The notes beneath the pieces are model-generated. The model searched no databases and was not told the DNA's origin. It worked only from the letters and a program-made list of their open reading frames with translations. Shown one piece after another: positions 1 through 64,000 of a stretch of 64,000 bases of DNA. The translations under genes were made by a program, and so were the position numbers. This stretch comes from Candidatus Melainabacteria bacterium (GTDB lineage: Bacteria; Cyanobacteriota; Vampirovibrionia; Obscuribacterales; Obscuribacteraceae), in assembly GCA_013288645.1 (NCBI GenBank), contig JABDBL010000012.1, forward strand, positions 1 through 64,000. The letters run 5' to 3'. Each line of letters starts with the position of its first letter. Position 1 is the stretch's first letter.

Positions 1-310
1 ACTACAGCATGTCCGTGTCCATAGTGTGGTCGGTCCATCGGTAACGTTCAGGATGCCGTGATATCACAATGCATCGCTGACTCCGACAGACCGACCACTA
101 TATCGTTCAACCACATGAGAGCAGCACAAGTCCACCAGCTAAACATGTCACCATAATCGACACCGAAAATCGGCTGCCAATCCTGGCATATTTAAGCATT
201 ATCATCAGACCGGACTTAACCACCCATATGACTTATGGATTTTTGGTAGTTGTTCTGGTCTTGGGATATTGCCTACTGGCTTTCTTTCACTGCTCTCACG
301 TGGAGGTTTT
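1..310 (-). other. 5' part of a truncated GC-richer island
   Basis: No convincing gene is seen. The stretch lies downstream (leftward) of a copy of the shared island motif at 311-338 and is less AT-rich than the following 500 bases, so it is probably the leader of an island whose body lies left of the window. It holds an inverted repeat: positions 21-35 (containing GTGGTCGGTC) against 89-101 (GACCGACCAC), able to form a stem. Confidence 0.4.
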
Positions 311-338
311 ATAACGATACCCAACTTTGCCAAATTTG
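311..338 (-). promoter_or_regulatory. Shared island 5' motif, leftmost copy
   Basis: On the minus strand this reads CAAATTTGGCA, AAGTTG, then GGTATCGTTAT. It is one of the clearest copies of the motif found at the start of the GC-rich islands, and it points out of the window to the left. Promoter or element end is inference; the sequence similarity is directly visible. Confidence 0.55.
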
Positions 339-852
339 AGGAAGCAAAGTCAAGCTTTTTTATCTGCCTTTGGCAATTATAAAATGCTGCAAATGCCCAT
401 ACATTGCCGCTTACCGACCATACTGAATAAATCCGCCAATTTATTTTGTTTGAATTTTATCAAAACATTTAAGTATCAACAATAAGTATCATCGATGGCA
501 CTCCATCAGCCTTTCGGGCAAGAATCGATTATAAATAATTTACACATGCCTTAAAACCCAAGTATTAATGCCAATTTCACTTACCATTACCAAAGCAAAT
601 ATTAAAAAACTTCCTTGACAGCTTGTCCAAGTTAATGATTAGCTACCCGCGTGACACCACAATGTCACAGCTTGGTATTAGTGTTAAAGGCGGATCAAAT
701 TCAGTCAGTCAATTTTCTTTCGCATTTCGTTCATATCGAAAATTTTAATCCCTATCGATGGCAAGAAATAAAACAGAAATGAGCAAATGCCCAGGAAGCA
801 CAAAGACAAAATAAAGACGACACCCAGATAACGTATAGGTCGCATAAACTAA
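339..852. other. AT-rich intergenic stretch without recognised gene
   Basis: Very AT-rich DNA with no ORF that looks real and no RNA gene recognised. Nothing further can be supported. Confidence 0.4.
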
Positions 853-1266
853 ATGGACAATAAATCCTGGACAGATAAAAAACAAAAGTTTTTAGAAAAA
901 TATGGCGGCGAGAACCGCAATATCATCGTGGGCATCAAAAGAGGACTCACGCACAATAAGCTTACCAGCATTAAAACAGCCGTTAGTCATTTGCACAGCC
1001 AACCTAGTAAGGCACCGCTTGTAGCAGCTTACTTGAATAATTTAATTGGTCATAAGTCGCTTATATTTCGCTGGTTTCCCAGCGCCGGCGATCAATCAGG
1101 CAAAATGCTAATTAGAAACGAATCAATCGGGCTCATTGTTAACGCTGAACCCAATGCAGCACTGCAAGCCATTGTTATGACTGCAAAAAATAATGCCCCT
1201 TATTGCCCATTAGCACCAGAAGCCGCATTATCGCAGTTATCTGCACATATGACACCGTCAATATAA
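853..1266 (+). CDS. Hypothetical protein, 137 aa
   Basis: An open frame of 137 codons with a lysine-rich N-terminus and no recognised domain, signal peptide or membrane segment. No good Shine-Dalgarno precedes the ATG. AT-rich base use matches the backbone. Isolated gene, followed at 1462 by a perfect palindrome. It could be a chance ORF or a remnant; I do not recognise the family. Confidence 0.35.
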   Translation: MDNKSWTDKKQKFLEKYGGENRNIIVGIKRGLTHNKLTSIKTAVSHLHSQPSKAPLVAAYLNNLIGHKSLIFRWFPSAGDQSGKMLIRNESIGLIVNAEPNAALQAIVMTAKNNAPYCPLAPEAALSQLSAHMTPSI

Positions 1267-1461
1267 CGCCGTTATTTAAACATTTCATCCGCCGTCCGTC
1301 CCATGCTCGTTTATCGTCGCACGATGCTCATCCGCTGCTAATCAATGCTCAATCACGCCTTCGCCCGGCACTGATACTTAGCACCAATACTTAAGTATCA
1401 GCACCAAGTATCAACGATTGAATTATGAATCAATCAGTCCTGACTTACCATGAAGAATTCC

Positions 1462-1490
1462 AATTTGTGCCACAAGCTGTGGCACAAATT
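1462..1490. promoter_or_regulatory. 29-bp palindrome, probable operator
   Basis: Two perfect 13-base arms (AATTTGTGCCACA and its complement) separated by AGC. It lies about 130 bp upstream of the small gene at 1624 and resembles in design the palindromes near the DUF4143 ATPase genes (for example the TTTGCCAT/ATGGCAAA sites at 25.57 kb). An operator role is inference. Confidence 0.5.
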
Positions 1491-1623
1491 CCCTGGGGGC
1501 ACAATATGGCCATTCTGGAGAATGAATTTTTACCTTTCGGCTGTGGTTGATGGCTTGAATTTAATTTATTTGGGCATATAATTATACGGTAAGCTTAATA
1601 TTGTAATCATATGGGTAAGAACT

Positions 1624-1860
1624 ATGAACCTCCCAGACTCAAATCCATTAACATCAGAACAGGTCAGCTTGGATGTTCGCCAAGTCGCTAACAAAAGATT
1701 CAGCATGTCTGTGCCGGAATTTATTCGTGCCGTTGATACTGGAACACTTTGTTCTAATGATTATGCAGTGAGAGAATTACTGGCATGGATAGAAGTTTTG
1801 CCTGATACTGATCCGGCGTTTAGCGAAATCAACAAACAGTGTCTAGCTTCAGCGACGTAA
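1624..1860 (+). CDS. Small hypothetical protein, possible antitoxin partner
   Basis: 78 residues, acidic, no recognised motif. It is followed in an overlapping frame by the 203-residue gene at 1839, an arrangement typical of coupled two-gene modules such as toxin-antitoxin pairs. A TATAC-type -10 and purine-rich sequence (gggtaag) precede the ATG. The function is unknown; the TA reading rests only on size and overlap. Confidence 0.5.
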   Translation: MNLPDSNPLTSEQVSLDVRQVANKRFSMSVPEFIRAVDTGTLCSNDYAVRELLAWIEVLPDTDPAFSEINKQCLASAT

Positions 1861-2450
1861 GGAGCATAGCTAATAAGGTCTTTGCGGACAATGGTGGCAA
1901 TCCGCTAGACTTTGTTAATTTGCTTCAGAAACTACTTTCTCTTACGGTGCTAAAACCCGGGGAAATAATTGATCACGATCTAAATCCAAAAAAAGGTCTA
2001 GGTATTTTTGGTAGTAGGCTTGGGCAGACTGCGTTGCGACTTAACAATGATTTCTACTTGAAGTTTTTTATGTATTTTCGATATGGCAGGAATGATCCTT
2101 TAACGATAATACGATCTTCATTTCAGTACCAAATAGATGATGGCCGGTCTTTCACAGATCGGTTCGTGTTCCGCTGTGACTACGATGTTAATCCGCAGGA
2201 TGAAGAACATCCTATAGCCCATCTGCAAATTAACGGCTTATTGAACGAGCAGATTACCCAAAAGAAATTAGAAGACATAAGATTCCCACTATATCGACCA
2301 TCTATAGAATCTTTATTGATATTGTTAATTGATGGATTTGGGCTAAAATCAAACGATGCAACAGGTGAATGGCGTAAAATATTGCTACATAGCGAAGATT
2401 GCTTTCGCATGTACCAGGCAAAGAAATTGGTAAAATTCAGCCCAAAATAA
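1839..2450 (+). CDS. Hypothetical protein, 203 aa, second gene of a coupled pair
   Basis: GTG start overlapping the upstream 78-codon gene by 22 bases. Around residues 105-165 there is a pattern of an acidic/aromatic strand (FRCDYDVNP), HPIAHLQINGLL and then RFPLYRPSIESLLILLIDGFG, faintly like DUF2290-type proteins. No catalytic motif can be named. Co-transcription with the small upstream gene is likely from the overlap. Possibly the effector half of a two-gene module, but that is inference. Confidence 0.55.
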   Translation: MSSFSDVRSIANKVFADNGGNPLDFVNLLQKLLSLTVLKPGEIIDHDLNPKKGLGIFGSRLGQTALRLNNDFYLKFFMYFRYGRNDPLTIIRSSFQYQIDDGRSFTDRFVFRCDYDVNPQDEEHPIAHLQINGLLNEQITQKKLEDIRFPLYRPSIESLLILLIDGFGLKSNDATGEWRKILLHSEDCFRMYQAKKLVKFSPK

Positions 2451-2492
2451 AAAGACCCGTCTAAACCCGAGGGTGAATATAAGCATTAGCGC

Positions 2493-3425
2493 TTAAGCAG
2501 ACATATTCAAATCTAGCGCCGGCAATGAAATGCCGTAGCGGTTGATGGTGCTTGCGCTGATATAATTGCCGCATCTTGCTGCCAGCTCTTTTTTATTAAA
2601 ATGATTAGTGGATCTTGTAAGCCAGCAGCGTCTCAATAATTCAGCCGATACAACCAATTGTGCTTGCCAGCCGATGCGCCTGATTACGCAAGCCATACCA
2701 GAAATTGATAAGCGATCACTGTCTTTTGTTAGCCAAAGAGCAGAATTTGTCTGAGCCCCGGCTAATTTGGCTCTCTCAATCAGCCATTGTTGCAAAGCCA
2801 ATACAGTCACTTTATTTAAGGGAACCTTGGCACCATTGCTTAGTTTGATATGAGCAAAAGTATCATTAGCACCAAAATCATCAACAGCAAAAAAAGATGG
2901 TGCCGACGTATCCGAAGCAGCATTTATCAAAACATCCGCTACATCTAAACGTGCACAATCGCCGATGCGCAAGCCGGTATAAAAAAGCACTAAAGCCAGA
3001 GCTTTGTCTCGTACCCAATCTTGTTCTTGTGCAGAACAAAGAAATTTTCTTTGTTCTTCTGCTGTCAATATTTTAGTAGACTTGTTATAACAATGCTCTC
3101 GTTTGAGCTGTGTTTCTTTTAAGCCCAAAAAGTGCGAAAAGCTATTGAGAGCATTAACATTGGCATTGATTGATTTTATTCCACCCTTTGCCTCTTTGAG
3201 AAAAATCAAATACATAGACATGGCTTCATTCATGCAGTCTAGATTATTCAAAGGCTGATCATCCAAGTTTGCATATTCTATGAATAAAAGAAATTGTTTA
3301 ACGCGAGAATGGTAAACCCTTTGAGTATTGGCTGTGATAGCCTGTTTTCCTAGCCATTCTTTATATGAGGCAAGATGAATATTGCTGGGGGTGATGGTTG
3401 TGCGAATTGTGACTGGGAATCTCAT
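2493..3425 (-). CDS. Degenerate tyrosine recombinase family protein (copy 1)
   Basis: 310 residues with an N-terminal SAM-like core-binding region (about 20-110) and a catalytic-type domain (about 130-305). The first catalytic arginine is present in TGLRIGD (about residue 152). A lysine in NGAKVPL fits the beta-hairpin lysine, LLRRCW supplies the second arginine, and INRYG fits the nucleophile tyrosine. The usual box II histidine is replaced by glutamate, and the box III GH by GN. Activity is therefore uncertain. It lies downstream of a TPR gene, separated by a 17-bp tandem repeat. A paralogous pair lies at 38.5-40.0 kb. The DNA site recombined, if any, is unknown. Confidence 0.75.
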   Translation of the reverse strand: MRFPVTIRTTITPSNIHLASYKEWLGKQAITANTQRVYHSRVKQFLLFIEYANLDDQPLNNLDCMNEAMSMYLIFLKEAKGGIKSINANVNALNSFSHFLGLKETQLKREHCYNKSTKILTAEEQRKFLCSAQEQDWVRDKALALVLFYTGLRIGDCARLDVADVLINAASDTSAPSFFAVDDFGANDTFAHIKLSNGAKVPLNKVTVLALQQWLIERAKLAGAQTNSALWLTKDSDRLSISGMACVIRRIGWQAQLVVSAELLRRCWLTRSTNHFNKKELAARCGNYISASTINRYGISLPALDLNMSA

Positions 3426-3431
3426 AAATAG

Positions 3432-3601
3432 TCTTGTCTCTTGCTGAATTTTGTTTCTTGCTAAATCTCGTTTCTTACTGAGTTTTGTCTCTGGCTAAGT
3501 CTTGTCTCTTGCCGAATCTTGTCTCTTGCTAAGTCTTATCTCTGGCTAAGTCTTGTTTCTCACTCGGTCTTGTCTCTCGCTAAATCTTATCTCTCACCAG
3601 C
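3432..3601. repeat. 17-bp imperfect tandem repeat, ten units
   Basis: Ten consecutive 17-base units of the form TCTTGTCTCTTGCTAAG fill the gap between the TPR gene and the recombinase gene. The unit length is not a multiple of three and the repeat is outside both genes. The homologous gap in the second module (39400-39411) is only 12 bases and has no repeat, so the array arose or expanded only in this copy. Confidence 0.9.
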
Positions 3602-3606
3602 TAAAA

Positions 3607-4158
3607 CTAAGCTACCTGTGCAGCTAGTTCGTTTTCTTCTTCCAATTGTTTAATTTGAGCAATCAAATTATTCACAGATCGCACTTCGTCCATATGTCCT
3701 TTAACGCACAGTGACCAAGAAAGATCAATCAATGCCCCCAGCAATATATTGGGGTCTGTGTCTTGCGCAAGTAAATAAAAGCGCTCGGTGTCCTCAAAAC
3801 ATTTTTGAAATTCACCCAATTGCGCTTGCAGTACATTAACTTCAGCTAGCTTGGCCATTAGGCAGGCAGCTTGAAATGTATTTTTGCCTTGCCAAAGCTC
3901 ATGGCGTTGCATCGCCTTTTCATACCATTGTTTGGCTGAGTCATAAAGCCCTTCATTTAAATAAGTATCAGCAGTATGAATCAACAACTCAATTAATTGT
4001 GATTCTTTGCCAGACTGTCCCTCTAATTGGTCCATAGCTGCACGAAACATCTGTCGCGCCATTTGGAAATTACCTTTTCTGCTCGCTTCCAATCCTATAT
4101 CAATACAGGAAGGCACTGATTTTTGCTCATTCTCTAATTTGGCTTCAGCAGTAAGCAT
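3607..4158 (-). CDS. TPR-like helical repeat protein (copy 1)
   Basis: 183 residues made of alternating amphipathic helices, with TPR-like segments such as GNFQMARQMFRAAMDQL (about 31-47) and GLYDSAKQWYEKAMQ (about 73-87). No signal peptide. It is clearly paralogous to the gene at 39412-40029, and each is followed on the same strand by a degenerate tyrosine recombinase gene. TPRs mediate protein contacts, so a partner or adaptor role for the recombinase is suggested by the conserved pairing, not shown. Confidence 0.75.
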   Translation of the reverse strand: MLTAEAKLENEQKSVPSCIDIGLEASRKGNFQMARQMFRAAMDQLEGQSGKESQLIELLIHTADTYLNEGLYDSAKQWYEKAMQRHELWQGKNTFQAACLMAKLAEVNVLQAQLGEFQKCFEDTERFYLLAQDTDPNILLGALIDLSWSLCVKGHMDEVRSVNNLIAQIKQLEEENELAAQVA

Positions 4159-4470
4159 AGGGTTATTCCTCTAATAATATTGGTGGTGAATAATTGATAT
4201 TGAATATTGGGCTCAAAAATTTATTTATAGGTGCGAATACATTTGCGTGTTGATTGTCGCCCGTAACTTTTGCTTAATAATAAGCTTGACAACTAACACT
4301 CATCAAGTGGGAGAATTACGTAGTTTTATAATACTACTGATAAACATTTGCTCATTTTAATGTGCTGAGCTTCCTCTAATGAGTGCTGATTTTGAGCGCT
4401 ACTGAGAGCAGTATTTAACACTTGTAATTTCGGGCTAGAAGCACGGCGGCTTATCGAATTGCTACTAAAC

Positions 4471-4517
4471 AAATTACTCAATGTATTGAGTAATTTTACT
4501 CAATGCGTTGAGCAAAA
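4471..4517. promoter_or_regulatory. Two adjacent palindromes
   Basis: First AAATTACTCAAT, GT, then its exact complement (4471-4496). This is overlapped at its end by a second imperfect one, TTTTACTCAA, TGCG, TTGAGCAAAA (4494-4517). The paired design resembles the sites near DUF4143 genes at 7.2 and 25.6 kb, but here only a vapC remnant follows. The rest of 4159-4646 shows no gene. Confidence 0.5.
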
Positions 4518-4646
4518 TCGAGCAATCACCGGAAGCAAGCGTGATTCGGACGATAGTTAGCGCAGGCCTTAAAACTCCAGACCATAAGCTATAATATAAA
4601 TACGACCATAATCAGATAACCATAGTCGAATTTAAAGCGCATAATA

Positions 4647-4808
4647 ATGCAGATTGAAAGCACCATGCTACCTGGTGTTCTGCATGCCGATCCTGCCGAT
4701 CGCCTTATCATTGCCACAGCAAGAATAAAAAAATACAGCCTGGTCACCCGCGACGAAAAAATTCAAAAATACAGCCAACAAGGTCATCTGACAGTAGTTA
4801 AAGCCTAA
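4647..4808 (+). pseudogene. VapC-type PIN toxin, C-terminal remnant
   Basis: 53 codons encode only the last third of a PIN-domain ribonuclease: HADPADRLIIATA followed by LVTRDEKIQKY, the usual C-terminal acidic motif and strand. The N-terminal catalytic aspartate region is absent, and no antitoxin gene precedes it. Best read as a decayed toxin fragment. Confidence 0.7.
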
Positions 4809-4984
4809 ATTTTCTTACAGGTGCAAAGATCAAAGAGCAGGGCAAGGGCAAAGCCATTGTCTATGCTGGCTTTTTTTATTGGGGGTTAGGTCACGGTCAG
4901 TACAAACACCGGCATGGGCGGCTTTCGATGCAAAGGATTATTTTTAACTTGTGCTCGCGACTGGTGTATAGTACCATATACCAT

Positions 4985-5281
4985 ATGAGAAACCGGGCAA
5001 GAAGTATCGATGATAGAAAAGTGGGTTTGCCTGATGGTTCTGTTCTAGAGATACATGTTTGGCAACTGCCGGCAGCAACAGCAGAACGACCTCATGGTAT
5101 TAAGTATCGGCTTCAATACTGTTTACCAGATGGAACAACCCTAATCCGGTATGACAATAAACGAGGCAAAGGTGACCATAAACACATAAGAGAACAGGAA
5201 TTTCCTTATAGATTTACGACCAAAGAGCAACTTTTGAAAGACTTTCAGGCAGATGTAATTAAACATGGGGGCAAGCTATGA
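4985..5281 (+). CDS. tumE: TumE-family toxin
   Basis: 98 residues from the chosen ATG. The pattern GLPDGSVLEIHVWQLP, KYRLQY, LIRYDN and GKGDHKHI is characteristic of the TumE (DUF6516) toxin family. An upstream in-frame ATG at 4928 would add 19 poorly matching residues. The start at 4985 directly follows a near-palindromic TATAGTACCATATA stretch that probably contains promoter or operator. The stop overlaps the next gene's ATG by four bases (ATGA), so the pair is translationally coupled. TumE is a growth-inhibiting partner of TumA; its target is not evident from sequence. Confidence 0.75.
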   Translation: MRNRARSIDDRKVGLPDGSVLEIHVWQLPAATAERPHGIKYRLQYCLPDGTTLIRYDNKRGKGDHKHIREQEFPYRFTTKEQLLKDFQADVIKHGGKL

Positions 5282-5649
5282 CTAAGAAAAAGCGACGTAT
5301 TCATATCACAATAAAGTCTACTGCTATGGTTTTTGATGAGGTTTTGAAAAACTGGGGCCGAGCAGAGAAGGGTTTGCCTGTTGATTATGCTGAGGCTGAG
5401 TTGAGTTTTACTGATGGTGCCACCATGCTTAGCACTTTGTCTGAAAAGCGCATGGAGTTGCTTATGTTTTTGTATAAACATGGGGCTATGAACATCAAAA
5501 AATTGGCACAGAAGCTTAAGCGCGACTACAGTAATGTTCATGGAGATGTTCAGTTGCTATTACGATTCGGGCTGCTGAAGAAAGATGAATCCAGCCAAAT
5601 ATTCGTACCTTGGGATGAGCTGGCAATAGAGTTTCCTTTAGCTGCTTAA
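5278..5649 (+). CDS. tumA: TumA-like HTH antitoxin
   Basis: 123 residues. The segment RMELLMFLYKHGAMNIKKLA followed by LKRDYSNVHGDVQLLLRFGLL (about 60-105) is a winged-helix DNA-binding domain like those of the HVO_A0114-type/TumA antitoxins. It overlaps tumE by ATGA. It presumably neutralises TumE and represses the shared promoter, as known for such modules. AT-rich codon use matches the backbone. Confidence 0.7.
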   Translation: MTKKKRRIHITIKSTAMVFDEVLKNWGRAEKGLPVDYAEAELSFTDGATMLSTLSEKRMELLMFLYKHGAMNIKKLAQKLKRDYSNVHGDVQLLLRFGLLKKDESSQIFVPWDELAIEFPLAA

Positions 5650-5755
5650 ACTAAAGCGTGATCTTGTGAGGTGGGGGAAGAGGTGTTTATCTCACGGTTT
5701 AAAATCCCAGCAACAAGAAATCAAGAACTCCTGGCGGTTAACGGTACTCAAATTG

Positions 5756-5950
5756 TTATGTTTTTTCTTCGTCGAGCAATTTATTAGCGTTAGCTATTAA
5801 GTCCGACAAGGCGAGTTTATAACCCAAGCGATTAATTTTAGTCATCCCGATCGAAAAACAAATTAATGGGTTCGGTACGAAGAAGCGAAACCCTCTTATA
5901 AGTATCACTAGCAATGTCTTGTGCTAATTGTAAAGCGGGCAATTTAATGT
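5756..5950 (-). pseudogene. Possible decayed small gene
   Basis: On the minus strand two short overlapping frames read as protein-like: one of about 35 codons (LPALQLAQDIASDTYKR, then RTEPINLFFDRDD) and a 29-codon ORF (KINRLGYKLALSDLIANA). They may be pieces of one gene split by a frameshift. I do not recognise the family. The rest of 5650-6077 is empty. Confidence 0.25.
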
Positions 5951-6077
5951 TCTATAAGGGTATAAAGAAGTTCTCACTAAGTCCCCTATTTACCTAATAA
6001 AGAGTTGTTGTCAAGCAACTGTATGGCGTTTTAAGTAGTGTTGTTATGTCCGGCAGGGGACTTGATTGGACAGCAAG

Positions 6078-6101
6078 AAATTTGCCAAGGTTAGATATTG
6101 T
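6078..6101 (+). promoter_or_regulatory. Shared island 5' motif, island at 6.1-6.9 kb
   Basis: Reads AAATTTGCCA, AGGTTA, then GATATTGT: the common island motif with two changes in the last block. Base composition shifts from AT-rich to GC-richer downstream, and the membrane-protein gene at 6310 is on the same strand, leaving a leader of about 210 bases. Confidence 0.55.
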
Positions 6102-6225
6102 CCCAAAGCCCCGAACATAGCAGGAGCAACAGAAACCCCCAAAAACAAAAGACACGGAAGTTTTCTTTGAGCGCGCGTAGCGCAAGCCAGTGTTCGGGGC
6201 CGCGGGATGATACGTTGAATGAAGG

Positions 6226-6291
6226 TTTTTCGTCAAGACCGCGTCGATGATAAAGGCATGTCGCCAAATCATCGACGCAGGTGTTACTTAT
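6226..6291 (+). repeat. Flanking hairpin repeat, upstream copy
   Basis: About 65 bases nearly repeated at 6844-6909 on the other side of the single gene of this island. Internally it forms a stem: GCGTCGATGAT (6241-6251) pairs perfectly with ATCATCGACGC (6268-6278). The gene's Shine-Dalgarno begins about 20 bases further on. Confidence 0.75.
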
Positions 6292-6309
6292 TTTGCTCGG
6301 GAGGGCAAA

Positions 6310-6777
6310 ATGCAAACGGATCCAAGAAGAAACTTCAAGGTCGGGTCGTTCGAGAACACTGGCTTGATAGTGGCGATAGCCACCAGCATGTTTATGGCGG
6401 GCGTCGTACATGCCGCCATCTTCAACGAGAGCGCTAGATATGCGCTCCTCCGCGCCGTAGTCGGGATGGTGCTGTCAGTGCCTGTAGTGCTCATTTTGAG
6501 CGTCATAATTCAGGCGCTCCTCGACCAAAAAGTGAAAGGGTTCGGGTTTTTCAAAGGGGGTTTGGTCGAGTATGTCGCCCTAATAGCGGCGCTCATTGGG
6601 TTAACGTTTGTGGGGTCTTGCATTGCTCTGGGCGGCCCCAACAGCCCGATTGTTAAAGGCCTCTTCAGCTACCGCGCCGTACTGGTGGGGATTGTTGTCG
6701 TAGCCCTGACACTCCTCGTGAGTTTCGCAATCATCTTTGCCCGGTCGTTCCGCGACGGGACAAAAAACTTTGATTAG
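6310..6777 (+). CDS. Small integral membrane protein of GC-rich island
   Basis: 155 residues with about four hydrophobic helices (roughly residues 17-38, 47-70, 85-108 and 120-145), so probably an inner-membrane protein. The ATG at 6310 is chosen because GGGAGGG lies five bases upstream; an earlier ATG would begin inside the hairpin repeat. GC content is far above that of the flanking genes. It is the only gene of an island bounded by the shared 5' motif, a hairpin repeat on each side, and a T-tract. The family is not recognised. Confidence 0.7.
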   Translation: MQTDPRRNFKVGSFENTGLIVAIATSMFMAGVVHAAIFNESARYALLRAVVGMVLSVPVVLILSVIIQALLDQKVKGFGFFKGGLVEYVALIAALIGLTFVGSCIALGGPNSPIVKGLFSYRAVLVGIVVVALTLLVSFAIIFARSFRDGTKNFD

Positions 6778-6843
6778 GAGGGCGGACAGACGCTACAAGA
6801 GCGGGCGGGTCGCCGCTATGCTCTAACAACACAACTGCAGCGA

Positions 6844-6909
6844 TGAGTTTTTTCGTCAAGCCCGCGCCGGTGGTAAAGACATTTTGCCAAATCATCGACG
6901 CGGGCGTCT
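6844..6909 (+). repeat. Flanking hairpin repeat, downstream copy
   Basis: Second copy of the 65-base repeat at 6226-6291. Several changes on the left arm (GCGCCGGTGGT for GCGTCGATGAT) convert Watson-Crick to G-U pairs, leaving an RNA stem mostly intact. Compensation favouring RNA pairing hints at selection on the transcript. Confidence 0.75.
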
Positions 6910-6920
6910 TTTTTTTCTTT
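6861..6920 (+). terminator. Intrinsic terminator of the 6.3-kb island gene
   Basis: Stem CCCGCGCCGGTGGT against ATCATCGACGCGGG with a 16-base loop, followed by CGTC and a run of eight T then TTTTT. It lies about 85 bases after the stop codon. Confidence 0.75.
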
Positions 6921-7012
6921 TTCCTTGGCCCTAAATAAGTGGCCAGTAACAAATGCAATGCGCTAAATTTTATGGCCGTAAATAGCCACTTGAGCTTTGA
7001 CAGTCTAATCAA

Positions 7013-7043
7013 CATATCGTGGTGGATTATCCACCACGATATG
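7013..7043. promoter_or_regulatory. 31-bp perfect palindrome
   Basis: Arms CATATCGTGGTGGAT and the exact complement with a single central T. It abuts the start of a DUF4143 ATPase C-terminal fragment. The promoter-side palindrome and the C-terminal coding end have apparently been brought together by an internal deletion. Confidence 0.65.
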
Positions 7044-7202
7044 CAAATCACCTGGAGCACCAATCGGGCAAAGGCATTTTATTTCCGCACCAGCTCAGGG
7101 CATGAGGTTAACATAATATTAGAAGCGCGGGGCAAAATTGTTGGCATTGAGTGTAAAGCATCTTCATCAGTGGGTGCCCATGATTTTGAAGGCTCTGTTT
7201 AA
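7041..7202 (+). pseudogene. DUF4143 ATPase, C-terminal fragment
   Basis: 53 codons encoding FYFRTSSGHEVNIILEARG, IVGIECKAS and VGAHDF. This is the nuclease-like (PD-D/EXK-type) C-terminal region of DUF4143 proteins; compare the same region in the intact gene just downstream. The ATPase part is missing and the frame stops within the conserved region. Remnant of a former copy. Confidence 0.75.
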
Positions 7203-7277
7203 GGTTGGAAATCAACCATCCTCTGGTTGGAATCCAACCACTTAATGGTTGATTTCCAACTAGTCAGTGGTTATAAT
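7203..7277 (+). promoter_or_regulatory. Sigma-70 promoter with three palindromic sites
   Basis: TTGATT (7249-7254), a 17-base spacer and TATAAT (7272-7277) make a near-consensus promoter. Three GGTTGG/CCAACC sites with related sequence occur at about 22-base steps (GGTTGGAAATCAACC, GGTTGGAATCCAACC, GGTTGATTTCCAAC); the last overlaps the -35 box. The ATG at 7284 lies only six bases past the -10, so the transcript is probably leaderless. Autorepression by the downstream gene product is a guess. Confidence 0.75.
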
Positions 7278-7283
7278 ACAACC

Positions 7284-8549
7284 ATGCTATATCCTCGAAA
7301 TCTCAAATCATTATTGCTCGAAGCAATTGAAGATACCCCAGTGGTTCTGGTTAACGGGGCCAGACAAACGGGCAAAAGTACGTTGGTAGAAAGGCTTTAT
7401 AATGTTCCGGAAACAAATTATATAAGCTTTGACGAAGTGGCTAACCTGTCTGCTGCGAAATTGTCCCCACAAGATTTTATTGATAATTTACCGGATAAAG
7501 TTATATTGGATGAAATCCAGCATGTGCCGGAGCTTTTTATTTCTATTAAACGTTCTGTAGATTTAAATCGTAAACCCGGCCGCTTTATTCTTACAGGCTC
7601 AGCCAATGTTTTAACCTTACCAAGATTATCCGACTCTTTGGCTGGGCGAATGGAAATACATACTATCTGGCCTCTTTCTCAAGGAGAAATAAACGGGGTC
7701 AAAGAAGGCTTTATCGATACCATATTTGGTGGCAATCAGATCAAATTTAAATTTAAATCAAAACTATCTGATACGGACCTAATCAATATATTACTGCGCG
7801 GTGGCTATCCCGGTGCCGTGACAAAGGCGAACGCACAAAGGCGCACAACCTGGTTTGAGGGTTATTTGACCACAGTTCTTCAGCGTGATGTGCAAGATCT
7901 GAGCAATATTGAAGGCTTAATTGCTATGCCTAATCTACTTGCTTTGTTAGCCACCCGCTCCGGTGGTCTTTTAAATTTTGCCGACTTGAGCAGGACGCTT
8001 GGCTTGCCGGCGAGCACTTTAAAGAGATATCTTGCTTTATTGCAGACAATTTTTCTTATAGTGTGCCTGCCTGGATGGTATCAAAATCTCGGCAAGCGGC
8101 TCATCAAATCCCCCAAGGTATATATAAGCGACACAGGGTTGCTTTGTCATTTGCTTCAAATAAGTTCGCCGGCTGCTTTTAAGGACAGAACCGTTCTAGG
8201 CCATGTTCTAGAAAATTTTGTGCTTATGGAATTAATGAAACAATGTACCTGGAGCAATGTTAAACCCCAGTTGTTTCATTATCGCTCAGAAGGCGGTCAG
8301 GAAATAGATATTATTTTAGAAGCACGAGATAAGCGTTTGGTTGGTATTGAAGTTAAGGCAACATCTTCTTTGAATAAGCAAAGTTTCAAAAGCTTAGCGC
8401 TTTTGCGTGATCAAGTAGGAGACAGCTTTCAATGTGGCATTGTTCTTTATACTGGCACAAACACTATTGGTTTTGGCGAACGTTTATTTGCTGTACCCAT
8501 TTCCGCCTTATGGGAAACTGCCTCTGAGCCGGCAATGTCTCTTGCTTAG
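7284..8549 (+). CDS. DUF4143-family AAA ATPase (copy 1)
   Basis: 421 residues. N-terminal P-loop ATPase: Walker A GARQTGKST (about residue 23) and Walker B VILDEIQ (about 75), then GRFILTGSAN. A middle winged-helix region follows (LPASTLKRYLALLQ). The C-terminal DUF4143 part has a nuclease-fold signature: HYRSEGGQEIDIILEAR and VGIEVKAT. This family is widespread and its function is not established. The start is set by the promoter: an earlier in-frame ATG at 7227 lies inside the operator region. Fragments of the same family lie on both sides. Confidence 0.85.
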   Translation: MLYPRNLKSLLLEAIEDTPVVLVNGARQTGKSTLVERLYNVPETNYISFDEVANLSAAKLSPQDFIDNLPDKVILDEIQHVPELFISIKRSVDLNRKPGRFILTGSANVLTLPRLSDSLAGRMEIHTIWPLSQGEINGVKEGFIDTIFGGNQIKFKFKSKLSDTDLINILLRGGYPGAVTKANAQRRTTWFEGYLTTVLQRDVQDLSNIEGLIAMPNLLALLATRSGGLLNFADLSRTLGLPASTLKRYLALLQTIFLIVCLPGWYQNLGKRLIKSPKVYISDTGLLCHLLQISSPAAFKDRTVLGHVLENFVLMELMKQCTWSNVKPQLFHYRSEGGQEIDIILEARDKRLVGIEVKATSSLNKQSFKSLALLRDQVGDSFQCGIVLYTGTNTIGFGERLFAVPISALWETASEPAMSLA

Positions 8550-8607
8550 CATGCCATCCATCTTTCTCAAATCTCGCTAATCTCGGCTCTGTCTGCGATT
8601 CGCTAAA

Positions 8608-8645
8608 ATATCATCGAGTTCTCAAGACGGGAGTTTCGATGATAT
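8608..8645. promoter_or_regulatory. Inverted repeat before a DUF4143 fragment
   Basis: Arms ATATCATCGA and TCGATGATAT separated by 18 bases. Immediately downstream is another DUF4143 C-terminal remnant, so this repeats the palindrome-plus-remnant arrangement seen at 7013-7202. Confidence 0.5.
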
Positions 8646-8660
8646 CTCGACAGCAATCAC

Positions 8661-8864
8661 TCCAAATCAGTAGGTGCCAATGATTTTAAAGGATTACAGT
8701 TATTAAAAGAGCTTGCCGGCCGCCGATTTCATCGCGGTATCATCCTCTATACAAGGGCAGAAACAGTAAACTTTGCAGAAAACCTCCAAGTCTTGCCCGT
8801 ATTAGCTTTATGGCAAACCTCACGCACGGCCGCCCTGTCACTGAGTGTAAATACCCTTGCTTGA
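8661..8864 (+). pseudogene. DUF4143 ATPase, extreme C-terminal fragment
   Basis: The frame reads SVGANDFKGLQLLKEL, FHRGIILYT and VLPVLALWQ, matching the last 65 or so residues of the intact family members at 8.5 and 26.9 kb. No start or ATPase domain. Remnant of a third copy in this neighbourhood. Confidence 0.7.
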
Positions 8865-8904
8865 AAATTTTGCCTTGAGCTAGTGCTAAAGATAACAAAA
8901 ATAC

Positions 8905-8954
8905 TATAAAAAAGGAAAACGGCAAATGCCGGGCGTAGCCGATAGATTTGCCGT
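8905..8954 (-). terminator. Terminator of the LRR gene island
   Basis: Minus-strand stem ACGGCAAAT/ATTTGCCGT followed by TTTTCCTTTTTTATAG. Two further GC hairpins, around 8991-9018 (GGCCGA/TCGGCC) and 9047-9073 (CAGGGCGG/CCGCCCTG), lie between it and the LRR stop codon. This gives the hairpin cluster plus T-rich tail typical of the islands. Confidence 0.6.
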
Positions 8955-9080
8955 CTGTGTATACCAAACTTCTTCACGGTTGAAAGGTGCGGGCGGCCGA
9001 TACCTGAAGTTGTCGGCCGCCGCTATGGGTTTCGACGAATCAAATCAGGGCGGTAGAAGCGGACTGCCGCCCTGTTATCG

Positions 9081-9953
9081 TTACGCAGCCAGAGGATAGA
9101 CAATGATCTTAGCGCCTGGGTAACGCTGCCTCAAAGCTTGCAGCCCAGCCTCCGTGATCCCCGGGCTGGCACCGAGCTGAATGAGCTCGAGGGCAGGCGC
9201 CGTCAGCGTCAGTGCCAGCAGCCCCGCGTCCGTGATTGCTGCGGTATCCCAGAGATGGAGCTCCCGGAGGGCAGTAAGCCAAGTCAGTGCCGGCATCCCC
9301 GCATCCGTGACACCGGTACGGATGAGGTAAAGGCTTTTGAGTGCGGTAAGAGGGCTCAGTGCCTCCAGCCCCTCATCAGTGGTCCCGGTCCCACTGAGAT
9401 CGAGGTGTTCGAGGGCAGTAAGCGCCCTTAGTGCCAGCAGCCCCGCATTGGTGATCCTGGTATTGCTGAGGTTGAGGCGCTGGAGCTTTCTGAAGTGCGC
9501 CAGTGTCGCCAGCCCCGCGTCCGTGATTGCAGTACGCGCTAGGCGGATGCCCTGGAGGGCAGTGAGAGGACTCAGTGTCGCCAGCCCCGCGTCCGTAATT
9601 GCAGTACACGCCAAGCAGATGCCCTGGAGGGCAGTAAGCGCCCTCAGTGTCAGCAGTCCCGCATCCGTGATCCTGGTCTGGTCGAGGAGGAGGTGCTGGA
9701 GCTCAGTTAAGAGTGCCAGTTCGGCCATCCCCACATCGGTGACGGCAGTGCCGTGGAGGTCGAGGACCTGGAGTCCTCTAAACCGCCGCAGTGCCGGCAA
9801 TCCGACATCCGTCACCTTCGTGTCGAGGAGATAGATGGCCCGGAGGTCATTTGGCAAATCCGATGCCAGTTGGGCCAGTTCAACATCCGTTATCCCGGTT
9901 CCGGCGAAGTTGATCGAGCCGTCTTCTTTGAGCAAGGCAGCTGAAGCTTTCAT
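9081..9953 (-). CDS. Leucine-rich repeat protein of GC-rich island
   Basis: 290 residues, almost entirely tandem 23-25-residue LRRs. They have the core ITDAGLxxLxxLxxLQxLxL and start at about residue 18 with roughly ten units. No signal peptide, membrane segment or attached catalytic domain. Such LRRs form a curved binding surface; the partner is unknown. Gene GC content is much higher than its neighbours recG and the DUF4143 genes. A purine-free, T-rich stretch precedes the ATG rather than a strong Shine-Dalgarno. The repeats at DNA level make it prone to recombination. Confidence 0.8.
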   Translation of the reverse strand: MKASAALLKEDGSINFAGTGITDVELAQLASDLPNDLRAIYLLDTKVTDVGLPALRRFRGLQVLDLHGTAVTDVGMAELALLTELQHLLLDQTRITDAGLLTLRALTALQGICLACTAITDAGLATLSPLTALQGIRLARTAITDAGLATLAHFRKLQRLNLSNTRITNAGLLALRALTALEHLDLSGTGTTDEGLEALSPLTALKSLYLIRTGVTDAGMPALTWLTALRELHLWDTAAITDAGLLALTLTAPALELIQLGASPGITEAGLQALRQRYPGAKIIVYPLAA

Positions 9954-10447
9954 TTTTTTTCCTAATCGCTGGGGTTGAGCTGCTCGTTTACTGTGTCACA
10001 GGATGGACAATCACCCTATTGCGAGCAGCTAGTAGAAACGTTTGAACACCAACTCACTGGTCAAGCCAACCGAGCTACGAAGCAGAAGCAGTCATTTCCC
10101 CCTTAATGTCTTGATGCCTAAAACCACCCCGTACCACCGAGCGATGGTTCCACAGAGGGTTTTTGGAGAGGCAATACTTTGTTTTGGGGTTTCCTCATCA
10201 TGAGGTCGAAGGTTTGAGCACCTTACCCTAACACAAGTCCTGGGAGCAAAATCAGTCCTGACACTTAAATGCAACAACATTGCGAAATGCACAGACACCT
10301 TGGCAAGCGGCTTTTTACTCCGAAAAGGCTGTGAATATGAGAAAAATTTGACTTACTCAGCAATATTAAACCACTTCTTTACAATTAGCCCAGCCATCCA
10401 AAAGAGCTCTTAGCCAGAAGCCAAGATATCTGCATTACGTCCATAAT
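9954..10447. other. Long leader/intergenic stretch before the LRR gene
   Basis: No gene recognised. On the minus strand, near 10050-10080, the sequence GTAGCTCGGTTGG resembles a tRNA D-arm and GGTGTTCAAAC a T-loop, but no cloverleaf can be drawn. If the motif at 10448-10474 is the promoter, this is a leader of about 500 bases. Confidence 0.3.
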
Positions 10448-10474
10448 GAGGTTACCGGTACTGTCTAAAATTTC
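10448..10474 (-). promoter_or_regulatory. Weak copy of the island 5' motif (LRR island)
   Basis: On the minus strand GAAATTTTAGACAGT, then ACCGGTAACCTC. It resembles the clear copy at 35938-35963 (GAAAATTTGACAGT, GTAGGTTATCTC) but with a 2-base insertion and changes. It points toward the LRR gene about 500 bases away. Tentative. Confidence 0.3.
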
Positions 10475-10555
10475 GCGCCAAAAGGCACATAATTTTTCCC
10501 GCCATAAAGAACAGCTCCACAAAAGATCCAGGAACGATGAACCGATATTGAGCTA

Positions 10556-13228
10556 TTAACCGGAATGCAGAATTTCGGTTTTTATGGTGGAGGCATTCTT
10601 TTCTAGCAATTTTTGCAATGCCGGATACTTAGTTAATTTCGGATCTTCTTTAATTATTTCAATAGCTGCATGTCTGGCATCAGTGAGAATAGCCGTGTCT
10701 TGCGTTAGGTCGGTTAACACTAAATCCGGCAAACCACTTTGTCTAAAACCTAAAAATTCTCCCGGTCCTCTAATCGCTAAATCTTTTTCTGCCACCACAA
10801 AGCCGTCATTCGTTTGCGTCAATACTACTAGTCTATCCCGCGTCGATTGCGTGCGGCTATCGGTGACCAAAAAGCAATAAGATTGATCAGCCCCGCGCCC
10901 TACCCGCCCGCGCAATTGATGCAATTGTGCCAAGCCGAATCTATCGGCATTTTCAATTACCATTACACAGGCATTGGGCACATCCACGCCCACTTCAATT
11001 ACTGTAGTGGATACTAAAATATCGTATTTATGCGCCCTAAAGTCATTCATTACTTCTTCTTTTTTTTGCGGCCTTAATTTGCCATGCATTAAGCCAATGC
11101 GTAAATCAGGAAATACTTTTTCTTTTAATTTTTCGTATTCTACAGTGGCGGCCCGTGCTGACAATGTTTCAGACTCTTCGATTAAAGGGAAAACGATATA
11201 AATTTGCCTGTCCGCTTGCACTTGCTCTTTGATAAAGCTGAATAATTGTTTTTTCTCGCCAGCTGCCATTAATTTTGTCAAAATAGGTTTTCTGCCCGGC
11301 GGCAATTCATCAATTTCAGATAAATCTAAATCCCCATGAATGGTAAGCGCCAATGTTCTAGGAATTGGGGTAGCAGTCATAGTCAAAAGCTCAGGCGATA
11401 AGCTTTTAGCTTTGAGACGCGCTCGCTGCTTCACCCCAAAGCGATGTTGTTCATCGATTATTATCAAACCCAATTTTTTAAATTCAACATCATCTTCCAG
11501 CAGAGCATGTGTGCCGACGATCAAATGCGCGTCTCCTGAAGATACTAATTGACGGGCTTCTCTGCGCTCTTTTGCCCCATGTTTACCCAAAAGCATTGTA
11601 GATTTTAGTCCTAAAGGCTCAATAAATCTTTGGCATTGATTATAATGTTGCTCGGCCAGAATTTCTGTTGGCGCCATCATCGCCACCTGAAAGCCATTGT
11701 CTATAGCTATTAATGCAGACAGCAAAGCCACTACTGTTTTACCTGAGCCAACGTCTCCTTGCACAAGCCGATGCATTGGTTTATTAGAAGCCAGATCGCG
11801 GGCGATTTCTTTAAATACCCGCTCTTGAGCTGCCGTTAATTGAAAAGGTAAACTCTGTCTTAGTCTTTCAACTAAATCATTCTTACTTGTGTCCAAACTC
11901 AGTGCTTTTTCTTCTTGTTCAAATGCATGGCGTCTTTTAGCTAAAGTCAATTGCAAGGCAAAGAGTTCATCGAAGACCAATCTGTGTCTGGCTTCTATAA
12001 ACTCTTCCATAGCTTCTGGAAAATGGATTTTCTTCAAAGCCATTTTTTCTTCAATTAAGCTATATTTTTCTTTTACCGCTAACGGCAATATATCTTCTAT
12101 ACGCTGCCCGTATTTTTCTAAAGCATTATGAATAATAAGGCGCAAGTGTCTTAAACTCACACCTTCGGTAAGTGGATATACAGGCACTAAACGCCCGGTG
12201 TTTAAAGTTCTCAGGCTTTCTTTTTCTTCTTGCGACAAATAACGATTTTCTTCATCATCAATGAAGCCCAATAGTTCTAATTCGCAATTTTTTAAAGTAT
12301 AACGATTATAATGCTTGTCGCGTTCTACTATGCCAGAAGCCATTACCTGACAGCCTTTAGGATATTGGTCTTTATAGCGATCGAGCAAAAACTTATTTGA
12401 CTTACCGCCAATAAAACGGGTTATAGCAATGCTGCCTGTACCATCGGTAATAACAACTGTCAGTATTGAAATTTTACTTTTTGGCGACTGAAAAGCGCTT
12501 ACTGACTTAATAACGCCAATAATAGTAACTTCTTGCTCTGGTCTAAGCGAGCTAATTTTGACCTTATCACTAAAATCAATGTGCCGCCGCGGGTAGTGGC
12601 GCAATAAATCTTCTACCGTGTTTATGCCAATGGCAGACAGCATCGTTTTATAGCGCGGTCCAACCCCTTTTACATATTGTACATCAATCTGACTAAGCCC
12701 TGAGCCATCTAAATGGGCCGGCAATGCTTGCTTTTTGCCTGCCCCCGCCAGCGTATGATTGCCGCTGGCATTCTCTTTTATAGAGACTATATTTTTAAAA
12801 CTCCCTTTGTTGTTTGCCGGTTTTTGTGCCGAATTAATTTGGCTGATGTTGGATTTCTCAACCGCTGAGCCGCTTTGCGAGCCCATCTCCGGCTTATCTG
12901 CCGAATCAGTATATTGCGCTAATGCAGGACTGAAGGCAGCACTTTTCTTTTCTAAAAGATGTTCTACCCTCAATAGAATTGAAATGCGGCTGGCTACGTC
13001 CGTTGTGGCATAAGAACGAAAAAGCCCACGTATTGTTACCCATATTGGTTCATGTGGATGTGCTTGAGATAACTGAGCTGCGGTCTTGCGCATAAAGCCA
13101 GAAAAAGTATGATGTTTGCCCTGAAAGTCAGCATAGCGAGCCTTCCTTTCAATAAAAATAGCTTTCTTCATCAAAGAAGAAAGGTGTCCTTCATCTGGTT
13201 TAGCTTTTGTTGATGTGTAAGAAGCCAA
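10556..13228 (-). CDS. recG: ATP-dependent DNA helicase RecG
   Basis: 890 residues. RecG remodels stalled forks and Holliday junctions. The order is: an N-terminal extension of about 180 residues, partly low-complexity; the wedge/OB region (about 185-330) starting at YVKGVGPRYKTML and PRRHIDFSD; then two helicase domains with GDVGSGKTVVALL (Walker A), IIIDEQHRFGV (DEQH box), MTATPIPRTLAL, and QLRGRVGRG. The length exceeds the usual 690 or so because of the extension, as in cyanobacterial-type RecG. The start used is TTG at 13228; without a clear Shine-Dalgarno, a later ATG about 20 codons in is possible. Confidence 0.95.
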   Translation of the reverse strand: MASYTSTKAKPDEGHLSSLMKKAIFIERKARYADFQGKHHTFSGFMRKTAAQLSQAHPHEPIWVTIRGLFRSYATTDVASRISILLRVEHLLEKKSAAFSPALAQYTDSADKPEMGSQSGSAVEKSNISQINSAQKPANNKGSFKNIVSIKENASGNHTLAGAGKKQALPAHLDGSGLSQIDVQYVKGVGPRYKTMLSAIGINTVEDLLRHYPRRHIDFSDKVKISSLRPEQEVTIIGVIKSVSAFQSPKSKISILTVVITDGTGSIAITRFIGGKSNKFLLDRYKDQYPKGCQVMASGIVERDKHYNRYTLKNCELELLGFIDDEENRYLSQEEKESLRTLNTGRLVPVYPLTEGVSLRHLRLIIHNALEKYGQRIEDILPLAVKEKYSLIEEKMALKKIHFPEAMEEFIEARHRLVFDELFALQLTLAKRRHAFEQEEKALSLDTSKNDLVERLRQSLPFQLTAAQERVFKEIARDLASNKPMHRLVQGDVGSGKTVVALLSALIAIDNGFQVAMMAPTEILAEQHYNQCQRFIEPLGLKSTMLLGKHGAKERREARQLVSSGDAHLIVGTHALLEDDVEFKKLGLIIIDEQHRFGVKQRARLKAKSLSPELLTMTATPIPRTLALTIHGDLDLSEIDELPPGRKPILTKLMAAGEKKQLFSFIKEQVQADRQIYIVFPLIEESETLSARAATVEYEKLKEKVFPDLRIGLMHGKLRPQKKEEVMNDFRAHKYDILVSTTVIEVGVDVPNACVMVIENADRFGLAQLHQLRGRVGRGADQSYCFLVTDSRTQSTRDRLVVLTQTNDGFVVAEKDLAIRGPGEFLGFRQSGLPDLVLTDLTQDTAILTDARHAAIEIIKEDPKLTKYPALQKLLEKNASTIKTEILHSG

Positions 13229-13333
13229 ATTAATTACTCAACAGTAAAATTCCTAGCCTTAGCTTTACTGAGAGTGTAACTGTTAATCAAATGTTTTAAC
13301 AGCTCACATTTCTACAAATTAATGAGTCTTCCG

Positions 13334-13555
13334 TTAGCGTCCTGAAAATTCACGAAATGGATTAACCTGCTTTTCTTTGCATAAATCGAGAAAGACTTTT
13401 AGTGACTTGCGTCCTTCCCTAACTAGCTCATCAATATTTTTAGCATAAAAGTCAGCGCCGCCAGCTAAACCCAGAAATTCTCCTCGGAGCATCCCAAGCT
13501 CTGGATCTAGAGAAACAACGACTTTATGTTCATCTATCTCAATCACATTCTCCAT
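13334..13555 (-). CDS. HicB-like antitoxin, orphan
   Basis: 73 residues: GMLRGEFLGLAGGADFYA, an EL(V)REG segment and SLKVFLDLC then NPFREFSGR, matching the small HicB-like domain with its partial RNase-H fold. No HicA-type toxin (dsRBD-like, with GSH motif) is found next to it. The upstream neighbour on the same strand is a PIN toxin gene. Function as antitoxin is therefore uncertain. Confidence 0.7.
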   Translation of the reverse strand: MENVIEIDEHKVVVSLDPELGMLRGEFLGLAGGADFYAKNIDELVREGRKSLKVFLDLCKEKQVNPFREFSGR

Positions 13556-13633
13556 GCTTTTACTCCGTGGCTCCCTGTGCTCTTTTCTATTAATAATATC
13601 CCCTGCGCAAACGCCGGTATATTGCAGAGAAGA

Positions 13634-14053
13634 TTACTGGGCTTTCAGTAAAACCTTTAAAAATTTTGCCGGTGTGATGATTTTTATGCCTTCATATTCT
13701 CCAAGACTTAATAAATCAGGATCCCCGCTGACGATAAAGTCTACCTTGGCAATATTGGCACAGATAAGATACATGTCGTCATTGGGATCTCTAGAAATTG
13801 TTGAGTATACTGATGGGAGCTGAATAGCTGTAGCCTTATCTTTAATCAACCTAATGAGACGTTCTCGTTTGTGTGGCTGAATTTTTTTAAGAAACTTTGG
13901 TCTTGCGGTAACTTCTTTTAATTCTGCGAGGAGTGGTTCTGCGAAGAAGAGTTGGTAACGATTTTCTTTTAGTTTTTGCTGTATCTCGCGTGGCTTGCCA
14001 GGATTCAGGAGTGCTGCGATCCAGACATTGGCATCAACGATTACTTTGAGCAC
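13634..14053 (-). CDS. PIN-domain toxin (COG1569 type)
   Basis: 139 residues. PIN signature: VIVDANVWIAALL at residues 4-16 (first acidic residue), the E of LLAELKEV near 47, and a C-terminal SRDPNDDMYLICA plus DFIVSGDPDLL. These supply the acidic metal-binding cluster of this putative ribonuclease family. The start overlaps the end of the preceding 86-codon gene by 20 bases, indicating a coupled pair. Confidence 0.8.
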   Translation of the reverse strand: MLKVIVDANVWIAALLNPGKPREIQQKLKENRYQLFFAEPLLAELKEVTARPKFLKKIQPHKRERLIRLIKDKATAIQLPSVYSTISRDPNDDMYLICANIAKVDFIVSGDPDLLSLGEYEGIKIITPAKFLKVLLKAQ

Positions 14054-14291
14054 GCTTTATCCTTTGCTCTGACCGATGTTTCTTAAATTCTGCATATATT
14101 TCTTTTTCAGAAAGAGAGGGTAAGTCTTTATTATCCTCTGCTACGTCAGCAACCAGCTGATCCCATTCGGCTCCCCATACTTTAGCAGTTAGCTTCTCTT
14201 GCAATTTTTTCTGTTGAACCGGAGTAAACTTGTCGATCAGGATAAAAACTTGATCGAAGGTAATTTTTTCATTTGATTTTTGCATAGCCAT
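14034..14291 (-). CDS. Probable antitoxin of the PIN toxin
   Basis: 85 residues from ATG 14291; an in-frame ATG at 14324 would add 11 residues. Helical and charged, with ITFDQVFILIDKFTPVQQKKLQEKL near the N-terminus, typical of the small partner proteins of PIN or RelE toxins, and a basic C-terminus. It overlaps the PIN gene by 20 bases. Identification rests on size, position and coupling. Confidence 0.6.
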   Translation of the reverse strand: MAMQKSNEKITFDQVFILIDKFTPVQQKKLQEKLTAKVWGAEWDQLVADVAEDNKDLPSLSEKEIYAEFKKHRSEQRIKRAQSNR

Positions 14292-14372
14292 AGCGCCAAT
14301 GTGACCCTCGTACGAATAATTCAAATATACTGCAACACAAGCCAGTTTGGATGAATTAATTAATTAAAAAGC

Positions 14373-14951
14373 TTATTGCAGCCGGTTCAAAATCAATTTA
14401 CTGATTGCTTTTAGCGTGGCAAAAACGCCCAACCCTTCTGAAGCTATGGCTTCAAAACTAGGCACAGCGCGTATATTTAATTCCTTTTCTAAGCGTTCGA
14501 CAGGCATGGCTGTAGCTAAGTCGCGCTTGTTATATTGTAAAACCCATGGAATGTTATCAAGGGTCAAATTATATTCGGACAAGTTTTCAATCATATTTTG
14601 CAAAGAGTCTACATTGTCTTTTGAGCGGGTAACATCTGAGTCAGCCACAAAAATAATGCCGTCAACACCATTCAAAATTAGCTTACGGCTGGCGTTATAC
14701 TCAACCTGACCGGGAACCGTATAAAGCGAAAATCTGGTTTTAAATCCTTGCACTTCGCCTAAATCTAAGGGCAAAAAGTCAAAGAATAAAGTTCTTTCTG
14801 TTTCAGTGGCTAAGCTAATTAACTCGCCGCGCGTAGTTGGTGCTAATTGGCTGTGAATGTATTTTAGATTGGTTGTTTTGCCACCAAGGCCAGTGCCGTA
14901 GTAAACAATTTTGCAATTGATTTCCCTTGCTGCGTAGTTAACTAGTGCCAT
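14373..14951 (-). CDS. MglA-like Ras-family GTPase
   Basis: 192 residues. G1 motif [12 protein letters not shown] (about 18-29), the switch region with conserved threonines, G3-like LYTVPGQ (about 77-83), G4 NKRD (about 140-143). This is the MglA/gliding-type prokaryotic small GTPase, in which the TVPGQ sequence replaces the DxxGQ of Ras. In Myxococcus such proteins set cell polarity; here no MglB-like roadblock partner is adjacent. An operator-free monocistronic gene of backbone composition. Confidence 0.85.
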
Positions 14952-15143
14952 TCCAGCCCTTTTGACTCCAAATAATTTTTAGCCAGCCAGCTCTCTGCCA
15001 TTTCAATATACCAACAAAAACTACGCTCTTTCGCAAGCAAATACTATTCTCTTTTTAACACAGTTTTTATTTTTTCGGAATAGTAACATCGAGTAAAGTT
15101 CTCGAAACAGACTACCACGATGAAGACCTAATGGCGACCTAAT

Positions 15144-15317
15144 TTAGAGCAAACGTTTCAATTTCAATTGCCAATTGTGTCCTTTGCGATAGAGCTTAGC
15201 CATATCAGCTCTTTTCATGCTATTATTTAATTCCCGGTATATTTCACTCTCAATCATTTGAGTCTGTAACGTATATAGACGTGAGCGGCTTAACCGGTCG
15301 AACTTTTTTGTCAGCAT
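15144..15317 (-). CDS. Possible small basic protein
   Basis: 57 codons from an ATG at 15317: lysine- and arginine-rich (LTKKFDRLSRSRLYTLQ, MKRADMAKLYRKGHNWQLKL). It lies divergently from rpmB. No homology can be named and coding status is uncertain. Confidence 0.3.
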   Translation of the reverse strand: MLTKKFDRLSRSRLYTLQTQMIESEIYRELNNSMKRADMAKLYRKGHNWQLKLKRLL

Positions 15318-15371
15318 TTTGATCGAATCAAAATAGTTATCGGATATCAGCAAAAATAAAAGTAGGAATTT

Positions 15372-15575
15372 ATGGCTAAGCGTTGTGATGTATGTGGTAA
15401 GGGTCCCATGACTGGGCGTAATTATTCTTTTTTGCGTTCGCACTACAATCCGCAAAATAAAAGACGCTTTATGCCAAATTTGCAATCAGTAAAAGCGCTC
15501 ATAAACAGAACCGTTAAGCGCATTAAGGCATGCACCTCTTGTATTAAAGCAGGCAAAATCCATCGCGCCGTTTAA
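15372..15575 (+). CDS. rpmB: 50S ribosomal protein L28
   Basis: 67 residues. It starts MAKRCDVCGKGP with the zinc ribbon CxxC (C6, C9) completed by CTSC (about 54-57), and the middle KRRFMPNLQSV is typical of L28. Shine-Dalgarno AGTAGGAA lies upstream. Component of the large ribosomal subunit; alone here, not with rpmG. The sequence 15576-15841 downstream has no gene. Confidence 0.95.
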   Translation: MAKRCDVCGKGPMTGRNYSFLRSHYNPQNKRRFMPNLQSVKALINRTVKRIKACTSCIKAGKIHRAV

Positions 15576-15841
15576 TGGCTTGCCGCCATTTAGTTTTTCA
15601 AAGCAGTGCATTTGTCTTCCATTCAAAAACCATACTCCTGATAACAAATAGCACCTAGCGCTAGCCGTGCATAGTTGTTAAGCGCGCATTTAATAATGTC
15701 ATAAAGTCCAAATAAGCAGAATTTATACCGGGTTTTTCTGGTCTCGACTACAGCGTGCTCCCGGGTTGTAAATACTATGCTTGTCTCGCTGTTTAGTTTG
15801 AGATTTTACAGAACTGCGCATAAATCTTGCTTCTGTAAGTC

Positions 15842-15872
15842 TAAAAATGTCAAGCTAGCTTGATCGTTCGCC
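15842..15872 (+). promoter_or_regulatory. Weak copy of the island 5' motif (three-gene island)
   Basis: TAAAAATGTCAAGC, TAGCTT, then GATCGTTCGCC. It keeps the A-run, TGTCAAG and ATCGTTC but not TTTGnCA exactly. It lies 150 bases before the first GC-rich gene on the same strand, just before the composition shift. Confidence 0.35.
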
Positions 15873-16019
15873 TTTTCTCAATCTAAGGACCAAAAACCGC
15901 CCCCACGCCGCCCCCAGCCGCCATCAGACTATATTTCGTGCAGAAGCAGAAATAGGGGTGCTGCCTGTGCTTCGTGTTGGTTGAAATTCCTCTTCTCGTA
16001 CTTCACAAGGAGAAAGTCG

Positions 16020-16667
16020 ATGAGTGCTTCAGATGCAAGCCAGTCGAACTTCAAAGAGCAAGTGAGAGAAACGCTCGAGGCAATTCTGGAGGATACCGGT
16101 GGCATTGTGCTCGGGGTATCTGCCAGATTCACTGCGCGTGCCCAATCCCCGGAGGCATTCCCAATTTGGCAGTCCGGAATGGACAACTTGATGAGGCAAG
16201 CAGCTTCTCAATTCGCTGCCCATCAAAACAGGCTCTTGTCGCTTCTTAATCCCAAGGCAACGCCAGCTATCGAGGCAATGTTCGATAGCGTCGATCAATT
16301 GCGCCGGGCGGGCATCGCCTTGGTACATGACGCTGGCCGGTTTGAGGCGACCACTGAGCAAGTTGACACATTATGGTCGGCGTACATCGACGTAGCGTTT
16401 TGGTGCAAGGGCCAATTCGGACGGCCCATGCCCAAAGGGATTTACGAGCTCTTTCTAACCACCCTGGAACCGGCGGGACGGGCTCGAGACGAGCTCCTTG
16501 CCGCCAATAGACCGAATGGTAAGAGGCTGAGCGATGAAGCGCTCAGAAAGATCGTGCCTATGATCAAGCCGCTCACGCACGCTACGCTGACAATCCTCGC
16601 CAGGACGGACGCCCTGCACAATTACCTGCGCCAATTGGGGGTCATTTATCTGGATGACCAACAATAG
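16020..16667 (+). CDS. Unknown protein A of three-gene GC-rich operon
   Basis: 215 residues, predicted soluble and helical. ATG 16020 follows AAGGAG by a normal gap. Its C-terminal half matches the third gene of this operon: AIEAMFDSVDQLR, LEPAGRARDELLAANRP, and then MIKPLTHATL with LHNYLRQLGV. So these two genes are paralogues. No family recognised. Codon use is GC-rich compared with rpmB and hslO on either side. First gene of an operon of three with one terminator. Confidence 0.7.
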   Translation: MSASDASQSNFKEQVRETLEAILEDTGGIVLGVSARFTARAQSPEAFPIWQSGMDNLMRQAASQFAAHQNRLLSLLNPKATPAIEAMFDSVDQLRRAGIALVHDAGRFEATTEQVDTLWSAYIDVAFWCKGQFGRPMPKGIYELFLTTLEPAGRARDELLAANRPNGKRLSDEALRKIVPMIKPLTHATLTILARTDALHNYLRQLGVIYLDDQQ

Positions 16668-16774
16668 GCATGGCGGCTGGCTGAGCGGCAGTAACGTTAC
16701 AAAACATCCAAGACGGTTAGGACCGCTAGAACGGCAATAGCGGTCCTAACAGAACTCAACATCAGGAGCAAGAT

Positions 16775-17434
16775 ATGTCCGGAAACTACAGACGTGGATC
16801 GGCGGGTTATTTTGGGGACAATGGCAGATTCGGTGCCAACGGAAGGTCTGGGGATTCCGCAGGGGGTCAAGATCACTTCGCGAATTGTATGGGAACAGCT
16901 CTCCGGCGCATCGGTGATACTTTCGAAGCAATCAGTGGCATCTTCGATGCTAACATTACCCTTGAGGTTTCCGCTGCTAAGGGTATTGTGGGCGTCATGG
17001 TGGAAACTAACGGCTACATCATGCTACTGTCTAATGGGCTCAGGACTGAGAATCAGTCTCAAGCTCAGGACTTGCTTAGACTGACTCACCTGTGGCGCGA
17101 GATTAACGAACTCGTCTGCAGTGTTAACGAATTCGAGCTCACAAATGAGCAGTGCGAAAGCATGGCAATTGTTTACAGGCTGCTAGCCGATCGTGCCCGC
17201 ACTGGTCTTGCAGAGAAGGGCCTTGAGGCCGTAAGCACGGCAATCAAGGCTCTTGAGCTCAAGGCTGAAGTTCGCGATATCCTTTTGCGCCTTCACACCA
17301 GGCCAGTTGCCGACGTCTCAGGCGAACAAAATCCCGAGCCAGTTATTCTTGAGGAGGTTAATGCCCTCACTGGCTTCACTATTGGGTTTAATACTCAGTT
17401 GCAAAAACTGCAGGGCTATACCCGATCCTCGTAA
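16775..17434 (+). CDS. Unknown protein B of three-gene GC-rich operon
   Basis: 219 residues. The N-terminus is glycine-rich and disordered (about 1-30), followed by a helical body. It may be a distant relative of its neighbours (for example IVGVMVETNGYIMLL), but the similarity is weak. Shine-Dalgarno AGGAGC lies before ATG. Followed after 12 bases by the third gene. Function unknown. Confidence 0.65.
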   Translation: MSGNYRRGSAGYFGDNGRFGANGRSGDSAGGQDHFANCMGTALRRIGDTFEAISGIFDANITLEVSAAKGIVGVMVETNGYIMLLSNGLRTENQSQAQDLLRLTHLWREINELVCSVNEFELTNEQCESMAIVYRLLADRARTGLAEKGLEAVSTAIKALELKAEVRDILLRLHTRPVADVSGEQNPEPVILEEVNALTGFTIGFNTQLQKLQGYTRSS

Positions 17435-17446
17435 GGAGAGATAATT

Positions 17447-18109
17447 ATGAGCTCAGCTTCGCACAGCCTGGCAGAAGATCTCATTCCGTCGATGAAGGAC
17501 GTTCTGGTTTTGGCTGGGAGTGTTGCCCTGGGCGTCTCCACCAAGTTTGCTCCTGCGGAGACGCCATTTTCAAATGAAATGGCCAATGCTTTCAGACTGA
17601 ACTATTGGATGTTCTCTCTGGACGAAATAGCCGAAGAAGCAGACAAACAATTCGGCGTCCACCTTCAGTATATCCGTCTGCTCAGTGGCTCTTGCGCTCA
17701 TTCAGCCATTGAAGCAATGATCGAGACGGTTGATGAGCTGAGAAATGACAGCCGGCTCCTCCACCTGGCGGCCAAAGCCTTCCAGCCTAGTCAGGACAAG
17801 CTTCCTCAATTGTTCGACGCATACCGAAAGCTTGCCTCCTATGCTCATATGTTCGGCTTGACTGCTGCACCAGTGGGACTTTACGACCAACTGGCCAAAG
17901 TTCTCGAACCGCACAGTCCAGCCCGCGACAGATTGATTGCCATCAATAGCGGACGCAGCCATCGTCCGGATAAGACGGAGCTTGCTCGGCTGGTGGCGCA
18001 ATTGCAACCGATGACCAAGGCCAGTCTGTCTATGCTCTCCAATATGGACTCTCTTCACTTCTGCCTAAGCCAGGTGGGGGTGACGCCTCCAGCGGAAACG
18101 CTCTACTGA
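17447..18109 (+). CDS. Unknown protein C of three-gene GC-rich operon
   Basis: 220 residues, paralogous to the first gene: AIEAMIETVDELR, KVLEPHSPARDRLIAINS, LVAQLQPMTKASL and LHFCLSQVGV align with the corresponding segments. Shine-Dalgarno AAGGAGAG; only 12 bases separate it from the second gene. Predicted cytosolic and helical, function unknown. Confidence 0.7.
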   Translation: MSSASHSLAEDLIPSMKDVLVLAGSVALGVSTKFAPAETPFSNEMANAFRLNYWMFSLDEIAEEADKQFGVHLQYIRLLSGSCAHSAIEAMIETVDELRNDSRLLHLAAKAFQPSQDKLPQLFDAYRKLASYAHMFGLTAAPVGLYDQLAKVLEPHSPARDRLIAINSGRSHRPDKTELARLVAQLQPMTKASLSMLSNMDSLHFCLSQVGVTPPAETLY

Positions 18110-18143
18110 CTGCCTGAGTCCACTGATCCTCAAACCACACAAG

Positions 18144-18196
18144 AACGAAAGACAACTGAAGCGCTTGCCAGCGGCTTCGGGGTCTTTCGTTTTTTG
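18144..18196 (+). terminator. Terminator of the three-gene island
   Basis: AACGAAAGAC pairs with GTCTTTCGTT, with an inner GAAGC/GCTTC stem, and is followed by TTTTTTG and a second T-rich stretch. About 35 bases after the last stop codon. Confidence 0.85.
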
Positions 18197-18253
18197 CAAT
18201 CTTTTTGTTTCTTTGTTGGCACCATCAGTAGTGCCATAACAATCTTTTTAGTT

Positions 18254-19129
18254 TTAATATTTGCCTGCTAAATCTAAAAGCCTTTCTTTGCCAACATAAT
18301 AAAACTGATTGCAAAAATGGCAGCGCCCTTCTGCTTGCCCTTCTTTTTCTGCCATAGATACTAAATCGTTTCTTTCTAATACTTTCAAGGCTTCAAAGAA
18401 ACGTTCATCTGAGCATTTGCATTGGAAAGATACTGGATGCTCTGGCATCACTGTCTGTAGCGTAAACCCTTCTAAAATACGCCCTAATATCTGCTCTAGG
18501 CTCATACCGCGCCGCATCAAAAAAGTAAAAGTACCAAAGGTACTTACATTGTTTTCAATTTGGCAAATAGTTTCTTCTGTATGATCTGGCAGCAATTGCA
18601 CAATCAGCCCACCGGCTGCCTCTACACCCCGAGAATTTAAATGTGTGCCGATAATAACCAAAGAACCTGTTTTATTAGAATTAACCAAATATTGATTAAT
18701 ATCTTCGCCAATTTCTCCGGTGGCAAGCTCCACTGTAGAAGTATGCGAAAGTCCAAAACCCTGATCAATAGTCACATGTAGATATCCGGTGTGCCCAACT
18801 GCTTCGCCTACATCAAAGTTACCTAAACTGTTAAGCGGTAATTCTACTTGCGGATTTTCCAGATAACCTCTTACAGTCCCTTTAGGCGAAGCATCAACAA
18901 ATAATTTACCTAAAGGACCATTGCCATGAAACTTGAGTGCTACTTGACCTTGTCTGGCTAATAGTGGCGCCAGCAATATTCCACCGGTCAAAGCTCTACC
19001 TAAGGCAGCGGTAGCTGTAAAAGATAAATTGTGTTTGTGCCTGGCGTCAGCAACTAAGTGCGTTGTCGAAGCTATGATTGCTCTGATTGAGCCGTCGGTG
19101 GATATTGCTTTTAATATGCCGTCTTCCAT
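18254..19129 (-). CDS. hslO: Redox-regulated chaperone Hsp33
   Basis: 291 residues. An N-terminal substrate-binding domain with GTVRGYLENP and the C-terminal redox zinc centre CKC (about residue 240) and CHFC (about 272). Oxidative stress releases zinc and activates this holdase. ATG 19129 is chosen because GGAG lies five bases upstream; a GTG two codons earlier is in frame. Backbone base composition. Confidence 0.95.
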   Translation of the reverse strand: MEDGILKAISTDGSIRAIIASTTHLVADARHKHNLSFTATAALGRALTGGILLAPLLARQGQVALKFHGNGPLGKLFVDASPKGTVRGYLENPQVELPLNSLGNFDVGEAVGHTGYLHVTIDQGFGLSHTSTVELATGEIGEDINQYLVNSNKTGSLVIIGTHLNSRGVEAAGGLIVQLLPDHTEETICQIENNVSTFGTFTFLMRRGMSLEQILGRILEGFTLQTVMPEHPVSFQCKCSDERFFEALKVLERNDLVSMAEKEGQAEGRCHFCNQFYYVGKERLLDLAGKY

Positions 19130-19292
19130 AAGCACTCCACTTAACCACTCTGCACGATCAAACCAGGCTCAGTGACAACATTATAGCTGTTAAATGAAAT
19201 GCACGAAAGATCCGGCTTGGGAAGATTAATTTTTGGTACAGATAGTCTATGATGGATAGCCTAGCTATTTCCTAAATATCTTTACAAAAAAT

Positions 19293-20171
19293 ATGAATGA
19301 AGCTTTTATGTTTGCCATAGCCAGCTCGTTTTTTCTCGGGCTAAGACATGGCTTTGATTGGGATCACTTAGCGGCCATTATGGATATTGTCGGAACAAAA
19401 AGCAGCCAGAGTATTCAATCACATTTGTCATTACGCCAAGCACAAAGTGCAACCATTGCTCTAGCAGCTATTTACGCTTTAGGGCATGCTGCAATTGTAA
19501 TCTTTCTGGGTGTCGCCGCTTTAAATTTCGCCATGATTTTGCCTGCATGGCTCGATCCAATCATGGAGCGCATCGTTGGCCTTAGTCTTGTAATCTTAGG
19601 CTTGTGGGTTTTTTATTCATTGTGGCGGTATTTGCAGAATAGAGAAAAATTCTATCTGGTCAGTCGCTGGATGCTCATTTTTGCCGCTCTAAAATATTTT
19701 GCTAATTGGCTGGCTAACAAATGTTTCAAGCAGAACAAAACGCCCTCTTTAACTATAGATAAATATGGGCCCTTAGCTGCTTTTTTCATAGGTATATTGC
19801 ACGGTATTGGTGCAGAAACAGGTACACAAATACTGCTTATTACAGCCGTAGGCGCTGCCGCGCATGCTGCCGGAATTTCTATGCTATTTGCTTTTACAGC
19901 TGGTCTGCTAATTTCTAATCTGTTGCTAGCTGTGATGGGCTCTTGCGGCTTTATATATACACAGAATCTCGTTCCTGCTTTTGTAGCATCCAGTGCTTTA
20001 GCAGCTGCATTTAGTCTCGTTGTGGGCACGTTCTTTATAACTGGCCAAGTTGATAATTTGCCAGACTTACAAATAATTTTTTCTGCTGCTAAGAAAAAGA
20101 TCTCTTATCATCATGCCAATATCCAAACAGACGTGAGAATAGCTCTTGATTATCTAAATGTGACACATTAG
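19293..20171 (+). CDS. Nickel/cobalt transporter-like membrane protein
   Basis: 292 residues with about seven hydrophobic segments. LRHGFDWDHLAAIMD (about 17-31) corresponds to the metal-selecting HAxDADH signature in helix II of NiCoT permeases. LGHAAIV (about 63) and GILHGIGAETGTQI (about 168) fit later conserved stretches. A CsoR-type metal regulator follows about 100 bases downstream, supporting metal transport. The exact metal and direction (uptake or efflux) cannot be told. Confidence 0.75.
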   Translation: MNEAFMFAIASSFFLGLRHGFDWDHLAAIMDIVGTKSSQSIQSHLSLRQAQSATIALAAIYALGHAAIVIFLGVAALNFAMILPAWLDPIMERIVGLSLVILGLWVFYSLWRYLQNREKFYLVSRWMLIFAALKYFANWLANKCFKQNKTPSLTIDKYGPLAAFFIGILHGIGAETGTQILLITAVGAAAHAAGISMLFAFTAGLLISNLLLAVMGSCGFIYTQNLVPAFVASSALAAAFSLVVGTFFITGQVDNLPDLQIIFSAAKKKISYHHANIQTDVRIALDYLNVTH

Positions 20172-20272
20172 AAGTCATTAGATCTATGTATGCGACATGG
20201 CTCTAAAATTGTTATCAGCAGAAAAAAATAGCAGCAAATATTTATGCCTTTTGTTGCGCCGAGGAATTTATT

Positions 20273-20605
20273 TTGGCTTTGCATGGAAATACAAAAGAGA
20301 TTTTAAAAAATCGTTTGGCGCGCGCCTTGGGGCATTTAAATGCTGTCCATAAAATGGTTGATGACGAAAAATATTGCATAGATGTGCTCAATCAATTAAA
20401 GGCTGTGCAAGCAGCTCTTGATAAAACGGCACAGCTAATGCTTAAACAGCATCTAGAAACTTGCGTAGTTGAAGCTGTCAAAGCCAATGACTCAGCCAGA
20501 GTAATGGATGAAGTCTGGCAATTGCTGCGCAAAGGTTCTTACCTGGATAATGAAACAGAAATTCTGGCATCGATTACTACCGACAAGCCTAAGTGCTGTG
20601 GCTAG
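20273..20605 (+). CDS. CsoR/RcnR-family metal-sensing repressor
   Basis: 110 residues, all-helical DUF156 fold. The metal ligands are visible: Cys in KYCIDVL (about 36), His and Cys in KQHLETC (about 61-66), plus a C-terminal KPKCCG that could add ligands. TTG start at 20273 preceded by GAGG. Next to a Ni/Co permease-like gene, so probably a nickel, cobalt or copper responsive regulator of it. The 3' end overlaps a DUF4143 remnant, so the last residues may derive from that insertion. Confidence 0.85.
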   Translation: MALHGNTKEILKNRLARALGHLNAVHKMVDDEKYCIDVLNQLKAVQAALDKTAQLMLKQHLETCVVEAVKANDSARVMDEVWQLLRKGSYLDNETEILASITTDKPKCCG

Positions 20606-20720
20606 TGAGCTTGGTGAGCGCTTCAAGCGCGGAATTGTGCTTTGTACCGGCGATCAAACAGTATCTTTCGGCGAGCGTCTCTGGGCGGTGCCCATATCAG
20701 CGCTTTGGCAAGCGGATTGA
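20595..20720 (+). pseudogene. DUF4143 ATPase, C-terminal fragment
   Basis: Reads GERFKRGIVLCTGDQTVSFG then LWAVPISALWQ, the last 40 residues of the DUF4143 family, in a different frame from the csoR-like gene whose 3' end it overlaps. Another dead copy. Confidence 0.65.
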
Positions 20721-20743
20721 TTTCAGATAATTGGCGTAGCGAC

Positions 20744-20772
20744 TTGCAATCATTTGTATAAAATGCTATCAT
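20744..20772 (+). promoter_or_regulatory. Promoter of the FitAB-like pair
   Basis: TTGCAA, 17 bases, TATCAT. The element TGCAATCAT occurs in the promoter and again at 20791 across the start codon, and could be the operator contacted by the antitoxin. Confidence 0.55.
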
Positions 20773-20798
20773 TGAGTGCATCATAAGGAAGTGCAATC

Positions 20799-21035
20799 AT
20801 GGCATCTATTACCGTAAGAAACTTACCGGACGAAACACACAGGGCTTTGCGGGTGCGGGCTGCTCAGAACGGACGCAGCACAGAAGCAGAAATCCGGGAA
20901 ATCCTAGAAGCGACAGTCAGACCGAATAAGCGGCTGAAACTTGGCTCTGCTCTTGCCGCCCTCGGCGATAAATACGCTTTGAACCTGGACATTATTAGAG
21001 ACCCACAACCTAGTCGTATAGAGACTTTTAAATGA
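20799..21035 (+). CDS. FitA-like ribbon-helix-helix antitoxin
   Basis: 78 residues. ASITVRNLPDETHRALRVRAA followed by RSTEAEIREILEA is a classic Arc/FitA-type RHH DNA-binding domain; the C-terminal tail would wrap the toxin. It overlaps the PIN gene by ATGA. Likely represses its own promoter. Confidence 0.85.
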   Translation: MASITVRNLPDETHRALRVRAAQNGRSTEAEIREILEATVRPNKRLKLGSALAALGDKYALNLDIIRDPQPSRIETFK

Positions 21036-21454
21036 TTATCGTTGATACCAACATTATTTCTGAAACCGTAAAACCTGGTAGGAGCTCAGTAGTAGTGAAC
21101 TGGATTGATGCGCAAATAATCGAAACACTTTATTTCACTGCAACAAGCTTATCCGAACTTAGGCTAGGCATTGAAAGTTTGCCGGCAGGCAAGCGGAAGG
21201 AAGCACTCAGAGTTGATGTTAACGCGCTGATAGCAAACTTTTTTGCCTCGCGGATATTGCCTTTTGACAGGGAAGCAGCTCTAGCCTATGGTGGGCTGGT
21301 GGCAGCCGCTCGGGCTGTGGGTCGTGCTGTATCTGTCACCGACGGACAAATTGGCGCTATTGCTAGCGTGCACGGCTTCACTATTGCCACCCGCGATACT
21401 GCACCTTTTATCGCTCTTGGGGTGCCCACTATAAATCCATGGGGCGGGCTATGA
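21032..21454 (+). CDS. FitB/VapC-type PIN toxin
   Basis: 140 residues. MIIVDTNIISE (first Asp at 5), ATSLSELRLG (Glu about 43), the D(G) of SVTDGQIGAIA and ATRDTAPF near the C-terminus give the PIN acidic tetrad. The reading frame appears intact. Translationally coupled to the upstream RHH antitoxin. Expected to be a ribonuclease. Confidence 0.85.
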   Translation: MIIVDTNIISETVKPGRSSVVVNWIDAQIIETLYFTATSLSELRLGIESLPAGKRKEALRVDVNALIANFFASRILPFDREAALAYGGLVAAARAVGRAVSVTDGQIGAIASVHGFTIATRDTAPFIALGVPTINPWGGL

Positions 21455-21481
21455 ATGTGGGTGAATTGCCCGGCTTGTGGC

Positions 21482-21771
21482 TCAAGCCTCTGGATTTTTA
21501 AAAAATTTCTTTACGATCTTTCTTTTTCCGTGCAAAACCCGGTAAATTTCAATTCCTTTGGGAATTGGACGAAAAAAGATCAGATAATCTCCTTCTCTCA
21601 CAGTTCTCAAGGTTGGTAAGAGATCGTCGCGTTTGCGTCCAGCCCTTGGATGGTTGCTTAACGAGCTGCAACGATGATACAAGCGTTCAATGGTAGATTA
21701 TCTTTAGCAATGTAAGCATGAATTTCTTCCAAGTCAGCAAGCGCTGTGGGGGCAAAAATCCAGTGGTTCAC
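21482..21771 (-). pseudogene. ParE/RelE-type toxin, frameshifted
   Basis: The N-terminal half starts at GTG 21771, overlapping the antitoxin stop by GTGA, and reads DLEEIHAYIAKDN. The C-terminal half reads SNHPRAGRKRDDLLPTL then VLHGKRKI in another frame. The two halves join near 21690 with a frameshift, where a helix of normal ParE would be. The toxin is thus probably dead while its antitoxin is intact. Confidence 0.75.
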
Positions 21772-22007
21772 TTAGTACTTTTTCTAACCAATTCGTTGTG
21801 GCGTGCCCGCAAACGCTGGAAAACTTGTTCGCCAGGAATACCCTCTCCTCGTTCAATTTGTTTGACGCCGACCATAATTTCGCGTCTTAATTCCTCTAAC
21901 TGCATTGCTTGCACTAACTTTTCTTGTTCTTTAGGCGCAAGCTGACTAGCTAGTTTTAAAACTTGATTGAAGGATGTTTTGTCTGGTTTACGTTTAGGCA
22001 GAGCCAT
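21768..22007 (-). CDS. ParD-like antitoxin
   Basis: 79 residues from ATG 22007 (AAGAGG upstream). Helical, ending in IERGEGIPGEQVFQRLR, the toxin-contacting tail typical of antitoxins paired with ParE/RelE toxins. Coupled to a frameshifted toxin gene. The next 400 bases upstream (22008-22414) hold no recognised gene. Confidence 0.7.
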   Translation of the reverse strand: MALPKRKPDKTSFNQVLKLASQLAPKEQEKLVQAMQLEELRREIMVGVKQIERGEGIPGEQVFQRLRARHNELVRKSTK

Positions 22008-22414
22008 GGTAAATAACCTCTTATGCATAATTTAAGTGTACCTGCTAATTATTAGTTTTGGTAGAGGACAAATAATTTAAATCCCACAAAAACGCAGACA
22101 AGTAAGTATTTGCTGCAGGGCGGTATAACGTTGCCACATCGTTGATGAGAAGGTTTTAGTATCGCTGATGAGTATCATGGATGCTGTCCTCAGATAATTA
22201 TGACGTACCAATTTCAAAAAGCCACTTGCGTGAACTGCGCTACTGGTGATACTTGCATTTAATATGTCAAGAGTATGCGGTTATTACGAAGTTGAGATTT
22301 AATTTATAGCGTGGCAGAAAGCAAAAAAGAGGCGTTATCAAGCAATGCCAGGGCTTTTGAGCCATTGAGGTATTTAAGTGCTATGCGGGTTGCCGGATTT
22401 GATTTTGCTCATAG

Positions 22415-22439
22415 AAATTTGGCAAGGTTAGGTATCGTT
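22415..22439 (+). promoter_or_regulatory. Shared island 5' motif, best copy
   Basis: AAATTTGGCA, AGGTTA, GGTATCGTT, which fits the consensus at nearly every position. It marks the start of the four-gene GC-rich island; the first gene begins 215 bases later on the same strand. Confidence 0.6.
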
Positions 22440-22653
22440 TCATCCCATCTCATTTGAGATCAGCCTATTTCCCTACTGTCAAAGGACTGAGCACCACAAA
22501 AGCTTATACAAACACCTGTCGCGCGACCGGTAGCTTAGGTGCTGGGTGAACGAAATGGTCTGAGAAGGACCTGGTCAATTCCATAGCTGCCAACAAGCCC
22601 CATCACGACAATAACGTTAAAGCGGGCTTTGAAAGCTAAAAGCGAGGCGCACT

Positions 22654-22776
22654 ATGGTCAGACTAGGATACTTCCCGGATTACGTGAACGTGGCCGAAAC
22701 CAGGCATTTGTTGTTCAACGATGACTGGCGATGGCTGATGATCGATGTGTACGTTGGACAAGGAAAATTTTTTTAA
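22654..22776 (+). CDS. Small protein of GC-rich island, 40 aa
   Basis: A 40-codon ORF (MVRLGYFPDYVNVAE...) followed after 12 bases by the next gene, with GAGG upstream. It has GC-rich codons and aromatic-rich sequence. No family known; coding status supported mainly by position and composition. Confidence 0.45.
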   Translation: MVRLGYFPDYVNVAETRHLLFNDDWRWLMIDVYVGQGKFF

Positions 22777-22788
22777 GAGGATCGAACG

Positions 22789-23190
22789 GTGAACATCGTC
22801 TTGATCGGTTACGACCTGTTGTCCAGCGTTCCGGACGGCACGGTTATCAGTCGCCAGCAGATCGATCACGCGGCTGCCTACAACTTCTTTTATAACGCCA
22901 GTGCCAGGGTGCACTTCTTCGTCAACCGGCACCGAGACAGACTCGTCGCCTTGTTCGAGGGCGATCATAGAGTCAAGGTGCCGCAGAATGGCTTTCGGCG
23001 TCCCAATTTCGTCCTCGGACGTAACGACGTGGTGCTCGTCATTACGTCCGCCGCCCAGACGAAGGCAGAGGCGGAGGAAGACGAGCGTGCAGCGAGAGAG
23101 GGCTTGGAGTATTACATTTGCAAGCTGGCTCAAACGGCGCCGCGGAGGGGCGACGATGAGTTCCGCCCGGCGCGCCATTCTGGCCACTAG
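22789..23190 (+). CDS. Unknown protein of GC-rich island, 133 aa
   Basis: GTG start with AAGAGG upstream. A compact N-terminal alpha/beta domain of about 90 residues (MNIVLIGYDLLSSVPDG ... FVLGRNDVVLVITSA) ends with a strand like that of DUF1874/STIV B116-type small proteins, but the resemblance is weak. It is followed by a charged helix and a basic tail. Function unknown. Confidence 0.6.
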   Translation: MNIVLIGYDLLSSVPDGTVISRQQIDHAAAYNFFYNASARVHFFVNRHRDRLVALFEGDHRVKVPQNGFRRPNFVLGRNDVVLVITSAAQTKAEAEEDERAAREGLEYYICKLAQTAPRRGDDEFRPARHSGH

Positions 23191-23265
23191 CGGGCGAAAT
23201 AGCTAAAACCCGGCAGCGCGAGTGTCGCGCGCTGCTTGGGATGCGGGTTCGAATCCCGTGCAACA
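23191..23265 (+). other. tRNA-like sequence between island genes
   Basis: GCGGGTTCGAATCCCGT (23243-23259) is a textbook tRNA T-arm. Upstream are a strong hairpin (GCAGCGCGA/TCGCGCGCTGC) in the anticodon-arm position and an AGCTAAAACCCGG stretch like a D-arm, but no acceptor partner. Not a functional tRNA as read; it could be a degraded tRNA, an att remnant or a structured leader. Confidence 0.45.
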
Positions 23266-23341
23266 ATAACTACAACGATTACCGGTTGAGCTCTCCGGGG
23301 CCGGTTGCGCAGGTTAGCATGATGCAACCCTGTGCAGCAAA

Positions 23342-23395
23342 AAGCTCCTCCACAACTTGTGCGGTTGCGGAGTCAGTGATTTTCTTTTTTCAAGA
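23342..23395 (+). terminator. Possible internal terminator/attenuator
   Basis: CTCC(TC)CACAA pairs with TTG(CG)GAG around a short loop, and the T-rich stretch ATTTTCTTTTTTC follows. It ends about 30 bases before the ATG of the next gene, so read-through or termination here would control that gene. Confidence 0.4.
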
Positions 23396-23425
23396 CAAAG
23401 ACCACTCCATCCTAGGAGATTTCCA

Positions 23426-23860
23426 ATGAGCGACTTCAATTTTGCACTGAACACGGCTAGCGTAGAGGTGCCCCGCACCGACGCTGGGCTGGATGGTGTG
23501 CTGACCGCCTTGTTGGTGGCCGTCAAGGACATCGAGCAGATTCTTGCGAGCAAGACAAGCCTTGATCTCGGATCTAAGGAGTTGGAGATCTTGATCGGGG
23601 GTTTTAATGCCACCGATAAGAAAGAGTTCGCCGGGGCTTGGGTGACGCAAGGCGCCCATGCCGTGATCGATACTGCGGAGATAAGCTGCCGGACCTGGGT
23701 GACGTCTGTCACCCCCGCCGACCGCCCCAAGCTATTTGCCCGTCTGGGTGAAGTTGGCGCTTTAAGGCGAGGACTGCCATATACCGCCGCGGAGTCCAAC
23801 CGGTTTCTAATGGCTGCCACGGGGCAGACTGGCAAGGTGAATGTCTTCAAGAAATATTGA
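23426..23860 (+). CDS. Unknown protein of GC-rich island, 144 aa
   Basis: ATG 23426 follows TAGGAG. Predicted soluble alpha/beta protein with PADRPKLFARLGEVGALRRG in the C-terminal third. No catalytic motif or family recognised. Third gene of the island; a hairpin (GGCACGCG/CGCGTGCC region) lies between it and the next gene. Confidence 0.6.
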   Translation: MSDFNFALNTASVEVPRTDAGLDGVLTALLVAVKDIEQILASKTSLDLGSKELEILIGGFNATDKKEFAGAWVTQGAHAVIDTAEISCRTWVTSVTPADRPKLFARLGEVGALRRGLPYTAAESNRFLMAATGQTGKVNVFKKY

Positions 23861-23946
23861 CAATCCCACGGAAAGGAGGCACGCGTCTTGCGTGCCTTCA
23901 CGGTATCGGACTTCAGAGAACGACAATTAACTGAAAGGAGCGATTC

Positions 23947-24273
23947 GTGAGCACGGGCATTGATTGGAACACAGGCGCCAACAACGACGACACGGTCGTC
24001 GTTGAGGTCCATTGGACGGAGGACCTCTGGGCAGACCCAGAGGCCGCTCCGTGGCGACTGAAAAAGGTGATTGGCGGGATAGCCAACAGGCGGGGTCCCG
24101 TCAAACTTAAATGTCTAAGCCAGAGCTTCCTCCTGGAACTCTGGCGAGAACTGTCCAAGAAGTGGCACAACCACGCGTACCCCTGCATCGCTGTGTTCGA
24201 CCCGACGTCGGGGTATTTTGTGGTGTCCTATGCACGTACCGCCGCCTACGCGAAGGGCAATGTGCTGCATTAG
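23947..24273 (+). CDS. Unknown protein of GC-rich island, 108 aa
   Basis: GTG start with AAAGGAG upstream. Tryptophan-rich N-terminal half (DWNTGANND, VHWTEDLW, PWRLKK), the rest alpha/beta; no signal peptide or membrane helix. Last gene before the island terminator. Family unknown. Confidence 0.6.
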   Translation: MSTGIDWNTGANNDDTVVVEVHWTEDLWADPEAAPWRLKKVIGGIANRRGPVKLKCLSQSFLLELWRELSKKWHNHAYPCIAVFDPTSGYFVVSYARTAAYAKGNVLH

Positions 24274-24311
24274 TGATACTTCTTGCCACGAATGCCGACC
24301 ACATTCGCGGC

Positions 24312-24365
24312 GGGAGTCGCCCAGGCGATGATTCGTTCATCGTTTCTGGGCGACTTCCCTTTTTG
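24312..24365 (+). terminator. Terminator of the four-gene island
   Basis: GGGAGTCGCCCAG pairs with CTGGGCGACTTCCC around a 21-base loop and is followed by TTTTTG and further T-rich sequence. The right arm is also part of an 87-base direct repeat. Confidence 0.85.
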
Positions 24366-24431
24366 TGTTGCACTTTTATTTTCTTTTGCCATGCAATGGC
24401 AAATTTTCCGCCACGCTGTGGCAAATTTTCA
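24345..24431. repeat. 87-bp direct repeat, copy 1
   Basis: Starts in the right arm of the island terminator and runs through the T-rich tail into two palindromes (TTTGCCAT/ATGGCAAA and GCCAC/GTGGC). The same 87 bases recur with about seven changes at 25533-25619, in front of the DUF4143 gene. The two copies bracket the toxin-antitoxin remnants at 24.6-25.5 kb. Confidence 0.85.
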
Positions 24432-24613
24432 CATTCAAAGTAAAAGCCACAAGCACAATAAGTGCGGTTGATATTGATATCCCCGTATGCACTTTCCTTG
24501 AAAGCCTCTGGAGCAGCAATTGCATGATTGCAAATTATGTGTTTATAGCGTTACTTGCGCTTGTAGCGTTTATATGATATGATCTCGTCAGCACAAAATA
24601 GGAGGTCTATTCG

Positions 24614-25069
24614 ATGCTCGCCGCCACAACAATTGTTCCAGAATATGAACAATCCCAGGCTGTCTCCGGAATAGCTAATAAACTAGTTATTGAATCCGAA
24701 TTAAAACGTCCATTTTTAGTTTGGACTGATGGTACTAAACTTGAGTTACCAGAATCACTTATGCAAATATTATCACTTACTGCCCAAGCACTTGTGCGCA
24801 AGCAAGGTGTTACGGTGGTTGTGCGCAGCGAATGGTTAACCACCAAAGAAGCTGCCGATATGATTGGTTGTTCTCGCCAACATGTAGTAGAGCTGATCGA
24901 AGCAAATAAGCTGAAGGCCACAAAAATAGGAACACATCGGCGCATTAAGCTGGCAGACTTGATGAGTTTTATTAATGTTCAGGATCAGGAGCGCGATAAA
25001 GCTATGGCCAATTTAATTGCTCACACAGAGGAATTTGGCGGTTACGATAAGCCTACTGTATCCACGTAA
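24614..25069 (+). CDS. Excisionase-type HTH antitoxin
   Basis: 151 residues. The C-terminal half WLTTKEAADMIGCSRQHVVELIEANKLKA is an excisionase/HTH_17 domain, in the form found fused to an N-terminal segment in antitoxins partnered with PIN proteins. AGGAGG lies 10 bases before the ATG. The partner PIN gene follows at 25082 but is broken. Confidence 0.7.
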   Translation: MLAATTIVPEYEQSQAVSGIANKLVIESELKRPFLVWTDGTKLELPESLMQILSLTAQALVRKQGVTVVVRSEWLTTKEAADMIGCSRQHVVELIEANKLKATKIGTHRRIKLADLMSFINVQDQERDKAMANLIAHTEEFGGYDKPTVST

Positions 25070-25081
25070 GGTTCAATTTTC

Positions 25082-25242
25082 ATGCCCTTTTCAGCCATAT
25101 ATGATGCATGCGTTCTGTACCCATTTGAAGTACGAGACATTCTAATGGTGGCTGCCAGAACGCGGTCTTTTGCCATATATTAGACTGACGCTATTCTAGA
25201 TGAATGTGCGCGCAACTTAATTTCTGACGGCGGTGACTATGG
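25082..25242 (+). pseudogene. PIN-domain toxin fragment with in-frame stop
   Basis: MPFSAIYDACVLYPFEVRD starts a PIN toxin. After FAIY a TAG stands where the family normally has tryptophan (TGG), and the same frame then continues TDAILDECARNLISD. It is lost completely about 20 codons later where the vapB-like gene begins. Nonsense mutation plus truncation. Confidence 0.7.
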
Positions 25243-25472
25243 CACTTGCGCGACATGTAAAAATCTTTAAAAATGGTAAGAACCAGGCGGTTAGGATCCC
25301 GCGTCAGTTTGAGCTTCCTGGTGAAGATGCCATAATGCGCAAAGAAGGCAAACGCTTAATCATTGAGCCCGCTGCGCCCAAATCTTTGCTTGAGATTCTA
25401 GCAACCTTGCCTGCGCTCGATGATGATTTTCCGCCCATTAACGAATTGGAGCTGAGTGCCGTCGAGATTTGA
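25239..25472 (+). CDS. VapB-type AbrB-fold antitoxin
   Basis: 77 residues from ATG 25239. VKIFKNGKNQAVRIPRQF is a SpoVT/AbrB swapped-hairpin DNA-binding domain, with an acidic C-terminus for toxin binding. The vapC start overlaps its stop (TGATG) but the toxin is cut off after about 20 codons. No intact toxin partner here. Confidence 0.75.
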   Translation: MALARHVKIFKNGKNQAVRIPRQFELPGEDAIMRKEGKRLIIEPAAPKSLLEILATLPALDDDFPPINELELSAVEI

Positions 25473-25532
25473 TGCGCTATTTGCTTGACAAATCGATGAT
25501 CTTCCTCGGGAGAATTGGCTGCGCTGAAACTA
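25472..25532 (+). pseudogene. vapC, truncated after about 20 codons
   Basis: MRYLLDKSMI is the VapC N-terminal strand, with the usual DTN altered to DKS. The frame then runs directly into the second copy of the 87-bp repeat, so the rest of the toxin gene was removed by the rearrangement that created the repeat. Confidence 0.6.
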
Positions 25533-25619
25533 TCTGGGCGACTTCCCTTTTTGTGTTGCATTTTTATTTTATTTTGCCATGCAATGGCAAATTTTCTGCC
25601 ACGCGATGGCAAATTTTCA
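25533..25619. repeat. 87-bp direct repeat, copy 2
   Basis: Matches 24345-24431 closely and at equal length. It carries only the right arm of the island terminator (the left arm is missing here), then the same palindromes. It forms the upstream region of the DUF4143 gene at 25650. Confidence 0.85.
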
Positions 25620-25627
25620 TATATAAT
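25573..25627 (+). promoter_or_regulatory. Operator and -10 region of DUF4143 copy 2
   Basis: Palindromes TTTGCCAT-gca-ATGGCAAA (25573-25591) and TGCCA-cgcga-TGGCA (25597-25611), then TATAAT at 25622-25627. The ATG follows 22 bases later. The arrangement parallels that before the copy at 7284, with a different palindrome sequence. Confidence 0.6.
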
Positions 25628-25649
25628 TTATACAAAACTTCAGCGTACA

Positions 25650-26927
25650 ATGCAGGCTAAAAATCTTATGCTTATCAACAGACACATCAAAAAACAATTG
25701 CTTTCCGCTCTCAAAGCCTCTCCGGTTGTATTGCTAACAGGTGCTCGTCAGGTTGGCAAATCCACTCTGGTCAAAGAAATTGTTGCCAAAGAATCTGGTG
25801 CCCGCTATATAACATTTGATGAGCCTTCTGTTTTATTAGCAGCTAAAAAAGATCCCTCAGGCTTTTTGGAAGGATTGGCAAATATTCGTACCCTTGTATT
25901 AGACGAAGTGCAACGAGTGCCGGAGCTTTACTTACCGCTCAAGCTATCCGTTGACGAAAACAGACGTGCGGGTCGCTTCATCCTTACCGGCTCTACCAGT
26001 GCTTTATTCTTACCCAAACTTGCCGATGCTATGGTTGGACGTATGGCAATACATTCGCTGTTTCCTTTTTCTCAAGGAGAATTGGAAGGAAAGACAGAAG
26101 TTTTTATAGACTGGTGTTTTAGTAACAAGGGCTTGCCGGAAGACCGTTTGTCTGCATTAGTGAGCAAATCTGAAATAGCCTCGCGCATGAGCACAGGCGG
26201 ATTTCCTGCCGTAGTGAGCGGAGCCAAACACAGCAACTCCGCGGACTGGTTTGAATCTTATATACAAACAATTTTAAGTCGTGATATTAAAGACTTGGCA
26301 AATGTTGACCGTCTGCTTGAGTTTCCTAGCTTGCTTTCATTGTTAGCAGCTAGAATTGGTACTTTGACAAACCTGTCCGAAATTAGCAGAACAACAAGCA
26401 TACCGCTTAATTCATTAAAACGTTACCTGGCGCTTCTGCAAGCTGTTTTCATTTATCAACCAATACCGCCCTGGCATGCCAATTTCGGCAAGCGTTTGGT
26501 TAAATCGTCTAAATCTTGCTTGTTAGACACCGGGCTTGTCTGCCATTTGCTACAGATAGAAAATAATGTTTCCCATTCCCCTTATTATGGTCATTTGCTG
26601 GAAACTTTTGTGATCAATGAGCTGCGCAAACAAATAAGTTGGAATAATACCCGCTGCCATATATACCACTGGCGAACTCATGAAGGCGATGAAGTAGACG
26701 CAGTATTGGAAGCCAGCAACGGAAAAATAGTGGCATTAGAAGTAAAAGCAGCAAGCACCATAAGTGCCGCTGATATTAGCGGGTTATCCCGCTTTGCCCA
26801 ATTAGTTGGTGACCAATTTCACAGGGGTATTCTGCTTTATCAAGGACAAAAAGTAATTCCTTTGGCAAAGAACATTTTTGCCTTGCCCGTTTCGGCCCTG
26901 TGGAGAATTAGTCAGCCGTCAAAATGA
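25650..26927 (+). CDS. DUF4143-family AAA ATPase (copy 2)
   Basis: 425 residues. Walker A GARQVGKST and TLVLDEVQRVPELY (Walker B), RFILTGST, a winged-helix stretch IPLNSLKRYLALLQAVF, and the C-terminal nuclease-like HWRTHEGDEVDAVLEAS with ALEVKA. Clearly paralogous to the gene at 7284. An ATG at 25668 is an alternative start. Function of the family unknown. The sequence 26928-27126 downstream has no gene. Confidence 0.85.
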   Translation: MQAKNLMLINRHIKKQLLSALKASPVVLLTGARQVGKSTLVKEIVAKESGARYITFDEPSVLLAAKKDPSGFLEGLANIRTLVLDEVQRVPELYLPLKLSVDENRRAGRFILTGSTSALFLPKLADAMVGRMAIHSLFPFSQGELEGKTEVFIDWCFSNKGLPEDRLSALVSKSEIASRMSTGGFPAVVSGAKHSNSADWFESYIQTILSRDIKDLANVDRLLEFPSLLSLLAARIGTLTNLSEISRTTSIPLNSLKRYLALLQAVFIYQPIPPWHANFGKRLVKSSKSCLLDTGLVCHLLQIENNVSHSPYYGHLLETFVINELRKQISWNNTRCHIYHWRTHEGDEVDAVLEASNGKIVALEVKAASTISAADISGLSRFAQLVGDQFHRGILLYQGQKVIPLAKNIFALPVSALWRISQPSK

Positions 26928-27126
26928 GCAGATGGCGATATCAATAAAAAAATGCCCTAATGAGGCGCGTACAAGGGAATTTATTCCGCCTAAATAATGA
27001 TAAAAAGGGAAAAAAAGGCGGCTGATATTTAAAAAGTAATAATAATAGTGCTTTAATAAATTTTGTGCCTTTGCTTTGTTTCCAGCCACCCTCGCTGGTA
27101 ATGAATGAGGCTGCAAGCTGCTATAG

Positions 27127-27960
27127 CTAAAAATGTTGAGCAATTTCATTTAAATAAGCGTTTAATTCCATGTTGTGGGCCTGAGCTAAAGCAGTAAGCG
27201 TGCCTACACTGGGGCGAGCGCCTTCGTTTTCTATCCGTCGTAATTGTCGATCAGAAATAACGGCAATATCTTTTTTCTCCAAGCCACACTTTTGGCGCAC
27301 AATACCAATTGCCTGTCCAAACCTTTTGTTATGGATAATCTTTTGTAAATCACATTGTTGGCGCCACTTATCGTCCGTTGCATAGCGGATGGCGTCTAGA
27401 TCTAGATGTACATCAGCCTGCGGCCAATGAATATAGCTGCCACTTTCACTAAGTTTAAGCTTCAGTCGTTCTTTTTTTTGCATGCGAACAAGCGCCGGTA
27501 TTTCGCTGAAAGAAACTTCAAAACACTCAAGAGCGCAATTAACAACTAATAAAGAATCATCAGTAGTGCTTGCTCTGGCAATTAGATCATGCTGGGCTCC
27601 TGAGCGCCAGGCATTGATAATTCTGCGCGGTGTTTGCCAATCTTCATTGGCATGAATTAAAATGTTGCGTGCCATGCGCAAGTCGGCTCTGGATAACATT
27701 TGTGGCAGCCATTCAGGTGGAATATTTTCACGGACAAAAAGAGCACGCAAAAGCTTTATATCATTGGCTCTTTTAATGATGTTTGCAATATGCGATAAAC
27801 CTGTAGCAGAGACGGCTATAAATAAGTTTTGGCTGTGTGCGACCTCCCCAGCGCTAAATTGTGTATGTATTTTGAAATGCCCTGCTGCTGGTATCGACAA
27901 TTTAGATCTTGTCTCAGGTTCTGGAGCAAATAAAACCATTCTTTTGAATGCAGCCGTCAT
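27127..27960 (-). CDS. DUF2442 protein fused to an HTH domain
   Basis: 277 residues from ATG 27960, which overlaps the upstream stop by ATGA. Three parts: an N-terminal region (about 1-140) of unknown type; a DUF2442-like segment with LKLSESGSYIHWPQADVHLDL (about 180-205); and a C-terminal XRE-type HTH (RFGQAIGIVRQKCGLEKKDIA ... QLRRIENEGARPSVGTL, about 220-270). DUF2442/DUF4160 pairs are common putative toxin-antitoxin modules. The added N-terminal region is unusual. Confidence 0.7.
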   Translation of the reverse strand: MTAAFKRMVLFAPEPETRSKLSIPAAGHFKIHTQFSAGEVAHSQNLFIAVSATGLSHIANIIKRANDIKLLRALFVRENIPPEWLPQMLSRADLRMARNILIHANEDWQTPRRIINAWRSGAQHDLIARASTTDDSLLVVNCALECFEVSFSEIPALVRMQKKERLKLKLSESGSYIHWPQADVHLDLDAIRYATDDKWRQQCDLQKIIHNKRFGQAIGIVRQKCGLEKKDIAVISDRQLRRIENEGARPSVGTLTALAQAHNMELNAYLNEIAQHF

Positions 27961-28253
27961 GTGATGTCTCCAATATTTACCTTTTCTTGCCATTCTATTA
28001 AGAGCTCTGCTCTATGTTCAACCACTTTGTCCAATAATAATTTTCTCTGTTTTCTGCTTATACCTTGGAAATTTTTAGGCGGGTATTTAGGCTGTTTATA
28101 TTCGTAATGCAGCCCCCTTTCTTTTGAAGAGCTATCTATGAAAACCCGAATATGCCAACCGGCGGATTCCACATGAATATGAGGGGGAATATGATCGGAT
28201 GAATTGAAATATATGTCCAGTCCACTAATAGAAAAGGTAGAAACTATAGGCAA
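27957..28253 (-). CDS. DUF4160 protein
   Basis: 98 residues. The N-terminal pattern FSISGLDIYFNSSDHIPPHIHV is diagnostic for DUF4160. First gene of a coupled pair with a DUF2442-HTH protein. Role uncertain; such pairs have been proposed as toxin-antitoxin modules. The gap 28254-28523 holds no gene, only an imperfect palindrome TGTGGCACA/TGACACA near 28363. Confidence 0.8.
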   Translation of the reverse strand: MPIVSTFSISGLDIYFNSSDHIPPHIHVESAGWHIRVFIDSSSKERGLHYEYKQPKYPPKNFQGISRKQRKLLLDKVVEHRAELLIEWQEKVNIGDIT

Positions 28254-28523
28254 TCAGGTATTCTCCCTAAATTTTATCACTAAATGGACATCTAAGCCAG
28301 CGGTTTTGAACAGCAATTTGTCCTACTGACGAGGAAAGGCTGACAGATAGTCTATGTAACTTTTGTGGCACAGCCGTGACACAGGGCAAGTACTCTGCAA
28401 CAAAACATCGGCGCAAAGTATTCGGAAGAAGAGATTAGTCATGGAGTTTAAGCACACATTGGCGTAACAAGAAAATGGACTAATTGTATTGGACAGCATC
28501 GGCAGAAAAGTGGGGATACTGCT

Positions 28524-29681
28524 TTATTCAACAATTACCTCACCTTGGTCATTAATAGTTACAGGCTTTATAGTGCTTAGAGAAATGTTTGGATGATAGC
28601 GAGCATGTCTGTGCTCCCCAATTCTTACCAAAGCCCCTTTTTTAATCATATCTACTAAATCGCGTGTTGCTGTTGCGGGAGATGCTCCGGTAATTTTGAT
28701 ATAGTTACCGGCGCTCAGTCCGCCCTTGAAACCCTGTGGTCCTTCCCGAAAGACACGCAAGAGGGCTTTTTGCTGCCTATCATTTAGCTGACCGTTTAAT
28801 CGATCTAATAATTTTGTCTTTTCTATAAGGAATTCGGTAAGGGCAAGGGTGTGTTGTTGTGCCTCAAGACTAATGCCAGCGAACCAGGACAACCAATTAG
28901 TAATGTCCATACTCTTACTAGCCGCTTCAAGCGCCTTATAATAATCCTTGCGCCTGGCTAGTATGGTGGATGCTAGAGCTATAAGTGTAGGCTGTCCAAG
29001 GCTTTGGGCTAAAGACTTTTCAGCAAGCGCGCGGCCAATTCTTCCGTTACCATCTTCAAATGGGTGAATACTCTCAAAATACAGATGCGCTATACCTGCT
29101 CTTGTAAGCGCAGGTAAAAATTCCTCACCAGCAGATCCTGTTTGGTTGAACCAAGCTATAAAACGCTTCATCTCGTATGATAATCGTGAAGACGGCGGTG
29201 CTTCAAAATGCACTTTGGGTGTATCAATCTTTCCCGAAATCACTTGCATCGGTTCCTTGCCGGTACGATAACATGCGATATCTTTGAGATCGCGTTGTCC
29301 GCTCATCACCATCTTATGCCAGGCAAACAAAGTCTTTTCGGTCAGAGGTTGGGCGAATGTATGGTAAAGATTGACCATCATTTCGGCAATTCCTTGCTCT
29401 TCGGGGCGCGCCCTTTGTTTATTTGTTGTCAGGCCGAATTGCCTTAGGACAGAAGACTGCACGCTGGCACGATCTAAGATTTCGCCTTCAATCTCTGAGG
29501 TCTTCAATGCCTCGTTACTTATTGTCTCAACAGTAAGCTGATTGCATTCATTGCTTCCCAGATGCTTAATTGCCCCAATAAATAAACCGCCAGAAAGAAG
29601 GAAACGACGTTCCGCAGCTACGAGTCGATTGCTATTCCAGACAAAGTTTGGCCAATCGTGATGCTGCCAATTCCAAAGCAT
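28524..29681 (-). CDS. Fic-domain AMP-transferase-type protein
   Basis: 385 residues from ATG 29681, where the DUF4172-type start MLWNWQHHDWPNFVW begins. TSEIEGE (about residue 63) is the inhibitory helix motif (S/T)xxxE(G/N) placed N-terminal to the Fic core (class II). The Fic motif HPFEDGNGRIGR (about 211-222) is complete with catalytic His. A C-terminal winged helix (SAGNYIKITGASPATATRDL) follows. It modifies protein hydroxyls with AMP when the inhibitory helix is released; the target is unknown. Promoter region carries an inverted repeat. Confidence 0.9.
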   Translation of the reverse strand: MLWNWQHHDWPNFVWNSNRLVAAERRFLLSGGLFIGAIKHLGSNECNQLTVETISNEALKTSEIEGEILDRASVQSSVLRQFGLTTNKQRARPEEQGIAEMMVNLYHTFAQPLTEKTLFAWHKMVMSGQRDLKDIACYRTGKEPMQVISGKIDTPKVHFEAPPSSRLSYEMKRFIAWFNQTGSAGEEFLPALTRAGIAHLYFESIHPFEDGNGRIGRALAEKSLAQSLGQPTLIALASTILARRKDYYKALEAASKSMDITNWLSWFAGISLEAQQHTLALTEFLIEKTKLLDRLNGQLNDRQQKALLRVFREGPQGFKGGLSAGNYIKITGASPATATRDLVDMIKKGALVRIGEHRHARYHPNISLSTIKPVTINDQGEVIVE

Positions 29682-29725
29682 GAGTGATAGCCTCCCTTTC
29701 AATCACTCATATAATAGCATATTTA

Positions 29726-29754
29726 TGAGCGATAGAACTCATTGCTATCGCTCA
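29726..29754 (-). promoter_or_regulatory. Operator-like inverted repeat upstream of fic
   Basis: Arms TGAGCGATAG and CTATCGCTCA, 9-base spacer, just upstream of a TATTATAT -10-like stretch on the minus strand. A second looser repeat GAGTGA/TCACTC overlaps the start region. The C-terminal HTH of the Fic protein could bind here (inference). Confidence 0.5.
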
Positions 29755-29854
29755 CGGTATTTCATTCTGCTGTTTTTTCATTTTTAAGGAGAAAATAAAA
29801 AAATTGCTAAATTTTCCCGTGCGTGCTGCTTCTTGTCCTTCCCGTTGGTTGACA

Positions 29855-30961
29855 TTAAATCGGATTGCCAAGCATCACTCGCGGCAAGCCGTTTACATCT
29901 TTTCTGCTTTGCAAATTTTGCCAGCCATTATTTTTGAATATTGCTAAGACCGCTTGTTCTTGCTCGTCGCCAATTTCAAATGCGCCAAATAAGCTTATTT
30001 CGGCTTCGCCTTCTTTTGCTTTTTTATAATGCCTGGGCAAAACGCGCGCAAAATCGCGATAAAAATCTAAGCCGTCTTCTCCGGCAAATAAAGCTTCTTT
30101 GGGCTCATAAAATATTTCCGGTTCTAATTGTTTTCTGCGTTGTGCCACATTTTCTTTTTGTCCTTTATTACTTTCTAATGCAGACGAGCAGTTCAAGCCA
30201 GATGAAACATAGGGCGGATTAGAAACTATCACATCAAAATCATTGGGCAAAACGTTGCGCCAATCGCCATGCACCAGAGTCAATCTTTCATGCACATCAT
30301 GCCGACGCGCATTTCCTAGTGCAGTAGTAATCGCCACTTGCGATGTGTCACAAGCCCAAACTCTGCAATTAGACAAACGCTTAAGCAGGCTTATGGCAAT
30401 AATGCCGCTGCCCACGCCGATTTCAGCAATGTTCAATTTAAGCGCTGCCTCGGCTTCGAGGCTACATTGGCGCAACTTATGCGCCAATGCATACGCGCGT
30501 ATCCTTAATCGCTCCGCAGCGTACGCCTCACCGGCGCACTTGCTTCGCTCAGTTCTTTCGCTTTTATTAGGCGCTGCCTCGGCTTCGTCCCTCGCCTTTT
30601 CCACCCATTCAACAACAGCCTCTATCAGAGTTTCAGTATCTGTGCGCGGTATGAGCACCCCGGGTACTACTCTATACATAAGCCCGGCAAATTCAATTTC
30701 ACCTAAACAATAGGCTAGCGGTCTTCTTTCACGGCGCAAGTTGATAATGCGCGTAATTTCTTGTTGCCACTTTTCCGGAAATTGATCAATATCTTTTATT
30801 ACTTGCTCAGCTTGTTTAATGCCGCTTATATGCTCAATAATAACCCGCGCTTCTGTCTGGCACTCTTGCTCTTCTAAACCAATCTCCTTAAGCTGCCAAT
30901 AAATTTCGCGGCGCTTAGATGCGAAAATATGTTTATTGATGGCTGGATTAATCTCTGTCAT
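29855..30961 (-). CDS. prmC: Release factor glutamine methyltransferase PrmC with insertion
   Basis: 368 residues; usual length about 280-290. N-terminal helical domain, then the SAM-binding IGVGSGIIAISLL (about 184) and the substrate-glutamine motif VVSNPPYVSS (about 235). PrmC methylates the GGQ glutamine of release factors RF1/RF2; prfA lies at 41.4 kb, not adjacent. About 43 extra residues (EAEAAPNKSERTERSKCAGE and on to CSLEAEAAL) sit between the helical domain and the SAM motif, encoded by a repeat-flanked segment. The SNPPYV motif is intact, so the protein is probably still active. Confidence 0.9.
   Translation of the reverse strand: MTEINPAINKHIFASKRREIYWQLKEIGLEEQECQTEARVIIEHISGIKQAEQVIKDIDQFPEKWQQEITRIINLRRERRPLAYCLGEIEFAGLMYRVVPGVLIPRTDTETLIEAVVEWVEKARDEAEAAPNKSERTERSKCAGEAYAAERLRIRAYALAHKLRQCSLEAEAALKLNIAEIGVGSGIIAISLLKRLSNCRVWACDTSQVAITTALGNARRHDVHERLTLVHGDWRNVLPNDFDVIVSNPPYVSSGLNCSSALESNKGQKENVAQRRKQLEPEIFYEPKEALFAGEDGLDFYRDFARVLPRHYKKAKEGEAEISLFGAFEIGDEQEQAVLAIFKNNGWQNLQSRKDVNGLPRVMLGNPI
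30442..30586. repeat. In-frame insertion inside prmC bounded by a 16-bp direct repeat
   Basis: GCGCTGCCTCGGCTTC occurs at 30442-30457 and 30571-30586, 129 bases (43 codons) apart, so the frame is kept. The segment is GC-richer than the rest of prmC and contains small palindromes such as TTGGCGCA/TGCGCCAA. It looks like an inserted palindromic element, comparable in behaviour to Rickettsia palindromic elements, but no family can be named. Confidence 0.75.
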
Positions 30962-30983
30962 TGAACTTAGATGTCTCTATATA

Positions 30984-31382
30984 TTAAGACTTTAAGGCCG
31001 ATTCAATATCGGTCTTGGAGAAATCATTGCCCTTAAATAGTAGTGGTAATCCTGTTGTCTTTGACAGAGCATAAGCAAAACAATCACCAAAATTTAAACC
31101 GGCTTTATGACGCCGTTTGCCATATTGGCGAAACGCTTGCCTGGCGATATGTGCCTGCTCAATATCCACAGCTACCAGTCCAATTGCCGCTGTAGCCAAT
31201 AAGAGATCGAAATCACGTAGTCCATCATAGCCGCGGCTACTTTCAATTACTAGAGATGCCTCAACAAACGTTGCTGTAGACATAAGACAGGCGCCTGCGC
31301 TCTCCTCAATGGCTTTGTTAAATGCCTGGCGTTCTGGCTCATCGCTCAAGATTGCGATGATGGCCGAGGTATCAATAATCAC
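30984..31382 (-). CDS. vapC: VapC-family PIN toxin
   Basis: 132 residues, GTG start overlapping the vapB stop (GTGA). MIIDTSAIIAIL (Asp 4), ATFVEASLVI (Glu 41), NFGDCFAYALSK (Asp about 99) and KGNDFSKTDIE give the PIN tetrad of the ribonuclease VapC. Full-length and apparently intact. Confidence 0.9.
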   Translation of the reverse strand: MIIDTSAIIAILSDEPERQAFNKAIEESAGACLMSTATFVEASLVIESSRGYDGLRDFDLLLATAAIGLVAVDIEQAHIARQAFRQYGKRRHKAGLNFGDCFAYALSKTTGLPLLFKGNDFSKTDIESALKS

Positions 31383-31630
31383 CGGGGCAGCCCGCTCTCG
31401 TCATAGAGCATTTCTTCCGGGCTTTGTTTATTCAAAATAGGCAAGCCGGCACAATGCTTTGCAATCTCGTTAAGTCTTTCTGCTAAATAGCGCTTGCCCC
31501 GTTGTCGTTTCATGCGCTCAAGACGATCCTGCAATGCTCTTGTTACAGCTTCAGTCTTACTTTCTCCTGTAAGCTCAGCAAGGGTTGCTGCCAGTTTTTC
31601 AGTTTGATCATTTCTAATGTTTAAAGCCAT
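31379..31630 (-). CDS. vapB: VapB/Rv0623-type antitoxin
   Basis: 83 residues from ATG 31630. MALNIRNDQTEKLAATLAEL then ESKTEAVTRALQDRLE is the PSK/VapB ribbon-helix-helix form, with the toxin-binding tail in the second half. Coupled to vapC by a 4-base overlap. The intergenic region upstream (31640-31846) shows no gene. Confidence 0.85.
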   Translation of the reverse strand: MALNIRNDQTEKLAATLAELTGESKTEAVTRALQDRLERMKRQRGKRYLAERLNEIAKHCAGLPILNKQSPEEMLYDESGLPR

Positions 31631-31846
31631 TTTCACCACATGTTGAATATTTTCTACAATGATACAATCATATCAAGTTTTTATTATTCAGTCAAAAAAT
31701 ATTCCCTGTATCAGTGAACAGGCCATTAATTCGGCTGTCCGGGAGTTTGACAGATAGAGCGTCAAAATTGGGATTAATTGACGATCTTAAAACAAATAAG
31801 CAACCTGTCGCTCTAGACACATGCACCTTTAATAAACCAAATTGCC

Positions 31847-33040
31847 TTATTTTGAGCGATTACCAATTACACTCAAATGTCGAAGCCTGTCTATTAGAGC
31901 GGGCAAACTAATAGCTGTAAGTTCTTTGCTGAGTGGAAAGCACTCTGAGCCCGGGTAAACAATAAAACTCTCTGTGGGTTGCAAATCCTGGCAAGCATAG
32001 TGAAAGCCTCGTTCTGGCTTAGGAGCGAGGTTGCGCTTAATCTCAATTGCCCATAGATTATCTGGAGGTACAGATAGCACCAGATCAATTTCCACTCCAG
32101 AAGCAGTCCGATAAAATCCACTATCAGCTCCAAAAGGTAGATGGGTTAGCAAATTTTCGATAACAAAACCTTCAAAACTAGCGCCAGCAACAGGGTGCCC
32201 TAGTAAAGCATCGAAAGTAACGATATTAAGCAAAGCATGTAAAAGCCCGCTATCTCGAACGTAAATTTTTGGCGAACGGATGAGCCGTTTACCAGCATTA
32301 GTCATCCAAGGGCTCAAGCGGCGCACTAAAAGCAAATCTACCAATAAATCTAAATAACGACCCACAGTCACGCCGGATATTCCCAGCGCACCAGCCAAAC
32401 GCGCTGCATTGAGTGGTTGACCTTGGTTATGGGCAAGCATGGTCCAAAAGCGTCGCAGTGTTTCTGCTGGCACACGCGGGCCAAACAAAGGCACGTCTCG
32501 CTCTAGATATGTGCGGATGAAGTCCTGACGCCAGGAAATGCTGTCAATTTCATTTTTAGCCAAATAACTATTAGGAAAACCACCGCGAAGCAAAAGCTTA
32601 TTCTGAGCTGCTGATGTTTGTGAGATTTCAGTTGTAGCCAATGGTCCCAGCTCTATATAAGCGATTCTTCCGGCAAGACTTTCAGAGCTTTGTTTAAGCA
32701 AATCCAAAGATGCAGAACCTAGAATTAAAAAACGTCCTGTCTGCCTACCTTGTCTGCGATTTTCATCAATTACTCCTCGCAATGTTCTAAACAAATCTGG
32801 CACACGCTGAATCTCATCAAGAACGATTAATTTATCGGGATAGTTGTTGAAGAGGGCAATCGGGTCGGATAGCTTTGCTTTATCGATTGGAGACTCAAGA
32901 TCCAGATATAAAGAAGGGCGTTCGGCAGCAATTGCTTTTGCTAATGTAGTTTTTCCTACCTGACGTGGACCAAGCAGTGCAACAGCAGGTTGCCGATCAA
33001 GGCCAGCGCTAACTTTTTGCTGTATTTCCCGAATTATCAT
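31847..33040 (-). CDS. DUF4143-family AAA ATPase (copy 3)
   Basis: 397 residues. ALLGPRQVGKTTLAKAIA (Walker A, about 20), KLIVLDEIQRVPDLF (Walker B, about 70), RFLILGSASLDLL, the winged-helix ALGISGVTVGRYLDLL, and the C-terminal region YRTASGVEIDLVLSV with AIEIKRN. A more distant subfamily than the copies at 7.3 and 25.7 kb. Upstream (33041-33080) is an imperfect palindrome TTGTAATTCT/AGATTTGCAA. Intact. Function unknown. Confidence 0.85.
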   Translation of the reverse strand: MIIREIQQKVSAGLDRQPAVALLGPRQVGKTTLAKAIAAERPSLYLDLESPIDKAKLSDPIALFNNYPDKLIVLDEIQRVPDLFRTLRGVIDENRRQGRQTGRFLILGSASLDLLKQSSESLAGRIAYIELGPLATTEISQTSAAQNKLLLRGGFPNSYLAKNEIDSISWRQDFIRTYLERDVPLFGPRVPAETLRRFWTMLAHNQGQPLNAARLAGALGISGVTVGRYLDLLVDLLLVRRLSPWMTNAGKRLIRSPKIYVRDSGLLHALLNIVTFDALLGHPVAGASFEGFVIENLLTHLPFGADSGFYRTASGVEIDLVLSVPPDNLWAIEIKRNLAPKPERGFHYACQDLQPTESFIVYPGSECFPLSKELTAISLPALIDRLRHLSVIGNRSK

Positions 33041-33100
33041 AACCTTGTAATTCTAACATTCTATGTAAGATTTGCAAGGCTTAAATGTTGCAAAGGGAAG

Positions 33101-33190
33101 CCCATACAAAGACAACTTAAGCAGAAAATCATTACTCATTTGAACCGACTTCCGGCTTTGGCTTTGCTTGGCCCTCGGCAGGTGGCACCG
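33101..33190 (+). pseudogene. DUF4143 ATPase, N-terminal fragment
   Basis: Reads QLKQKIITHLNRLPALALLG then PRQV, which is the N-terminus of copy 3 up to the middle of the Walker A loop. It breaks off into unrelated sequence. It lies divergently from copy 3 only 60 bases away, so it may come from an inverted duplication. The sequence 33191-33442 has no gene. Confidence 0.6.
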
Positions 33191-33442
33191 GATATCAGCA
33201 GCAAGTATCAACAGTGGTACATCTGGCTTTCTGACGGCCCGATCATAAGCTTTTTAAATTTTGGTAGCCAAGATTATGCTACTTGTTTTGATACTATGGA
33301 TAGTGACTATTGATATTCAAAATCTTTGCCAAAATGGGCTACAAATTGGCGCCAAAAACATCAATATAGCAGCCGAAAATGCCCATCCGTAGCCAACTAT
33401 CAACTTTCTATTCTTTTTGTATTTAAATTTGCTTTGCCCTCG

Positions 33443-33470
33443 AAAAATTTGCCACTATTAGGTACGTTTT
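33443..33470 (+). promoter_or_regulatory. Shared island 5' motif, island at 33.4-34.8 kb
   Basis: AAAAATTTGCCA, CTATTA, then GGTACGTTTT. One base is missing in the last block compared with GGTATCG. It stands at the AT-to-GC boundary and points towards the lipoprotein gene. Confidence 0.5.
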
Positions 33471-33643
33471 TGTACAACCCCAGCCATTGAGATGCATCCC
33501 GCCGAAAGGCTATATTCAGTAGATTAGAACAGCGCGCAAAACAACACATTATTGTGGCTGATCGAATTCAACTGAAAGAACTTGCCAATTCAAGCGGAGT
33601 GGAATTGCGGCGGCTGTAGAGCTCGGGTGTGCATAACGCCCTT

Positions 33644-33775
33644 ATGGGCTCGGGAGCAAATTCGCCTGACATGATGTTGCAGGTGCCGGTGCCCACTAGT
33701 GTTCCAACCAGCTCGACGGCGGTTCCGTCTCCGGCTAGCAGCGCCGCTGTTTCCAAGGACGCCGGCGCTAAGTAA
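33644..33775 (+). CDS. Possible small Ser/Ala/Pro-rich protein
   Basis: 43 codons (MGSGANSPDMMLQVPVPTS...), low complexity, in the leader of the island; a GTG five codons earlier (33629) is in frame. A strong hairpin (AGCGCCaaAACCGG against CCGGTTcttGGCGCT, about 33800-33835) follows. Coding status doubtful. Confidence 0.3.
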   Translation: MGSGANSPDMMLQVPVPTSVPTSSTAVPSPASSAAVSKDAGAK

Positions 33776-33923
33776 GCGCTGAGCGTTCCCCCTGTGCCAG
33801 CGCCAAAACCGGCTCCGCTCCGGTTCTTGGCGCTGACTAGGCTTACCAGTAATTCCGACTGTTGCCGGCTCTTTGTCCTGGCGCGGTCAATTGAGTTTCA
33901 GATTACTTCTTCGAGAGGAAAAA

Positions 33924-34187
33924 ATGTACAAGCGAATTCTATCCGTGTTCCTTCTGTCGGTTGCACTCACCGCCTCTGGCTGCAGCAATGCAGACATCAG
34001 CGGCGTCAAGGCCTGGGGTGCCAAGCACCACGTGAAACAGTACAGTGGTGGCGTTCTCATTGGCGAGTGGGACTCAACTGGTAAGATCGAGAATGAGACC
34101 CACTCCGACGGTTACTACTTCGAGGACGTCAAGACGAAAAAGATCGTGCGCATCAGCGGCGACGTGCAAATCACTATCGCCGACTAA
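33924..34187 (+). CDS. Small lipoprotein of GC-rich island
   Basis: 87 residues. ATG 33924 follows GAGAGGAA. The N-terminus MYKRILSVFLLSVALTASGC is a lipoprotein signal peptide with lipobox ASGC, cysteine 20. The mature part (QYSGGVLIGEWDSTGKI, SDGYYFEDVKTKKIVRISGD) looks like a small all-beta domain. Probably membrane-anchored on the outer face of the inner membrane or in the outer membrane. Function unknown. Confidence 0.75.
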   Translation: MYKRILSVFLLSVALTASGCSNADISGVKAWGAKHHVKQYSGGVLIGEWDSTGKIENETHSDGYYFEDVKTKKIVRISGDVQITIAD

Positions 34188-34212
34188 ACGTTGCTAGAGA
34201 ACGGGTTATCAC

Positions 34213-34255
34213 GGCATCCGGGCAGCGGGCTAACACCCGCTCTCGGTGCCTTTTT
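34213..34255 (+). terminator. Terminator after the lipoprotein gene
   Basis: GGCATCCG and GCAGCGGG pair with CCCGCT and CGGTGCC in a two-part stem, followed by TTTTTA. About 25 bases past the stop codon. The next gene lies beyond it on the same strand. Confidence 0.7.
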
Positions 34256-34331
34256 ACTGGGTCTGCTACCTACTAGCGGTGGACACGGCATTTCGCTAGG
34301 TCACCGCACTTCCATAGCATTTGAGTGGTTC

Positions 34332-34706
34332 ATGAAAAAGTTTACCGATCTCAAACCCGCTGTTTTAAAGCGCGTTCGTTCGCGTACGATTACTTACGTA
34401 ACCAAGCATCGTTCGCGTATAATCATCCATGACCTTGATGAACGGGCAATGGAGGATCTTAGGAGTTTTGATCTCATGCTCCGCGAACTTGCCGGAGACC
34501 CGCCGTCCGATTGGATGGACGACCAGTCAGTATTCGATGCGCTGCTGCGTCGCTTCGGTGATCTCAATTCTCTCGCCAATCGGTTATCCGACTGGGAGGG
34601 CGCCATGGATTCCCGAGACCAATTTCTCAAATTGGCGATTGTGACATCAGGGTTCTCGTTGGCCCTTAATAGGGCCATGAGGAGAAAGAAAAACTTCCGG
34701 AGTTAA
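34332..34706 (+). CDS. Unknown basic protein of GC-rich island
   Basis: 124 residues from ATG 34332: a basic N-terminal stretch (KPAVLKRVRSRTITYVTKHRS), an acidic middle (DLDERAMEDLRSFDLMLREL) and a basic C-terminus. No clear Shine-Dalgarno; the frame is open further upstream through the terminator, which is unlikely to be coding. Family unknown. Confidence 0.5.
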   Translation: MKKFTDLKPAVLKRVRSRTITYVTKHRSRIIIHDLDERAMEDLRSFDLMLRELAGDPPSDWMDDQSVFDALLRRFGDLNSLANRLSDWEGAMDSRDQFLKLAIVTSGFSLALNRAMRRKKNFRS

Positions 34707-34787
34707 AACGTGCTTCGCTTGATCAAGCCGCGGTGGTTACCGGTGCGTCATCGGACGACCGCCGCGGGCAAACTTACAGTCCTCGAA

Positions 34788-34820
34788 GGAGAGGGACATC
34801 CTCTCCAGTTTTTCTTTTTT
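34788..34820 (+). terminator. Terminator of the 33.4-34.8 kb island
   Basis: GGAGAGG-gacat-CCTCTCC followed by AGTTTTTCTTTTTTT. A longer CCGCGG/CCGCGG stem lies just before it. Confidence 0.8.
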
Positions 34821-34904
34821 TACTATCTTTTGCTGCATTTTGCCGCCAAAATATGATGGGTTGCCCCTGATGCCGTCCGCTTGTCCTGATTTACAAATAA
34901 AAAA

Positions 34905-34978
34905 GCCTACAAAAAAGGAAATCGCTCAAAAACAGCGACTCAGCGCTACCTGAGTCATTGTTTAAGAGCGATTTCCTT
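34905..34978 (-). terminator. Terminator of the minus-strand island gene at 35.0 kb
   Basis: Arms AAGGAAATCGCT and AGCGATTTCCTT with a structured loop; on the minus strand it is followed by TTTTTTGTAGGCTTTTTTAT. It faces the previous island's terminator tail to tail. Confidence 0.75.
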
Positions 34979-35047
34979 GGGCTTTGTTTTATCCGGGCAG
35001 CCCACCGGGAATGTTGTAGCGTATTTTACCTTGGAGCCTATGGTCGT

Positions 35048-35638
35048 TCAGGCGGGGTCGGGCTCCTTAAGCTTCCGTTTGGGTACCCCATTTTTGGTGT
35101 AATGGTACAGATCAGGGAGCATGGTCCCTGCGACCCGCCCGTGGATCCGCTCCTCCAAAATGGCGAACGGCCACTTGGGATCTTGCCTGAGAAGTACGGC
35201 CAGCCCAGCCATGGCGTTGTTCTGATCCACCACGACACGCCGTCCTTTGGCGGCGTAGGTGAGGATGGTCAGCAGCACCTTCTTTTTGGGTTTCTTGCCG
35301 TACTGACGGTGTTTGCCCATCTGACGGGCACGATTGGCCGCGCGGCGGGCTCGACGCTCACTGATCAGGTTTGGATTCTTGGCGGCGGCAACCACACGGA
35401 CGGGCTTGGCGCCTCTCCAGTCCCAGCCGGCCTGTGCCCGATTCTTTCCCTGGTTCCGTTCGGGTAAGTACTGCCAACAGTGGTCGTAAAACTTCAGTTC
35501 GGCAGGGTCGGTGATCATGAATTGTCGCACCGTGGCGCCCTCTCGCCTCAGCGCGTCTTGGTTAAGCTCACAGCGGATCTCGAAACCCTCAATCACGTCC
35601 AGTCTGGAACCGTTGATCTCGATCGCCGACTTTTTCAT
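35048..35638 (-). CDS. Unknown basic protein of GC-rich island, 196 aa
   Basis: 196 residues. An N-terminal alpha/beta part (about 1-70), a very basic middle (SERRARRAANRARQMGKHRQ, GKKPKKK) suggesting nucleic-acid contact, and a C-terminal part with GRVAGTMLPDLYHYTKNG. Single gene of its island, with a leader of about 300 bases containing a strong hairpin. No family recognised. Confidence 0.6.
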   Translation of the reverse strand: MKKSAIEINGSRLDVIEGFEIRCELNQDALRREGATVRQFMITDPAELKFYDHCWQYLPERNQGKNRAQAGWDWRGAKPVRVVAAAKNPNLISERRARRAANRARQMGKHRQYGKKPKKKVLLTILTYAAKGRRVVVDQNNAMAGLAVLLRQDPKWPFAILEERIHGRVAGTMLPDLYHYTKNGVPKRKLKEPDPA

Positions 35639-35783
35639 CGGATTTTCCGTTAAGAAAGGTGCCGTATCGGCAAGCGTTTACGCCGCGCCAGCCGATTTGG
35701 TTTTGGGAAATCAATGCCACTCGAACGAAACAGAGCGATGCGCCCACGGGGAAACATCGCCGACCATCATCTATCCAGCGGAA

Positions 35784-35809
35784 AAAACTACGGCAGCTGC
35801 CGTAGTTTT
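35784..35809 (-). terminator. Hairpin in the leader of the 35-kb island gene (possible attenuator)
   Basis: Perfect palindrome with 13-base arms AAAACTACGGCAG/CTGCCGTAGTTTT. On the minus strand it is followed by TTCC and lies 145 bases upstream of the start codon. Its form is that of an intrinsic terminator placed in the 5' leader. Confidence 0.5.
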
Positions 35810-35937
35810 ATTTCTCCGCTTAAGTTTGCTTTTGCTGTTTTGGCCCGAGTTTTTCCTCACCACCAAAAATGGTTCAATGAGGTTTTATCCAGGCGTGCAT
35901 TCCTTTGCTTAGTTGGTTAAATCCATGTGACTAGACA

Positions 35938-35963
35938 GAGATAACCTACACTGTCAAATTTTC
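35938..35963 (-). promoter_or_regulatory. Shared island 5' motif, 35-kb island
   Basis: Minus strand GAAAATTTGACA, GTGTAG, GTTATCTC. It points to the gene at 35638, 300 bases away. The sequence from 35964 to 36318 is AT-rich and has no gene. Confidence 0.55.
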
Positions 35964-36318
35964 AGACTACATGCAAGCATGACACGAAAACACGACATCC
36001 TTCAAAACGCAAGCAGAGCTTGACAATGCCCTAATGTATTGATCTGAGCTGCGTGAATCCACCATAAGTAAGCAATATTAAATAAGCACTTAACAACTAT
36101 ATATAGCCTCGCTACCTAAGCAATGCTTACAGCGATATACCACAGCATGAACACTTGCCAACACTTGCTAGCGCAAGCAGGGCATAGTTGTAAAGTATTA
36201 TTTTAATATTGTCATGCGGAATAATAAATACTAATTATCAGGACCAATAAATGCGGATTATTAAGCAGAGACCGTATTTGACCCGCATGTCTTGTTTGGA
36301 TGTCATGATTGATTTGCT

Positions 36319-36350
36319 GAAAAATTTTTGACTAAAGTATAGGTATCGTT
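36319..36350 (+). promoter_or_regulatory. Shared island 5' motif, island at 36.3-38.4 kb
   Basis: GAAAAATTTTTGACTAAAG, then TATAGGTATCGTT. Two extra bases lie between the TTTGAC and GGTATCG blocks. It is back to back with the preceding minus-strand copy, about 355 bases apart. Confidence 0.55.
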
Positions 36351-36522
36351 CAACCCCGTTTATTCACTAAGCACCATACCCGAACAGCCCCATCACTATA
36401 GTCCGATGCAATATCCTGTGGCACCCAGCCGCGAAACGAACATCGGACTCGCTTTGGTCATTGGAGACCATGGGGGTTTGGGAAGAAAGCTTTGCCGGAA
36501 AAACGGAGAAAAGGAGGACGAT

Positions 36523-36897
36523 ATGACGACCGCTATACGGCAGCGGCACATGAAGATCAGCAACGGGAATGGCACTTTCTCTGCCGGGGCTCCGCAACAT
36601 TTCCCGTTCAGTCAGTCAGGCTGGTGGGTCCAGGCCAGTGAAACCCAACTGGACCTGGCCGACGGGGATGCGGAAAAGATGGCACTGCGCATCTCGGAGA
36701 CCTGCGAGGTCCATATCGGGATTGGCACTATCACCGACGCCGAAGCATTCGCCGATGGGGAATTCGGCGGACTGCAAGCATCAGACGTCACCGGCTACTG
36801 GGGACAGCGGGGAGAGGTGGTCTATGCCATCTATATTGGCACCATCTTACCCCAAGAGGATCTTGCCTGGCTGCTGCACCGGGGCTCGCCCGCTTGA
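36523..36897 (+). CDS. Unknown protein of GC-rich island, 124 aa
   Basis: ATG 36523 follows AAAGGAGG by a normal gap. Predicted soluble; SQSGWWVQASETQLDLADG and GLQASDVTGYWGQRGEVVYA suggest a small alpha/beta domain. A hairpin GTCCGATG/CATCGGAC lies in the leader. Family unknown. Confidence 0.6.
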   Translation: MTTAIRQRHMKISNGNGTFSAGAPQHFPFSQSGWWVQASETQLDLADGDAEKMALRISETCEVHIGIGTITDAEAFADGEFGGLQASDVTGYWGQRGEVVYAIYIGTILPQEDLAWLLHRGSPA

Positions 36898-37094
36898 TCT
36901 GTGCATTGGAAAATGCCCGACGATGCGCAGCACCGTGCCATCGGGAGCGAGTTTAACCCAAGTCATCCCTTGAAAGGAGAACCATGAAAATAAGGCATAA
37001 ATGGTCGGCCGACTGACCATCGACGCCCAGTCGTAAACTGGTGCTACAACATTTAGTCCCGCGAACTCCCAGGACGCTCTGGCAATGGATGACC

Positions 37095-37170
37095 AGGAAA
37101 ATCGGCAGGTTAGATGACGGCCGGTTAGGAGTTTCGAAAGTGGTTTCTGTTCGAATCCCAACCAGGGAAT
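37095..37170 (+). other. Degenerate tRNA T-arm-like sequence
   Basis: TCTGTTCGAATCCCAACC (about 37146-37163) has the invariant GTTCGAATC loop, but the flanking stem does not pair well. It sits between the two genes of the island, like the better copy at 23243. Confidence 0.3.
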
Positions 37171-37301
37171 GCGCCGATTGTTATCGGCGCTGGCCGTTTC
37201 ATCGCTATTGCGGACTAAACGCACAGGGAGACAGTCCCGTCCTGCCGAGGTGGTGCCTAACACCTTGGGTCCGTCAGGAAAAGTCTCGAAAGGAGACAAA
37301 A

Positions 37302-38015
37302 ATGGCGCGCTCGCTCAATGTTCCGGCGGCTACTCGCTTCGCGTTCGCCAAGGCCAACAAGTATCTGAAGAAGGGCATCCCGATGACTATCCACCCGCCT
37401 CGAGTGGTCGAGCAGATCGACAGGGGCTCCAGACGGGTCGTGGTGGGCGGTCGCTATCGCGACTCAGAGGTGCGCCTCACCATCATCGAAACCAAAATCG
37501 GCAAGTTCTGGAAGCGGCGACTGGCGCGAGTGGAGGGCGAGATCACGGTGCACCCGTTGATCAGGTCGTCACTTGTCTGGACATTCTTCGCGGTGCTCTT
37601 GGCCCGGCATCGCTTCCGTGGGCTGCCGCTGGATACGGAGATCTGGCGGGAGGGCCGAGAGAAGGTGCTCTTCGCCTTCGACGTGACCAAGGATGGACCT
37701 CGCCCGGCCCGTCCCAAGATCAAGAAGCTGAAAACGGTCGACGGGAAGGTGTGCCTCATACAATGGGCCATCAGCACGCAGACGATCAGAATCGCGGACG
37801 GGGAATTCCCGCAGTGTTCGTGTCGGTTGTTCGATCCTTGCAAGGCGCGCTATATCCGATTCAAGGAAGATGTGGACACTCGTCAGCACCGCGATGACCA
37901 GATCTACGTCGCCTCGGTCAGCGGCTACGACAACGGGTATCTCAATCTCGCCACCGGCTTCCTCAAACGAAATGGGGACAATGATTTCGACGATGACGAT
38001 TTCGACGGTCTCTGA
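37302..38015 (+). CDS. Unknown protein of GC-rich island, 237 aa
   Basis: ATG 37302 follows AAAGGAG. Basic N-terminal half (RGSRRVVVGGRYRDSEVRL), a hydrophobic stretch SSLVWTFFAVLLA near 95 that could be one membrane segment, cysteines CSCRLFDPC near 185, and a strongly acidic tail (NGDNDFDDDDFDGL). No domain recognised. Second gene of the island. Confidence 0.65.
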   Translation: MARSLNVPAATRFAFAKANKYLKKGIPMTIHPPRVVEQIDRGSRRVVVGGRYRDSEVRLTIIETKIGKFWKRRLARVEGEITVHPLIRSSLVWTFFAVLLARHRFRGLPLDTEIWREGREKVLFAFDVTKDGPRPARPKIKKLKTVDGKVCLIQWAISTQTIRIADGEFPQCSCRLFDPCKARYIRFKEDVDTRQHRDDQIYVASVSGYDNGYLNLATGFLKRNGDNDFDDDDFDGL

Positions 38016-38324
38016 TCTCGACGTGAGTGGCTCGCCCAGGTCCGCGTCGCTGACACTGGTAACGTACCAGCGCGACGCCGATAAGCTCGAGAGCCCTAGT
38101 CCAAGCGGAGAAGATGGCATCGTAACGACCTACGATGCCATCTTGATGCTGATCATCTAATCCCCCACCGGGCTCTGGAACCCTGGCGGCACCGCGTTGC
38201 GCGGGCCGCTGGGTCAAATTCGGCAACTCAACACGGGTAGTCGGAATCGGAACCGACTATGTCAACGGGCGAGGCTCTCATAAGTGCATCGTCTGGCTCA
38301 ACACCAGCGAGTGAAATCCCTCGT

Positions 38325-38383
38325 GACGAACCACGGCCAATCTGGCGGGCAGCGCCCCGGCATTTTGGCCGCTTTTCGTCTTT
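38325..38383 (+). terminator. Terminator of the 36.3-38.4 kb island
   Basis: GACGAA and CGGCCAA pair with TTGGCCG and TTCGTC around a GC loop, followed by TTTATAG and, after a gap, TTTCTCTTTTTAC. An extra hairpin GATGGCATCGTA/TACGATGCCATC lies at about 38112-38143. Confidence 0.7.
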
Positions 38384-38490
38384 ATAGCGAGTTTCTCTTT
38401 TTACTTTTCACCCGACTCTGATGTTTTCTTTCTGTTGGAAAGCGTAGATTAGTTTTCCGTTGTCTTTTTATTTTTAGCCAGGAATATCTA

Positions 38491-39399
38491 TTAAACCGGC
38501 AACATTATGCCGTATCTTTTCACCGTCGCTGCGCTTAGGTATTCACCAAATCTGGTGGCTAATTCACCCCTGCCACCACTGTTGCTTGCATTAGACAACC
38601 AGGTGCGTCTTAATACTTCGGCTGATACGTCAATATGCGCCTGCCAACCTATTCTTTTAAGAACAAATGTTATGCCCGAAATAGACAGGCGCTCGCCATC
38701 CTTTGTTAACCAAAGGGCTTTTTCTGTTGTTTTCGCTATAAATTTCTCGCGTTCTTTCAACCATTGTTTAAGAGCAATTGTAGCCTGACTATGCAAAGGA
38801 ATTTTGGTTACGAAACCAGGCATTCTGTCGTCTAAACAAAGGTAAGCAATGCTGTTTTCTTCGCTTGTGTTATTGTCATCATTGGCTGAGTGATCAACAA
38901 TCAAGAAGTCTGTCATATTTAGTCGGGCACAATCACCAATCCTTAAACCGGTATAGAAAAGCACCAGGGCAAGCGCTCTGTCTCTGGCTAATTCTTGCCG
39001 TCTGACCGAAAGCATAAAATCACTTTGCTCTTTTGCACTCAGTACTTTTAATGCTCTGTAATAACAGCGCTCCCTTTTGAGCTGTGCTGCTTTCAGACCT
39101 AAAAATTGGCAAAAGTTATTTAAAGCGTTGACATTAGCGTTAATTGATCGCGCTTGTCCTTTGGAGTGTTTGAGAAAATTTAAATATAGTGCCATTGTCT
39201 CATCAGTGGCGCTTAAATTATTGAGCGGATTTTCGCTTAAATTTGCATATTCGCGAAAAAGAAGAAAATGTTTTATGCGCGAATAATACGCTCGCTGCGT
39301 ATTCTCTGAAACAGACTGCCGTGCCAACCACTCTTTATAAGACTGCAGATAAATATTATAAGCAGCGCTGGACGGATAAACGGTTACTGGAAATCTCAT
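38491..39399 (-). CDS. Degenerate tyrosine recombinase family protein (copy 2)
   Basis: 302 residues, paralogous over its whole length to the protein at 2493-3425. First arginine in YTGLRIGDC, second in EVLRRTWL with glutamate where the box II histidine belongs. GE stands in place of box III GH, and the putative nucleophile is the tyrosine in VKRYGI. The same substitutions in both copies argue for a distinct subfamily and against random decay. Starts 12 bases after the TPR gene, so the two form an operon. Confidence 0.75.
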   Translation of the reverse strand: MRFPVTVYPSSAAYNIYLQSYKEWLARQSVSENTQRAYYSRIKHFLLFREYANLSENPLNNLSATDETMALYLNFLKHSKGQARSINANVNALNNFCQFLGLKAAQLKRERCYYRALKVLSAKEQSDFMLSVRRQELARDRALALVLFYTGLRIGDCARLNMTDFLIVDHSANDDNNTSEENSIAYLCLDDRMPGFVTKIPLHSQATIALKQWLKEREKFIAKTTEKALWLTKDGERLSISGITFVLKRIGWQAHIDVSAEVLRRTWLSNASNSGGRGELATRFGEYLSAATVKRYGIMLPV

Positions 39400-39411
39400 A
39401 TAGCACCTCGT

Positions 39412-40029
39412 CTATTGATCGTTGGCATCTTTTGATGCAAATAATGCCATTAATTTTTCTTCGTTCTCTAATTTTTTGATCTGATGAATCAAGCTATTAA
39501 CAATTTGTGCTTCGTTCAAGTGCTTTTGCACGCATAATACCCACGATAGGTCAATGAGCGAGTCAAGCAAAATAGACGTGTCTGCTTCTTGTGAAAGCAA
39601 ATAAACTCGCTCAACGATTTCGAAGCATTTTTTAAACTCGGCCATATCTTCTTGCAGAACGTTAAGCTGGGCCAGTCTAATCATTAAGCAGGCATATTGC
39701 AGGACGTTGTGCTTTGGCAAAAGCTCGCTGTTTTGAAGCGCTTTGGTATACCATTGTTTTGCTAAATCATAACGCCCTTCATTTATATAGGTATCCGCAA
39801 TATTTACTATCAAGGTCACTAGCTGAGCTGGTCTGTTTGCACATTCTTCTAGTTGTTTAATAGCGGCGCGAAACATCTGCCGTGCTTTTTGAAAATCCCC
39901 CTTTTTACTGGCTTGTAATCCTATTTCTATACACGATGGCACTTTGTAAGCAACTGCTTTTGTTTCAAGAGTTGCTGCAATCTCTTCAAGCTCCTTGCCT
40001 GGGAGCTCAAAAGCATGTTCGGCCGTCAT
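39412..40029 (-). CDS. TPR-like helical repeat protein (copy 2)
   Basis: 205 residues, paralogue of the gene at 3607-4158: PSCIEIGLQASKKGDFQKAR, INEGRYDLAKQWYTKALQ and LIDLSWVLCVQKHLNEA align. An N-terminal stretch of about 30 residues is specific to this copy. Co-directional and nearly contiguous with the recombinase-like gene. The region 40030-40610 upstream has no recognised gene. Confidence 0.75.
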   Translation of the reverse strand: MTAEHAFELPGKELEEIAATLETKAVAYKVPSCIEIGLQASKKGDFQKARQMFRAAIKQLEECANRPAQLVTLIVNIADTYINEGRYDLAKQWYTKALQNSELLPKHNVLQYACLMIRLAQLNVLQEDMAEFKKCFEIVERVYLLSQEADTSILLDSLIDLSWVLCVQKHLNEAQIVNSLIHQIKKLENEEKLMALFASKDANDQ

Positions 40030-40610
40030 TCGGTTTTCCTTTTCTTAAATCCTGCTGCAAAGTTAATCGACTATAAACTCGGCTTTATGCCTCAGCAGAG
40101 CAAATGCGTATATTTTATGGACCCTGTGACTGCGGGTCGTTTCAGTGTATTGGGGTCTGCTAGTGACCGGTTGAAGTGCCAACATATTTATAGTATTGCA
40201 TTTAGTATCACCTGTCGAGTTGAATATTTTTTAGCTCTCAGATACTCAATTGTCTTGTTCGTAATACTCTACCATTGCCCTCTTCTTTATTAAGGAGGCT
40301 GCTTGTGATCTGTTCAATTTAGGATTCGCTAAAATAGTATTGCATCTGATACCACTTTGTCGAGTTCATTATTTTTTAGCTTTTATTTTTGGCAGTCTGA
40401 TAATTTTGCTTCTTGACTAGTTGCCTTTGTGCAGTCTCTGTCTTGATTTGAAAGATAAAATACCTTCTCATTAATAATAACGATGTCACGAATTAGCTAC
40501 TTTTCAAACAGCTTCATGCATCGCAAGTAGATAACAAGTGGTAACTAACAGAACGCCAATTATTAACGGTAAGCTTTGTTTTGGCATATTGCCGCATGTT
40601 TGATTCACTT

Positions 40611-40925
40611 TTAAAACTTCTCCGGTAAACATTTTATGCCTAACTTTTTTGCCGCTGTACGCAGACTTTTATCAAGAGAACCCAAAGGGAGTCCTTGCCG
40701 TAAACCTAATTCTAAATAAGCCGCATCATAAACCGAAAGCTTATGAGCGTGCGCTAAAGTTGATGTTTCATTCCAGGCTTGCTGATGCGCTTCTTGGTCA
40801 ATATTAATGGGAAGCTTTTGCAGCAGTACCATTTGCTGATGACGCTCAGCACTGTCGAGTCTGCCAGCACGTTCTGCCATTAATAAAACATTATTCACTT
40901 CCCATATCCACAAAGAGGGCACCAA
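40611..40925 (-). pseudogene. VapC-type PIN toxin lacking its N-terminus
   Basis: 104 codons beginning in VPSLWIWEVNNVLLMAERAG, which in full-length proteins lies about 40 residues in. It continues through SVYDAAYLELGLRQGLPL and SLDKSLRTAAKKLG. The first strand with the leading catalytic aspartate is missing, and no antitoxin gene is next to it. Decayed. Confidence 0.65.
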
Positions 40926-41053
40926 GCGCGCCGTGAGCAGTGCCCTTCAAATGGTTGCATGATGAACACGCCGGCAATTTGTTATACTGCTGGCTGAACT
41001 TTATTTCTACTTTTGCGTATATATAAAAATGAGTAGATAAGGAGGTTATTTAT

Positions 41054-41350
41054 ATGAGTTTGACTCTTAAATCTTTACAGACAGAGATGCGCAGTTCGTT
41101 TGCTGAAATGTCGCTTCGTATTGATAATCTTAACGAAAGGACTGATCATATCTTGCTCAGACTCGATGTTCATATTAAAGAAACAGATTTTCGCTTTCGC
41201 AAGATTGATCAGCGCTTCGATGAAATTGATCGAAGATTTGATAAACTCACAGACGATATCGTCGCTTCTTTCTCGTCTTATTCTTCTAATATAGAAAAAA
41301 TGCTCAGTAATCACGAAAATCGTATTACGATTTTGGAGAAGAGGCATTGA
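41054..41350 (+). CDS. Small coiled-coil protein
   Basis: 98 residues with AAGGAGG before the ATG. Heptad-like repeats (MSLRIDNLNERTDHILLRLD, FRKIDQRFDEIDRRFDKL) predict a long coiled coil. Similar small proteins occur as antitoxin-like or structural coiled coils. No enzymatic motif. Confidence 0.65.
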   Translation: MSLTLKSLQTEMRSSFAEMSLRIDNLNERTDHILLRLDVHIKETDFRFRKIDQRFDEIDRRFDKLTDDIVASFSSYSSNIEKMLSNHENRITILEKRH

Positions 41351-41397
41351 TTGTCTATAATCTCTAAAGCGGGCGTCGCAACCAATAACCCCTGGAA

Positions 41398-42489
41398 TTA
41401 ATTACCATCCATGCTTTCTTTTAGTTTGCGCTCATTGTCATCCATGATGCTGGCTTCAATTAATTTATCCAGGTCGCCCTCTAAAATTTGCTGCAAAGAA
41501 AAATTCATATTTAGTCTGTGATCGGTAACCCGATTGTCTTTGAAATTGTAAGTGCGTATTTTTTCAGAGCGATCACCTGTACCCACTTGAGATTTGCGCT
41601 CATCATAAATAGCTTTTTGCTGTGCTTGCATTTCACGATCGTATAATTTTGCCCGTAAAATTTGTTTAGCTCTTTCTTTATTTTGCAATTGACTGCGTTC
41701 TTCTGAGCAAGCTACGAATAATCCTGATGGCTTGTGCACTATGCGCACTGCTGTTTCTACTTTATTGACGTTTTGTCCACCGGCGCCACCTGAGCGCATT
41801 GTGGTTATTTCTAAATCTTTTTCGTTCAATTGAATATCTATTTCGTCTACTTCAGGCATAACAGCTACTGTTGCTAGTGAAGTATGCACCCGTCCAGAAG
41901 CTTCTGTGGCTGGCACTCGTTGTACGCGATGCCCACCCGATTCATATTTAAATCTGGCATAAGCGCCATCGCCTTTTAGAGAAACAATTACTTCTTTATA
42001 GCCGCCCACTTCGCCAGGACTATTGCTTACAATTTGGGCAGTCCAGCCGTGGCTATCAGCGTATCTTAAATACATGCGTAGCAGATCGCCAGCAAAAAGC
42101 GAAGCCTCGTCGCCCCCGGCAGCACCTCTGATTTCAACCATAACGTCTTTATCGTCATTTGGATCTTTGGGCAAAAGCAAAATTTTAAGTTGTTCACTTA
42201 ATTGAATATCGCGCTTTTGCAAGCCAGTCAGTTCTTCTTCCACCAATTCGCGCATTTCTTTATCAGTTTCTTCACGCAGCATTTTTTGTGTGCCTGCGAT
42301 TTGCTCTTGCACAGATTGCCAGTCATGATAAGTATTAACGGTTTGTTCTAAGCTATGACGAGTCTTAGCTGTTTGTCTAAAAACGGCTTGGTCAGCCAAA
42401 ACTTCTGGCTGCGAAAGCTTCTCCGTTAGCTCATTGTAACGGCGTTCGATTTCTTGCAGTTTTTCTTTAAAGTGATATATGGGTGACAT
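41398..42489 (-). CDS. prfA: Peptide chain release factor 1
   Basis: 363 residues. GGQ-loop [20 protein letters not shown] (about 227-246), the codon-recognition part around [14 protein letters not shown], and the C-terminal [13 protein letters not shown] are typical. Recognises UAA/UAG and hydrolyses peptidyl-tRNA; its GGQ glutamine is the PrmC substrate. Backbone composition, start ATG 42489. Confidence 0.95.
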
Positions 42490-42837
42490 AACAGAAATAA
42501 AAATAAAGTCTAAAGAAATTCAACTCTGGCAATGAAACTAATTGCTAGAGAGTGAGGGATTCTACCATAGCAGTTTTTATAATTTCCATCGATCCGTGAA
42601 ATCTCTGATCAAAGGCACGGATGCAACACGTGATATCAAAGCATAAAATTCTGTGTAAATGCTGAGTAAAGCACTTAGAGGAACGTTTGCCTCAGCTAAA
42701 TTCTGTTAGTACATTGCGCCAACTCCGCCAGCGTTAAAGTTGCGTTAGCTAATTTTCTACAACTTATTATAATTGATTAACCGTTTTTATATTAACAAGC
42801 GCTAAATACCCAGTCCGGCGCTTGATTTCACCCATAG
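42490..42837. other. AT-rich gap upstream of prfA
   Basis: No gene or RNA recognised before the island motif at 42838. Confidence 0.4.
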
Positions 42838-42862
42838 TAATTTGCCAAGCTTTGGTATCGCT
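42838..42862 (+). promoter_or_regulatory. Shared island 5' motif before a non-coding unit
   Basis: TAATTTGCCA, AGCTTT, GGTATCGCT. A clear copy of the motif. What follows is a short GC-rich stretch without ORF, which makes this copy informative: the motif does not need a protein gene. Confidence 0.55.
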
Positions 42863-42864
42863 AT

Positions 42865-42995
42865 CACTCCAACAAAAAATCCCAGCATTTAACCGTTAAA
42901 ATCGGAAGCTAGGAGCGGTCCCCTGCCCGGACTCGGGAGTGTCAGGATAACCCACTGCATTCCCGGGCTTCTGTGCTTTTTGTGAGATATTTTTG
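42865..42995 (+). ncRNA. Putative structured small RNA
   Basis: About 130 bases, GC-rich in the middle, without start-stop pair of use. CTCGGGAGTG pairs with CACT(GCA)TTCCCG, GGAAGC with GCTTCT, and the 5' ACAAAAA may pair with TTTTTGT. The 3' end has TTTTTG and ATATTTTTG. It does not match SRP RNA, tmRNA or RNase P by eye; 6S-like architecture is possible but not shown. Confidence 0.4.
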
Positions 42996-43067
42996 CTCTT
43001 ATTCCTTTGTAAAAAAAGAACCAATTCTTAATTGCCTGTCGAGTAAATATGTGTAACAATGTTATAC

Positions 43068-43337
43068 ATGACAGTCACATATGACGATGACAATCTGGCT
43101 AAACATAAAGTAAGCCACGACGAAGTAGATGAAGTTATGGACGCTGACTTAAGAGTGGATGTTGAATTATTGCCAAGTCGCCGAGGAAATCAACGAATAA
43201 TGTTAATAGCTTTCACCTTGCAAGGACGCCTGCTAGAAGCCGGTATTGAATTTTTTCCTGAACGTGATCATGTCTTTCACGCTGACGATGCCAGCAAGCA
43301 ATATAAAGCCGAATTTGAGCGGAGCATAAAACAATGA
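43068..43337 (+). CDS. BrnT-like toxin
   Basis: 89 residues. VTYDDDNLAKHKVSHDEVDEVM at the start, GNQRIMLIAFTLQGRLLEAG in the middle and DHVFHADDASKQYKAEF at the end follow the BrnT/RelE-like pattern of a small ribonuclease toxin. ATG 43068 preferred over 43059. The next gene overlaps its stop by ATGA. Confidence 0.65.
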   Translation: MTVTYDDDNLAKHKVSHDEVDEVMDADLRVDVELLPSRRGNQRIMLIAFTLQGRLLEAGIEFFPERDHVFHADDASKQYKAEFERSIKQ

Positions 43338-43744
43338 ATAAAAAGAAATCTCACTTATCATCAGAAAATCAGAAACGGCTTGATAATCTGAAAGCCGAAG
43401 CGCATGAGCGCATATTAAAAAGAGAATTTGTCCAGTTTCGTGTTGATGCGCCAATGATGAATCTACTTTTGAAAGTGGCTAGTCATAAGCGGCAGCCCTT
43501 GGGTGTGATGCTGCGTGAATGGGTAGAGCACCAATTAGCAAAGGAAGCCAAATTACTGCCGGTGCCCTCGGTAGATCTGCCCGGTGGCCAAGCTATTAAT
43601 GAAAAGTCTCCACAAAAAGAGATTGAGAAGGTTGTGCTTGATTATCAAAGCGGCCGCATAAAATTAAGCGACAAAGAATACCGAGCGCTTATGGACTGGC
43701 TATTAGATCACCACCTGGCAGCAAAGTATGCGCGCCTAGCTTAA
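43334..43744 (+). CDS. Putative antitoxin partner of the BrnT-like toxin
   Basis: 136 residues. EFVQFRVDAPMMNLLLKVASHKRQPLGVML resembles the RHH domain of BrnA/CopG antitoxins near the middle. The C-terminal half has a second small helical unit (QSGRIKLSDKEYRALMDWLL). Coupled to the toxin gene by a 4-base overlap. Expected to repress the operon and bind the toxin. Confidence 0.6.
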   Translation: MNKKKSHLSSENQKRLDNLKAEAHERILKREFVQFRVDAPMMNLLLKVASHKRQPLGVMLREWVEHQLAKEAKLLPVPSVDLPGGQAINEKSPQKEIEKVVLDYQSGRIKLSDKEYRALMDWLLDHHLAAKYARLA

Positions 43745-43923
43745 CATCAACTTTGCAGCCCAAAAGTTTTTCAAGGTCAATTAGCTGCCAGCTCGACTGA
43801 TACTTGTTGCTTGCCTGCCAGTGCGTACGAATTGTTCCGAAGTAAATGAGGCTCCGCCGCTCAGGGATTCTTTGCGCTATTAAGTGTTCGATTTATGCTC
43901 TTAGAATGAAGCATCTATATCTT

Positions 43924-44088
43924 CTATTTTAACTGGCTTTCGCTGAGAGGATGCGCTGCGAGTATCCGACAGTGTTCTTCTATAGAGGCAATAAAACGAC
44001 CTGCATTAGCAGGGCTATCTTTGGCTATGAAAGTACCAATTTCAGCAAGGTCGTTTTCAGCATGTTCAGTGATTAGGAGGCGAGGCAC
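43924..44088 (-). pseudogene. ParE-type toxin, N-terminal half only
   Basis: 54 codons from GTG: LLITEHAENDLAEIGTFIAK, DSPANAGRFIASIEEHC and then LAAHPLSES, ending where ParE proteins would continue with the basic RNase-like or gyrase-binding part. Truncated toxin, directly after a ParD-like fragment. Confidence 0.65.
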
Positions 44089-44093
44089 AGGTT

Positions 44094-44228
44094 TTATACG
44101 CCAGGAAACCGTGATTTAAGCCGAGTAAACACTTCGTCCAACTCACTTACCCTACCTGCTGTGACATCGTCTAGCCCTTCTTGCAAATCTTTTTTCAACG
44201 CTGCCAATTTCTCAGCTTCCGTTTGCAC
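44094..44228 (-). pseudogene. ParD-like antitoxin, C-terminal fragment
   Basis: 44 codons: EAEKLAALKKDLQEGLDDVT, AGRVSELDEVFTRLKSRFPG. This is the toxin-binding half of an antitoxin whose N-terminal DNA-binding part has been replaced by the unrelated Bro-N fragment, which overlaps it in another frame. Confidence 0.55.
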
Positions 44229-44511
44229 GGGGGCAACAGTGACGGAAAACATCGTAATTAGCAACATCGGTCAGACGGAGTTTGCCATCTTCTGCGGGCA
44301 TTTTCAACTGGTGACAATTTGTCACCGTTTCACTGCCTTCCTTGCCCAGTCTCTCTTTCAGCTTGTTCCAATATTTTCTAGCAGTTTGAAAATCAGACTG
44401 TTGAGTCAGCGCCTGTATAATATCCACTACCGAGAAAAACCAAGTTTCAGTTTTTTCATCATAGTGCCGACGTATTTTATGTTGTTCAAAAATGGCCAGA
44501 TCCTGTGTCAT
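44212..44511 (-). pseudogene. Bro-N (phage antirepressor-like) protein, truncated
   Basis: 99 codons. DEKTETWFFSVVDIIQALTQ, then ARKYWNKLKERLGKEGSE and NCHQLKMPAEDGKLRLTDVA, is the start of Bro-N domain proteins of about 200-290 residues. After TDVAN the similarity stops and 14 unrelated residues follow. The break joins it to the ParD-like remnant. Probably an inactive fragment. Confidence 0.65.
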
Positions 44512-44795
44512 ATCTACTCCCGGTTAAACTAAAATTCCGAGTTCATCCAGTATTTATTTCCACGCTTTCTGGCAAACGATTGTCTTCGCTACCAACATCT
44601 CGTATGTCCCGCTTCGGACCGCATTGTCTAATAATAACTTACTAGATAAAAGGCTGGGTCAATTAGTTTCATCATGCCGACAAACTTTGAAAATATTTAA
44701 TGGTGTCTCTCGCTAAAAGGAGCTGCTCAAAAAAGGGGGGATCTTTGGATCAAGCGAGCATCAAAAGCCTCACAGGCTAAGCTTCTCGGAGTGAT

Positions 44796-44886
44796 TGGCG
44801 GAGAGGGAGGGATTCGAACCCTCGCTGCGCTTTTGGCGCAGACAGTCTTTCCAGGACTGCACGTTAGACCACTCCGACACCTCTCC
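44796..44886 (-). tRNA. tRNA-Ser (anticodon GGA)
   Basis: Read on the minus strand it starts GGAGAGG, has the D-arm GTCGGAGTGGTCTAAC, anticodon arm CAGTC-CTGGAAA-GACTG (GGA), a long variable arm (CTGCGCcaaaaGCGCAG) as expected for serine, T-arm GAGGGTTCGAATCCCTC, the 3' acceptor strand CCTCTCC and an encoded GCCA end. Complete cloverleaf. Confidence 0.95.
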
Positions 44887-44935
44887 AACTACCCCAGCTC
44901 CAACTACCACAGCTCCAACTACCTCAGCTCCAATT
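44882..44935. repeat. 15-bp tandem repeat next to tRNA-Ser
   Basis: Three units of about 15 bases of the form CTCCAACTACCnCAG follow the tRNA 5' end on the plus-strand map, that is, upstream of the tRNA gene. Possibly replication slippage. Confidence 0.65.
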
Positions 44936-45151
44936 TATCGAGTCCCAAACTGCTAAGGTCTTATAATGTCATGCTCCAAGGAACGAAGTCTCGACTATAA
45001 GCTTTGATTGTGAGCTCCAACTCCCACAGACTCCATTACCAGTCTTGCTAAGAGAACAGAAAGAGAATTATAGCCACTATTGTGGCCAAAATAGAAACAC
45101 CAGCAAAAAGAAAAAAACAAAAATATAGCTAAGAACAAAAAGAAGATAAAA

Positions 45152-45196
45152 ATGAAAGCGGGTCAGGAAAACGGCATAGCCGTTTTCCTGACCCGC
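45152..45196 (-). terminator. Terminator of the 45-46 kb island gene
   Basis: GCGGGTCAGGAAAACGG and its exact complement with a 5-base loop (45158-45196). On the minus strand it is followed by TTTCATTTTTATC and a second TTTTT run. It begins eight bases after the stop codon. Confidence 0.85.
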
Positions 45197-45203
45197 GCCA
45201 ACG

Positions 45204-46193
45204 TCAGTCGATGAGAGCCACCCGCCAGCCGAAGGCGGCCGCCAGGTGTTCCCAGATGTTGAGCCTGGACTTGGGCAGGGGTTCGCCGTTCATGCCAGAG
45301 AACTCCGATTCGGCCGCCCCGCCCGTGTCCCTGCCGTTGAAGGTGTATCTGTTGCCGACGATGCGGCCTTCGATCTTGGCGCCGTAGATCAGATGCTCGA
45401 CCACCACCGCGTCGCCCTTGCCAGGATCGCCGAACTGCGTGCGCTTAAGAATGGGCGAATCAGGTGTCGGCCAAAACGTCACCGTCTGATGCTCGGGAGC
45501 AGACCTGCCGTTGGCAGCGGCATAGCGCTCCACCATCTGGTATGGCGCCGAACGCCACGGTCTGCGGCCGTCTAGCACCAGGCAGCGCAGAGCGACGCTC
45601 AGACCTGGCCCCACGCCGCCCGTATAGGGCAGGATGGGATCACCCCCCTCCTCCTCCTTCTGGCTCGGGTGCGGCACGCCGTGGAAAACGGCAATCTGCG
45701 ACCCTCTCCTCGGGAGCGTGGCGAAGTCCCTGTCGATGGTGCCGCACACCACGCCGATGCCGGACAGCAAGGGAGGCTGGTCGAGGTTGCCAGGATTGTA
45801 TGCGTCCCATTGCAGGACGTAGTTGGCCGCCTCGCCGCCGAAGGTGACGACGTAGAGCTTGGTGATGCCGCGGGACCGCATCCATCTGACCACGTCGCTG
45901 AAATACTCATTGTCCCTGGGACGGGTATTGAACCCGGTCAGGATACATCCCTCAGGCACGAGGACAGCCAGATGGAAGGCATAGAGCCGCGCGGCCTCGA
46001 AGACGCCGTCGACCTGAGCACCATTGGCGCCTGTGGTCGTGGCGTCCACGAAGATCAAGCCTTCCCCGCTCTCCAACGACGTTGGGGGATCCCAGGCGAA
46101 GACCTTCCGCCCGGCGGACCCCACGTCCTTCATCCTAGATCCCTTGTAATGCTCGAGCATCCATGCGAAGCTCTTCGGACCCTTCGTTTTCAT
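45204..46193 (-). CDS. Unknown protein of GC-rich island, 329 aa
   Basis: 329 residues, the longest island protein. The N-terminal 140 residues alternate strands and helices (GEGLIFVDATTTG, LYAFHLAVLVPEGCILTGFN, WMRSRGITKLYVVTFGGEA) like a Rossmann-type domain. The rest is less regular, with GGVGPGLSVALRCLVLDG. No nucleotide-binding or catalytic motif is certain. No signal peptide. Single gene with its own terminator. Confidence 0.65.
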   Translation of the reverse strand: MKTKGPKSFAWMLEHYKGSRMKDVGSAGRKVFAWDPPTSLESGEGLIFVDATTTGANGAQVDGVFEAARLYAFHLAVLVPEGCILTGFNTRPRDNEYFSDVVRWMRSRGITKLYVVTFGGEAANYVLQWDAYNPGNLDQPPLLSGIGVVCGTIDRDFATLPRRGSQIAVFHGVPHPSQKEEEGGDPILPYTGGVGPGLSVALRCLVLDGRRPWRSAPYQMVERYAAANGRSAPEHQTVTFWPTPDSPILKRTQFGDPGKGDAVVVEHLIYGAKIEGRIVGNRYTFNGRDTGGAAESEFSGMNGEPLPKSRLNIWEHLAAAFGWRVALID

Positions 46194-46556
46194 TTGTACC
46201 TCATTGAAAGACTGTCCGATAGCTGTCCCAGGTTAGGGACTCATGCAGTCGGACCGATTGAACGTTGAATTAATGATCGGGGTAGACCGTGCGCAAAGCT
46301 TCTTCGCGCCGGTCAGACAAGGCAGCTGGGTAACTTGTTCGCGCCTCCTTCCAGTTTTGATATGGTGAGGATCTACGGCACACGAAGCATCGATTCCAGG
46401 CTAGAGTTTCTACGATTCCCGGAGGAAGATTTGCAGAGTGCTCTAGTTTAAATACTGGTTTTTGCTTCGCTGTTGCTTCTTATACATGTGCTTGGGGGGT
46501 GAATCTATCTTGATGCTTCCGGAAAGATAAAATCAAGAGTAGCCAAGCAGCTCAAG

Positions 46557-46578
46557 CGCCTGAAAGTGGCATTTATTA
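46557..46578 (-). promoter_or_regulatory. Very weak copy of the island 5' motif
   Basis: Minus strand AATAAATGCCACTTTCAGGCGC, comparable to AAATTTGCCACTATTAGG at 33.4 kb but without GGTATCG. It stands near the composition shift upstream of the 329-codon gene. Low confidence. Confidence 0.2.
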
Positions 46579-46618
46579 GCAACATCTTGACTACTTATTC
46601 ATATTAAATGGATACTTC

Positions 46619-46665
46619 ATAGTTATGCATAGCTAGCGCAGCGCTGCATAGCTATGCATAACTAT
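46619..46665. terminator. Large inverted repeat downstream of tpiA
   Basis: Perfect 16-base arms ATAGTTATGCATAGCT and complement around AGCGCAGCGCTGCAT. It lies 35 bases past the tpiA stop. No T-run follows on the tpiA strand, but TCTTTTTCG follows on the other, so it could end transcripts from the plus strand or act as a bidirectional insulator. Confidence 0.5.
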
Positions 46666-46699
46666 CTTTTTCGTTTGCTTATAGCAAAAAAAAGTGAGG

Positions 46700-47539
46700 C
46701 TAATGAGCAGCAGCAGCTAAATTGTGCTTTACACGGTCTGCTCCAGCTTTAATAATAGCTAGGAATTCCTCGGCATTTAAACTAGCTCCGCCCACCAGCG
46801 AGCCGTCAATATGCTCTTGTTTCAACTGTTCAGCTATATTGCTTGCTTTTACACTGCCGCCGTAAAGGATTGGCATATCGGCAGCATCAAATTTATGGCC
46901 ATTGCCTGAATAGCGCGCGTATAAAGAGGCTACAGTTTTACGTATCACACTGCAAACTCTATTAGCTTCTTTTGCTTCACAGGTTTTGCCGGTCCCAATT
47001 GCCCAGACAGGCTCATAAGCAATGGTGACTTGCGAAAATTGAGCTGGGTCAATATCTGTTAAACCAGCACCAACTTGACGTCCGACAACAGCGTCGGTCA
47101 ATTCATTTTCACGCTCGTCAATCATTTCACCGACGCATAAAATTGGCTTTAAACCATGAGCTAGTGCAGCCTTCAGTCTTAAATTAGTAGTGGCATTAGT
47201 TTCACCAAAGAGATGACGTCGTTCAGAATGTCCAATAAGTACGTAATTTGTTTTCAAGTCTAAAAGCATTAAAGGCGAAATTTCACCTGTGAAGGCGCCT
47301 TCATTGCGCCAATCCATATTTTGAGCGCCTAATTTTACTCCCGTACCTTTTAGGAGAGGACCAACAGTCGCCAGACTTGTATAAGCAGGACACAAAATAA
47401 TTTCTGGCAAATTTTTAGCATTTGCAGATAAGCTTTTAACACCAGCCAAAATCTGTTCAGTAAGAGCGGCGGCTTCTTTACTGGTTTTATTCATTTTCCA
47501 ATTGCCGGCAATTATGACCTGGCGATGAGCAGTCTTCAC
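46700..47539 (-). CDS. tpiA: Triosephosphate isomerase
   Basis: 279 residues from GTG 47539, chosen because AAGGAG lies seven bases upstream; an ATG seven codons earlier lacks such a site. Family marks: VIIAGNWKMNKT near the N-terminus (catalytic Lys), GHSERRHLF (catalytic His), IAYEPVWAIGTGKT (catalytic Glu) and ILYGGSVKASN (phosphate binding). Interconverts dihydroxyacetone phosphate and glyceraldehyde-3-phosphate. Confidence 0.95.
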   Translation of the reverse strand: MKTAHRQVIIAGNWKMNKTSKEAAALTEQILAGVKSLSANAKNLPEIILCPAYTSLATVGPLLKGTGVKLGAQNMDWRNEGAFTGEISPLMLLDLKTNYVLIGHSERRHLFGETNATTNLRLKAALAHGLKPILCVGEMIDERENELTDAVVGRQVGAGLTDIDPAQFSQVTIAYEPVWAIGTGKTCEAKEANRVCSVIRKTVASLYARYSGNGHKFDAADMPILYGGSVKASNIAEQLKQEHIDGSLVGGASLNAEEFLAIIKAGADRVKHNLAAAAH

Positions 47540-47667
47540 GATGTCACTCCTTGATAACAAACACGTCTAAATACAGCTAATTTCTATTGAGCATATATTC
47601 TATAGAACCTGACCGTCTAAATTAGCATATTTGACCTTAACTCAGAATGCTAAACTGCAATCTTCAA

Positions 47668-48114
47668 TCAAAATAAATGCTTATTGATCTCTCTAAAAGA
47701 CGCTTCTAATTCTTCTAATTTTTCTACTTTTATACCGGCTTCTTTCAACTTACGTTCGCCCTGGCAATTAACAAATATTGGTGGCTCAGCCGCGGCATAA
47801 AATACTTGGGCAATACCATTTTCTATTAGTAATGCAGCGCAGTCTTTTCCCCCCGACTTACGTATGCTGCAAGGTTCAAGCGAAGAATAAATAGTTGCTC
47901 CGTATATCTTTAGCTTCGCCTCTCTGGCTTTTTTAATTGCGGCAGCTTCAGCGTGCCACCCATCGCCAAACTCAAGAGTAAAGCCAGTTGAAAGCAAGCG
48001 GCGTTTATTGTCTACAAGCACTGCTCCTACGCGAAAACAATTTGGTCTAGCCGGGGCACTTTTCGATACTTCAATGGCGTGCCGCATAAAGTCGAGATCT
48101 ATAGCATCAGCCAT
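47668..48114 (-). CDS. RibD-type deaminase domain protein
   Basis: 148 residues. Zinc ligands and catalytic Glu in GWHAEAAAIKKA, then LEPCSIRKSGGKDCAALLIE with the two cysteines; this is the cytidine/deoxycytidylate deaminase fold as in RibD's N-terminal half. Eleven bases downstream of the reductase-domain gene on the same strand, so the two likely do the work of bifunctional RibD in riboflavin synthesis. Other deaminase substrates are possible. Confidence 0.8.
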   Translation of the reverse strand: MADAIDLDFMRHAIEVSKSAPARPNCFRVGAVLVDNKRRLLSTGFTLEFGDGWHAEAAAIKKAREAKLKIYGATIYSSLEPCSIRKSGGKDCAALLIENGIAQVFYAAAEPPIFVNCQGERKLKEAGIKVEKLEELEASFREINKHLF

Positions 48115-48125
48115 TTCTTGTCCTA

Positions 48126-48806
48126 TTATTTTCCAGCGTAGCTATCGTTGACAATGTCTAGTACTGCCGTATTGCCGAGATTGCGCACCGCTGCGATACG
48201 TAATCTATTTTTCTCATTATTTTTGAACATCGCGTCATCCAGAAATGAGGGTGCCTCGCTGTTGCCAACAAAAAATGGAGCAATGGCCAAACGTAAACGA
48301 TGAAATACACCCTCTGATAAAAACATGGTTAAAACGGATGTACCACCTTCTACAAAAAGCGATTTAATACCATATTTCTCTAAAGTGGCAACGATATTGG
48401 TTGCGTTCATATCTTTCACCATTATCGTTTTTGCCGCATAGGCGAGCTGTTTGTTGATACTAATGGTGCTATGCATAGGGCAAAGTATAATTTTTTCTCC
48501 ATTTCCCCTGGCAAAAAATTCCGAATTCGCATCTAGATTGCCGCTGCGGGTAATTGTAACTTTAATTGGCTCAGGGGGCTGCCCACGTAATTCTCTTAGC
48601 GTAATTAGGTCGGGCAGGTGACATGATAAAGATGGATTATCGCGGCGTATTGTGTTGGCCCCGACTAATATCGCATCGCATAAAGCGCGGGACGCATACA
48701 TATCTTGCAAGTCTTCGTCGCTGGATAAGCGCAGGCGACTAGCTGATTGGACACCGTCTATATGTCCATCTAATGACATTGCTGCCGATATTTGGATAAA
48801 TTTCAT
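48126..48806 (-). CDS. RibD C-terminal-type reductase
   Basis: 226 residues from ATG 48806, where the domain starts (MKFIQISAAMSLDGHIDG). DAILVGANTIRRDNPSL and KSLFVEGGTSVLTMFL are RibD_C/dihydrofolate-reductase-like motifs binding NADPH and the pyrimidine substrate. First gene of a pair with a separate deaminase. The order reductase-deaminase and the split state differ from the usual fused RibD. Confidence 0.85.
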   Translation of the reverse strand: MKFIQISAAMSLDGHIDGVQSASRLRLSSDEDLQDMYASRALCDAILVGANTIRRDNPSLSCHLPDLITLRELRGQPPEPIKVTITRSGNLDANSEFFARGNGEKIILCPMHSTISINKQLAYAAKTIMVKDMNATNIVATLEKYGIKSLFVEGGTSVLTMFLSEGVFHRLRLAIAPFFVGNSEAPSFLDDAMFKNNEKNRLRIAAVRNLGNTAVLDIVNDSYAGK

Positions 48807-48957
48807 TGTTCTAGAATTAGCCCGCCAAAATTGATATAGCCGTTGAAAGAGTATCACTGATTCTAAATATTCCCAAAAATGAACAATTAGCCAGCAAAGT
48901 GCGCGCGAGTTATTAGGCAAAGATTCTTAAATCAAAGTCGCCATTTTAGCCAGTTTT

Positions 48958-49320
48958 GCGAAATTAAATTATGTGCTCTAAAATCCAATTTTTGATACAA
49001 TGAACAAGATTTTAAAGCAGGTGTATAAGGCGAGTCGAATGCTTGACAATACGACTTGTCTTAATTTATAGTACCGAAAAATTCTTAGATTAATTCGGAC
49101 GCTTTTGAGATTATAACTCGTTATTTTGGGTACGCTTGCGAAATTCAAAATCGCATTTTAAAAATCAATTTGTTGATAAAACTAAAGCAAAATTTTGCAA
49201 GCAAATCGGAACACAATTCGAATGCTTGACAATACGACTTTTCGTCCATATGACGGCAAAATTCTTATCTTAAATCATAGCACTTTTGTGATTTAAAATT
49301 ATTACTTTGGGTATCGCTTT
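48958..49320. repeat. Tandem duplication of about 181 bp upstream of lipA
   Basis: Unit 1 (48958-49137) and unit 2 (49138-49320) start GCGAAATT and share CGAATGCTTGACAATACGAC and the ends GGGTAC/TCGCTT. A third partial unit starts at 49321. Both units carry TTGACA with a plausible -10 (TATAGT, 18-base spacer, and TATGAC, 17), giving tandem promoters. Considerable divergence shows the duplication is old. Confidence 0.75.
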
Positions 49321-49422
49321 GCGAATTTAAATACCGCTTTAAAAGTTAGCTAGGCTAACATCGTCTTCTCTGATTTATAATCTCAAAGACCCAATTGAGA
49401 GAAACCAGGAGCGTATCGAGTC

Positions 49423-50322
49423 ATGAATACCCCATTGACCGCTAATCGGGTTATTAAGCCTAAAGAAAGACTACCTGAATGGGTGCGCCGTTCAGTCTTG
49501 AATACAGAAGATAATCGCCAAGTACGTAGCATTTTAAAAGAACAGCGCTTAAACACTATTTGTGAAAGTGGTCGCTGTCCCAATAAAGGTGAATGCTGGG
49601 CAGCAGGTACAGCCACTTTCATGCTCATGGGTGAACTGTGTACTCGCACATGTAGATTTTGTGCTGTCAATAAAGGTTTACCAGGACCTTTAGACCCAGA
49701 AGAACCACACCGCGTAGTAAGAGCTTGTGCAGAAATGAACCTAAGGCATGTAGTCTTAACATCGGTAAATCGTGATGACTTGCCAGACCAAGGTGCAACA
49801 CATTTTGCTACAACTATTTTAGCTTTGCAGCAGGCTATTCCTAACATTACTGTAGAGGTGCTCACCCCTGATTTTCAAGGACGTATAGATTGCTTGGAAA
49901 TTGTTCTAGCCGCTCAGCCAGCTATTTTTAATCATAATCTTGAAACTGTGCCGCGCCTTTACAAACAAGTAAGACCAGGCTCTAAATACAAGCGTTCTTT
50001 AGCAGTTTTAGCTAATGCTAAACGCTTGGCGCCCGGAATACCCACTAAATCTGGCATCATGTTAGGGCTCAGTGAGCAACAAGAAGAAATAGAAGAAGTC
50101 TTGCATGATTTGCGCGCTCATAATTGTGACATCCTCACTCTTGGACAATATTTAAGACCAAGCTTAGATCAATTACCAGTAGATCGATATATACCTTTAG
50201 ACGAATTCGAACATTGGGCGCAAGTCGCTAAACATCTAGGTTTTGCTCGAGTGCATTCCGGCCCGCTTGTACGTAGCTCGTATCATGCAGCAGAATTTGC
50301 TGATCCAGTATTAACGCAGTAA
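49423..50322 (+). CDS. lipA: Lipoyl synthase
   Basis: 299 residues, radical SAM enzyme inserting sulfur into octanoyl chains. The two Fe-S clusters are visible: CESGRCPNKGEC (auxiliary cluster) and CTRTCRFC (CX3CX2C SAM cluster). VEVLTPDFQG and NHNLETVPRLY follow, and the C-terminal RSSYHA serine is present. ATG 49423 is preceded by CCAGGAGC. Followed by a TPR gene on the same strand. Confidence 0.97.
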   Translation: MNTPLTANRVIKPKERLPEWVRRSVLNTEDNRQVRSILKEQRLNTICESGRCPNKGECWAAGTATFMLMGELCTRTCRFCAVNKGLPGPLDPEEPHRVVRACAEMNLRHVVLTSVNRDDLPDQGATHFATTILALQQAIPNITVEVLTPDFQGRIDCLEIVLAAQPAIFNHNLETVPRLYKQVRPGSKYKRSLAVLANAKRLAPGIPTKSGIMLGLSEQQEEIEEVLHDLRAHNCDILTLGQYLRPSLDQLPVDRYIPLDEFEHWAQVAKHLGFARVHSGPLVRSSYHAAEFADPVLTQ

Positions 50323-50415
50323 ATTTTATAGAATAGGGCTAAAATAGACAGTGAGACCGCGAAATATGTGTGTCTGGAAGGTGAAAAAAGGCAGGTTCAA
50401 TTAGTGGAATTAGTT

Positions 50416-51867
50416 ATGGCAGACGATAAAATAAACGATGCCGATCAAAATAAAAACGATAGTGACACTGTAACAAATGACATTCTTACCGAAGCAAAGA
50501 AACTATTAGCCGAGGGAAAAATCGAAGACAGTCTGAAGCTTGTAAAAAGCTATTGGTTGGAAAACCCTGATGACAGTGAAGCTGCTGACTTATTTTCAGA
50601 GTTAATGAAAGAAAGTGGACGCTCCGAATTGTCCAAACGTCTACATACTTTAGCCGAACAATTACCATTAGTATCCCATCCGACAGGGTCTGGAACGCTG
50701 TCGGTTACTGAGTCAGAAGATGACGAGGAAGAGGATGACGAGGAAGAAGCTGATGATTTAGATGATGAAGAAAAAGCACCAAGCGAGATAGCCCACCATC
50801 CCCCCGGAGGTAAAGAATTTTTTGAAGCTGGCTTTAGTTTAATTGATGCCCGTCAGCACGAATTAGCCGCTATGCTATTGAATAGAGCTGCTCGCATTGC
50901 TCCTCAAGAGCCAACCGTAAATTATGAATTAGGCTTTGCTCTTATGTCTATGAAACGCTTTGAGCAAGCAATTCCGCACTTAGAGCAAGCGCTCGATCAA
51001 GGGGCAGATTTCGACACTTTGTTGAATCTATTGGTCTGCTATACATTAACTAGACAGCTAGATAAAGCTCATGGCATGCTTGCTAAAATGAATAGCCTTT
51101 CACTTGATGCCGAACAAAAAAAGGAAGTTTCGCACCGTCTTTCTGTATTAAAGCGTTTGGAAAGTTTGCGCAGCAAAGCTAAGCTAAATACTCGCGATTG
51201 GCTCTTTGCCTTATATGGCAGCGTTTTGCTTAGACCGTCAACATCAGAAGATAAAACAAAAGAAGACCCGCACAGCATAGGGCAAATGCTAGCTGTAATG
51301 AAGGGGGTTTTGGATGGGCTGTCAGCTACTCCCGAAGCGGTTGAATTTTATGGACCGCAAAGCCATCCCTTAGCGCAATCATTGGCAGAGTTTTTAGAAA
51401 TTCCTATTACAGGTTATAAGGGGCCAGAACAGCCTGTCCAAGCTCTTTTAGTCATGACCTGGGCTTCCGACATTATTGGCCCGCATAAGTCTTTTGTCAC
51501 TAAAGAAAAAAACCGCAGCATCTTTAGCTACGGTCTTACCTGGGATGAAGCACTACCTGTGGTGCCAGAAATAGTAGGCACTTTGGCGTATGAAGAGCTT
51601 ATGCCATGGAATGAAAATAAAGCAAACGGTTCTGCCAGTCCTAATCTTCAGGTTGCTGGCTCTAGTCAGAGAAACTTTACCCCTCAAATAGAGAAGTCTT
51701 ATAAAGCCATTCTGGCAGATGCGCGCGATTTAGAATCTGATCCCAGAACTATAAAATTTGTGCAAGAGGCTTTGGACTATTACGATAATAAAAAGCAGCA
51801 ACTTATGCTCTGCAATCCTGATGCCTTTGCCTTCCGTCCTGAATATACTGCCGAAGTTGTTGATTAG
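50416..51867 (+). CDS. Acidic TPR protein
   Basis: 483 residues from ATG 50416; a further ATG at 50368 is in frame. N-terminal helices (about 20-85), then a glutamate/aspartate-rich linker (EDDEEEDDEEEADDLDDEE, about 102-120). TPR units follow around 140-235 (HELAAMLLNRAARIAP, KRFEQAIPHLEQAL, RQLDKAHGMLAKM), and a C-terminal domain of about 220 residues of unknown fold. Cytosolic by sequence. Probably an adaptor protein; partner unknown. The region 51868-52238 after it has no credible gene. Confidence 0.75.
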   Translation: MADDKINDADQNKNDSDTVTNDILTEAKKLLAEGKIEDSLKLVKSYWLENPDDSEAADLFSELMKESGRSELSKRLHTLAEQLPLVSHPTGSGTLSVTESEDDEEEDDEEEADDLDDEEKAPSEIAHHPPGGKEFFEAGFSLIDARQHELAAMLLNRAARIAPQEPTVNYELGFALMSMKRFEQAIPHLEQALDQGADFDTLLNLLVCYTLTRQLDKAHGMLAKMNSLSLDAEQKKEVSHRLSVLKRLESLRSKAKLNTRDWLFALYGSVLLRPSTSEDKTKEDPHSIGQMLAVMKGVLDGLSATPEAVEFYGPQSHPLAQSLAEFLEIPITGYKGPEQPVQALLVMTWASDIIGPHKSFVTKEKNRSIFSYGLTWDEALPVVPEIVGTLAYEELMPWNENKANGSASPNLQVAGSSQRNFTPQIEKSYKAILADARDLESDPRTIKFVQEALDYYDNKKQQLMLCNPDAFAFRPEYTAEVVD

Positions 51868-52238
51868 AAAAAGCACTGAAAAAGGCAAAGAATCCGAAAA
51901 TGGCAGGGACTTAGTCCACTAGTTTTATATGAAATTGCTCTTTATTCAACAGACTAAAAGTAGTTAATAAATATCGTGACAGCTAGCGAAGCTCGGCTAA
52001 CAATGGATTATTCCGACTTTTCAAACAGTGATGTATTACCCATATCTAATATAAAGCCAGAGCTAGCGCTAGTGTTAGTAGTTGTAAAGCACTCTTTTAA
52101 TTTATTGCCGGGCACGCTTATTACGAAATTTAACTATAAATTCCCAATATCAAATAGCCCGCTAGCCATAGAAGCCTAGAGAAATCAGGCATTATACAAG
52201 CACGCGCCCCTTTCAATGGGAACTTGCTTTAACCATAG

Positions 52239-52262
52239 CAAATTTGGCAGGCTAAGATATCC
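52239..52262 (+). promoter_or_regulatory. Shared island 5' motif, island at 52.2-53.9 kb
   Basis: CAAATTTGGCA, GGCTAA, GATATCC. The first block is perfect; the second has two changes. It is 215 bases before the first gene on the same strand. Confidence 0.5.
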
Positions 52263-52476
52263 ATGAAATTTAATTTCCACGGAAGGAAATAACCCAGAAC
52301 AAACAAGCCATTCATAATGCAATGCATATTACTGCCAATAGGATGGGCAGGCTTGACTTAACTGGGTTTGAATCGGATCTCACCGCCATGTGCGGATAGA
52401 GATAGATGCACGCAAGCCCCTGCCGCGCGTTGCGGTAGGACGAAAATTGAGATGTTTCTTTTCGCAGGAGACGTAT

Positions 52477-53115
52477 ATGACGTATAGGGGGTTCGTGACA
52501 GGATTTCTCAAGGACAAGGAGCGTTGCCAGACGATCAATGACTCCTTGCTGCATGTGGCAAATTTTCTCGCCCTGCAAATGCCGACTCCCAAGGTGAGAC
52601 CGAAAGAGCCCACTAGAAGGGATCGCTGGATAGGCGAGTTTCTAACCGCCTATCACGGCTTGCCCGAACTGGGCGCAGCCCAACTGGACGCCTTCTTCCT
52701 CTGGGTTGTCCACTATGTGCTCGAGACGCTTAAGTTGCCGGATGGCCCTGACAAGCAAGCCTTCGACATAGTCACCGGGGTCCTAACCTATAACACCGAT
52801 GGCTCGGCTGAGAGAGGACAGATTTCTTCCATCTTGGACTCCAAAGGTGAGGGCCCGGGCTGGATTGCGCACAGGATCTGCGCTCGTCGTGACCCTCAGA
52901 GCGCCCGTCTGGCGGTGCTTGCTGCGGCCAATTTCGTCAGCCAGCCAGCGGGTGAAGCTCGCCGCGCCGAACTGCAAACGCGCCGGGCTGGAGTGGTGAC
53001 ACGCCAAGGGCAATCAGCTATTGTTGAGCAGGTCAAGCAGGCTCGCCAACGCGCGCGCAGCGAATTCTTCCATCTCTGCATGATTCGGCTGGTGGAAATC
53101 GCAAAGCCACGGTAA
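52477..53115 (+). CDS. Unknown protein of GC-rich island, 212 aa
   Basis: ATG 52477 follows GCAGGAG. Helical, soluble; RDRWIGEFLTAYHGLPELGA and FFLWVVHYVLETLKLPDGPD in the middle, a basic C-terminal half. Some similarity of style to the helical proteins at 16-18 kb but no aligned motif. A hairpin-terminator follows. Family unknown. Confidence 0.65.
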   Translation: MTYRGFVTGFLKDKERCQTINDSLLHVANFLALQMPTPKVRPKEPTRRDRWIGEFLTAYHGLPELGAAQLDAFFLWVVHYVLETLKLPDGPDKQAFDIVTGVLTYNTDGSAERGQISSILDSKGEGPGWIAHRICARRDPQSARLAVLAAANFVSQPAGEARRAELQTRRAGVVTRQGQSAIVEQVKQARQRARSEFFHLCMIRLVEIAKPR

Positions 53116-53128
53116 CAGTAATAGCATG

Positions 53129-53166
53129 CCCCCGAGGTGGTGGATTTTCACCGCCTCAGGGGGTTT
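53129..53166 (+). terminator. Hairpin terminator after the 212-aa island gene
   Basis: CCCCCGAGG pairs with CCTCAGGGGG around GTGG/CCGC-containing loop, with only TTT after. A moderate terminator, so the next two small genes may be partly co-transcribed. Confidence 0.55.
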
Positions 53167-53244
53167 GAGAAGGCGTCTATCTAGAGCAGCGCGCGTTGCG
53201 CTGTTCACCTATGGGCAGCGCAGCCTTAGAAGGAGGTGGGCCCC

Positions 53245-53442
53245 ATGATAGAAGAGATAGTAGGATGGCTGCAAGCATTGCTTAGTGTGATCGGGGCTTT
53301 GCTGGGTGACCCGGTCGGGTTAATCAGCACCGTAGCCTCAGGTTTGGGACTCGCCATCGTGTTTCGGTGCCTTTGCCGCCGCAAAGGCGATCCCTCACCC
53401 ACAGTCAATGCAGCCAGTGATAGGGAGCATGAGCAGCACTAA
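53245..53442 (+). CDS. Small single-pass or hairpin membrane protein
   Basis: 65 residues from ATG 53245, seven bases after AAGGAGGT. Hydrophobic residues 5-45 (WLQALLSVIGALLGDPVGLI, then VASGLGLAIVFRCL) form one or two membrane helices, with a charged cytoplasmic tail. Holin-like in size, but nothing else supports lysis function. Confidence 0.6.
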   Translation: MIEEIVGWLQALLSVIGALLGDPVGLISTVASGLGLAIVFRCLCRRKGDPSPTVNAASDREHEQH

Positions 53443-53474
53443 GACCATAATTTTTACCCTGAAAGGAAAAACCG

Positions 53475-53675
53475 ATGGATGGGAGGGCTGAACAGGATCA
53501 GTTTAACGACGAGTGTGAAGCGCTGGGTCTCGATCCCGCGCAGACCACGTCGGATGACCTCAAGAGAGAGAAGGCGCTTCGAGCCTCTCGAGCACGGAGA
53601 GAATGCGCTTGGGCAAAACGCCAGGCAGAAGAGGAAGGGGCTCAGCACAAAAGTCCACCTCCCTCAAGCAAATGA
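53475..53675 (+). CDS. Small charged protein of GC-rich island
   Basis: 66 residues with GAAAGGAAA upstream of ATG. Strongly charged helix (SDDLKREKALRASRARRECA). Function unknown; last gene of the island before a tRNA-like structure. Confidence 0.55.
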   Translation: MDGRAEQDQFNDECEALGLDPAQTTSDDLKREKALRASRARRECAWAKRQAEEEGAQHKSPPPSSK

Positions 53676-53702
53676 CACCGCCCATATTTTGAATGAGCGA
53701 TG

Positions 53703-53764
53703 GTTCCCACGACCGAGTACAGTCCTTCGGTTGAGAAACTGCGGGTTCGAATCCCGCTGGGGAC
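53703..53764 (+). other. 62-nt tRNA-like structure lacking an arm
   Basis: GTTCCCA (53703-53709) pairs with TGGGGAC (53758-53764) as a 7-bp acceptor stem with one G-U pair. GCGGGTTCGAATCCCGC is a perfect T-arm. Between them is a single hairpin ACCGA/TCGGT, so one of the D and anticodon arms is missing. No CCA end. Too short for a normal bacterial tRNA. Confidence 0.5.
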
Positions 53765-53846
53765 TTCGCCGATAACTGGTCGGCGTAAGGTTAGTAGATT
53801 CCTGTCCGCAATTCCCGCGGCTTGGCCATTGTTAACAGAAGGTTCA

Positions 53847-53903
53847 CGGAGAGGCAAGTTCCGTCTTGTCCCTCCGTCACTTCTTCACTTTTTTGCGCTT
53901 TTT
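53847..53903 (+). terminator. Terminator of the 52.2-53.9 kb island
   Basis: ACGGAG pairs with CTCCGT over an inner GCAAG/CTTG stem; CACTTCTTCACTTTTTTG and another T-run follow. Confidence 0.65.
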
Positions 53904-53980
53904 TGTCTGCCACTGACCTTGACCCAATCTTGCCCCTTTTGGCTTTTAGAATTTCATCACTGAGCTCTCTATTAATCAAA

Positions 53981-54019
53981 TTCCTAAAATCGTGCTATAG
54001 TGTATCAGTGCTATAGGAA
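53981..54019 (+). promoter_or_regulatory. Operator-like repeats before the 54-kb TA-like pair
   Basis: GTGCTATAG occurs twice (53992 and 54008) inside an outer inverted repeat TTCCTA/TAGGAA. The TATAGT within it serves as a plausible -10 box; the gene starts at 54031. Confidence 0.5.
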
Positions 54020-54030
54020 TATTGTGGATT

Positions 54031-54339
54031 ATGTTAGAACAAAATATTTCGGTTAAAGTTATTGGTTCAAACGGACAAATCTCTCTCGGGAAACAATTTG
54101 CCGGGCAACAAGTTCTGGTTGAACAACAAGAAGAAGGTGTCTGGTTAATTCGCACTGCCGAAGTAATTCCGCGCAACGAACTTTGGTTGCATAAGCCAAT
54201 AGCCGGCCGAGATCTTATAAATGCTATGAATTGGGCAAAGAAAAATCCACCTTCCTTTTCCGATCCCATTGATTTAATTAAAAAACTGGAAAATGTCCAG
54301 AAGAACAAACGAAAGCCTAGTTCAGCTCGATCTAAATAA
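54031..54339 (+). CDS. AbrB-like antitoxin candidate
   Basis: 102 residues from ATG 54031. VKVIGSNGQISLGKQFAGQQVLVEQQEEGVW is a short AbrB/MazE-like beta-hairpin DNA-binding unit, the remainder a basic helical tail (LIKKLENVQKNKRK). It overlaps the next gene by 47 bases, which suggests coupling. Probable antitoxin by form. Confidence 0.6.
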   Translation: MLEQNISVKVIGSNGQISLGKQFAGQQVLVEQQEEGVWLIRTAEVIPRNELWLHKPIAGRDLINAMNWAKKNPPSFSDPIDLIKKLENVQKNKRKPSSARSK

Positions 54340-54619
54340 TCCTGTGTTCCAGGAAAACTGGTTGAGTCTGGAAAAATCTGAAAGAGAGCGTGTTACCAAT
54401 ACCCTTTCCAAAATTCGGCAGCTCACTTGGGAGCAACTATATAAGGACAGCGGATTGAAATGGGAGAAGATTAGTAGTGTTAAACCAGCATTGGGTATAG
54501 ACGCTATTTACTCATTGCGCATTACACAAGCCCGCCGGGCTACTGCTTATCGAGAAGGCTCATTTATCAGATTCCTAACCATTGCTTCGGATCATGATGC
54601 CACCTATGGCAAAAAATGA
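54293..54619 (+). CDS. RelE-like toxin candidate
   Basis: 108 residues. The second half (GIDAIYSLRITQARRATAYR, FLTIASDHDATYGK) has the strand pattern and basic residues of RelE/ParE-fold toxins, with a DHDxxY ending seen in a plasmid-type subfamily. Second gene of a coupled pair behind an AbrB-like antitoxin. Confidence 0.6.
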   Translation: MSRRTNESLVQLDLNNPVFQENWLSLEKSERERVTNTLSKIRQLTWEQLYKDSGLKWEKISSVKPALGIDAIYSLRITQARRATAYREGSFIRFLTIASDHDATYGKK

Positions 54620-54649
54620 TCAAACCAAAAATGATCAAACGAGGAACGC

Positions 54650-57600
54650 TTAGGCTGCTAATTCCCCGGTGAGGAACATTTTGCAATAGCGTTCAGCGTT
54701 TGCTTTTAAATCATTCTCTGCTAATTCACGCGCTGCCCGTGTAGGCAATGCAATAGAAATTATTTTGCAGCCACCAAATCTATCGTACAGCTTTAGATTA
54801 CTAGAAGTGGCATTAACATCCCATTCTGCAACCTTTATCCTCTTGTTACCTTCTCTTAATTCTAGTTTGATACGCACGCTGTCTTTGCCTGAGCCTAAAT
54901 CGCTTTGGCTGATTATTCGTTTTTCCATTGTGGCAAGAGCCTTATTGACTGTTTCTTCGTCTTTAATGTTTATATCTAAGTTAGCAATTGGGCTAACCAA
55001 ACTCATATTCTTTACTGATGATTCGGCCAATTCATCATCATCTTCTTCTTCGTATTCTTCATAGGTAGCGCTCTTTGGTATTTGCAGCAATTGCCCTTCT
55101 TTAAGTTGTGCTATCGGATTACCTGTCTTATCAACACGCACACTTAAGCCATTGAGCAAAGCAATATCAGCCCACATATTTTCGTCACGCACATCAATGT
55201 GACTAGCTGCAATTGATTTAAGTGTGTCTCCTGCTCTGCAGGTGTAGGCAGAGAAATCTCTATTAGCAATCTTATTGCCTTGAGCATATAAAACTAGGGC
55301 ACTCATTTCTTTTAAAACGTGTATTTTGTATCTCAAAATTTCGGAGCGATGGGGTAACAATATTTGATTTGTCTCTGGCTTAATTGCGCCAATCTCTTCT
55401 AGGCTTTCATTGCCCTTGAGAGGTTTAATATTCTTTGTGTGAACATTTATTGTATAAAGCAAAGGAGCAAGTCTTGGGTCTTTGAGTACGAAGCGAGCAA
55501 TATTTTCTAGAGTATCATCTGCTCTAATTGCGCAAGGCTGTCGTTTTTGCTTACCAAATAGATCTGTAAACAAATCAGCCCACATTCTCCTTGCCGTCAG
55601 ATCATCAACTTTTTGGTTTTTAAGATCATTGATCAGCACCGTTATATTTTCTATAATGCTCAGTCCAATATTGGCCGATTTTTTAGGTGCATTAACAACG
55701 GCACTGTTTTGTGACCGCCTGGTTTCAATTACTGGTCTGTCGATATAATCATCATCGTCGTCTAAATCATTATTTTCTACAGAATCATAATCTATTTCTG
55801 GACGCCCGGTTGCATCATCATCCGCTTGGTCCCCTTTCTTAGTGTCGATTATGTGCACAGTGGGCAAAGCCGTCACCAATGACTTAATGTCTGTAGCGTT
55901 AGGATCGTGTGTACCGGGCACTGGATTGGTGGTGGTACCTGTGGTGCCAGTGCCAGTGGTGCCTGTGGTTGTTGTACCTGTTGTTGTACCGGGCGTTGTT
56001 GTGCCAGCGGTTCCCGTTTGACCAGTAGTTGTAGCCCCGGCCGTTGCTGTGATTATTATTCCTGTATTAGTAACATTGCCGGTTTGTGGAACAGGCAATG
56101 TTATTTCAGTGCTGCCGTCAATTATGCTTCCACCTTTTGTTGTTACTACTAGTGGCATGCCTATGCCAGCGCTACCGGTGCCTTCAGTAGGACCGGTTGA
56201 GCCCCTCTTGCCACTCTGTCCAGGCACCAATCCTTCTGTTAGTGCCGATGCGCCGGAACCTTTTACAATTGCTTTGCCTGTTTCATCTAGTTTACTAATA
56301 GAGGCAGCTTGCCCTTGTTGTAGCAGTCCTTGTAGGGCTTGTGCAATACCTTGCGAAGTTGTTGCATTGGACACCATTTGTCCTTCTTTTATACTTTGCC
56401 CATTAATACCAAGATTGGCTGTGGCAGAGTTAGCCGCAGCAAGATTAGTTGTAGAAGGATTGTAAATGGCACCAGATTCTTTCACAGAGAGTAGTCCAAT
56501 ATTGTCGGCAATTGATTTGCCTGTTGCATCCACAATTTGCATACCAGGAGGATAACCAATCGCGTTAGGTGATAATGGCGATGAACCTGCTACTAGTCCC
56601 AAATTATTTTCTCTAGATAAATCTCTAGATAAACTGGTATTCTTCTGCATTGCATCTATCATTTGATTTGCCGACAGAAGATTATTAGCAGCAATATTGG
56701 GGTTTGATGCATCCGCCAATTGTGCAACGGTGAGTGGTGTTGTTACATCTGCGCCAGGCGTTCCAAATGCGACACCGCGAGCAGTTTTTGTTGTAGCTGT
56801 TTCTTCTGCAAGCAATTGCGCGCCTGAAGGTGTTCCCTCAGTCACTGCACCCACAGCATGCCTACTTAATGGTGCCGCATCAGTTGCTGGGACCGATGCT
56901 TGTCTATTTAATTGTGCCACCTCACTTGGTGCTACGGCTGGATTGCCTGTCGAAGCTATCTTTTCAGGAGCAGGAGTGGACTGTCTTTTGTCTGTTTCGA
57001 CTAAGTGAACGTCGCCGCTTTGTGATCCAGAAACACCGGGCTTATTTGTTTGGGCGTATTGTTCCGGGGCTGGATGTTGAGATATTTGTGTTTGCTCTGC
57101 TGCCACCTTAGTTTCAGGCGATTGAATATCTCGGGTAGCTGACGCCGGAGCCGTATCTCTGTTAACCTGCGCAACAGGATTATTGCTTCGGAAATCCGCG
57201 AGAGGCTTTTGATCAGGAGGGATTGAAGCAAGTTTGGTTTCAGGTAATTTAGTATCTTGGATGGCTGGTGTAGAGGAATCCTTATTAACCTGCGCGCCGG
57301 GTGTAGCGGTGGCAGAGTGGGCGCGACGTTGTTCATTAGGAGGAGCAGAAGCAAGTTTGGTTTCAGGTAAATTAGTATCTTGGATGGCTGGTGTAGAGGA
57401 ATCCTTATTAACCTGCGCGTCGGGTATAGCGGCGGCGGAGTGGGCGCGACGTTGTTCATTAGGAGGAGCAGAAGCAAGTTTGGTTTCAGGTAAATTAGTA
57501 TCTTGGATGGCTGGTGTAGAGGAATCCTTATTAACCTGCGCGTCGGGTATAGCGGCGGCGGAGTGGGCGCGACGTTGTTCATTAGGAGGAGCAGAAGCAA

Positions 57601-58918
57601 GTTTGGTTTCAGGTAAATTAGTATCTTGGATGGCTGGTGTAGAGGAATCCTTATTAACCTGCGCGCCGGGTGTAGCGGTGGCAGAGTGGGCGCGACGTTG
57701 TTCATCAGGAGGAGCAGAAGCAAGTTTGGTTTCAGGTAGTTTAGTATCTTGGGTGGCTTGTATAGAGGAATCTTTGTTAACCTGCGCGCCGGGTGTAGCG
57801 GTGGCGGACGGGGCGCGACGTTGTTCATCAGGAGGAGCAGAAGCAAGTTTGGTTTCAGGTAAATTAGTATCTTGGATGGCTGGTGTAGAGGAATCCTTAT
57901 TAACCTGCGCGCCGGGTGTAGCGGTGGCAGAGTGGGCGCGACGTTGTTCATCAGGAGGAGCAGAAGCAAGTTTGGTTTCAGGTAGTTTAGTATCTTGGGT
58001 GGCTTGTATAGAGGAATCTTTGTTAACCTGCGCGCCGGGTGTAGCGGTGGCGGACGGGGCGCGACGTTGTTCATCAGGAGGAGCAGAAGCTAGTTTGGTT
58101 TCAGGTAATTTAGTATCTTGAGCTGGGGAAGAGAGAGTCCCATCCTTCTTGACTGGCGTGTCTGGTGTATTGGTGGTGGAAGGAGCGACGGGTTGTGAAT
58201 CAGAGGCAACGGTAGCGATTTTGTCCTTGGGCAATTGAGGATCTTGGGTGGAGGTAGAGATTTTGTCCTTGGGCAATTGAGGATCTTGGGTGGAGGTAGA
58301 GATTTTGTCCTCAGGCAGTTGAAGATCTCGAGCAGTGGTAGGGATTTTATCTTCGGGCAATTGAGGATCTTGGGTAGCAGTAGAGATCTTGTCCTCAGGC
58401 AATCGAGGATCTCGAACGGAGGTAGAGATTTTGCCCTCAGGCAATTGAGGATCTCGGTCGGCGGTAGAGACTTTGTCCTCAGATAATTTGCGATCTTGTG
58501 AAGACGAAGTTTCCGTTTCGTCTGCGGAATTCGAGATATCGTCTTTCTCTGCAAAGATGTCGGTAGATTCTGAACCGTTCTCCGAAGTCCCGCCATCAAC
58601 TGATGAAAGATTTACGCCAGCTTCGTTGTACTCGTCCGAGGGCAACGAGTTTGTTTCTCCAGTTGCGTCAGCCATAAAAGGATCGCTTTCATCTGAATTA
58701 GCTAATCCAGAGAGACTTATACCAGGTAGGTATTGTTTGTACTCGTTGTACAAGCCATTGCATGATTCTGCCATTTGATTAGCCTGCTGAGGGCTAAATC
58801 CCATACATTGAAACAAGGCGCGCTCAGCAAACAAAGCTGCGTCGCTATTTGGTTGAGGTGTTGGAGTGCTTACGTCACTGCCCGCTGAGGGCACTAATGA
58901 GGGATCTTCTCCCGGCAT
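54650..58918 (-). CDS. Giant repeat protein with LysM-like C-terminal region
   Basis: 1422 residues, the longest gene here. Order: an N-terminal region with a possible helical motif (ERALFQCMGFSPQQANQMAE); seven 14-residue repeats (like DPQLPEDKISTSTQ, about 140-237); eight 41-residue repeats (KLPETKLASAPPDEQRRA and on, about 263-590); a long disordered stretch, threonine/glycine-rich near 990; and from about 1080 a folded part with two LysM-like units (CAIRADDTLENIARFVL, CRAGDTLKSIAASH then LKEGQLLQIPKS) and an alpha/beta end. No signal peptide is seen. LysM units bind peptidoglycan or glycans. A long flexible stalk with a C-terminal binding head is likely. Confidence 0.85.
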   Translation of the reverse strand: MPGEDPSLVPSAGSDVSTPTPQPNSDAALFAERALFQCMGFSPQQANQMAESCNGLYNEYKQYLPGISLSGLANSDESDPFMADATGETNSLPSDEYNEAGVNLSSVDGGTSENGSESTDIFAEKDDISNSADETETSSSQDRKLSEDKVSTADRDPQLPEGKISTSVRDPRLPEDKISTATQDPQLPEDKIPTTARDLQLPEDKISTSTQDPQLPKDKISTSTQDPQLPKDKIATVASDSQPVAPSTTNTPDTPVKKDGTLSSPAQDTKLPETKLASAPPDEQRRAPSATATPGAQVNKDSSIQATQDTKLPETKLASAPPDEQRRAHSATATPGAQVNKDSSTPAIQDTNLPETKLASAPPDEQRRAPSATATPGAQVNKDSSIQATQDTKLPETKLASAPPDEQRRAHSATATPGAQVNKDSSTPAIQDTNLPETKLASAPPNEQRRAHSAAAIPDAQVNKDSSTPAIQDTNLPETKLASAPPNEQRRAHSAAAIPDAQVNKDSSTPAIQDTNLPETKLASAPPNEQRRAHSATATPGAQVNKDSSTPAIQDTKLPETKLASIPPDQKPLADFRSNNPVAQVNRDTAPASATRDIQSPETKVAAEQTQISQHPAPEQYAQTNKPGVSGSQSGDVHLVETDKRQSTPAPEKIASTGNPAVAPSEVAQLNRQASVPATDAAPLSRHAVGAVTEGTPSGAQLLAEETATTKTARGVAFGTPGADVTTPLTVAQLADASNPNIAANNLLSANQMIDAMQKNTSLSRDLSRENNLGLVAGSSPLSPNAIGYPPGMQIVDATGKSIADNIGLLSVKESGAIYNPSTTNLAAANSATANLGINGQSIKEGQMVSNATTSQGIAQALQGLLQQGQAASISKLDETGKAIVKGSGASALTEGLVPGQSGKRGSTGPTEGTGSAGIGMPLVVTTKGGSIIDGSTEITLPVPQTGNVTNTGIIITATAGATTTGQTGTAGTTTPGTTTGTTTTGTTGTGTTGTTTNPVPGTHDPNATDIKSLVTALPTVHIIDTKKGDQADDDATGRPEIDYDSVENNDLDDDDDYIDRPVIETRRSQNSAVVNAPKKSANIGLSIIENITVLINDLKNQKVDDLTARRMWADLFTDLFGKQKRQPCAIRADDTLENIARFVLKDPRLAPLLYTINVHTKNIKPLKGNESLEEIGAIKPETNQILLPHRSEILRYKIHVLKEMSALVLYAQGNKIANRDFSAYTCRAGDTLKSIAASHIDVRDENMWADIALLNGLSVRVDKTGNPIAQLKEGQLLQIPKSATYEEYEEEDDDELAESSVKNMSLVSPIANLDINIKDEETVNKALATMEKRIISQSDLGSGKDSVRIKLELREGNKRIKVAEWDVNATSSNLKLYDRFGGCKIISIALPTRAARELAENDLKANAERYCKMFLTGELAA
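57229..58130 (-). repeat. 123-bp (41-codon) tandem repeats in the giant gene
   Basis: Units recur every 123 bases (the GGTTTCAGGTA landmark lies at steps of 123), with alternating variants (HSATA/PSATA, STPAIQ/SIQATQ), implying recent homogenisation. The repeats keep all frames open, producing long spurious antisense and shifted ORFs. Confidence 0.9.
58206..58499 (-). repeat. 42-bp (14-codon) tandem repeats in the giant gene
   Basis: About seven units of the type QLPEDKISTSTQDP, lying N-terminal to the 41-codon repeats. A shared LP-E-K core suggests the 41-codon unit derived from the shorter one. Confidence 0.85.
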
Positions 58919-59325
58919 ATATTACGAATCCTAGATAATATGCGCACAGCAAATTACCGAACAGCTTCAAAAGCAGTTCGAGCTGAGCGGCTTATGTGAA
59001 TGACCCGGCTTTAAACTATGGTTTCTATGTATTCAGAATTAGGCTAACTTAATATCTTTTTGCCCGTTTTTATAAATAAATCTAACTATTCATATATTAA
59101 TTTGACATTTTCGAAACACTTGCTCCAGAAATTTTCGGCTAGAAAACCTAACTAAATCAGAAATCAATTTACTTCTAGTAAAAATTATCGGGAGCTAATA
59201 TTCGCCTATTTTAGCTAAGTTGTCAAGCTTAAGTGTCTGGGGGTACTTATGCTAACCTCGCTAACCGTTAACAGTAAAATTAATGTGTATTTGTTGTAGG
59301 TTTAATTTAGTAAGTATCTGATGCT
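58919..59325. other. AT-rich gap
   Basis: No gene or RNA recognised between the giant gene and the next island. Confidence 0.45.
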
Positions 59326-59349
59326 TTTTAGTATGAAATCGTTCAAACG
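59326..59349 (+). promoter_or_regulatory. Weak copy of the island 5' motif
   Basis: TTTTTAGTATGAAATCGTTCA resembles the second half of the copy at 36.3 kb (AAAGTATAGGTATCGTTCAA) but lacks the TTTGnCA block. 320 bases before the island gene. Confidence 0.25.
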
Positions 59350-59665
59350 TGCAGTGGGACAATGATGCATTCCAGTGTCAGAACCCAAGCGCTTGTTTTA
59401 TACAACCCTAATAAAACGTCACAAATGACTTGATTTAGCCTACTGACTTCGTCTTAAATAAACTGTCATCGCATCTAGATTTTTATGATAGGTTCCTCCT
59501 CCCCCGAAAGCTTGCGCTCGCCTAATTTCTAAAAAGCATAACGTTCCCAACGTTATGATGAAACCAGCTTGCGCAATTTCGATATAGCGTTCGTGAGTTG
59601 CACCTCAGAGTCTCTTTCCCAAACCGAGTCACGATGACCAAACCCCCGAATCGGAGTCTCAGTCC

Positions 59666-60292
59666 ATGCGTTCATGCTACCAGAGCCTTGTCTCGCTCGC
59701 CGCTCTCGTCCTCCTGGCGCTGCTCCCTGCTGCCGATGCGATTGCGCAACAGACCGCCACCAAAGCCAAAACCGACAAGCCGACAACCACCGTCAACCAG
59801 GATTCCTCCCTGACCATTCTTTACTCGAAGTACGCAAGTTGCACGGAAGATATTAGCCCCACCACGGTGCCCCTCGCTCAGGCGGCCATTGACGTGTCCA
59901 CCATTGGAGTTACCATCTCGGAACTCTGGACACCCAACGGCTACACGGACCTTCAGCGCCTCGTCGGCAGACGCGATGCTGATGACAAGCTCCGCGACAA
60001 GGCAATCATCGTCGCTCGCCGCTTCCGCGGTGAAGACGGAAAGGCCGACATTTGGCCGCTGGACCCCGCGCAGAAGTTCCGGATCATCGAAGGGGTCAGG
60101 AACGAAACGACCGGCGATATCCAACCACCGACCCCAGAGCAAGTTCGGAAAGAGGTGCTCGCGTATCTGGAGGCTACGAATACGCCCCCGCCCGGATCGG
60201 TGGCGTGGGTAAAAGCTGAAGCCGAGCGTCGCGAGATGCTCGCCCAGTCGGCCTCGAAGCCCAACAACGTGAAAGTTACCACGAACAAGTGA
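59666..60292 (+). CDS. Exported protein of GC-rich island, 208 aa
   Basis: N-terminal signal peptide: basic start, hydrophobic stretch LVSLAALVLLALLPAADAIA, with a likely cleavage after AIA-QQ near residue 27. Mature part of about 180 residues, helical, no recognised domain (YSKYASCTEDISP, TISELWTPNGYTDLQRLVGR). Probably periplasmic. Three hairpins follow, two with T-tracts nearby. GC content contrasts sharply with the neighbours. Confidence 0.7.
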   Translation: MRSCYQSLVSLAALVLLALLPAADAIAQQTATKAKTDKPTTTVNQDSSLTILYSKYASCTEDISPTTVPLAQAAIDVSTIGVTISELWTPNGYTDLQRLVGRRDADDKLRDKAIIVARRFRGEDGKADIWPLDPAQKFRIIEGVRNETTGDIQPPTPEQVRKEVLAYLEATNTPPPGSVAWVKAEAERREMLAQSASKPNNVKVTTNK

Positions 60293-60296
60293 GATA

Positions 60297-60325
60297 GGAG
60301 ATAGGTGCCGCCGACACCTATCTCC
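60297..60325 (+). terminator. First hairpin after the exported-protein gene
   Basis: GGAGATAGGTG-ccgccga-CACCTATCTCC, starting four bases after the stop codon; no T-run of its own. Confidence 0.55.
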
Positions 60326-60327
60326 CC

Positions 60328-60392
60328 GGAAAGACCAATACCCCCTGTGTCGCTCCGCCAGGGGATCCATTGGTCTTTCCGTCCTTTTTTTT
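60328..60392 (+). terminator. Main terminator of the 59.3-60.5 kb island
   Basis: GGAAAGACCAAT and ATTGGTCTTTCC enclose an inner hairpin (CCCCTG/CAGGGG); GTCC and eight T follow. A third hairpin AGAGGATCG/CGATCCTCT (60445-60490) with a T-rich tail lies just downstream. Confidence 0.85.
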
Positions 60393-60682
60393 GCACACAT
60401 TCACAGTGAACAACGGAAACAGGAGGCAACGCTCTGCCTCCTGCAGAGGATCGGTGTCCCTGAAGTTCAAGCAGGGTACATCGATCCTCTGTGTTTGAAA
60501 CCTTTGCCTCTTCTTTTTTTCTTTTTGCGATTTATTTCCATTCAACCCATCTATCAAATGTAGGGGTAAGCTTGGCCAGCACTTCATCCATAATTGCTAC
60601 TGGAACAGTCTCAAGCTTCTGTGTCCCAAAGATATCAAAATCAAGGCTGCGCGGCTGATCGCAGCAAGTAACCCCAATAGTT

Positions 60683-61207
60683 TTAAGCGGTTAGACCGGT
60701 TATACTTTGTAACAGTCGACCTACTTCTTGAGCATTTTTGAGCAGTATGTTCTTGAAATAAACCTCGATTGATTGGGGAGATAGAAGTCGATCGTTTAAA
60801 GACAAAGCGACTGAACCACCTCTTCTTATGCCAGAATTACTGCGTAATATAAGCTTGCGCAAGTACGCATTGCCATTGCTATCGGTACCAAACATAGAAT
60901 ACATCCATGCTGGTTGTTTATCTAGTGCATAATCCAGCGACGCAGCTAGACTTCCTCTTTCACCCTCTAATAATGGCATGCAGATGGTATTCTCTTGTAG
61001 GTTCTGGGGCAGGGCTTTTAGAAAAATTATTGCCAAGGCTTTAACGCCAGGTGTCCATTGAAATGAGCCCGCATTCTTATAAGCGCCAGAGTTTTTTCCG
61101 CGGACGGACATAATCTTAATAGTGCTGGGATGTCCTGTGAACATAGTTCGTTCCAGTTCGCAAGAGCCTGCCCACGATTTTTGGAACCAAAGAATTAATT
61201 CGGTCAT
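60683..61207 (-). CDS. Unknown protein, short paralogue
   Basis: 174 residues from ATG 61207, the start matching its paralogue (MTELILWF against MSELILWF); an ATG at 61264 would add 19 residues. The shared domain contains CELERTMF, RGKNSGAYKNAGSFQWTPG, MPLLEGERGSLAASLDYALD, KQPAWMYSMFGTDSNGNAYLRK. No known family recognised. Divergent from the methyltransferase gene, and it lacks the C-terminal extension of the paralogue at 62273. Confidence 0.65.
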   Translation of the reverse strand: MTELILWFQKSWAGSCELERTMFTGHPSTIKIMSVRGKNSGAYKNAGSFQWTPGVKALAIIFLKALPQNLQENTICMPLLEGERGSLAASLDYALDKQPAWMYSMFGTDSNGNAYLRKLILRSNSGIRRGGSVALSLNDRLLSPQSIEVYFKNILLKNAQEVGRLLQSITGLTA

Positions 61208-61378
61208 AAGCTTAGTGTGATCTTTGGGATTGATATTCAGATATAACCTTACGATTTCATTCAAAGCGATCTACTTTGAATTTAAAGTTGACTATAATTT
61301 GGGATATTTATTTTGTCAGCTCTTCGATGTTCAAGGCAGGATTCATGGAAGGATTCAAAAATTGGTTTTTAGAGAAAT

Positions 61379-62134
61379 ATGAAAGCCGACTATTCAAAAA
61401 TCGCCCACACGTATGATGCAGCCCATCCTGCTTCTCAGATGGCAATAGAAAGAGTACTGAGCTTTCTGGAGGCTAAGGTAGGGCGCAATCCAAAATTGAA
61501 GTTTCTTGATTTAGGCTGCGGTACGGGACGATTTGCCATACCAATCGCTAAAAAATTTAATTACTGCATCACCGGAGCGGACAAATCGGCTGCTATGCTT
61601 GACAAGGCAAGATCTAAAGATGGCGCCGAAAAGGTAACCTGGGATTTGCAAAATGCAACTGCTCTTTCTTATGAGGACAATCAGTTTGATGTTGTATTTA
61701 TGAGCCATCTGCTCCACCATTTTGATCAACCTGAGCTGGTTATAAAAGAATGTCATCGTGTGTTGGTGTCAGGTGGATTGCTTCTTAATCGTTATGGAGC
61801 TATAGAAGACGTTCTTGAAGATCCCGAACACAAGTTCTTCCCAGAAATAAGAGATATAGATCGCAAGCGTACCCCTACAAAAAAGCAGATGAAGGACTGG
61901 TTTAAGCAAACTGGTTTTGAGGCAATTAGCTCGCAGAGCCTTGAGCAACGAACATTTGCTTGCACTGGTGAGCGAGTGGCCGCAATAGAGAAGCGCTACA
62001 TATCAGCACTGTGGCTCATTAGTGATCCCGCCTTTTCTAAAGGCTTGCAAGATCTAAAAAAATACATCTCTTTAAACCCTGATGACAAATGGTTATCGAT
62101 ATGCAAAATTACATTTACGCACGGAGTAAAATAA
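61379..62134 (+). CDS. Class I SAM-dependent methyltransferase
   Basis: 251 residues. Motif I LDLGCGTGRFAIPI (about 43-56), acidic residue of motif II in TGADKSAAML, motif IV region NQFDVVFMSHLLHHFD and post-I pattern VLVSGGLLLNRYG place it in the Methyltransf_11/25 group. Substrate unknown. It lies between two paralogous genes of unknown function, so the three may belong together. Confidence 0.85.
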   Translation: MKADYSKIAHTYDAAHPASQMAIERVLSFLEAKVGRNPKLKFLDLGCGTGRFAIPIAKKFNYCITGADKSAAMLDKARSKDGAEKVTWDLQNATALSYEDNQFDVVFMSHLLHHFDQPELVIKECHRVLVSGGLLLNRYGAIEDVLEDPEHKFFPEIRDIDRKRTPTKKQMKDWFKQTGFEAISSQSLEQRTFACTGERVAAIEKRYISALWLISDPAFSKGLQDLKKYISLNPDDKWLSICKITFTHGVK

Positions 62135-62272
62135 CTTGTAAGTAAGCAGCAGTTTGAGCGGCCTCTTAATAATGTAAAAACCCCACTTATTAGCAAAATA
62201 TTATGGTGTCAAAGTTGCACTTTTCTCTTTCCCATCTAATATATTATCAAAATCGCAAATTGAGGAAGAGGC

Positions 62273-63577
62273 GTGTCGGAACTCATTCTCTGGTTTTCTA
62301 GGTCTCCAGAACATATAGAACTTGAGCGCACGGTTTATGTCGATCATTACGGCGCAGAAACTGTAGCCATTAGAGGCAAGAATAGTGGTGCTTATAAGGG
62401 TGCAGGGGTTTTTCAGTGGACCCCTGGAGTACGAGCTCTTACTGTGGTGTTTGTTGAAGCGTTGGTTCGCCATCTAAAACAGATTTCTACATTTTTACCG
62501 CTGCTAGAAGGCGAGAAAGGTAGCCTAGCATTTTCTTTACACTATGCCTTAGCAAAACAGCCCGCCTGGTTATTTGAAATGTTTGGAAGCGATGAAGATG
62601 GAAATGCCAACCTGCGGAAAATTCTTTTTCGCAGCAGCCTTGGCACCAACAAAGTCGCAGTCTCACTAAATGAAGAGGCATTGTCAGCAAGTTCAGTGAA
62701 GGTTTACATAGACCGTACTGAACTTAGGAGCGTGGAGGCGCTTGAACGTTTGCTATATGAATTATTAGGAGACGAAGCATCTGAAGCACAAAAGGATATT
62801 CCTCGTGCATGGGTTTTACTACGTTCCAAACATTCATCCAGTTCGCAAAAACATGATTCACAGCCAGCAGCCAAATCTATTTTTGAGCCGGACAATATCT
62901 ATCTTTTTGAGCAATTGCAGTACCCATCTAGCTCCACAGCAGATCGCCTAAGATGGGATCAGTTAGATGATCAACGACCCTCGTCCATCTTTGGTCGAGT
63001 CGTGCAAGCTAAGCATCTGTTTGAAGAGTTAACTTACCAAACTTGTGATGACCAGACGCGCAGTCAATTTGAGCAGTGGCTTGCCACCATGCAGCCGTAT
63101 CCAGATGCCGAATGGGGAATTGATACCGAAAGAGAAGGTCGACTCGTTCCAGGTTTTATAAGTTCGCTAAAAGGTCATAATAGGCAATTTACTCCCAATG
63201 GTTTCCATCGTACTTTTATTTGGCGCGATCGTTTAACTAAAGAATTAGTAGCAACTTTAACTCTAGGCAGAGACGATCGCGGCGTGAGTGAAAGCAATCA
63301 ACTCGATCGTGATGGAACAATCCTTGGAATAAATGTTCGTTGGGATTTAAGAAACCGTGGGATAGGACATTATTTAGTTGCTTGCATAAACAAGCATATT
63401 ATAGATTTCGTTAAACGCGATGGCAAATCGCGGTTAATCCATACTTCTAATTACAATTTCGGTGGTGTTCCTTGGCCGATGCTAAAAAAGATTGGCTACG
63501 AGAAAATTGCTTCGCTAGGTCCAGTTCAAACTGACTTTGGATTTATTCCAATTTGGTCGAAGACCTATTTAGCCTGA
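62273..63577 (+). CDS. Unknown domain fused to a GNAT-like C-terminal domain
   Basis: 434 residues, GTG start after GAGGAAGAGG. The first 170 or so residues match the protein at 60683-61207 (IELERTVYVD, RGKNSGAYKGAGVFQWTPG, LPLLEGEKGSLAFSLHYALA). A variable linker follows. The last 130 or so residues (TKELVATLTLGRDDRG, ILGINVRWDLRNRGIGHYLV, PWPMLKKIGYEKIA) look like an acetyl-CoA-binding GNAT fold, with RNRGIG as motif A. Probably an N-acyltransferase with a private recognition domain. The last 420 bases of the window (63578-64000) hold nothing recognised. Confidence 0.7.
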   Translation: MSELILWFSRSPEHIELERTVYVDHYGAETVAIRGKNSGAYKGAGVFQWTPGVRALTVVFVEALVRHLKQISTFLPLLEGEKGSLAFSLHYALAKQPAWLFEMFGSDEDGNANLRKILFRSSLGTNKVAVSLNEEALSASSVKVYIDRTELRSVEALERLLYELLGDEASEAQKDIPRAWVLLRSKHSSSSQKHDSQPAAKSIFEPDNIYLFEQLQYPSSSTADRLRWDQLDDQRPSSIFGRVVQAKHLFEELTYQTCDDQTRSQFEQWLATMQPYPDAEWGIDTEREGRLVPGFISSLKGHNRQFTPNGFHRTFIWRDRLTKELVATLTLGRDDRGVSESNQLDRDGTILGINVRWDLRNRGIGHYLVACINKHIIDFVKRDGKSRLIHTSNYNFGGVPWPMLKKIGYEKIASLGPVQTDFGFIPIWSKTYLA

Positions 63578-64000
63578 GCCTGAAAATGGACATTTACTTA
63601 CAGGACTTGGTAAGCAAGCATGAGTGCTTTAGACTCCTTTGCTGAATTCTAAGTAGAGAGCTTTGCTGGTCGCGCAGCTTAACTAACTGTAAAAATCTCG
63701 TCTTCAATGCACCAATACCAGTGGTTCCGAACCCAATAGGCAGATATCGTTATGGGCAAAACGTAACTATAATCAGGGTAATGAACGGAAGATCAGAGAA
63801 TTTTTTTTGTTTTTTATTTTTATACCTAGTTTCATAGAGAAACTGAAAAAGCTGATGTAGGGCTTGATTCAATTGTTTTATTTTTTGTTGAATAAATTAC
63901 ATTTGGCAGTAAAGCTATCTTTTAAGAACCGGAGAAACGATACTTCTAGTCATCCTAAGTAATTCAATCATCTAATTAATTCAAAAATTGGCGTTGTAAA

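Follow-up and report, generated by a model that had tools for sequence, protein, structure and literature searches.

An N-terminal domain with interchangeable C-terminal partners, met beside a methyltransferase gene in Melainabacteria: a candidate recognition front end

Near the end of the 64,000-nucleotide stretch of Candidatus Melainabacteria DNA analysed here (the window), two genes flanking a methyltransferase gene encode what a first-pass annotation had described as an unnamed domain shared by two proteins, alone in one and joined to an acyltransferase-like part in the other. It had read the three genes as a small system of methylation plus acylation with a common recognition module. The locus thus raises the question of what this domain is, and whether the methyltransferase and the acyltransferase-like part belong with it. 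The solo protein carries NSGAYKNAGSFQWTPG and PLLEGERGSLAASL and the 434-residue protein NSGAYKGAGVFQWTPG and PLLEGEKGSLAFSL, and the former aligned with residues 1-169 of the latter at 87 of 174 identical positions (~50%; BLASTP, E 2e-56 as a single comparison), which at the sequence level confirms both as copies of one domain, here called D (Table 1). A start of the solo gene at ATG 61207 would give 174 residues and agrees with the N-terminus of the family. The SAM methyltransferase proposed to lie between them is indeed there, scoring 86.6 bits against a Methyltransf_11 cut-off of 21.2 in Pfam, while UbiE-type models of NCBIfam scored far under their own cut-offs. It shares a strand with the fusion gene, across a gap of 138 bases, and since it lies on the plus strand between the two D genes, the solo gene points away from a unit made of the methyltransferase and D-GNAT genes; the intergenic stretch between them held no more promoter-like matches than its shuffles.

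Table 1. Features of the locus, in positions of the window.
Feature	Position	Strand	Details
Left copy of direct repeat	60282..60426		78% identity to the copy at 65020-65164 of the contig
Solo D gene	60683..61264	-	193 aa from TTG 61264
Intergenic, between the divergent solo D and methyltransferase genes	61265..61378		114 bases
Class-I SAM methyltransferase gene, UbiE-like	61379..62134	+	251 aa; Methyltransf_11 1.9e-24
D-GNAT fusion gene (GNAT probable)	62273..63577	+	434 aa, GTG start; D by BLASTP; FR47 below cut-off
Domain D of the fusion, residues 1-169	62273..62779	+	BLASTP against solo D, model
Segment best matched by FR47 in the GNAT-like C-terminus, residues 347-412	63311..63508	+	FR47, below curated cut-off

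As for the acyltransferase-like fusion, an extra C-terminus does follow D, and its identity as a GNAT is probable, on sequence matches just under the curated cut-offs. FR47 reached E 5.3e-4 and 20.4 bits against a curated Pfam cut-off of 22.1, and in a homologue of the fusion on a viral contig (L019; survey loci are numbered with L, genomes with G) Acetyltransf_1 reached E 0.009 and 16.7 bits against 20.7. The C-terminus also contains R-N-R-G-I-G, which we take to be the acetyl-CoA-binding motif. Its model was of low confidence, with pLDDT under 50 over most of that part, and Foldseek returned no significant match for it (E above 0.1 throughout); of the 50 matches listed, more than 30 were acetyltransferases by title or by presumed identity.

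The block formed by the two D genes and the methyltransferase gene is flanked by copies of a 145-base direct repeat, the right one past the end of the window, that occur nowhere else in the assembly and may mark the boundary of an inserted unit. A syntenic empty site was not found in G001, a genome of the same genus, and the 208-residue left neighbour had no match in seven relatives in a search run without a positive control. Some other copies of D lie among genes of mobile elements: the D-GNAT gene of L019 is beside phage integrase and terminase genes, and both D copies of G001 adjoin ParA/TraL-like genes, one of them in a region that also holds a MobA-type relaxase and an integrase. Two further genes of the surroundings were noted in passing. 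Just downstream of the window, at 64022-64684 of the contig, a GNAT gene has a C-terminus that matches Anticodon_3 (5.8e-14), the anticodon-binding domain of methionyl-tRNA ligase, which is an odd fusion, and at 54650-58918 the window encodes a 1422-residue protein in which a Pro/Thr-rich unit recurs internally in near-identical copies.

Our survey comprised 85 D ORFs in 76 loci, gene calls beyond the window being mechanical ORFs, and 77 of them entered the tree and the conservation analysis, the eight with fewer than 125 aligned residues being left out. D measures about 170 residues, and most of residues 21-190 of the solo protein were modelled at pLDDT above 85; AlphaFold2, given an alignment of 12 sequences, reached pLDDT 84.7 and pTM 0.82 for the solo protein, with residues 1-12 and 15-17 (counted from the TTG) as the low-confidence part. 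The model predicts three strands, a long helix, more short helices and a three-strand end followed by a last helix. R55, G56, F68, W70, D111, K116, W120, F125, G126, N143 and G150 are conserved alike in the 45 solo-type and the 32 fused rows. Solo copies are basic: their median pI is 9.2, compared with 7.0 for 277 other proteins of similar size. The window's own fused D has an acidic pI of 5.4, and for the GNAT-type rows the median is 7.0, close to neutrality.

The earlier statement that D has no named family was borne out in the libraries searched. The solo protein matched no Pfam and no NCBIfam family at E 1, none of the 77 D rows matched Pfam at E 0.001 (best 0.0081), PADLOC gave no family for the two D proteins of the window, PHROGs nothing significant for D (best 0.018) and profile searches of PDB sequences no match; a literature search by text, not by sequence, gave among the papers listed none that obviously describes the domain. 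The confident model of D likewise had no convincing fold match in PDB or BFVD. Candidate LCP, RNase-H-like, TAM/MBD and Prp folds were judged chance at a best Foldseek E of 0.16, the PDB candidates being weak by alignment as well (TM-score at most about 0.2, best Z 3.1; Foldseek, VIA-align), and the candidates in BFVD were discarded at a best E of 0.048 and TM of 0.16. Searches of PDB and BFVD that return no match do not prove the predicted fold to be new. A confident model that has no structural match makes D well worth solving by experiment.

The domain is rare among the relatives of the window's genome and common in one small phylum. The window's genome has three copies and G001 two, and these were the only carriers among 99 relatives (window's genome counted), none being found in the other 97; a wider sample of the class gave 2 of 289 genomes, and a sample of the phylum 1 of 292, that one being the window's own. 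Its main home is the small delta-like phylum of G448, where 30 of 45 genomes carry it, 11 of these 30 at one place only (the assemblies are incomplete) and seven of the 11 as a fusion to a domain called X. Six D loci in five genomes came out of a pattern scan across 84,980 species; with patterns as strict as those used, both counts are lower bounds. Three viral contigs also carry D, two of them apparently with the same region, and annotated plasmid and phage collections gave no match. On one viral contig, of 145 kb, a DUF5753 HTH regulator gene (L028:5976-6806) lies three ORFs from a solo D.

Across the survey D proved to be one family, found either by itself or as the N-terminal part of fusions, in which at least four unrelated kinds of C-terminus follow it. 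At least 90 residues follow D in 34 of the 85 ORFs, and D is N-terminal in all 34. By blastp the C-termini fall into ten unrelated groups: X in 21 ORFs, a group of four made of two GNAT-type pairs joined by one local match, the pair L071/L127 and seven singles. In L015 the C-terminus is nSTAND1 (9.6e-98) followed by FGE (5.3e-13; both Pfam), the one NTPase among the 34, and in L064 it is an RNA-cap-type methyltransferase (Methyltransf_15, PF09445, E 2.5e-21), the only D-methyltransferase fusion seen. The FGE part of the L015 gene (L015:3431-6979) seems to continue in another frame (ORF 3135-3530), by frameshift or assembly error. X spans some 350-430 residues, without a Pfam match and with a best PDB E of 0.011, to an unrelated short chain; a sequence impression that it is like the type-2 periplasmic binding proteins was given up when hhalign assigned MqnA-type proteins a probability of 0.3. 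The C-terminus of L113 was ruled out as X by hhalign, and a 'toroid' label for that of L059, an impression by eye, had no support from Pfam.

One assembly, G445, lets the exchange of C-termini be seen directly. Its loci L015 and L059 are each a divergent pair of a solo and a fused D gene, the layout of the window, and in L015 the fused gene is preceded by a further gene, which by eye resembles a phosphoribosyltransferase but has no Pfam match, just as the methyltransferase gene precedes the fused gene in the window. In the tree the D parts of the two fusions group as sisters (SH-aLRT 100). Their identity is 79% over residues 1-164, after which L015 continues into nSTAND1-FGE and L059 into a stretch of 355 residues unrelated to it. 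The C-terminus has thus been exchanged just behind D. The solo partners of the two loci are also sisters (SH-aLRT 95, 60% identity), and each fused D is divergent in sequence from its own solo D. Such cassettes with exchanged effectors in one assembly amount to a natural domain-swap experiment.

D genes cluster beyond chance: seven linked pairs within 3 kb were seen against 0.25 expected from copy number and genome size, or five when two pairs with broken or fragmentary copies are removed. The simplest null hypothesis for this clustering is tandem duplication, which explains some of it. In L015, L059 and L071, adjacent copies are only 33-34% identical, against 44-77% with copies elsewhere, and divergence as deep as this argues against recent duplication there. 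The pair of the window, the remaining one of the four full-length adjacent pairs compared, is 51% identical in this comparison and each other's best match one way only.

What surrounds D varies. Among 112 flanking genes (of 114 ORFs, two judged spurious or short being left out of the scan), four matched Methyltransf_11 and four Acetyltransf_1, against at most one each in 112 of the 388 genes at least three places away. Methyltransferases and GNATs are therefore in weak excess beside D in a neighbourhood that is not conserved, and the dedicated methylation-plus-acylation system of the first-pass annotation was not supported by this survey. The homologues of the window's D-GNAT gene have no adjoining methyltransferase gene, the neighbours being HAD in L019 and convergent conjugation-type genes in L009; elsewhere, a methyltransferase gene lies 14 bases upstream of D-X in L140, GNAT genes lie on both sides of D-X in L128, and one lies behind a solo D in L075. 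D genes are rarer in tight operons than other genes and are mostly solitary, with coupled flanks at 2 of 83 positions for solo D and 10 of 59 for fused D against 145 of 449 background pairs. Where a partner is coupled it is usually an enzyme, of the HAD, metallo-beta-lactamase-fold, isochorismatase-PNPOx, HD, GNAT or methyltransferase kind, the labels for HAD and for the L119 partner being given by eye or from the family table. With neighbours so varied and couplings so few, the methyltransferase of the window is best taken as one of many possible neighbours.

Some other associations were looked into. A Cys-rich protein, F1, adjoins six D-X loci but is usually divergent, and was dropped as a conserved operon partner. 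In the delta-like phylum, a LanM-type (L018:1212-4331) and a kinase-LanC-type (L016:10990-13359) lanthionine synthetase gene lie near D, with small candidate precursor genes close to them; a lantibiotic link of D was abandoned, as related loci are without such synthetase genes. A related regulator gene adjoins a solo D on the same strand in L016 (6544-7626), L069 (7205-8185) and L103 (1753-2826), and that of L016 has HTH_11 and WCX matches below the cut-off.

Our preferred reading, to which we give a probability of about 0.4, is that D is an unnamed, independently folding alpha/beta domain that acts at the N-terminus as a shared front end for recognition, behind which effectors can be swapped. 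The 'common recognition module' of the first-pass annotation fits, because D elsewhere sits alone or N-terminal to several unrelated domains. D would bring interchangeable C-terminal effectors, among them a GNAT, an nSTAND1-FGE NTPase, an RNA-cap-type methyltransferase and X, to a common kind of target, or gate them there, and a stand-alone D would be the same binding unit without an effector, one that either binds independently or pairs or competes with a fused copy linked to it. At the locus of the window, the solo D would be transcribed divergently from a unit making the methyltransferase and D-GNAT. We infer that D binds a ligand and that a solo copy may regulate or partner a fused one. 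The residues conserved in solo and fused D, together with the basic solo copies, point to an anionic ligand, which to judge by R55-G-K57, K116, N143, K/R147 and R148 may carry phosphate and is perhaps a nucleic acid. This step is a guess, because the window's fused D is acidic, and the pI values of the GNAT-type copies speak against nucleic acid there; an active site would account equally well for the conserved R, D, K, N and W. A recognition front end accommodates all the facts, namely a constant N-terminal D, varied C-termini, solo copies, pairs and single-D genomes. A constant domain that moves among unrelated enzymes is the mark of a target or a control step they have in common, and it thereby opens a way into many uncharacterised proteins together (85 ORFs with D in this survey). 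A bolder version is doubtful: that D is a new fold founding a modular effector family, with a constant front end and exchanged acetyltransferase, methyltransferase, STAND NTPase-FGE and X C-termini, carried by phages and conjugative elements from the delta-like phylum into Melainabacteria, with a role in conflict or signalling and, as a pairing rule of its own, a divergent, distant solo copy beside an armed one.

The main rival, in our view rather unlikely, is that D is a coupling adaptor of the EAD kind, docking on other copies of D so that solo and fused copies assemble and an NTPase core, for instance D-nSTAND1, gathers the effectors. Multi-copy families with solo and effector-fused members in one genome, linked solo/fused pairs and an nSTAND1 fusion with an FGE domain agree with it, as FGS effectors and STAND NTPases are both present in EAD systems in the published account (Kaur et al. 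2020; PMC7159879). The adjacent copies in L015, L059 and L071, however, are not closest relatives, the reverse of the trend which that account gives for EADs, and an NTPase is present in a single fused ORF. Obligatory docking of D on D fails in the 11 single-D genomes, incomplete as their assemblies are, and docking cannot be general where D-X is the sole copy.

It is quite unlikely that D is a small enzyme or small-molecule sensor, its fusions being bifunctional enzymes or ligand-gated effectors. The near invariance of R55, D111, K116, N143, W70 and W120, whether D is solo or fused, would suit such a role, as would the fact that over half of the family consists of solo genes standing on their own, and that coupled neighbours are small-molecule enzymes; yet D matched no enzyme by fold (Foldseek, VIA-align) or by sequence (Pfam, PDB), and we know of no nameable catalytic set that its conserved residues resemble. 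About equally improbable is a DNA-binding D, which would make most D proteins one-component regulators, LysR-like in D-X and enzyme- or STAND-linked in D-GNAT and D-nSTAND. Its constant N-terminal place, the basic solo copies and the solitary, sometimes divergent genes are in keeping with this, and the palindrome TTCNGAA occurs upstream of 17 of 50 D genes against 25 of 228 other genes. That palindrome, however, was picked post hoc after a k-mer screen, has varying flanks and positions and is absent from the intergenic stretch of the window; the D model matched no known DNA-binding fold (Foldseek, VIA-align), and a ligand-binding fold for X found no support in Pfam, PDB or hhalign. Least probable, and very much so, is a modification system dedicated to methylation plus acylation and made up of the three genes of the locus. 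The shared strand and short gap of the methyltransferase and D-GNAT genes, the recurrence of such neighbours in L140, L128 and L075 and the single fusion in L064 favour it, but the flank counts are low, the D-GNAT homologues adjoin other genes and most D proteins have neither partner.

Set against known systems, the front-end reading of D has partial parallels. The RiPP recognition element (RRE), a winged-helix fold that binds a leader peptide, is a recognition domain found alone or N-terminally fused to modification enzymes, and D resembles it in occurring in both ways. D is about twice as long, an RRE would not be expected in fusions with nSTAND1 and X, and lanthionine synthetase genes are near it in L016 and L018 only and absent from the related L105 and L017. 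One-component regulators of the LysR, MocR and STAND kinds combine a constant N-terminal domain with varied C-termini in solitary genes. D shares all three features, unlike them has many single-domain copies, and shows no recognised DNA-binding fold. The closest comparison is with the EADs of NTP-dependent conflict systems, which Kaur et al. (2020; PMC7159879) describe as small, non-enzymatic and interacting homotypically, with a core component (VMAP, iSTAND, Ubl or GAP1) bearing one copy, further copies on effector or signalling domains, usually enzymes, and copies in adjacent genes closest to each other; FGS, the formylglycine-enzyme effectors, occur there, as do STAND NTPases. Against that description D is larger, at ~170 residues, and has nearly invariant polar residues; it matches no enzyme fold, yet conserves R, D, K, N and W. 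Its NTPase-linked copy is rare (one D-nSTAND1-FGE among 34 fused ORFs), many genomes have one D, and in three of the four full-length pairs (L015, L059 and L071) adjacent copies are distant paralogues. Since adjacent copies are not nearest relatives, we have not filed D as an EAD, a class with which, on the same account, it has in common many copies per genome, alone or on changing effectors (here GNAT, Methyltransf_15 and nSTAND1-FGE C-termini), an NTPase-linked copy, seen once, and an FGE/FGS domain.
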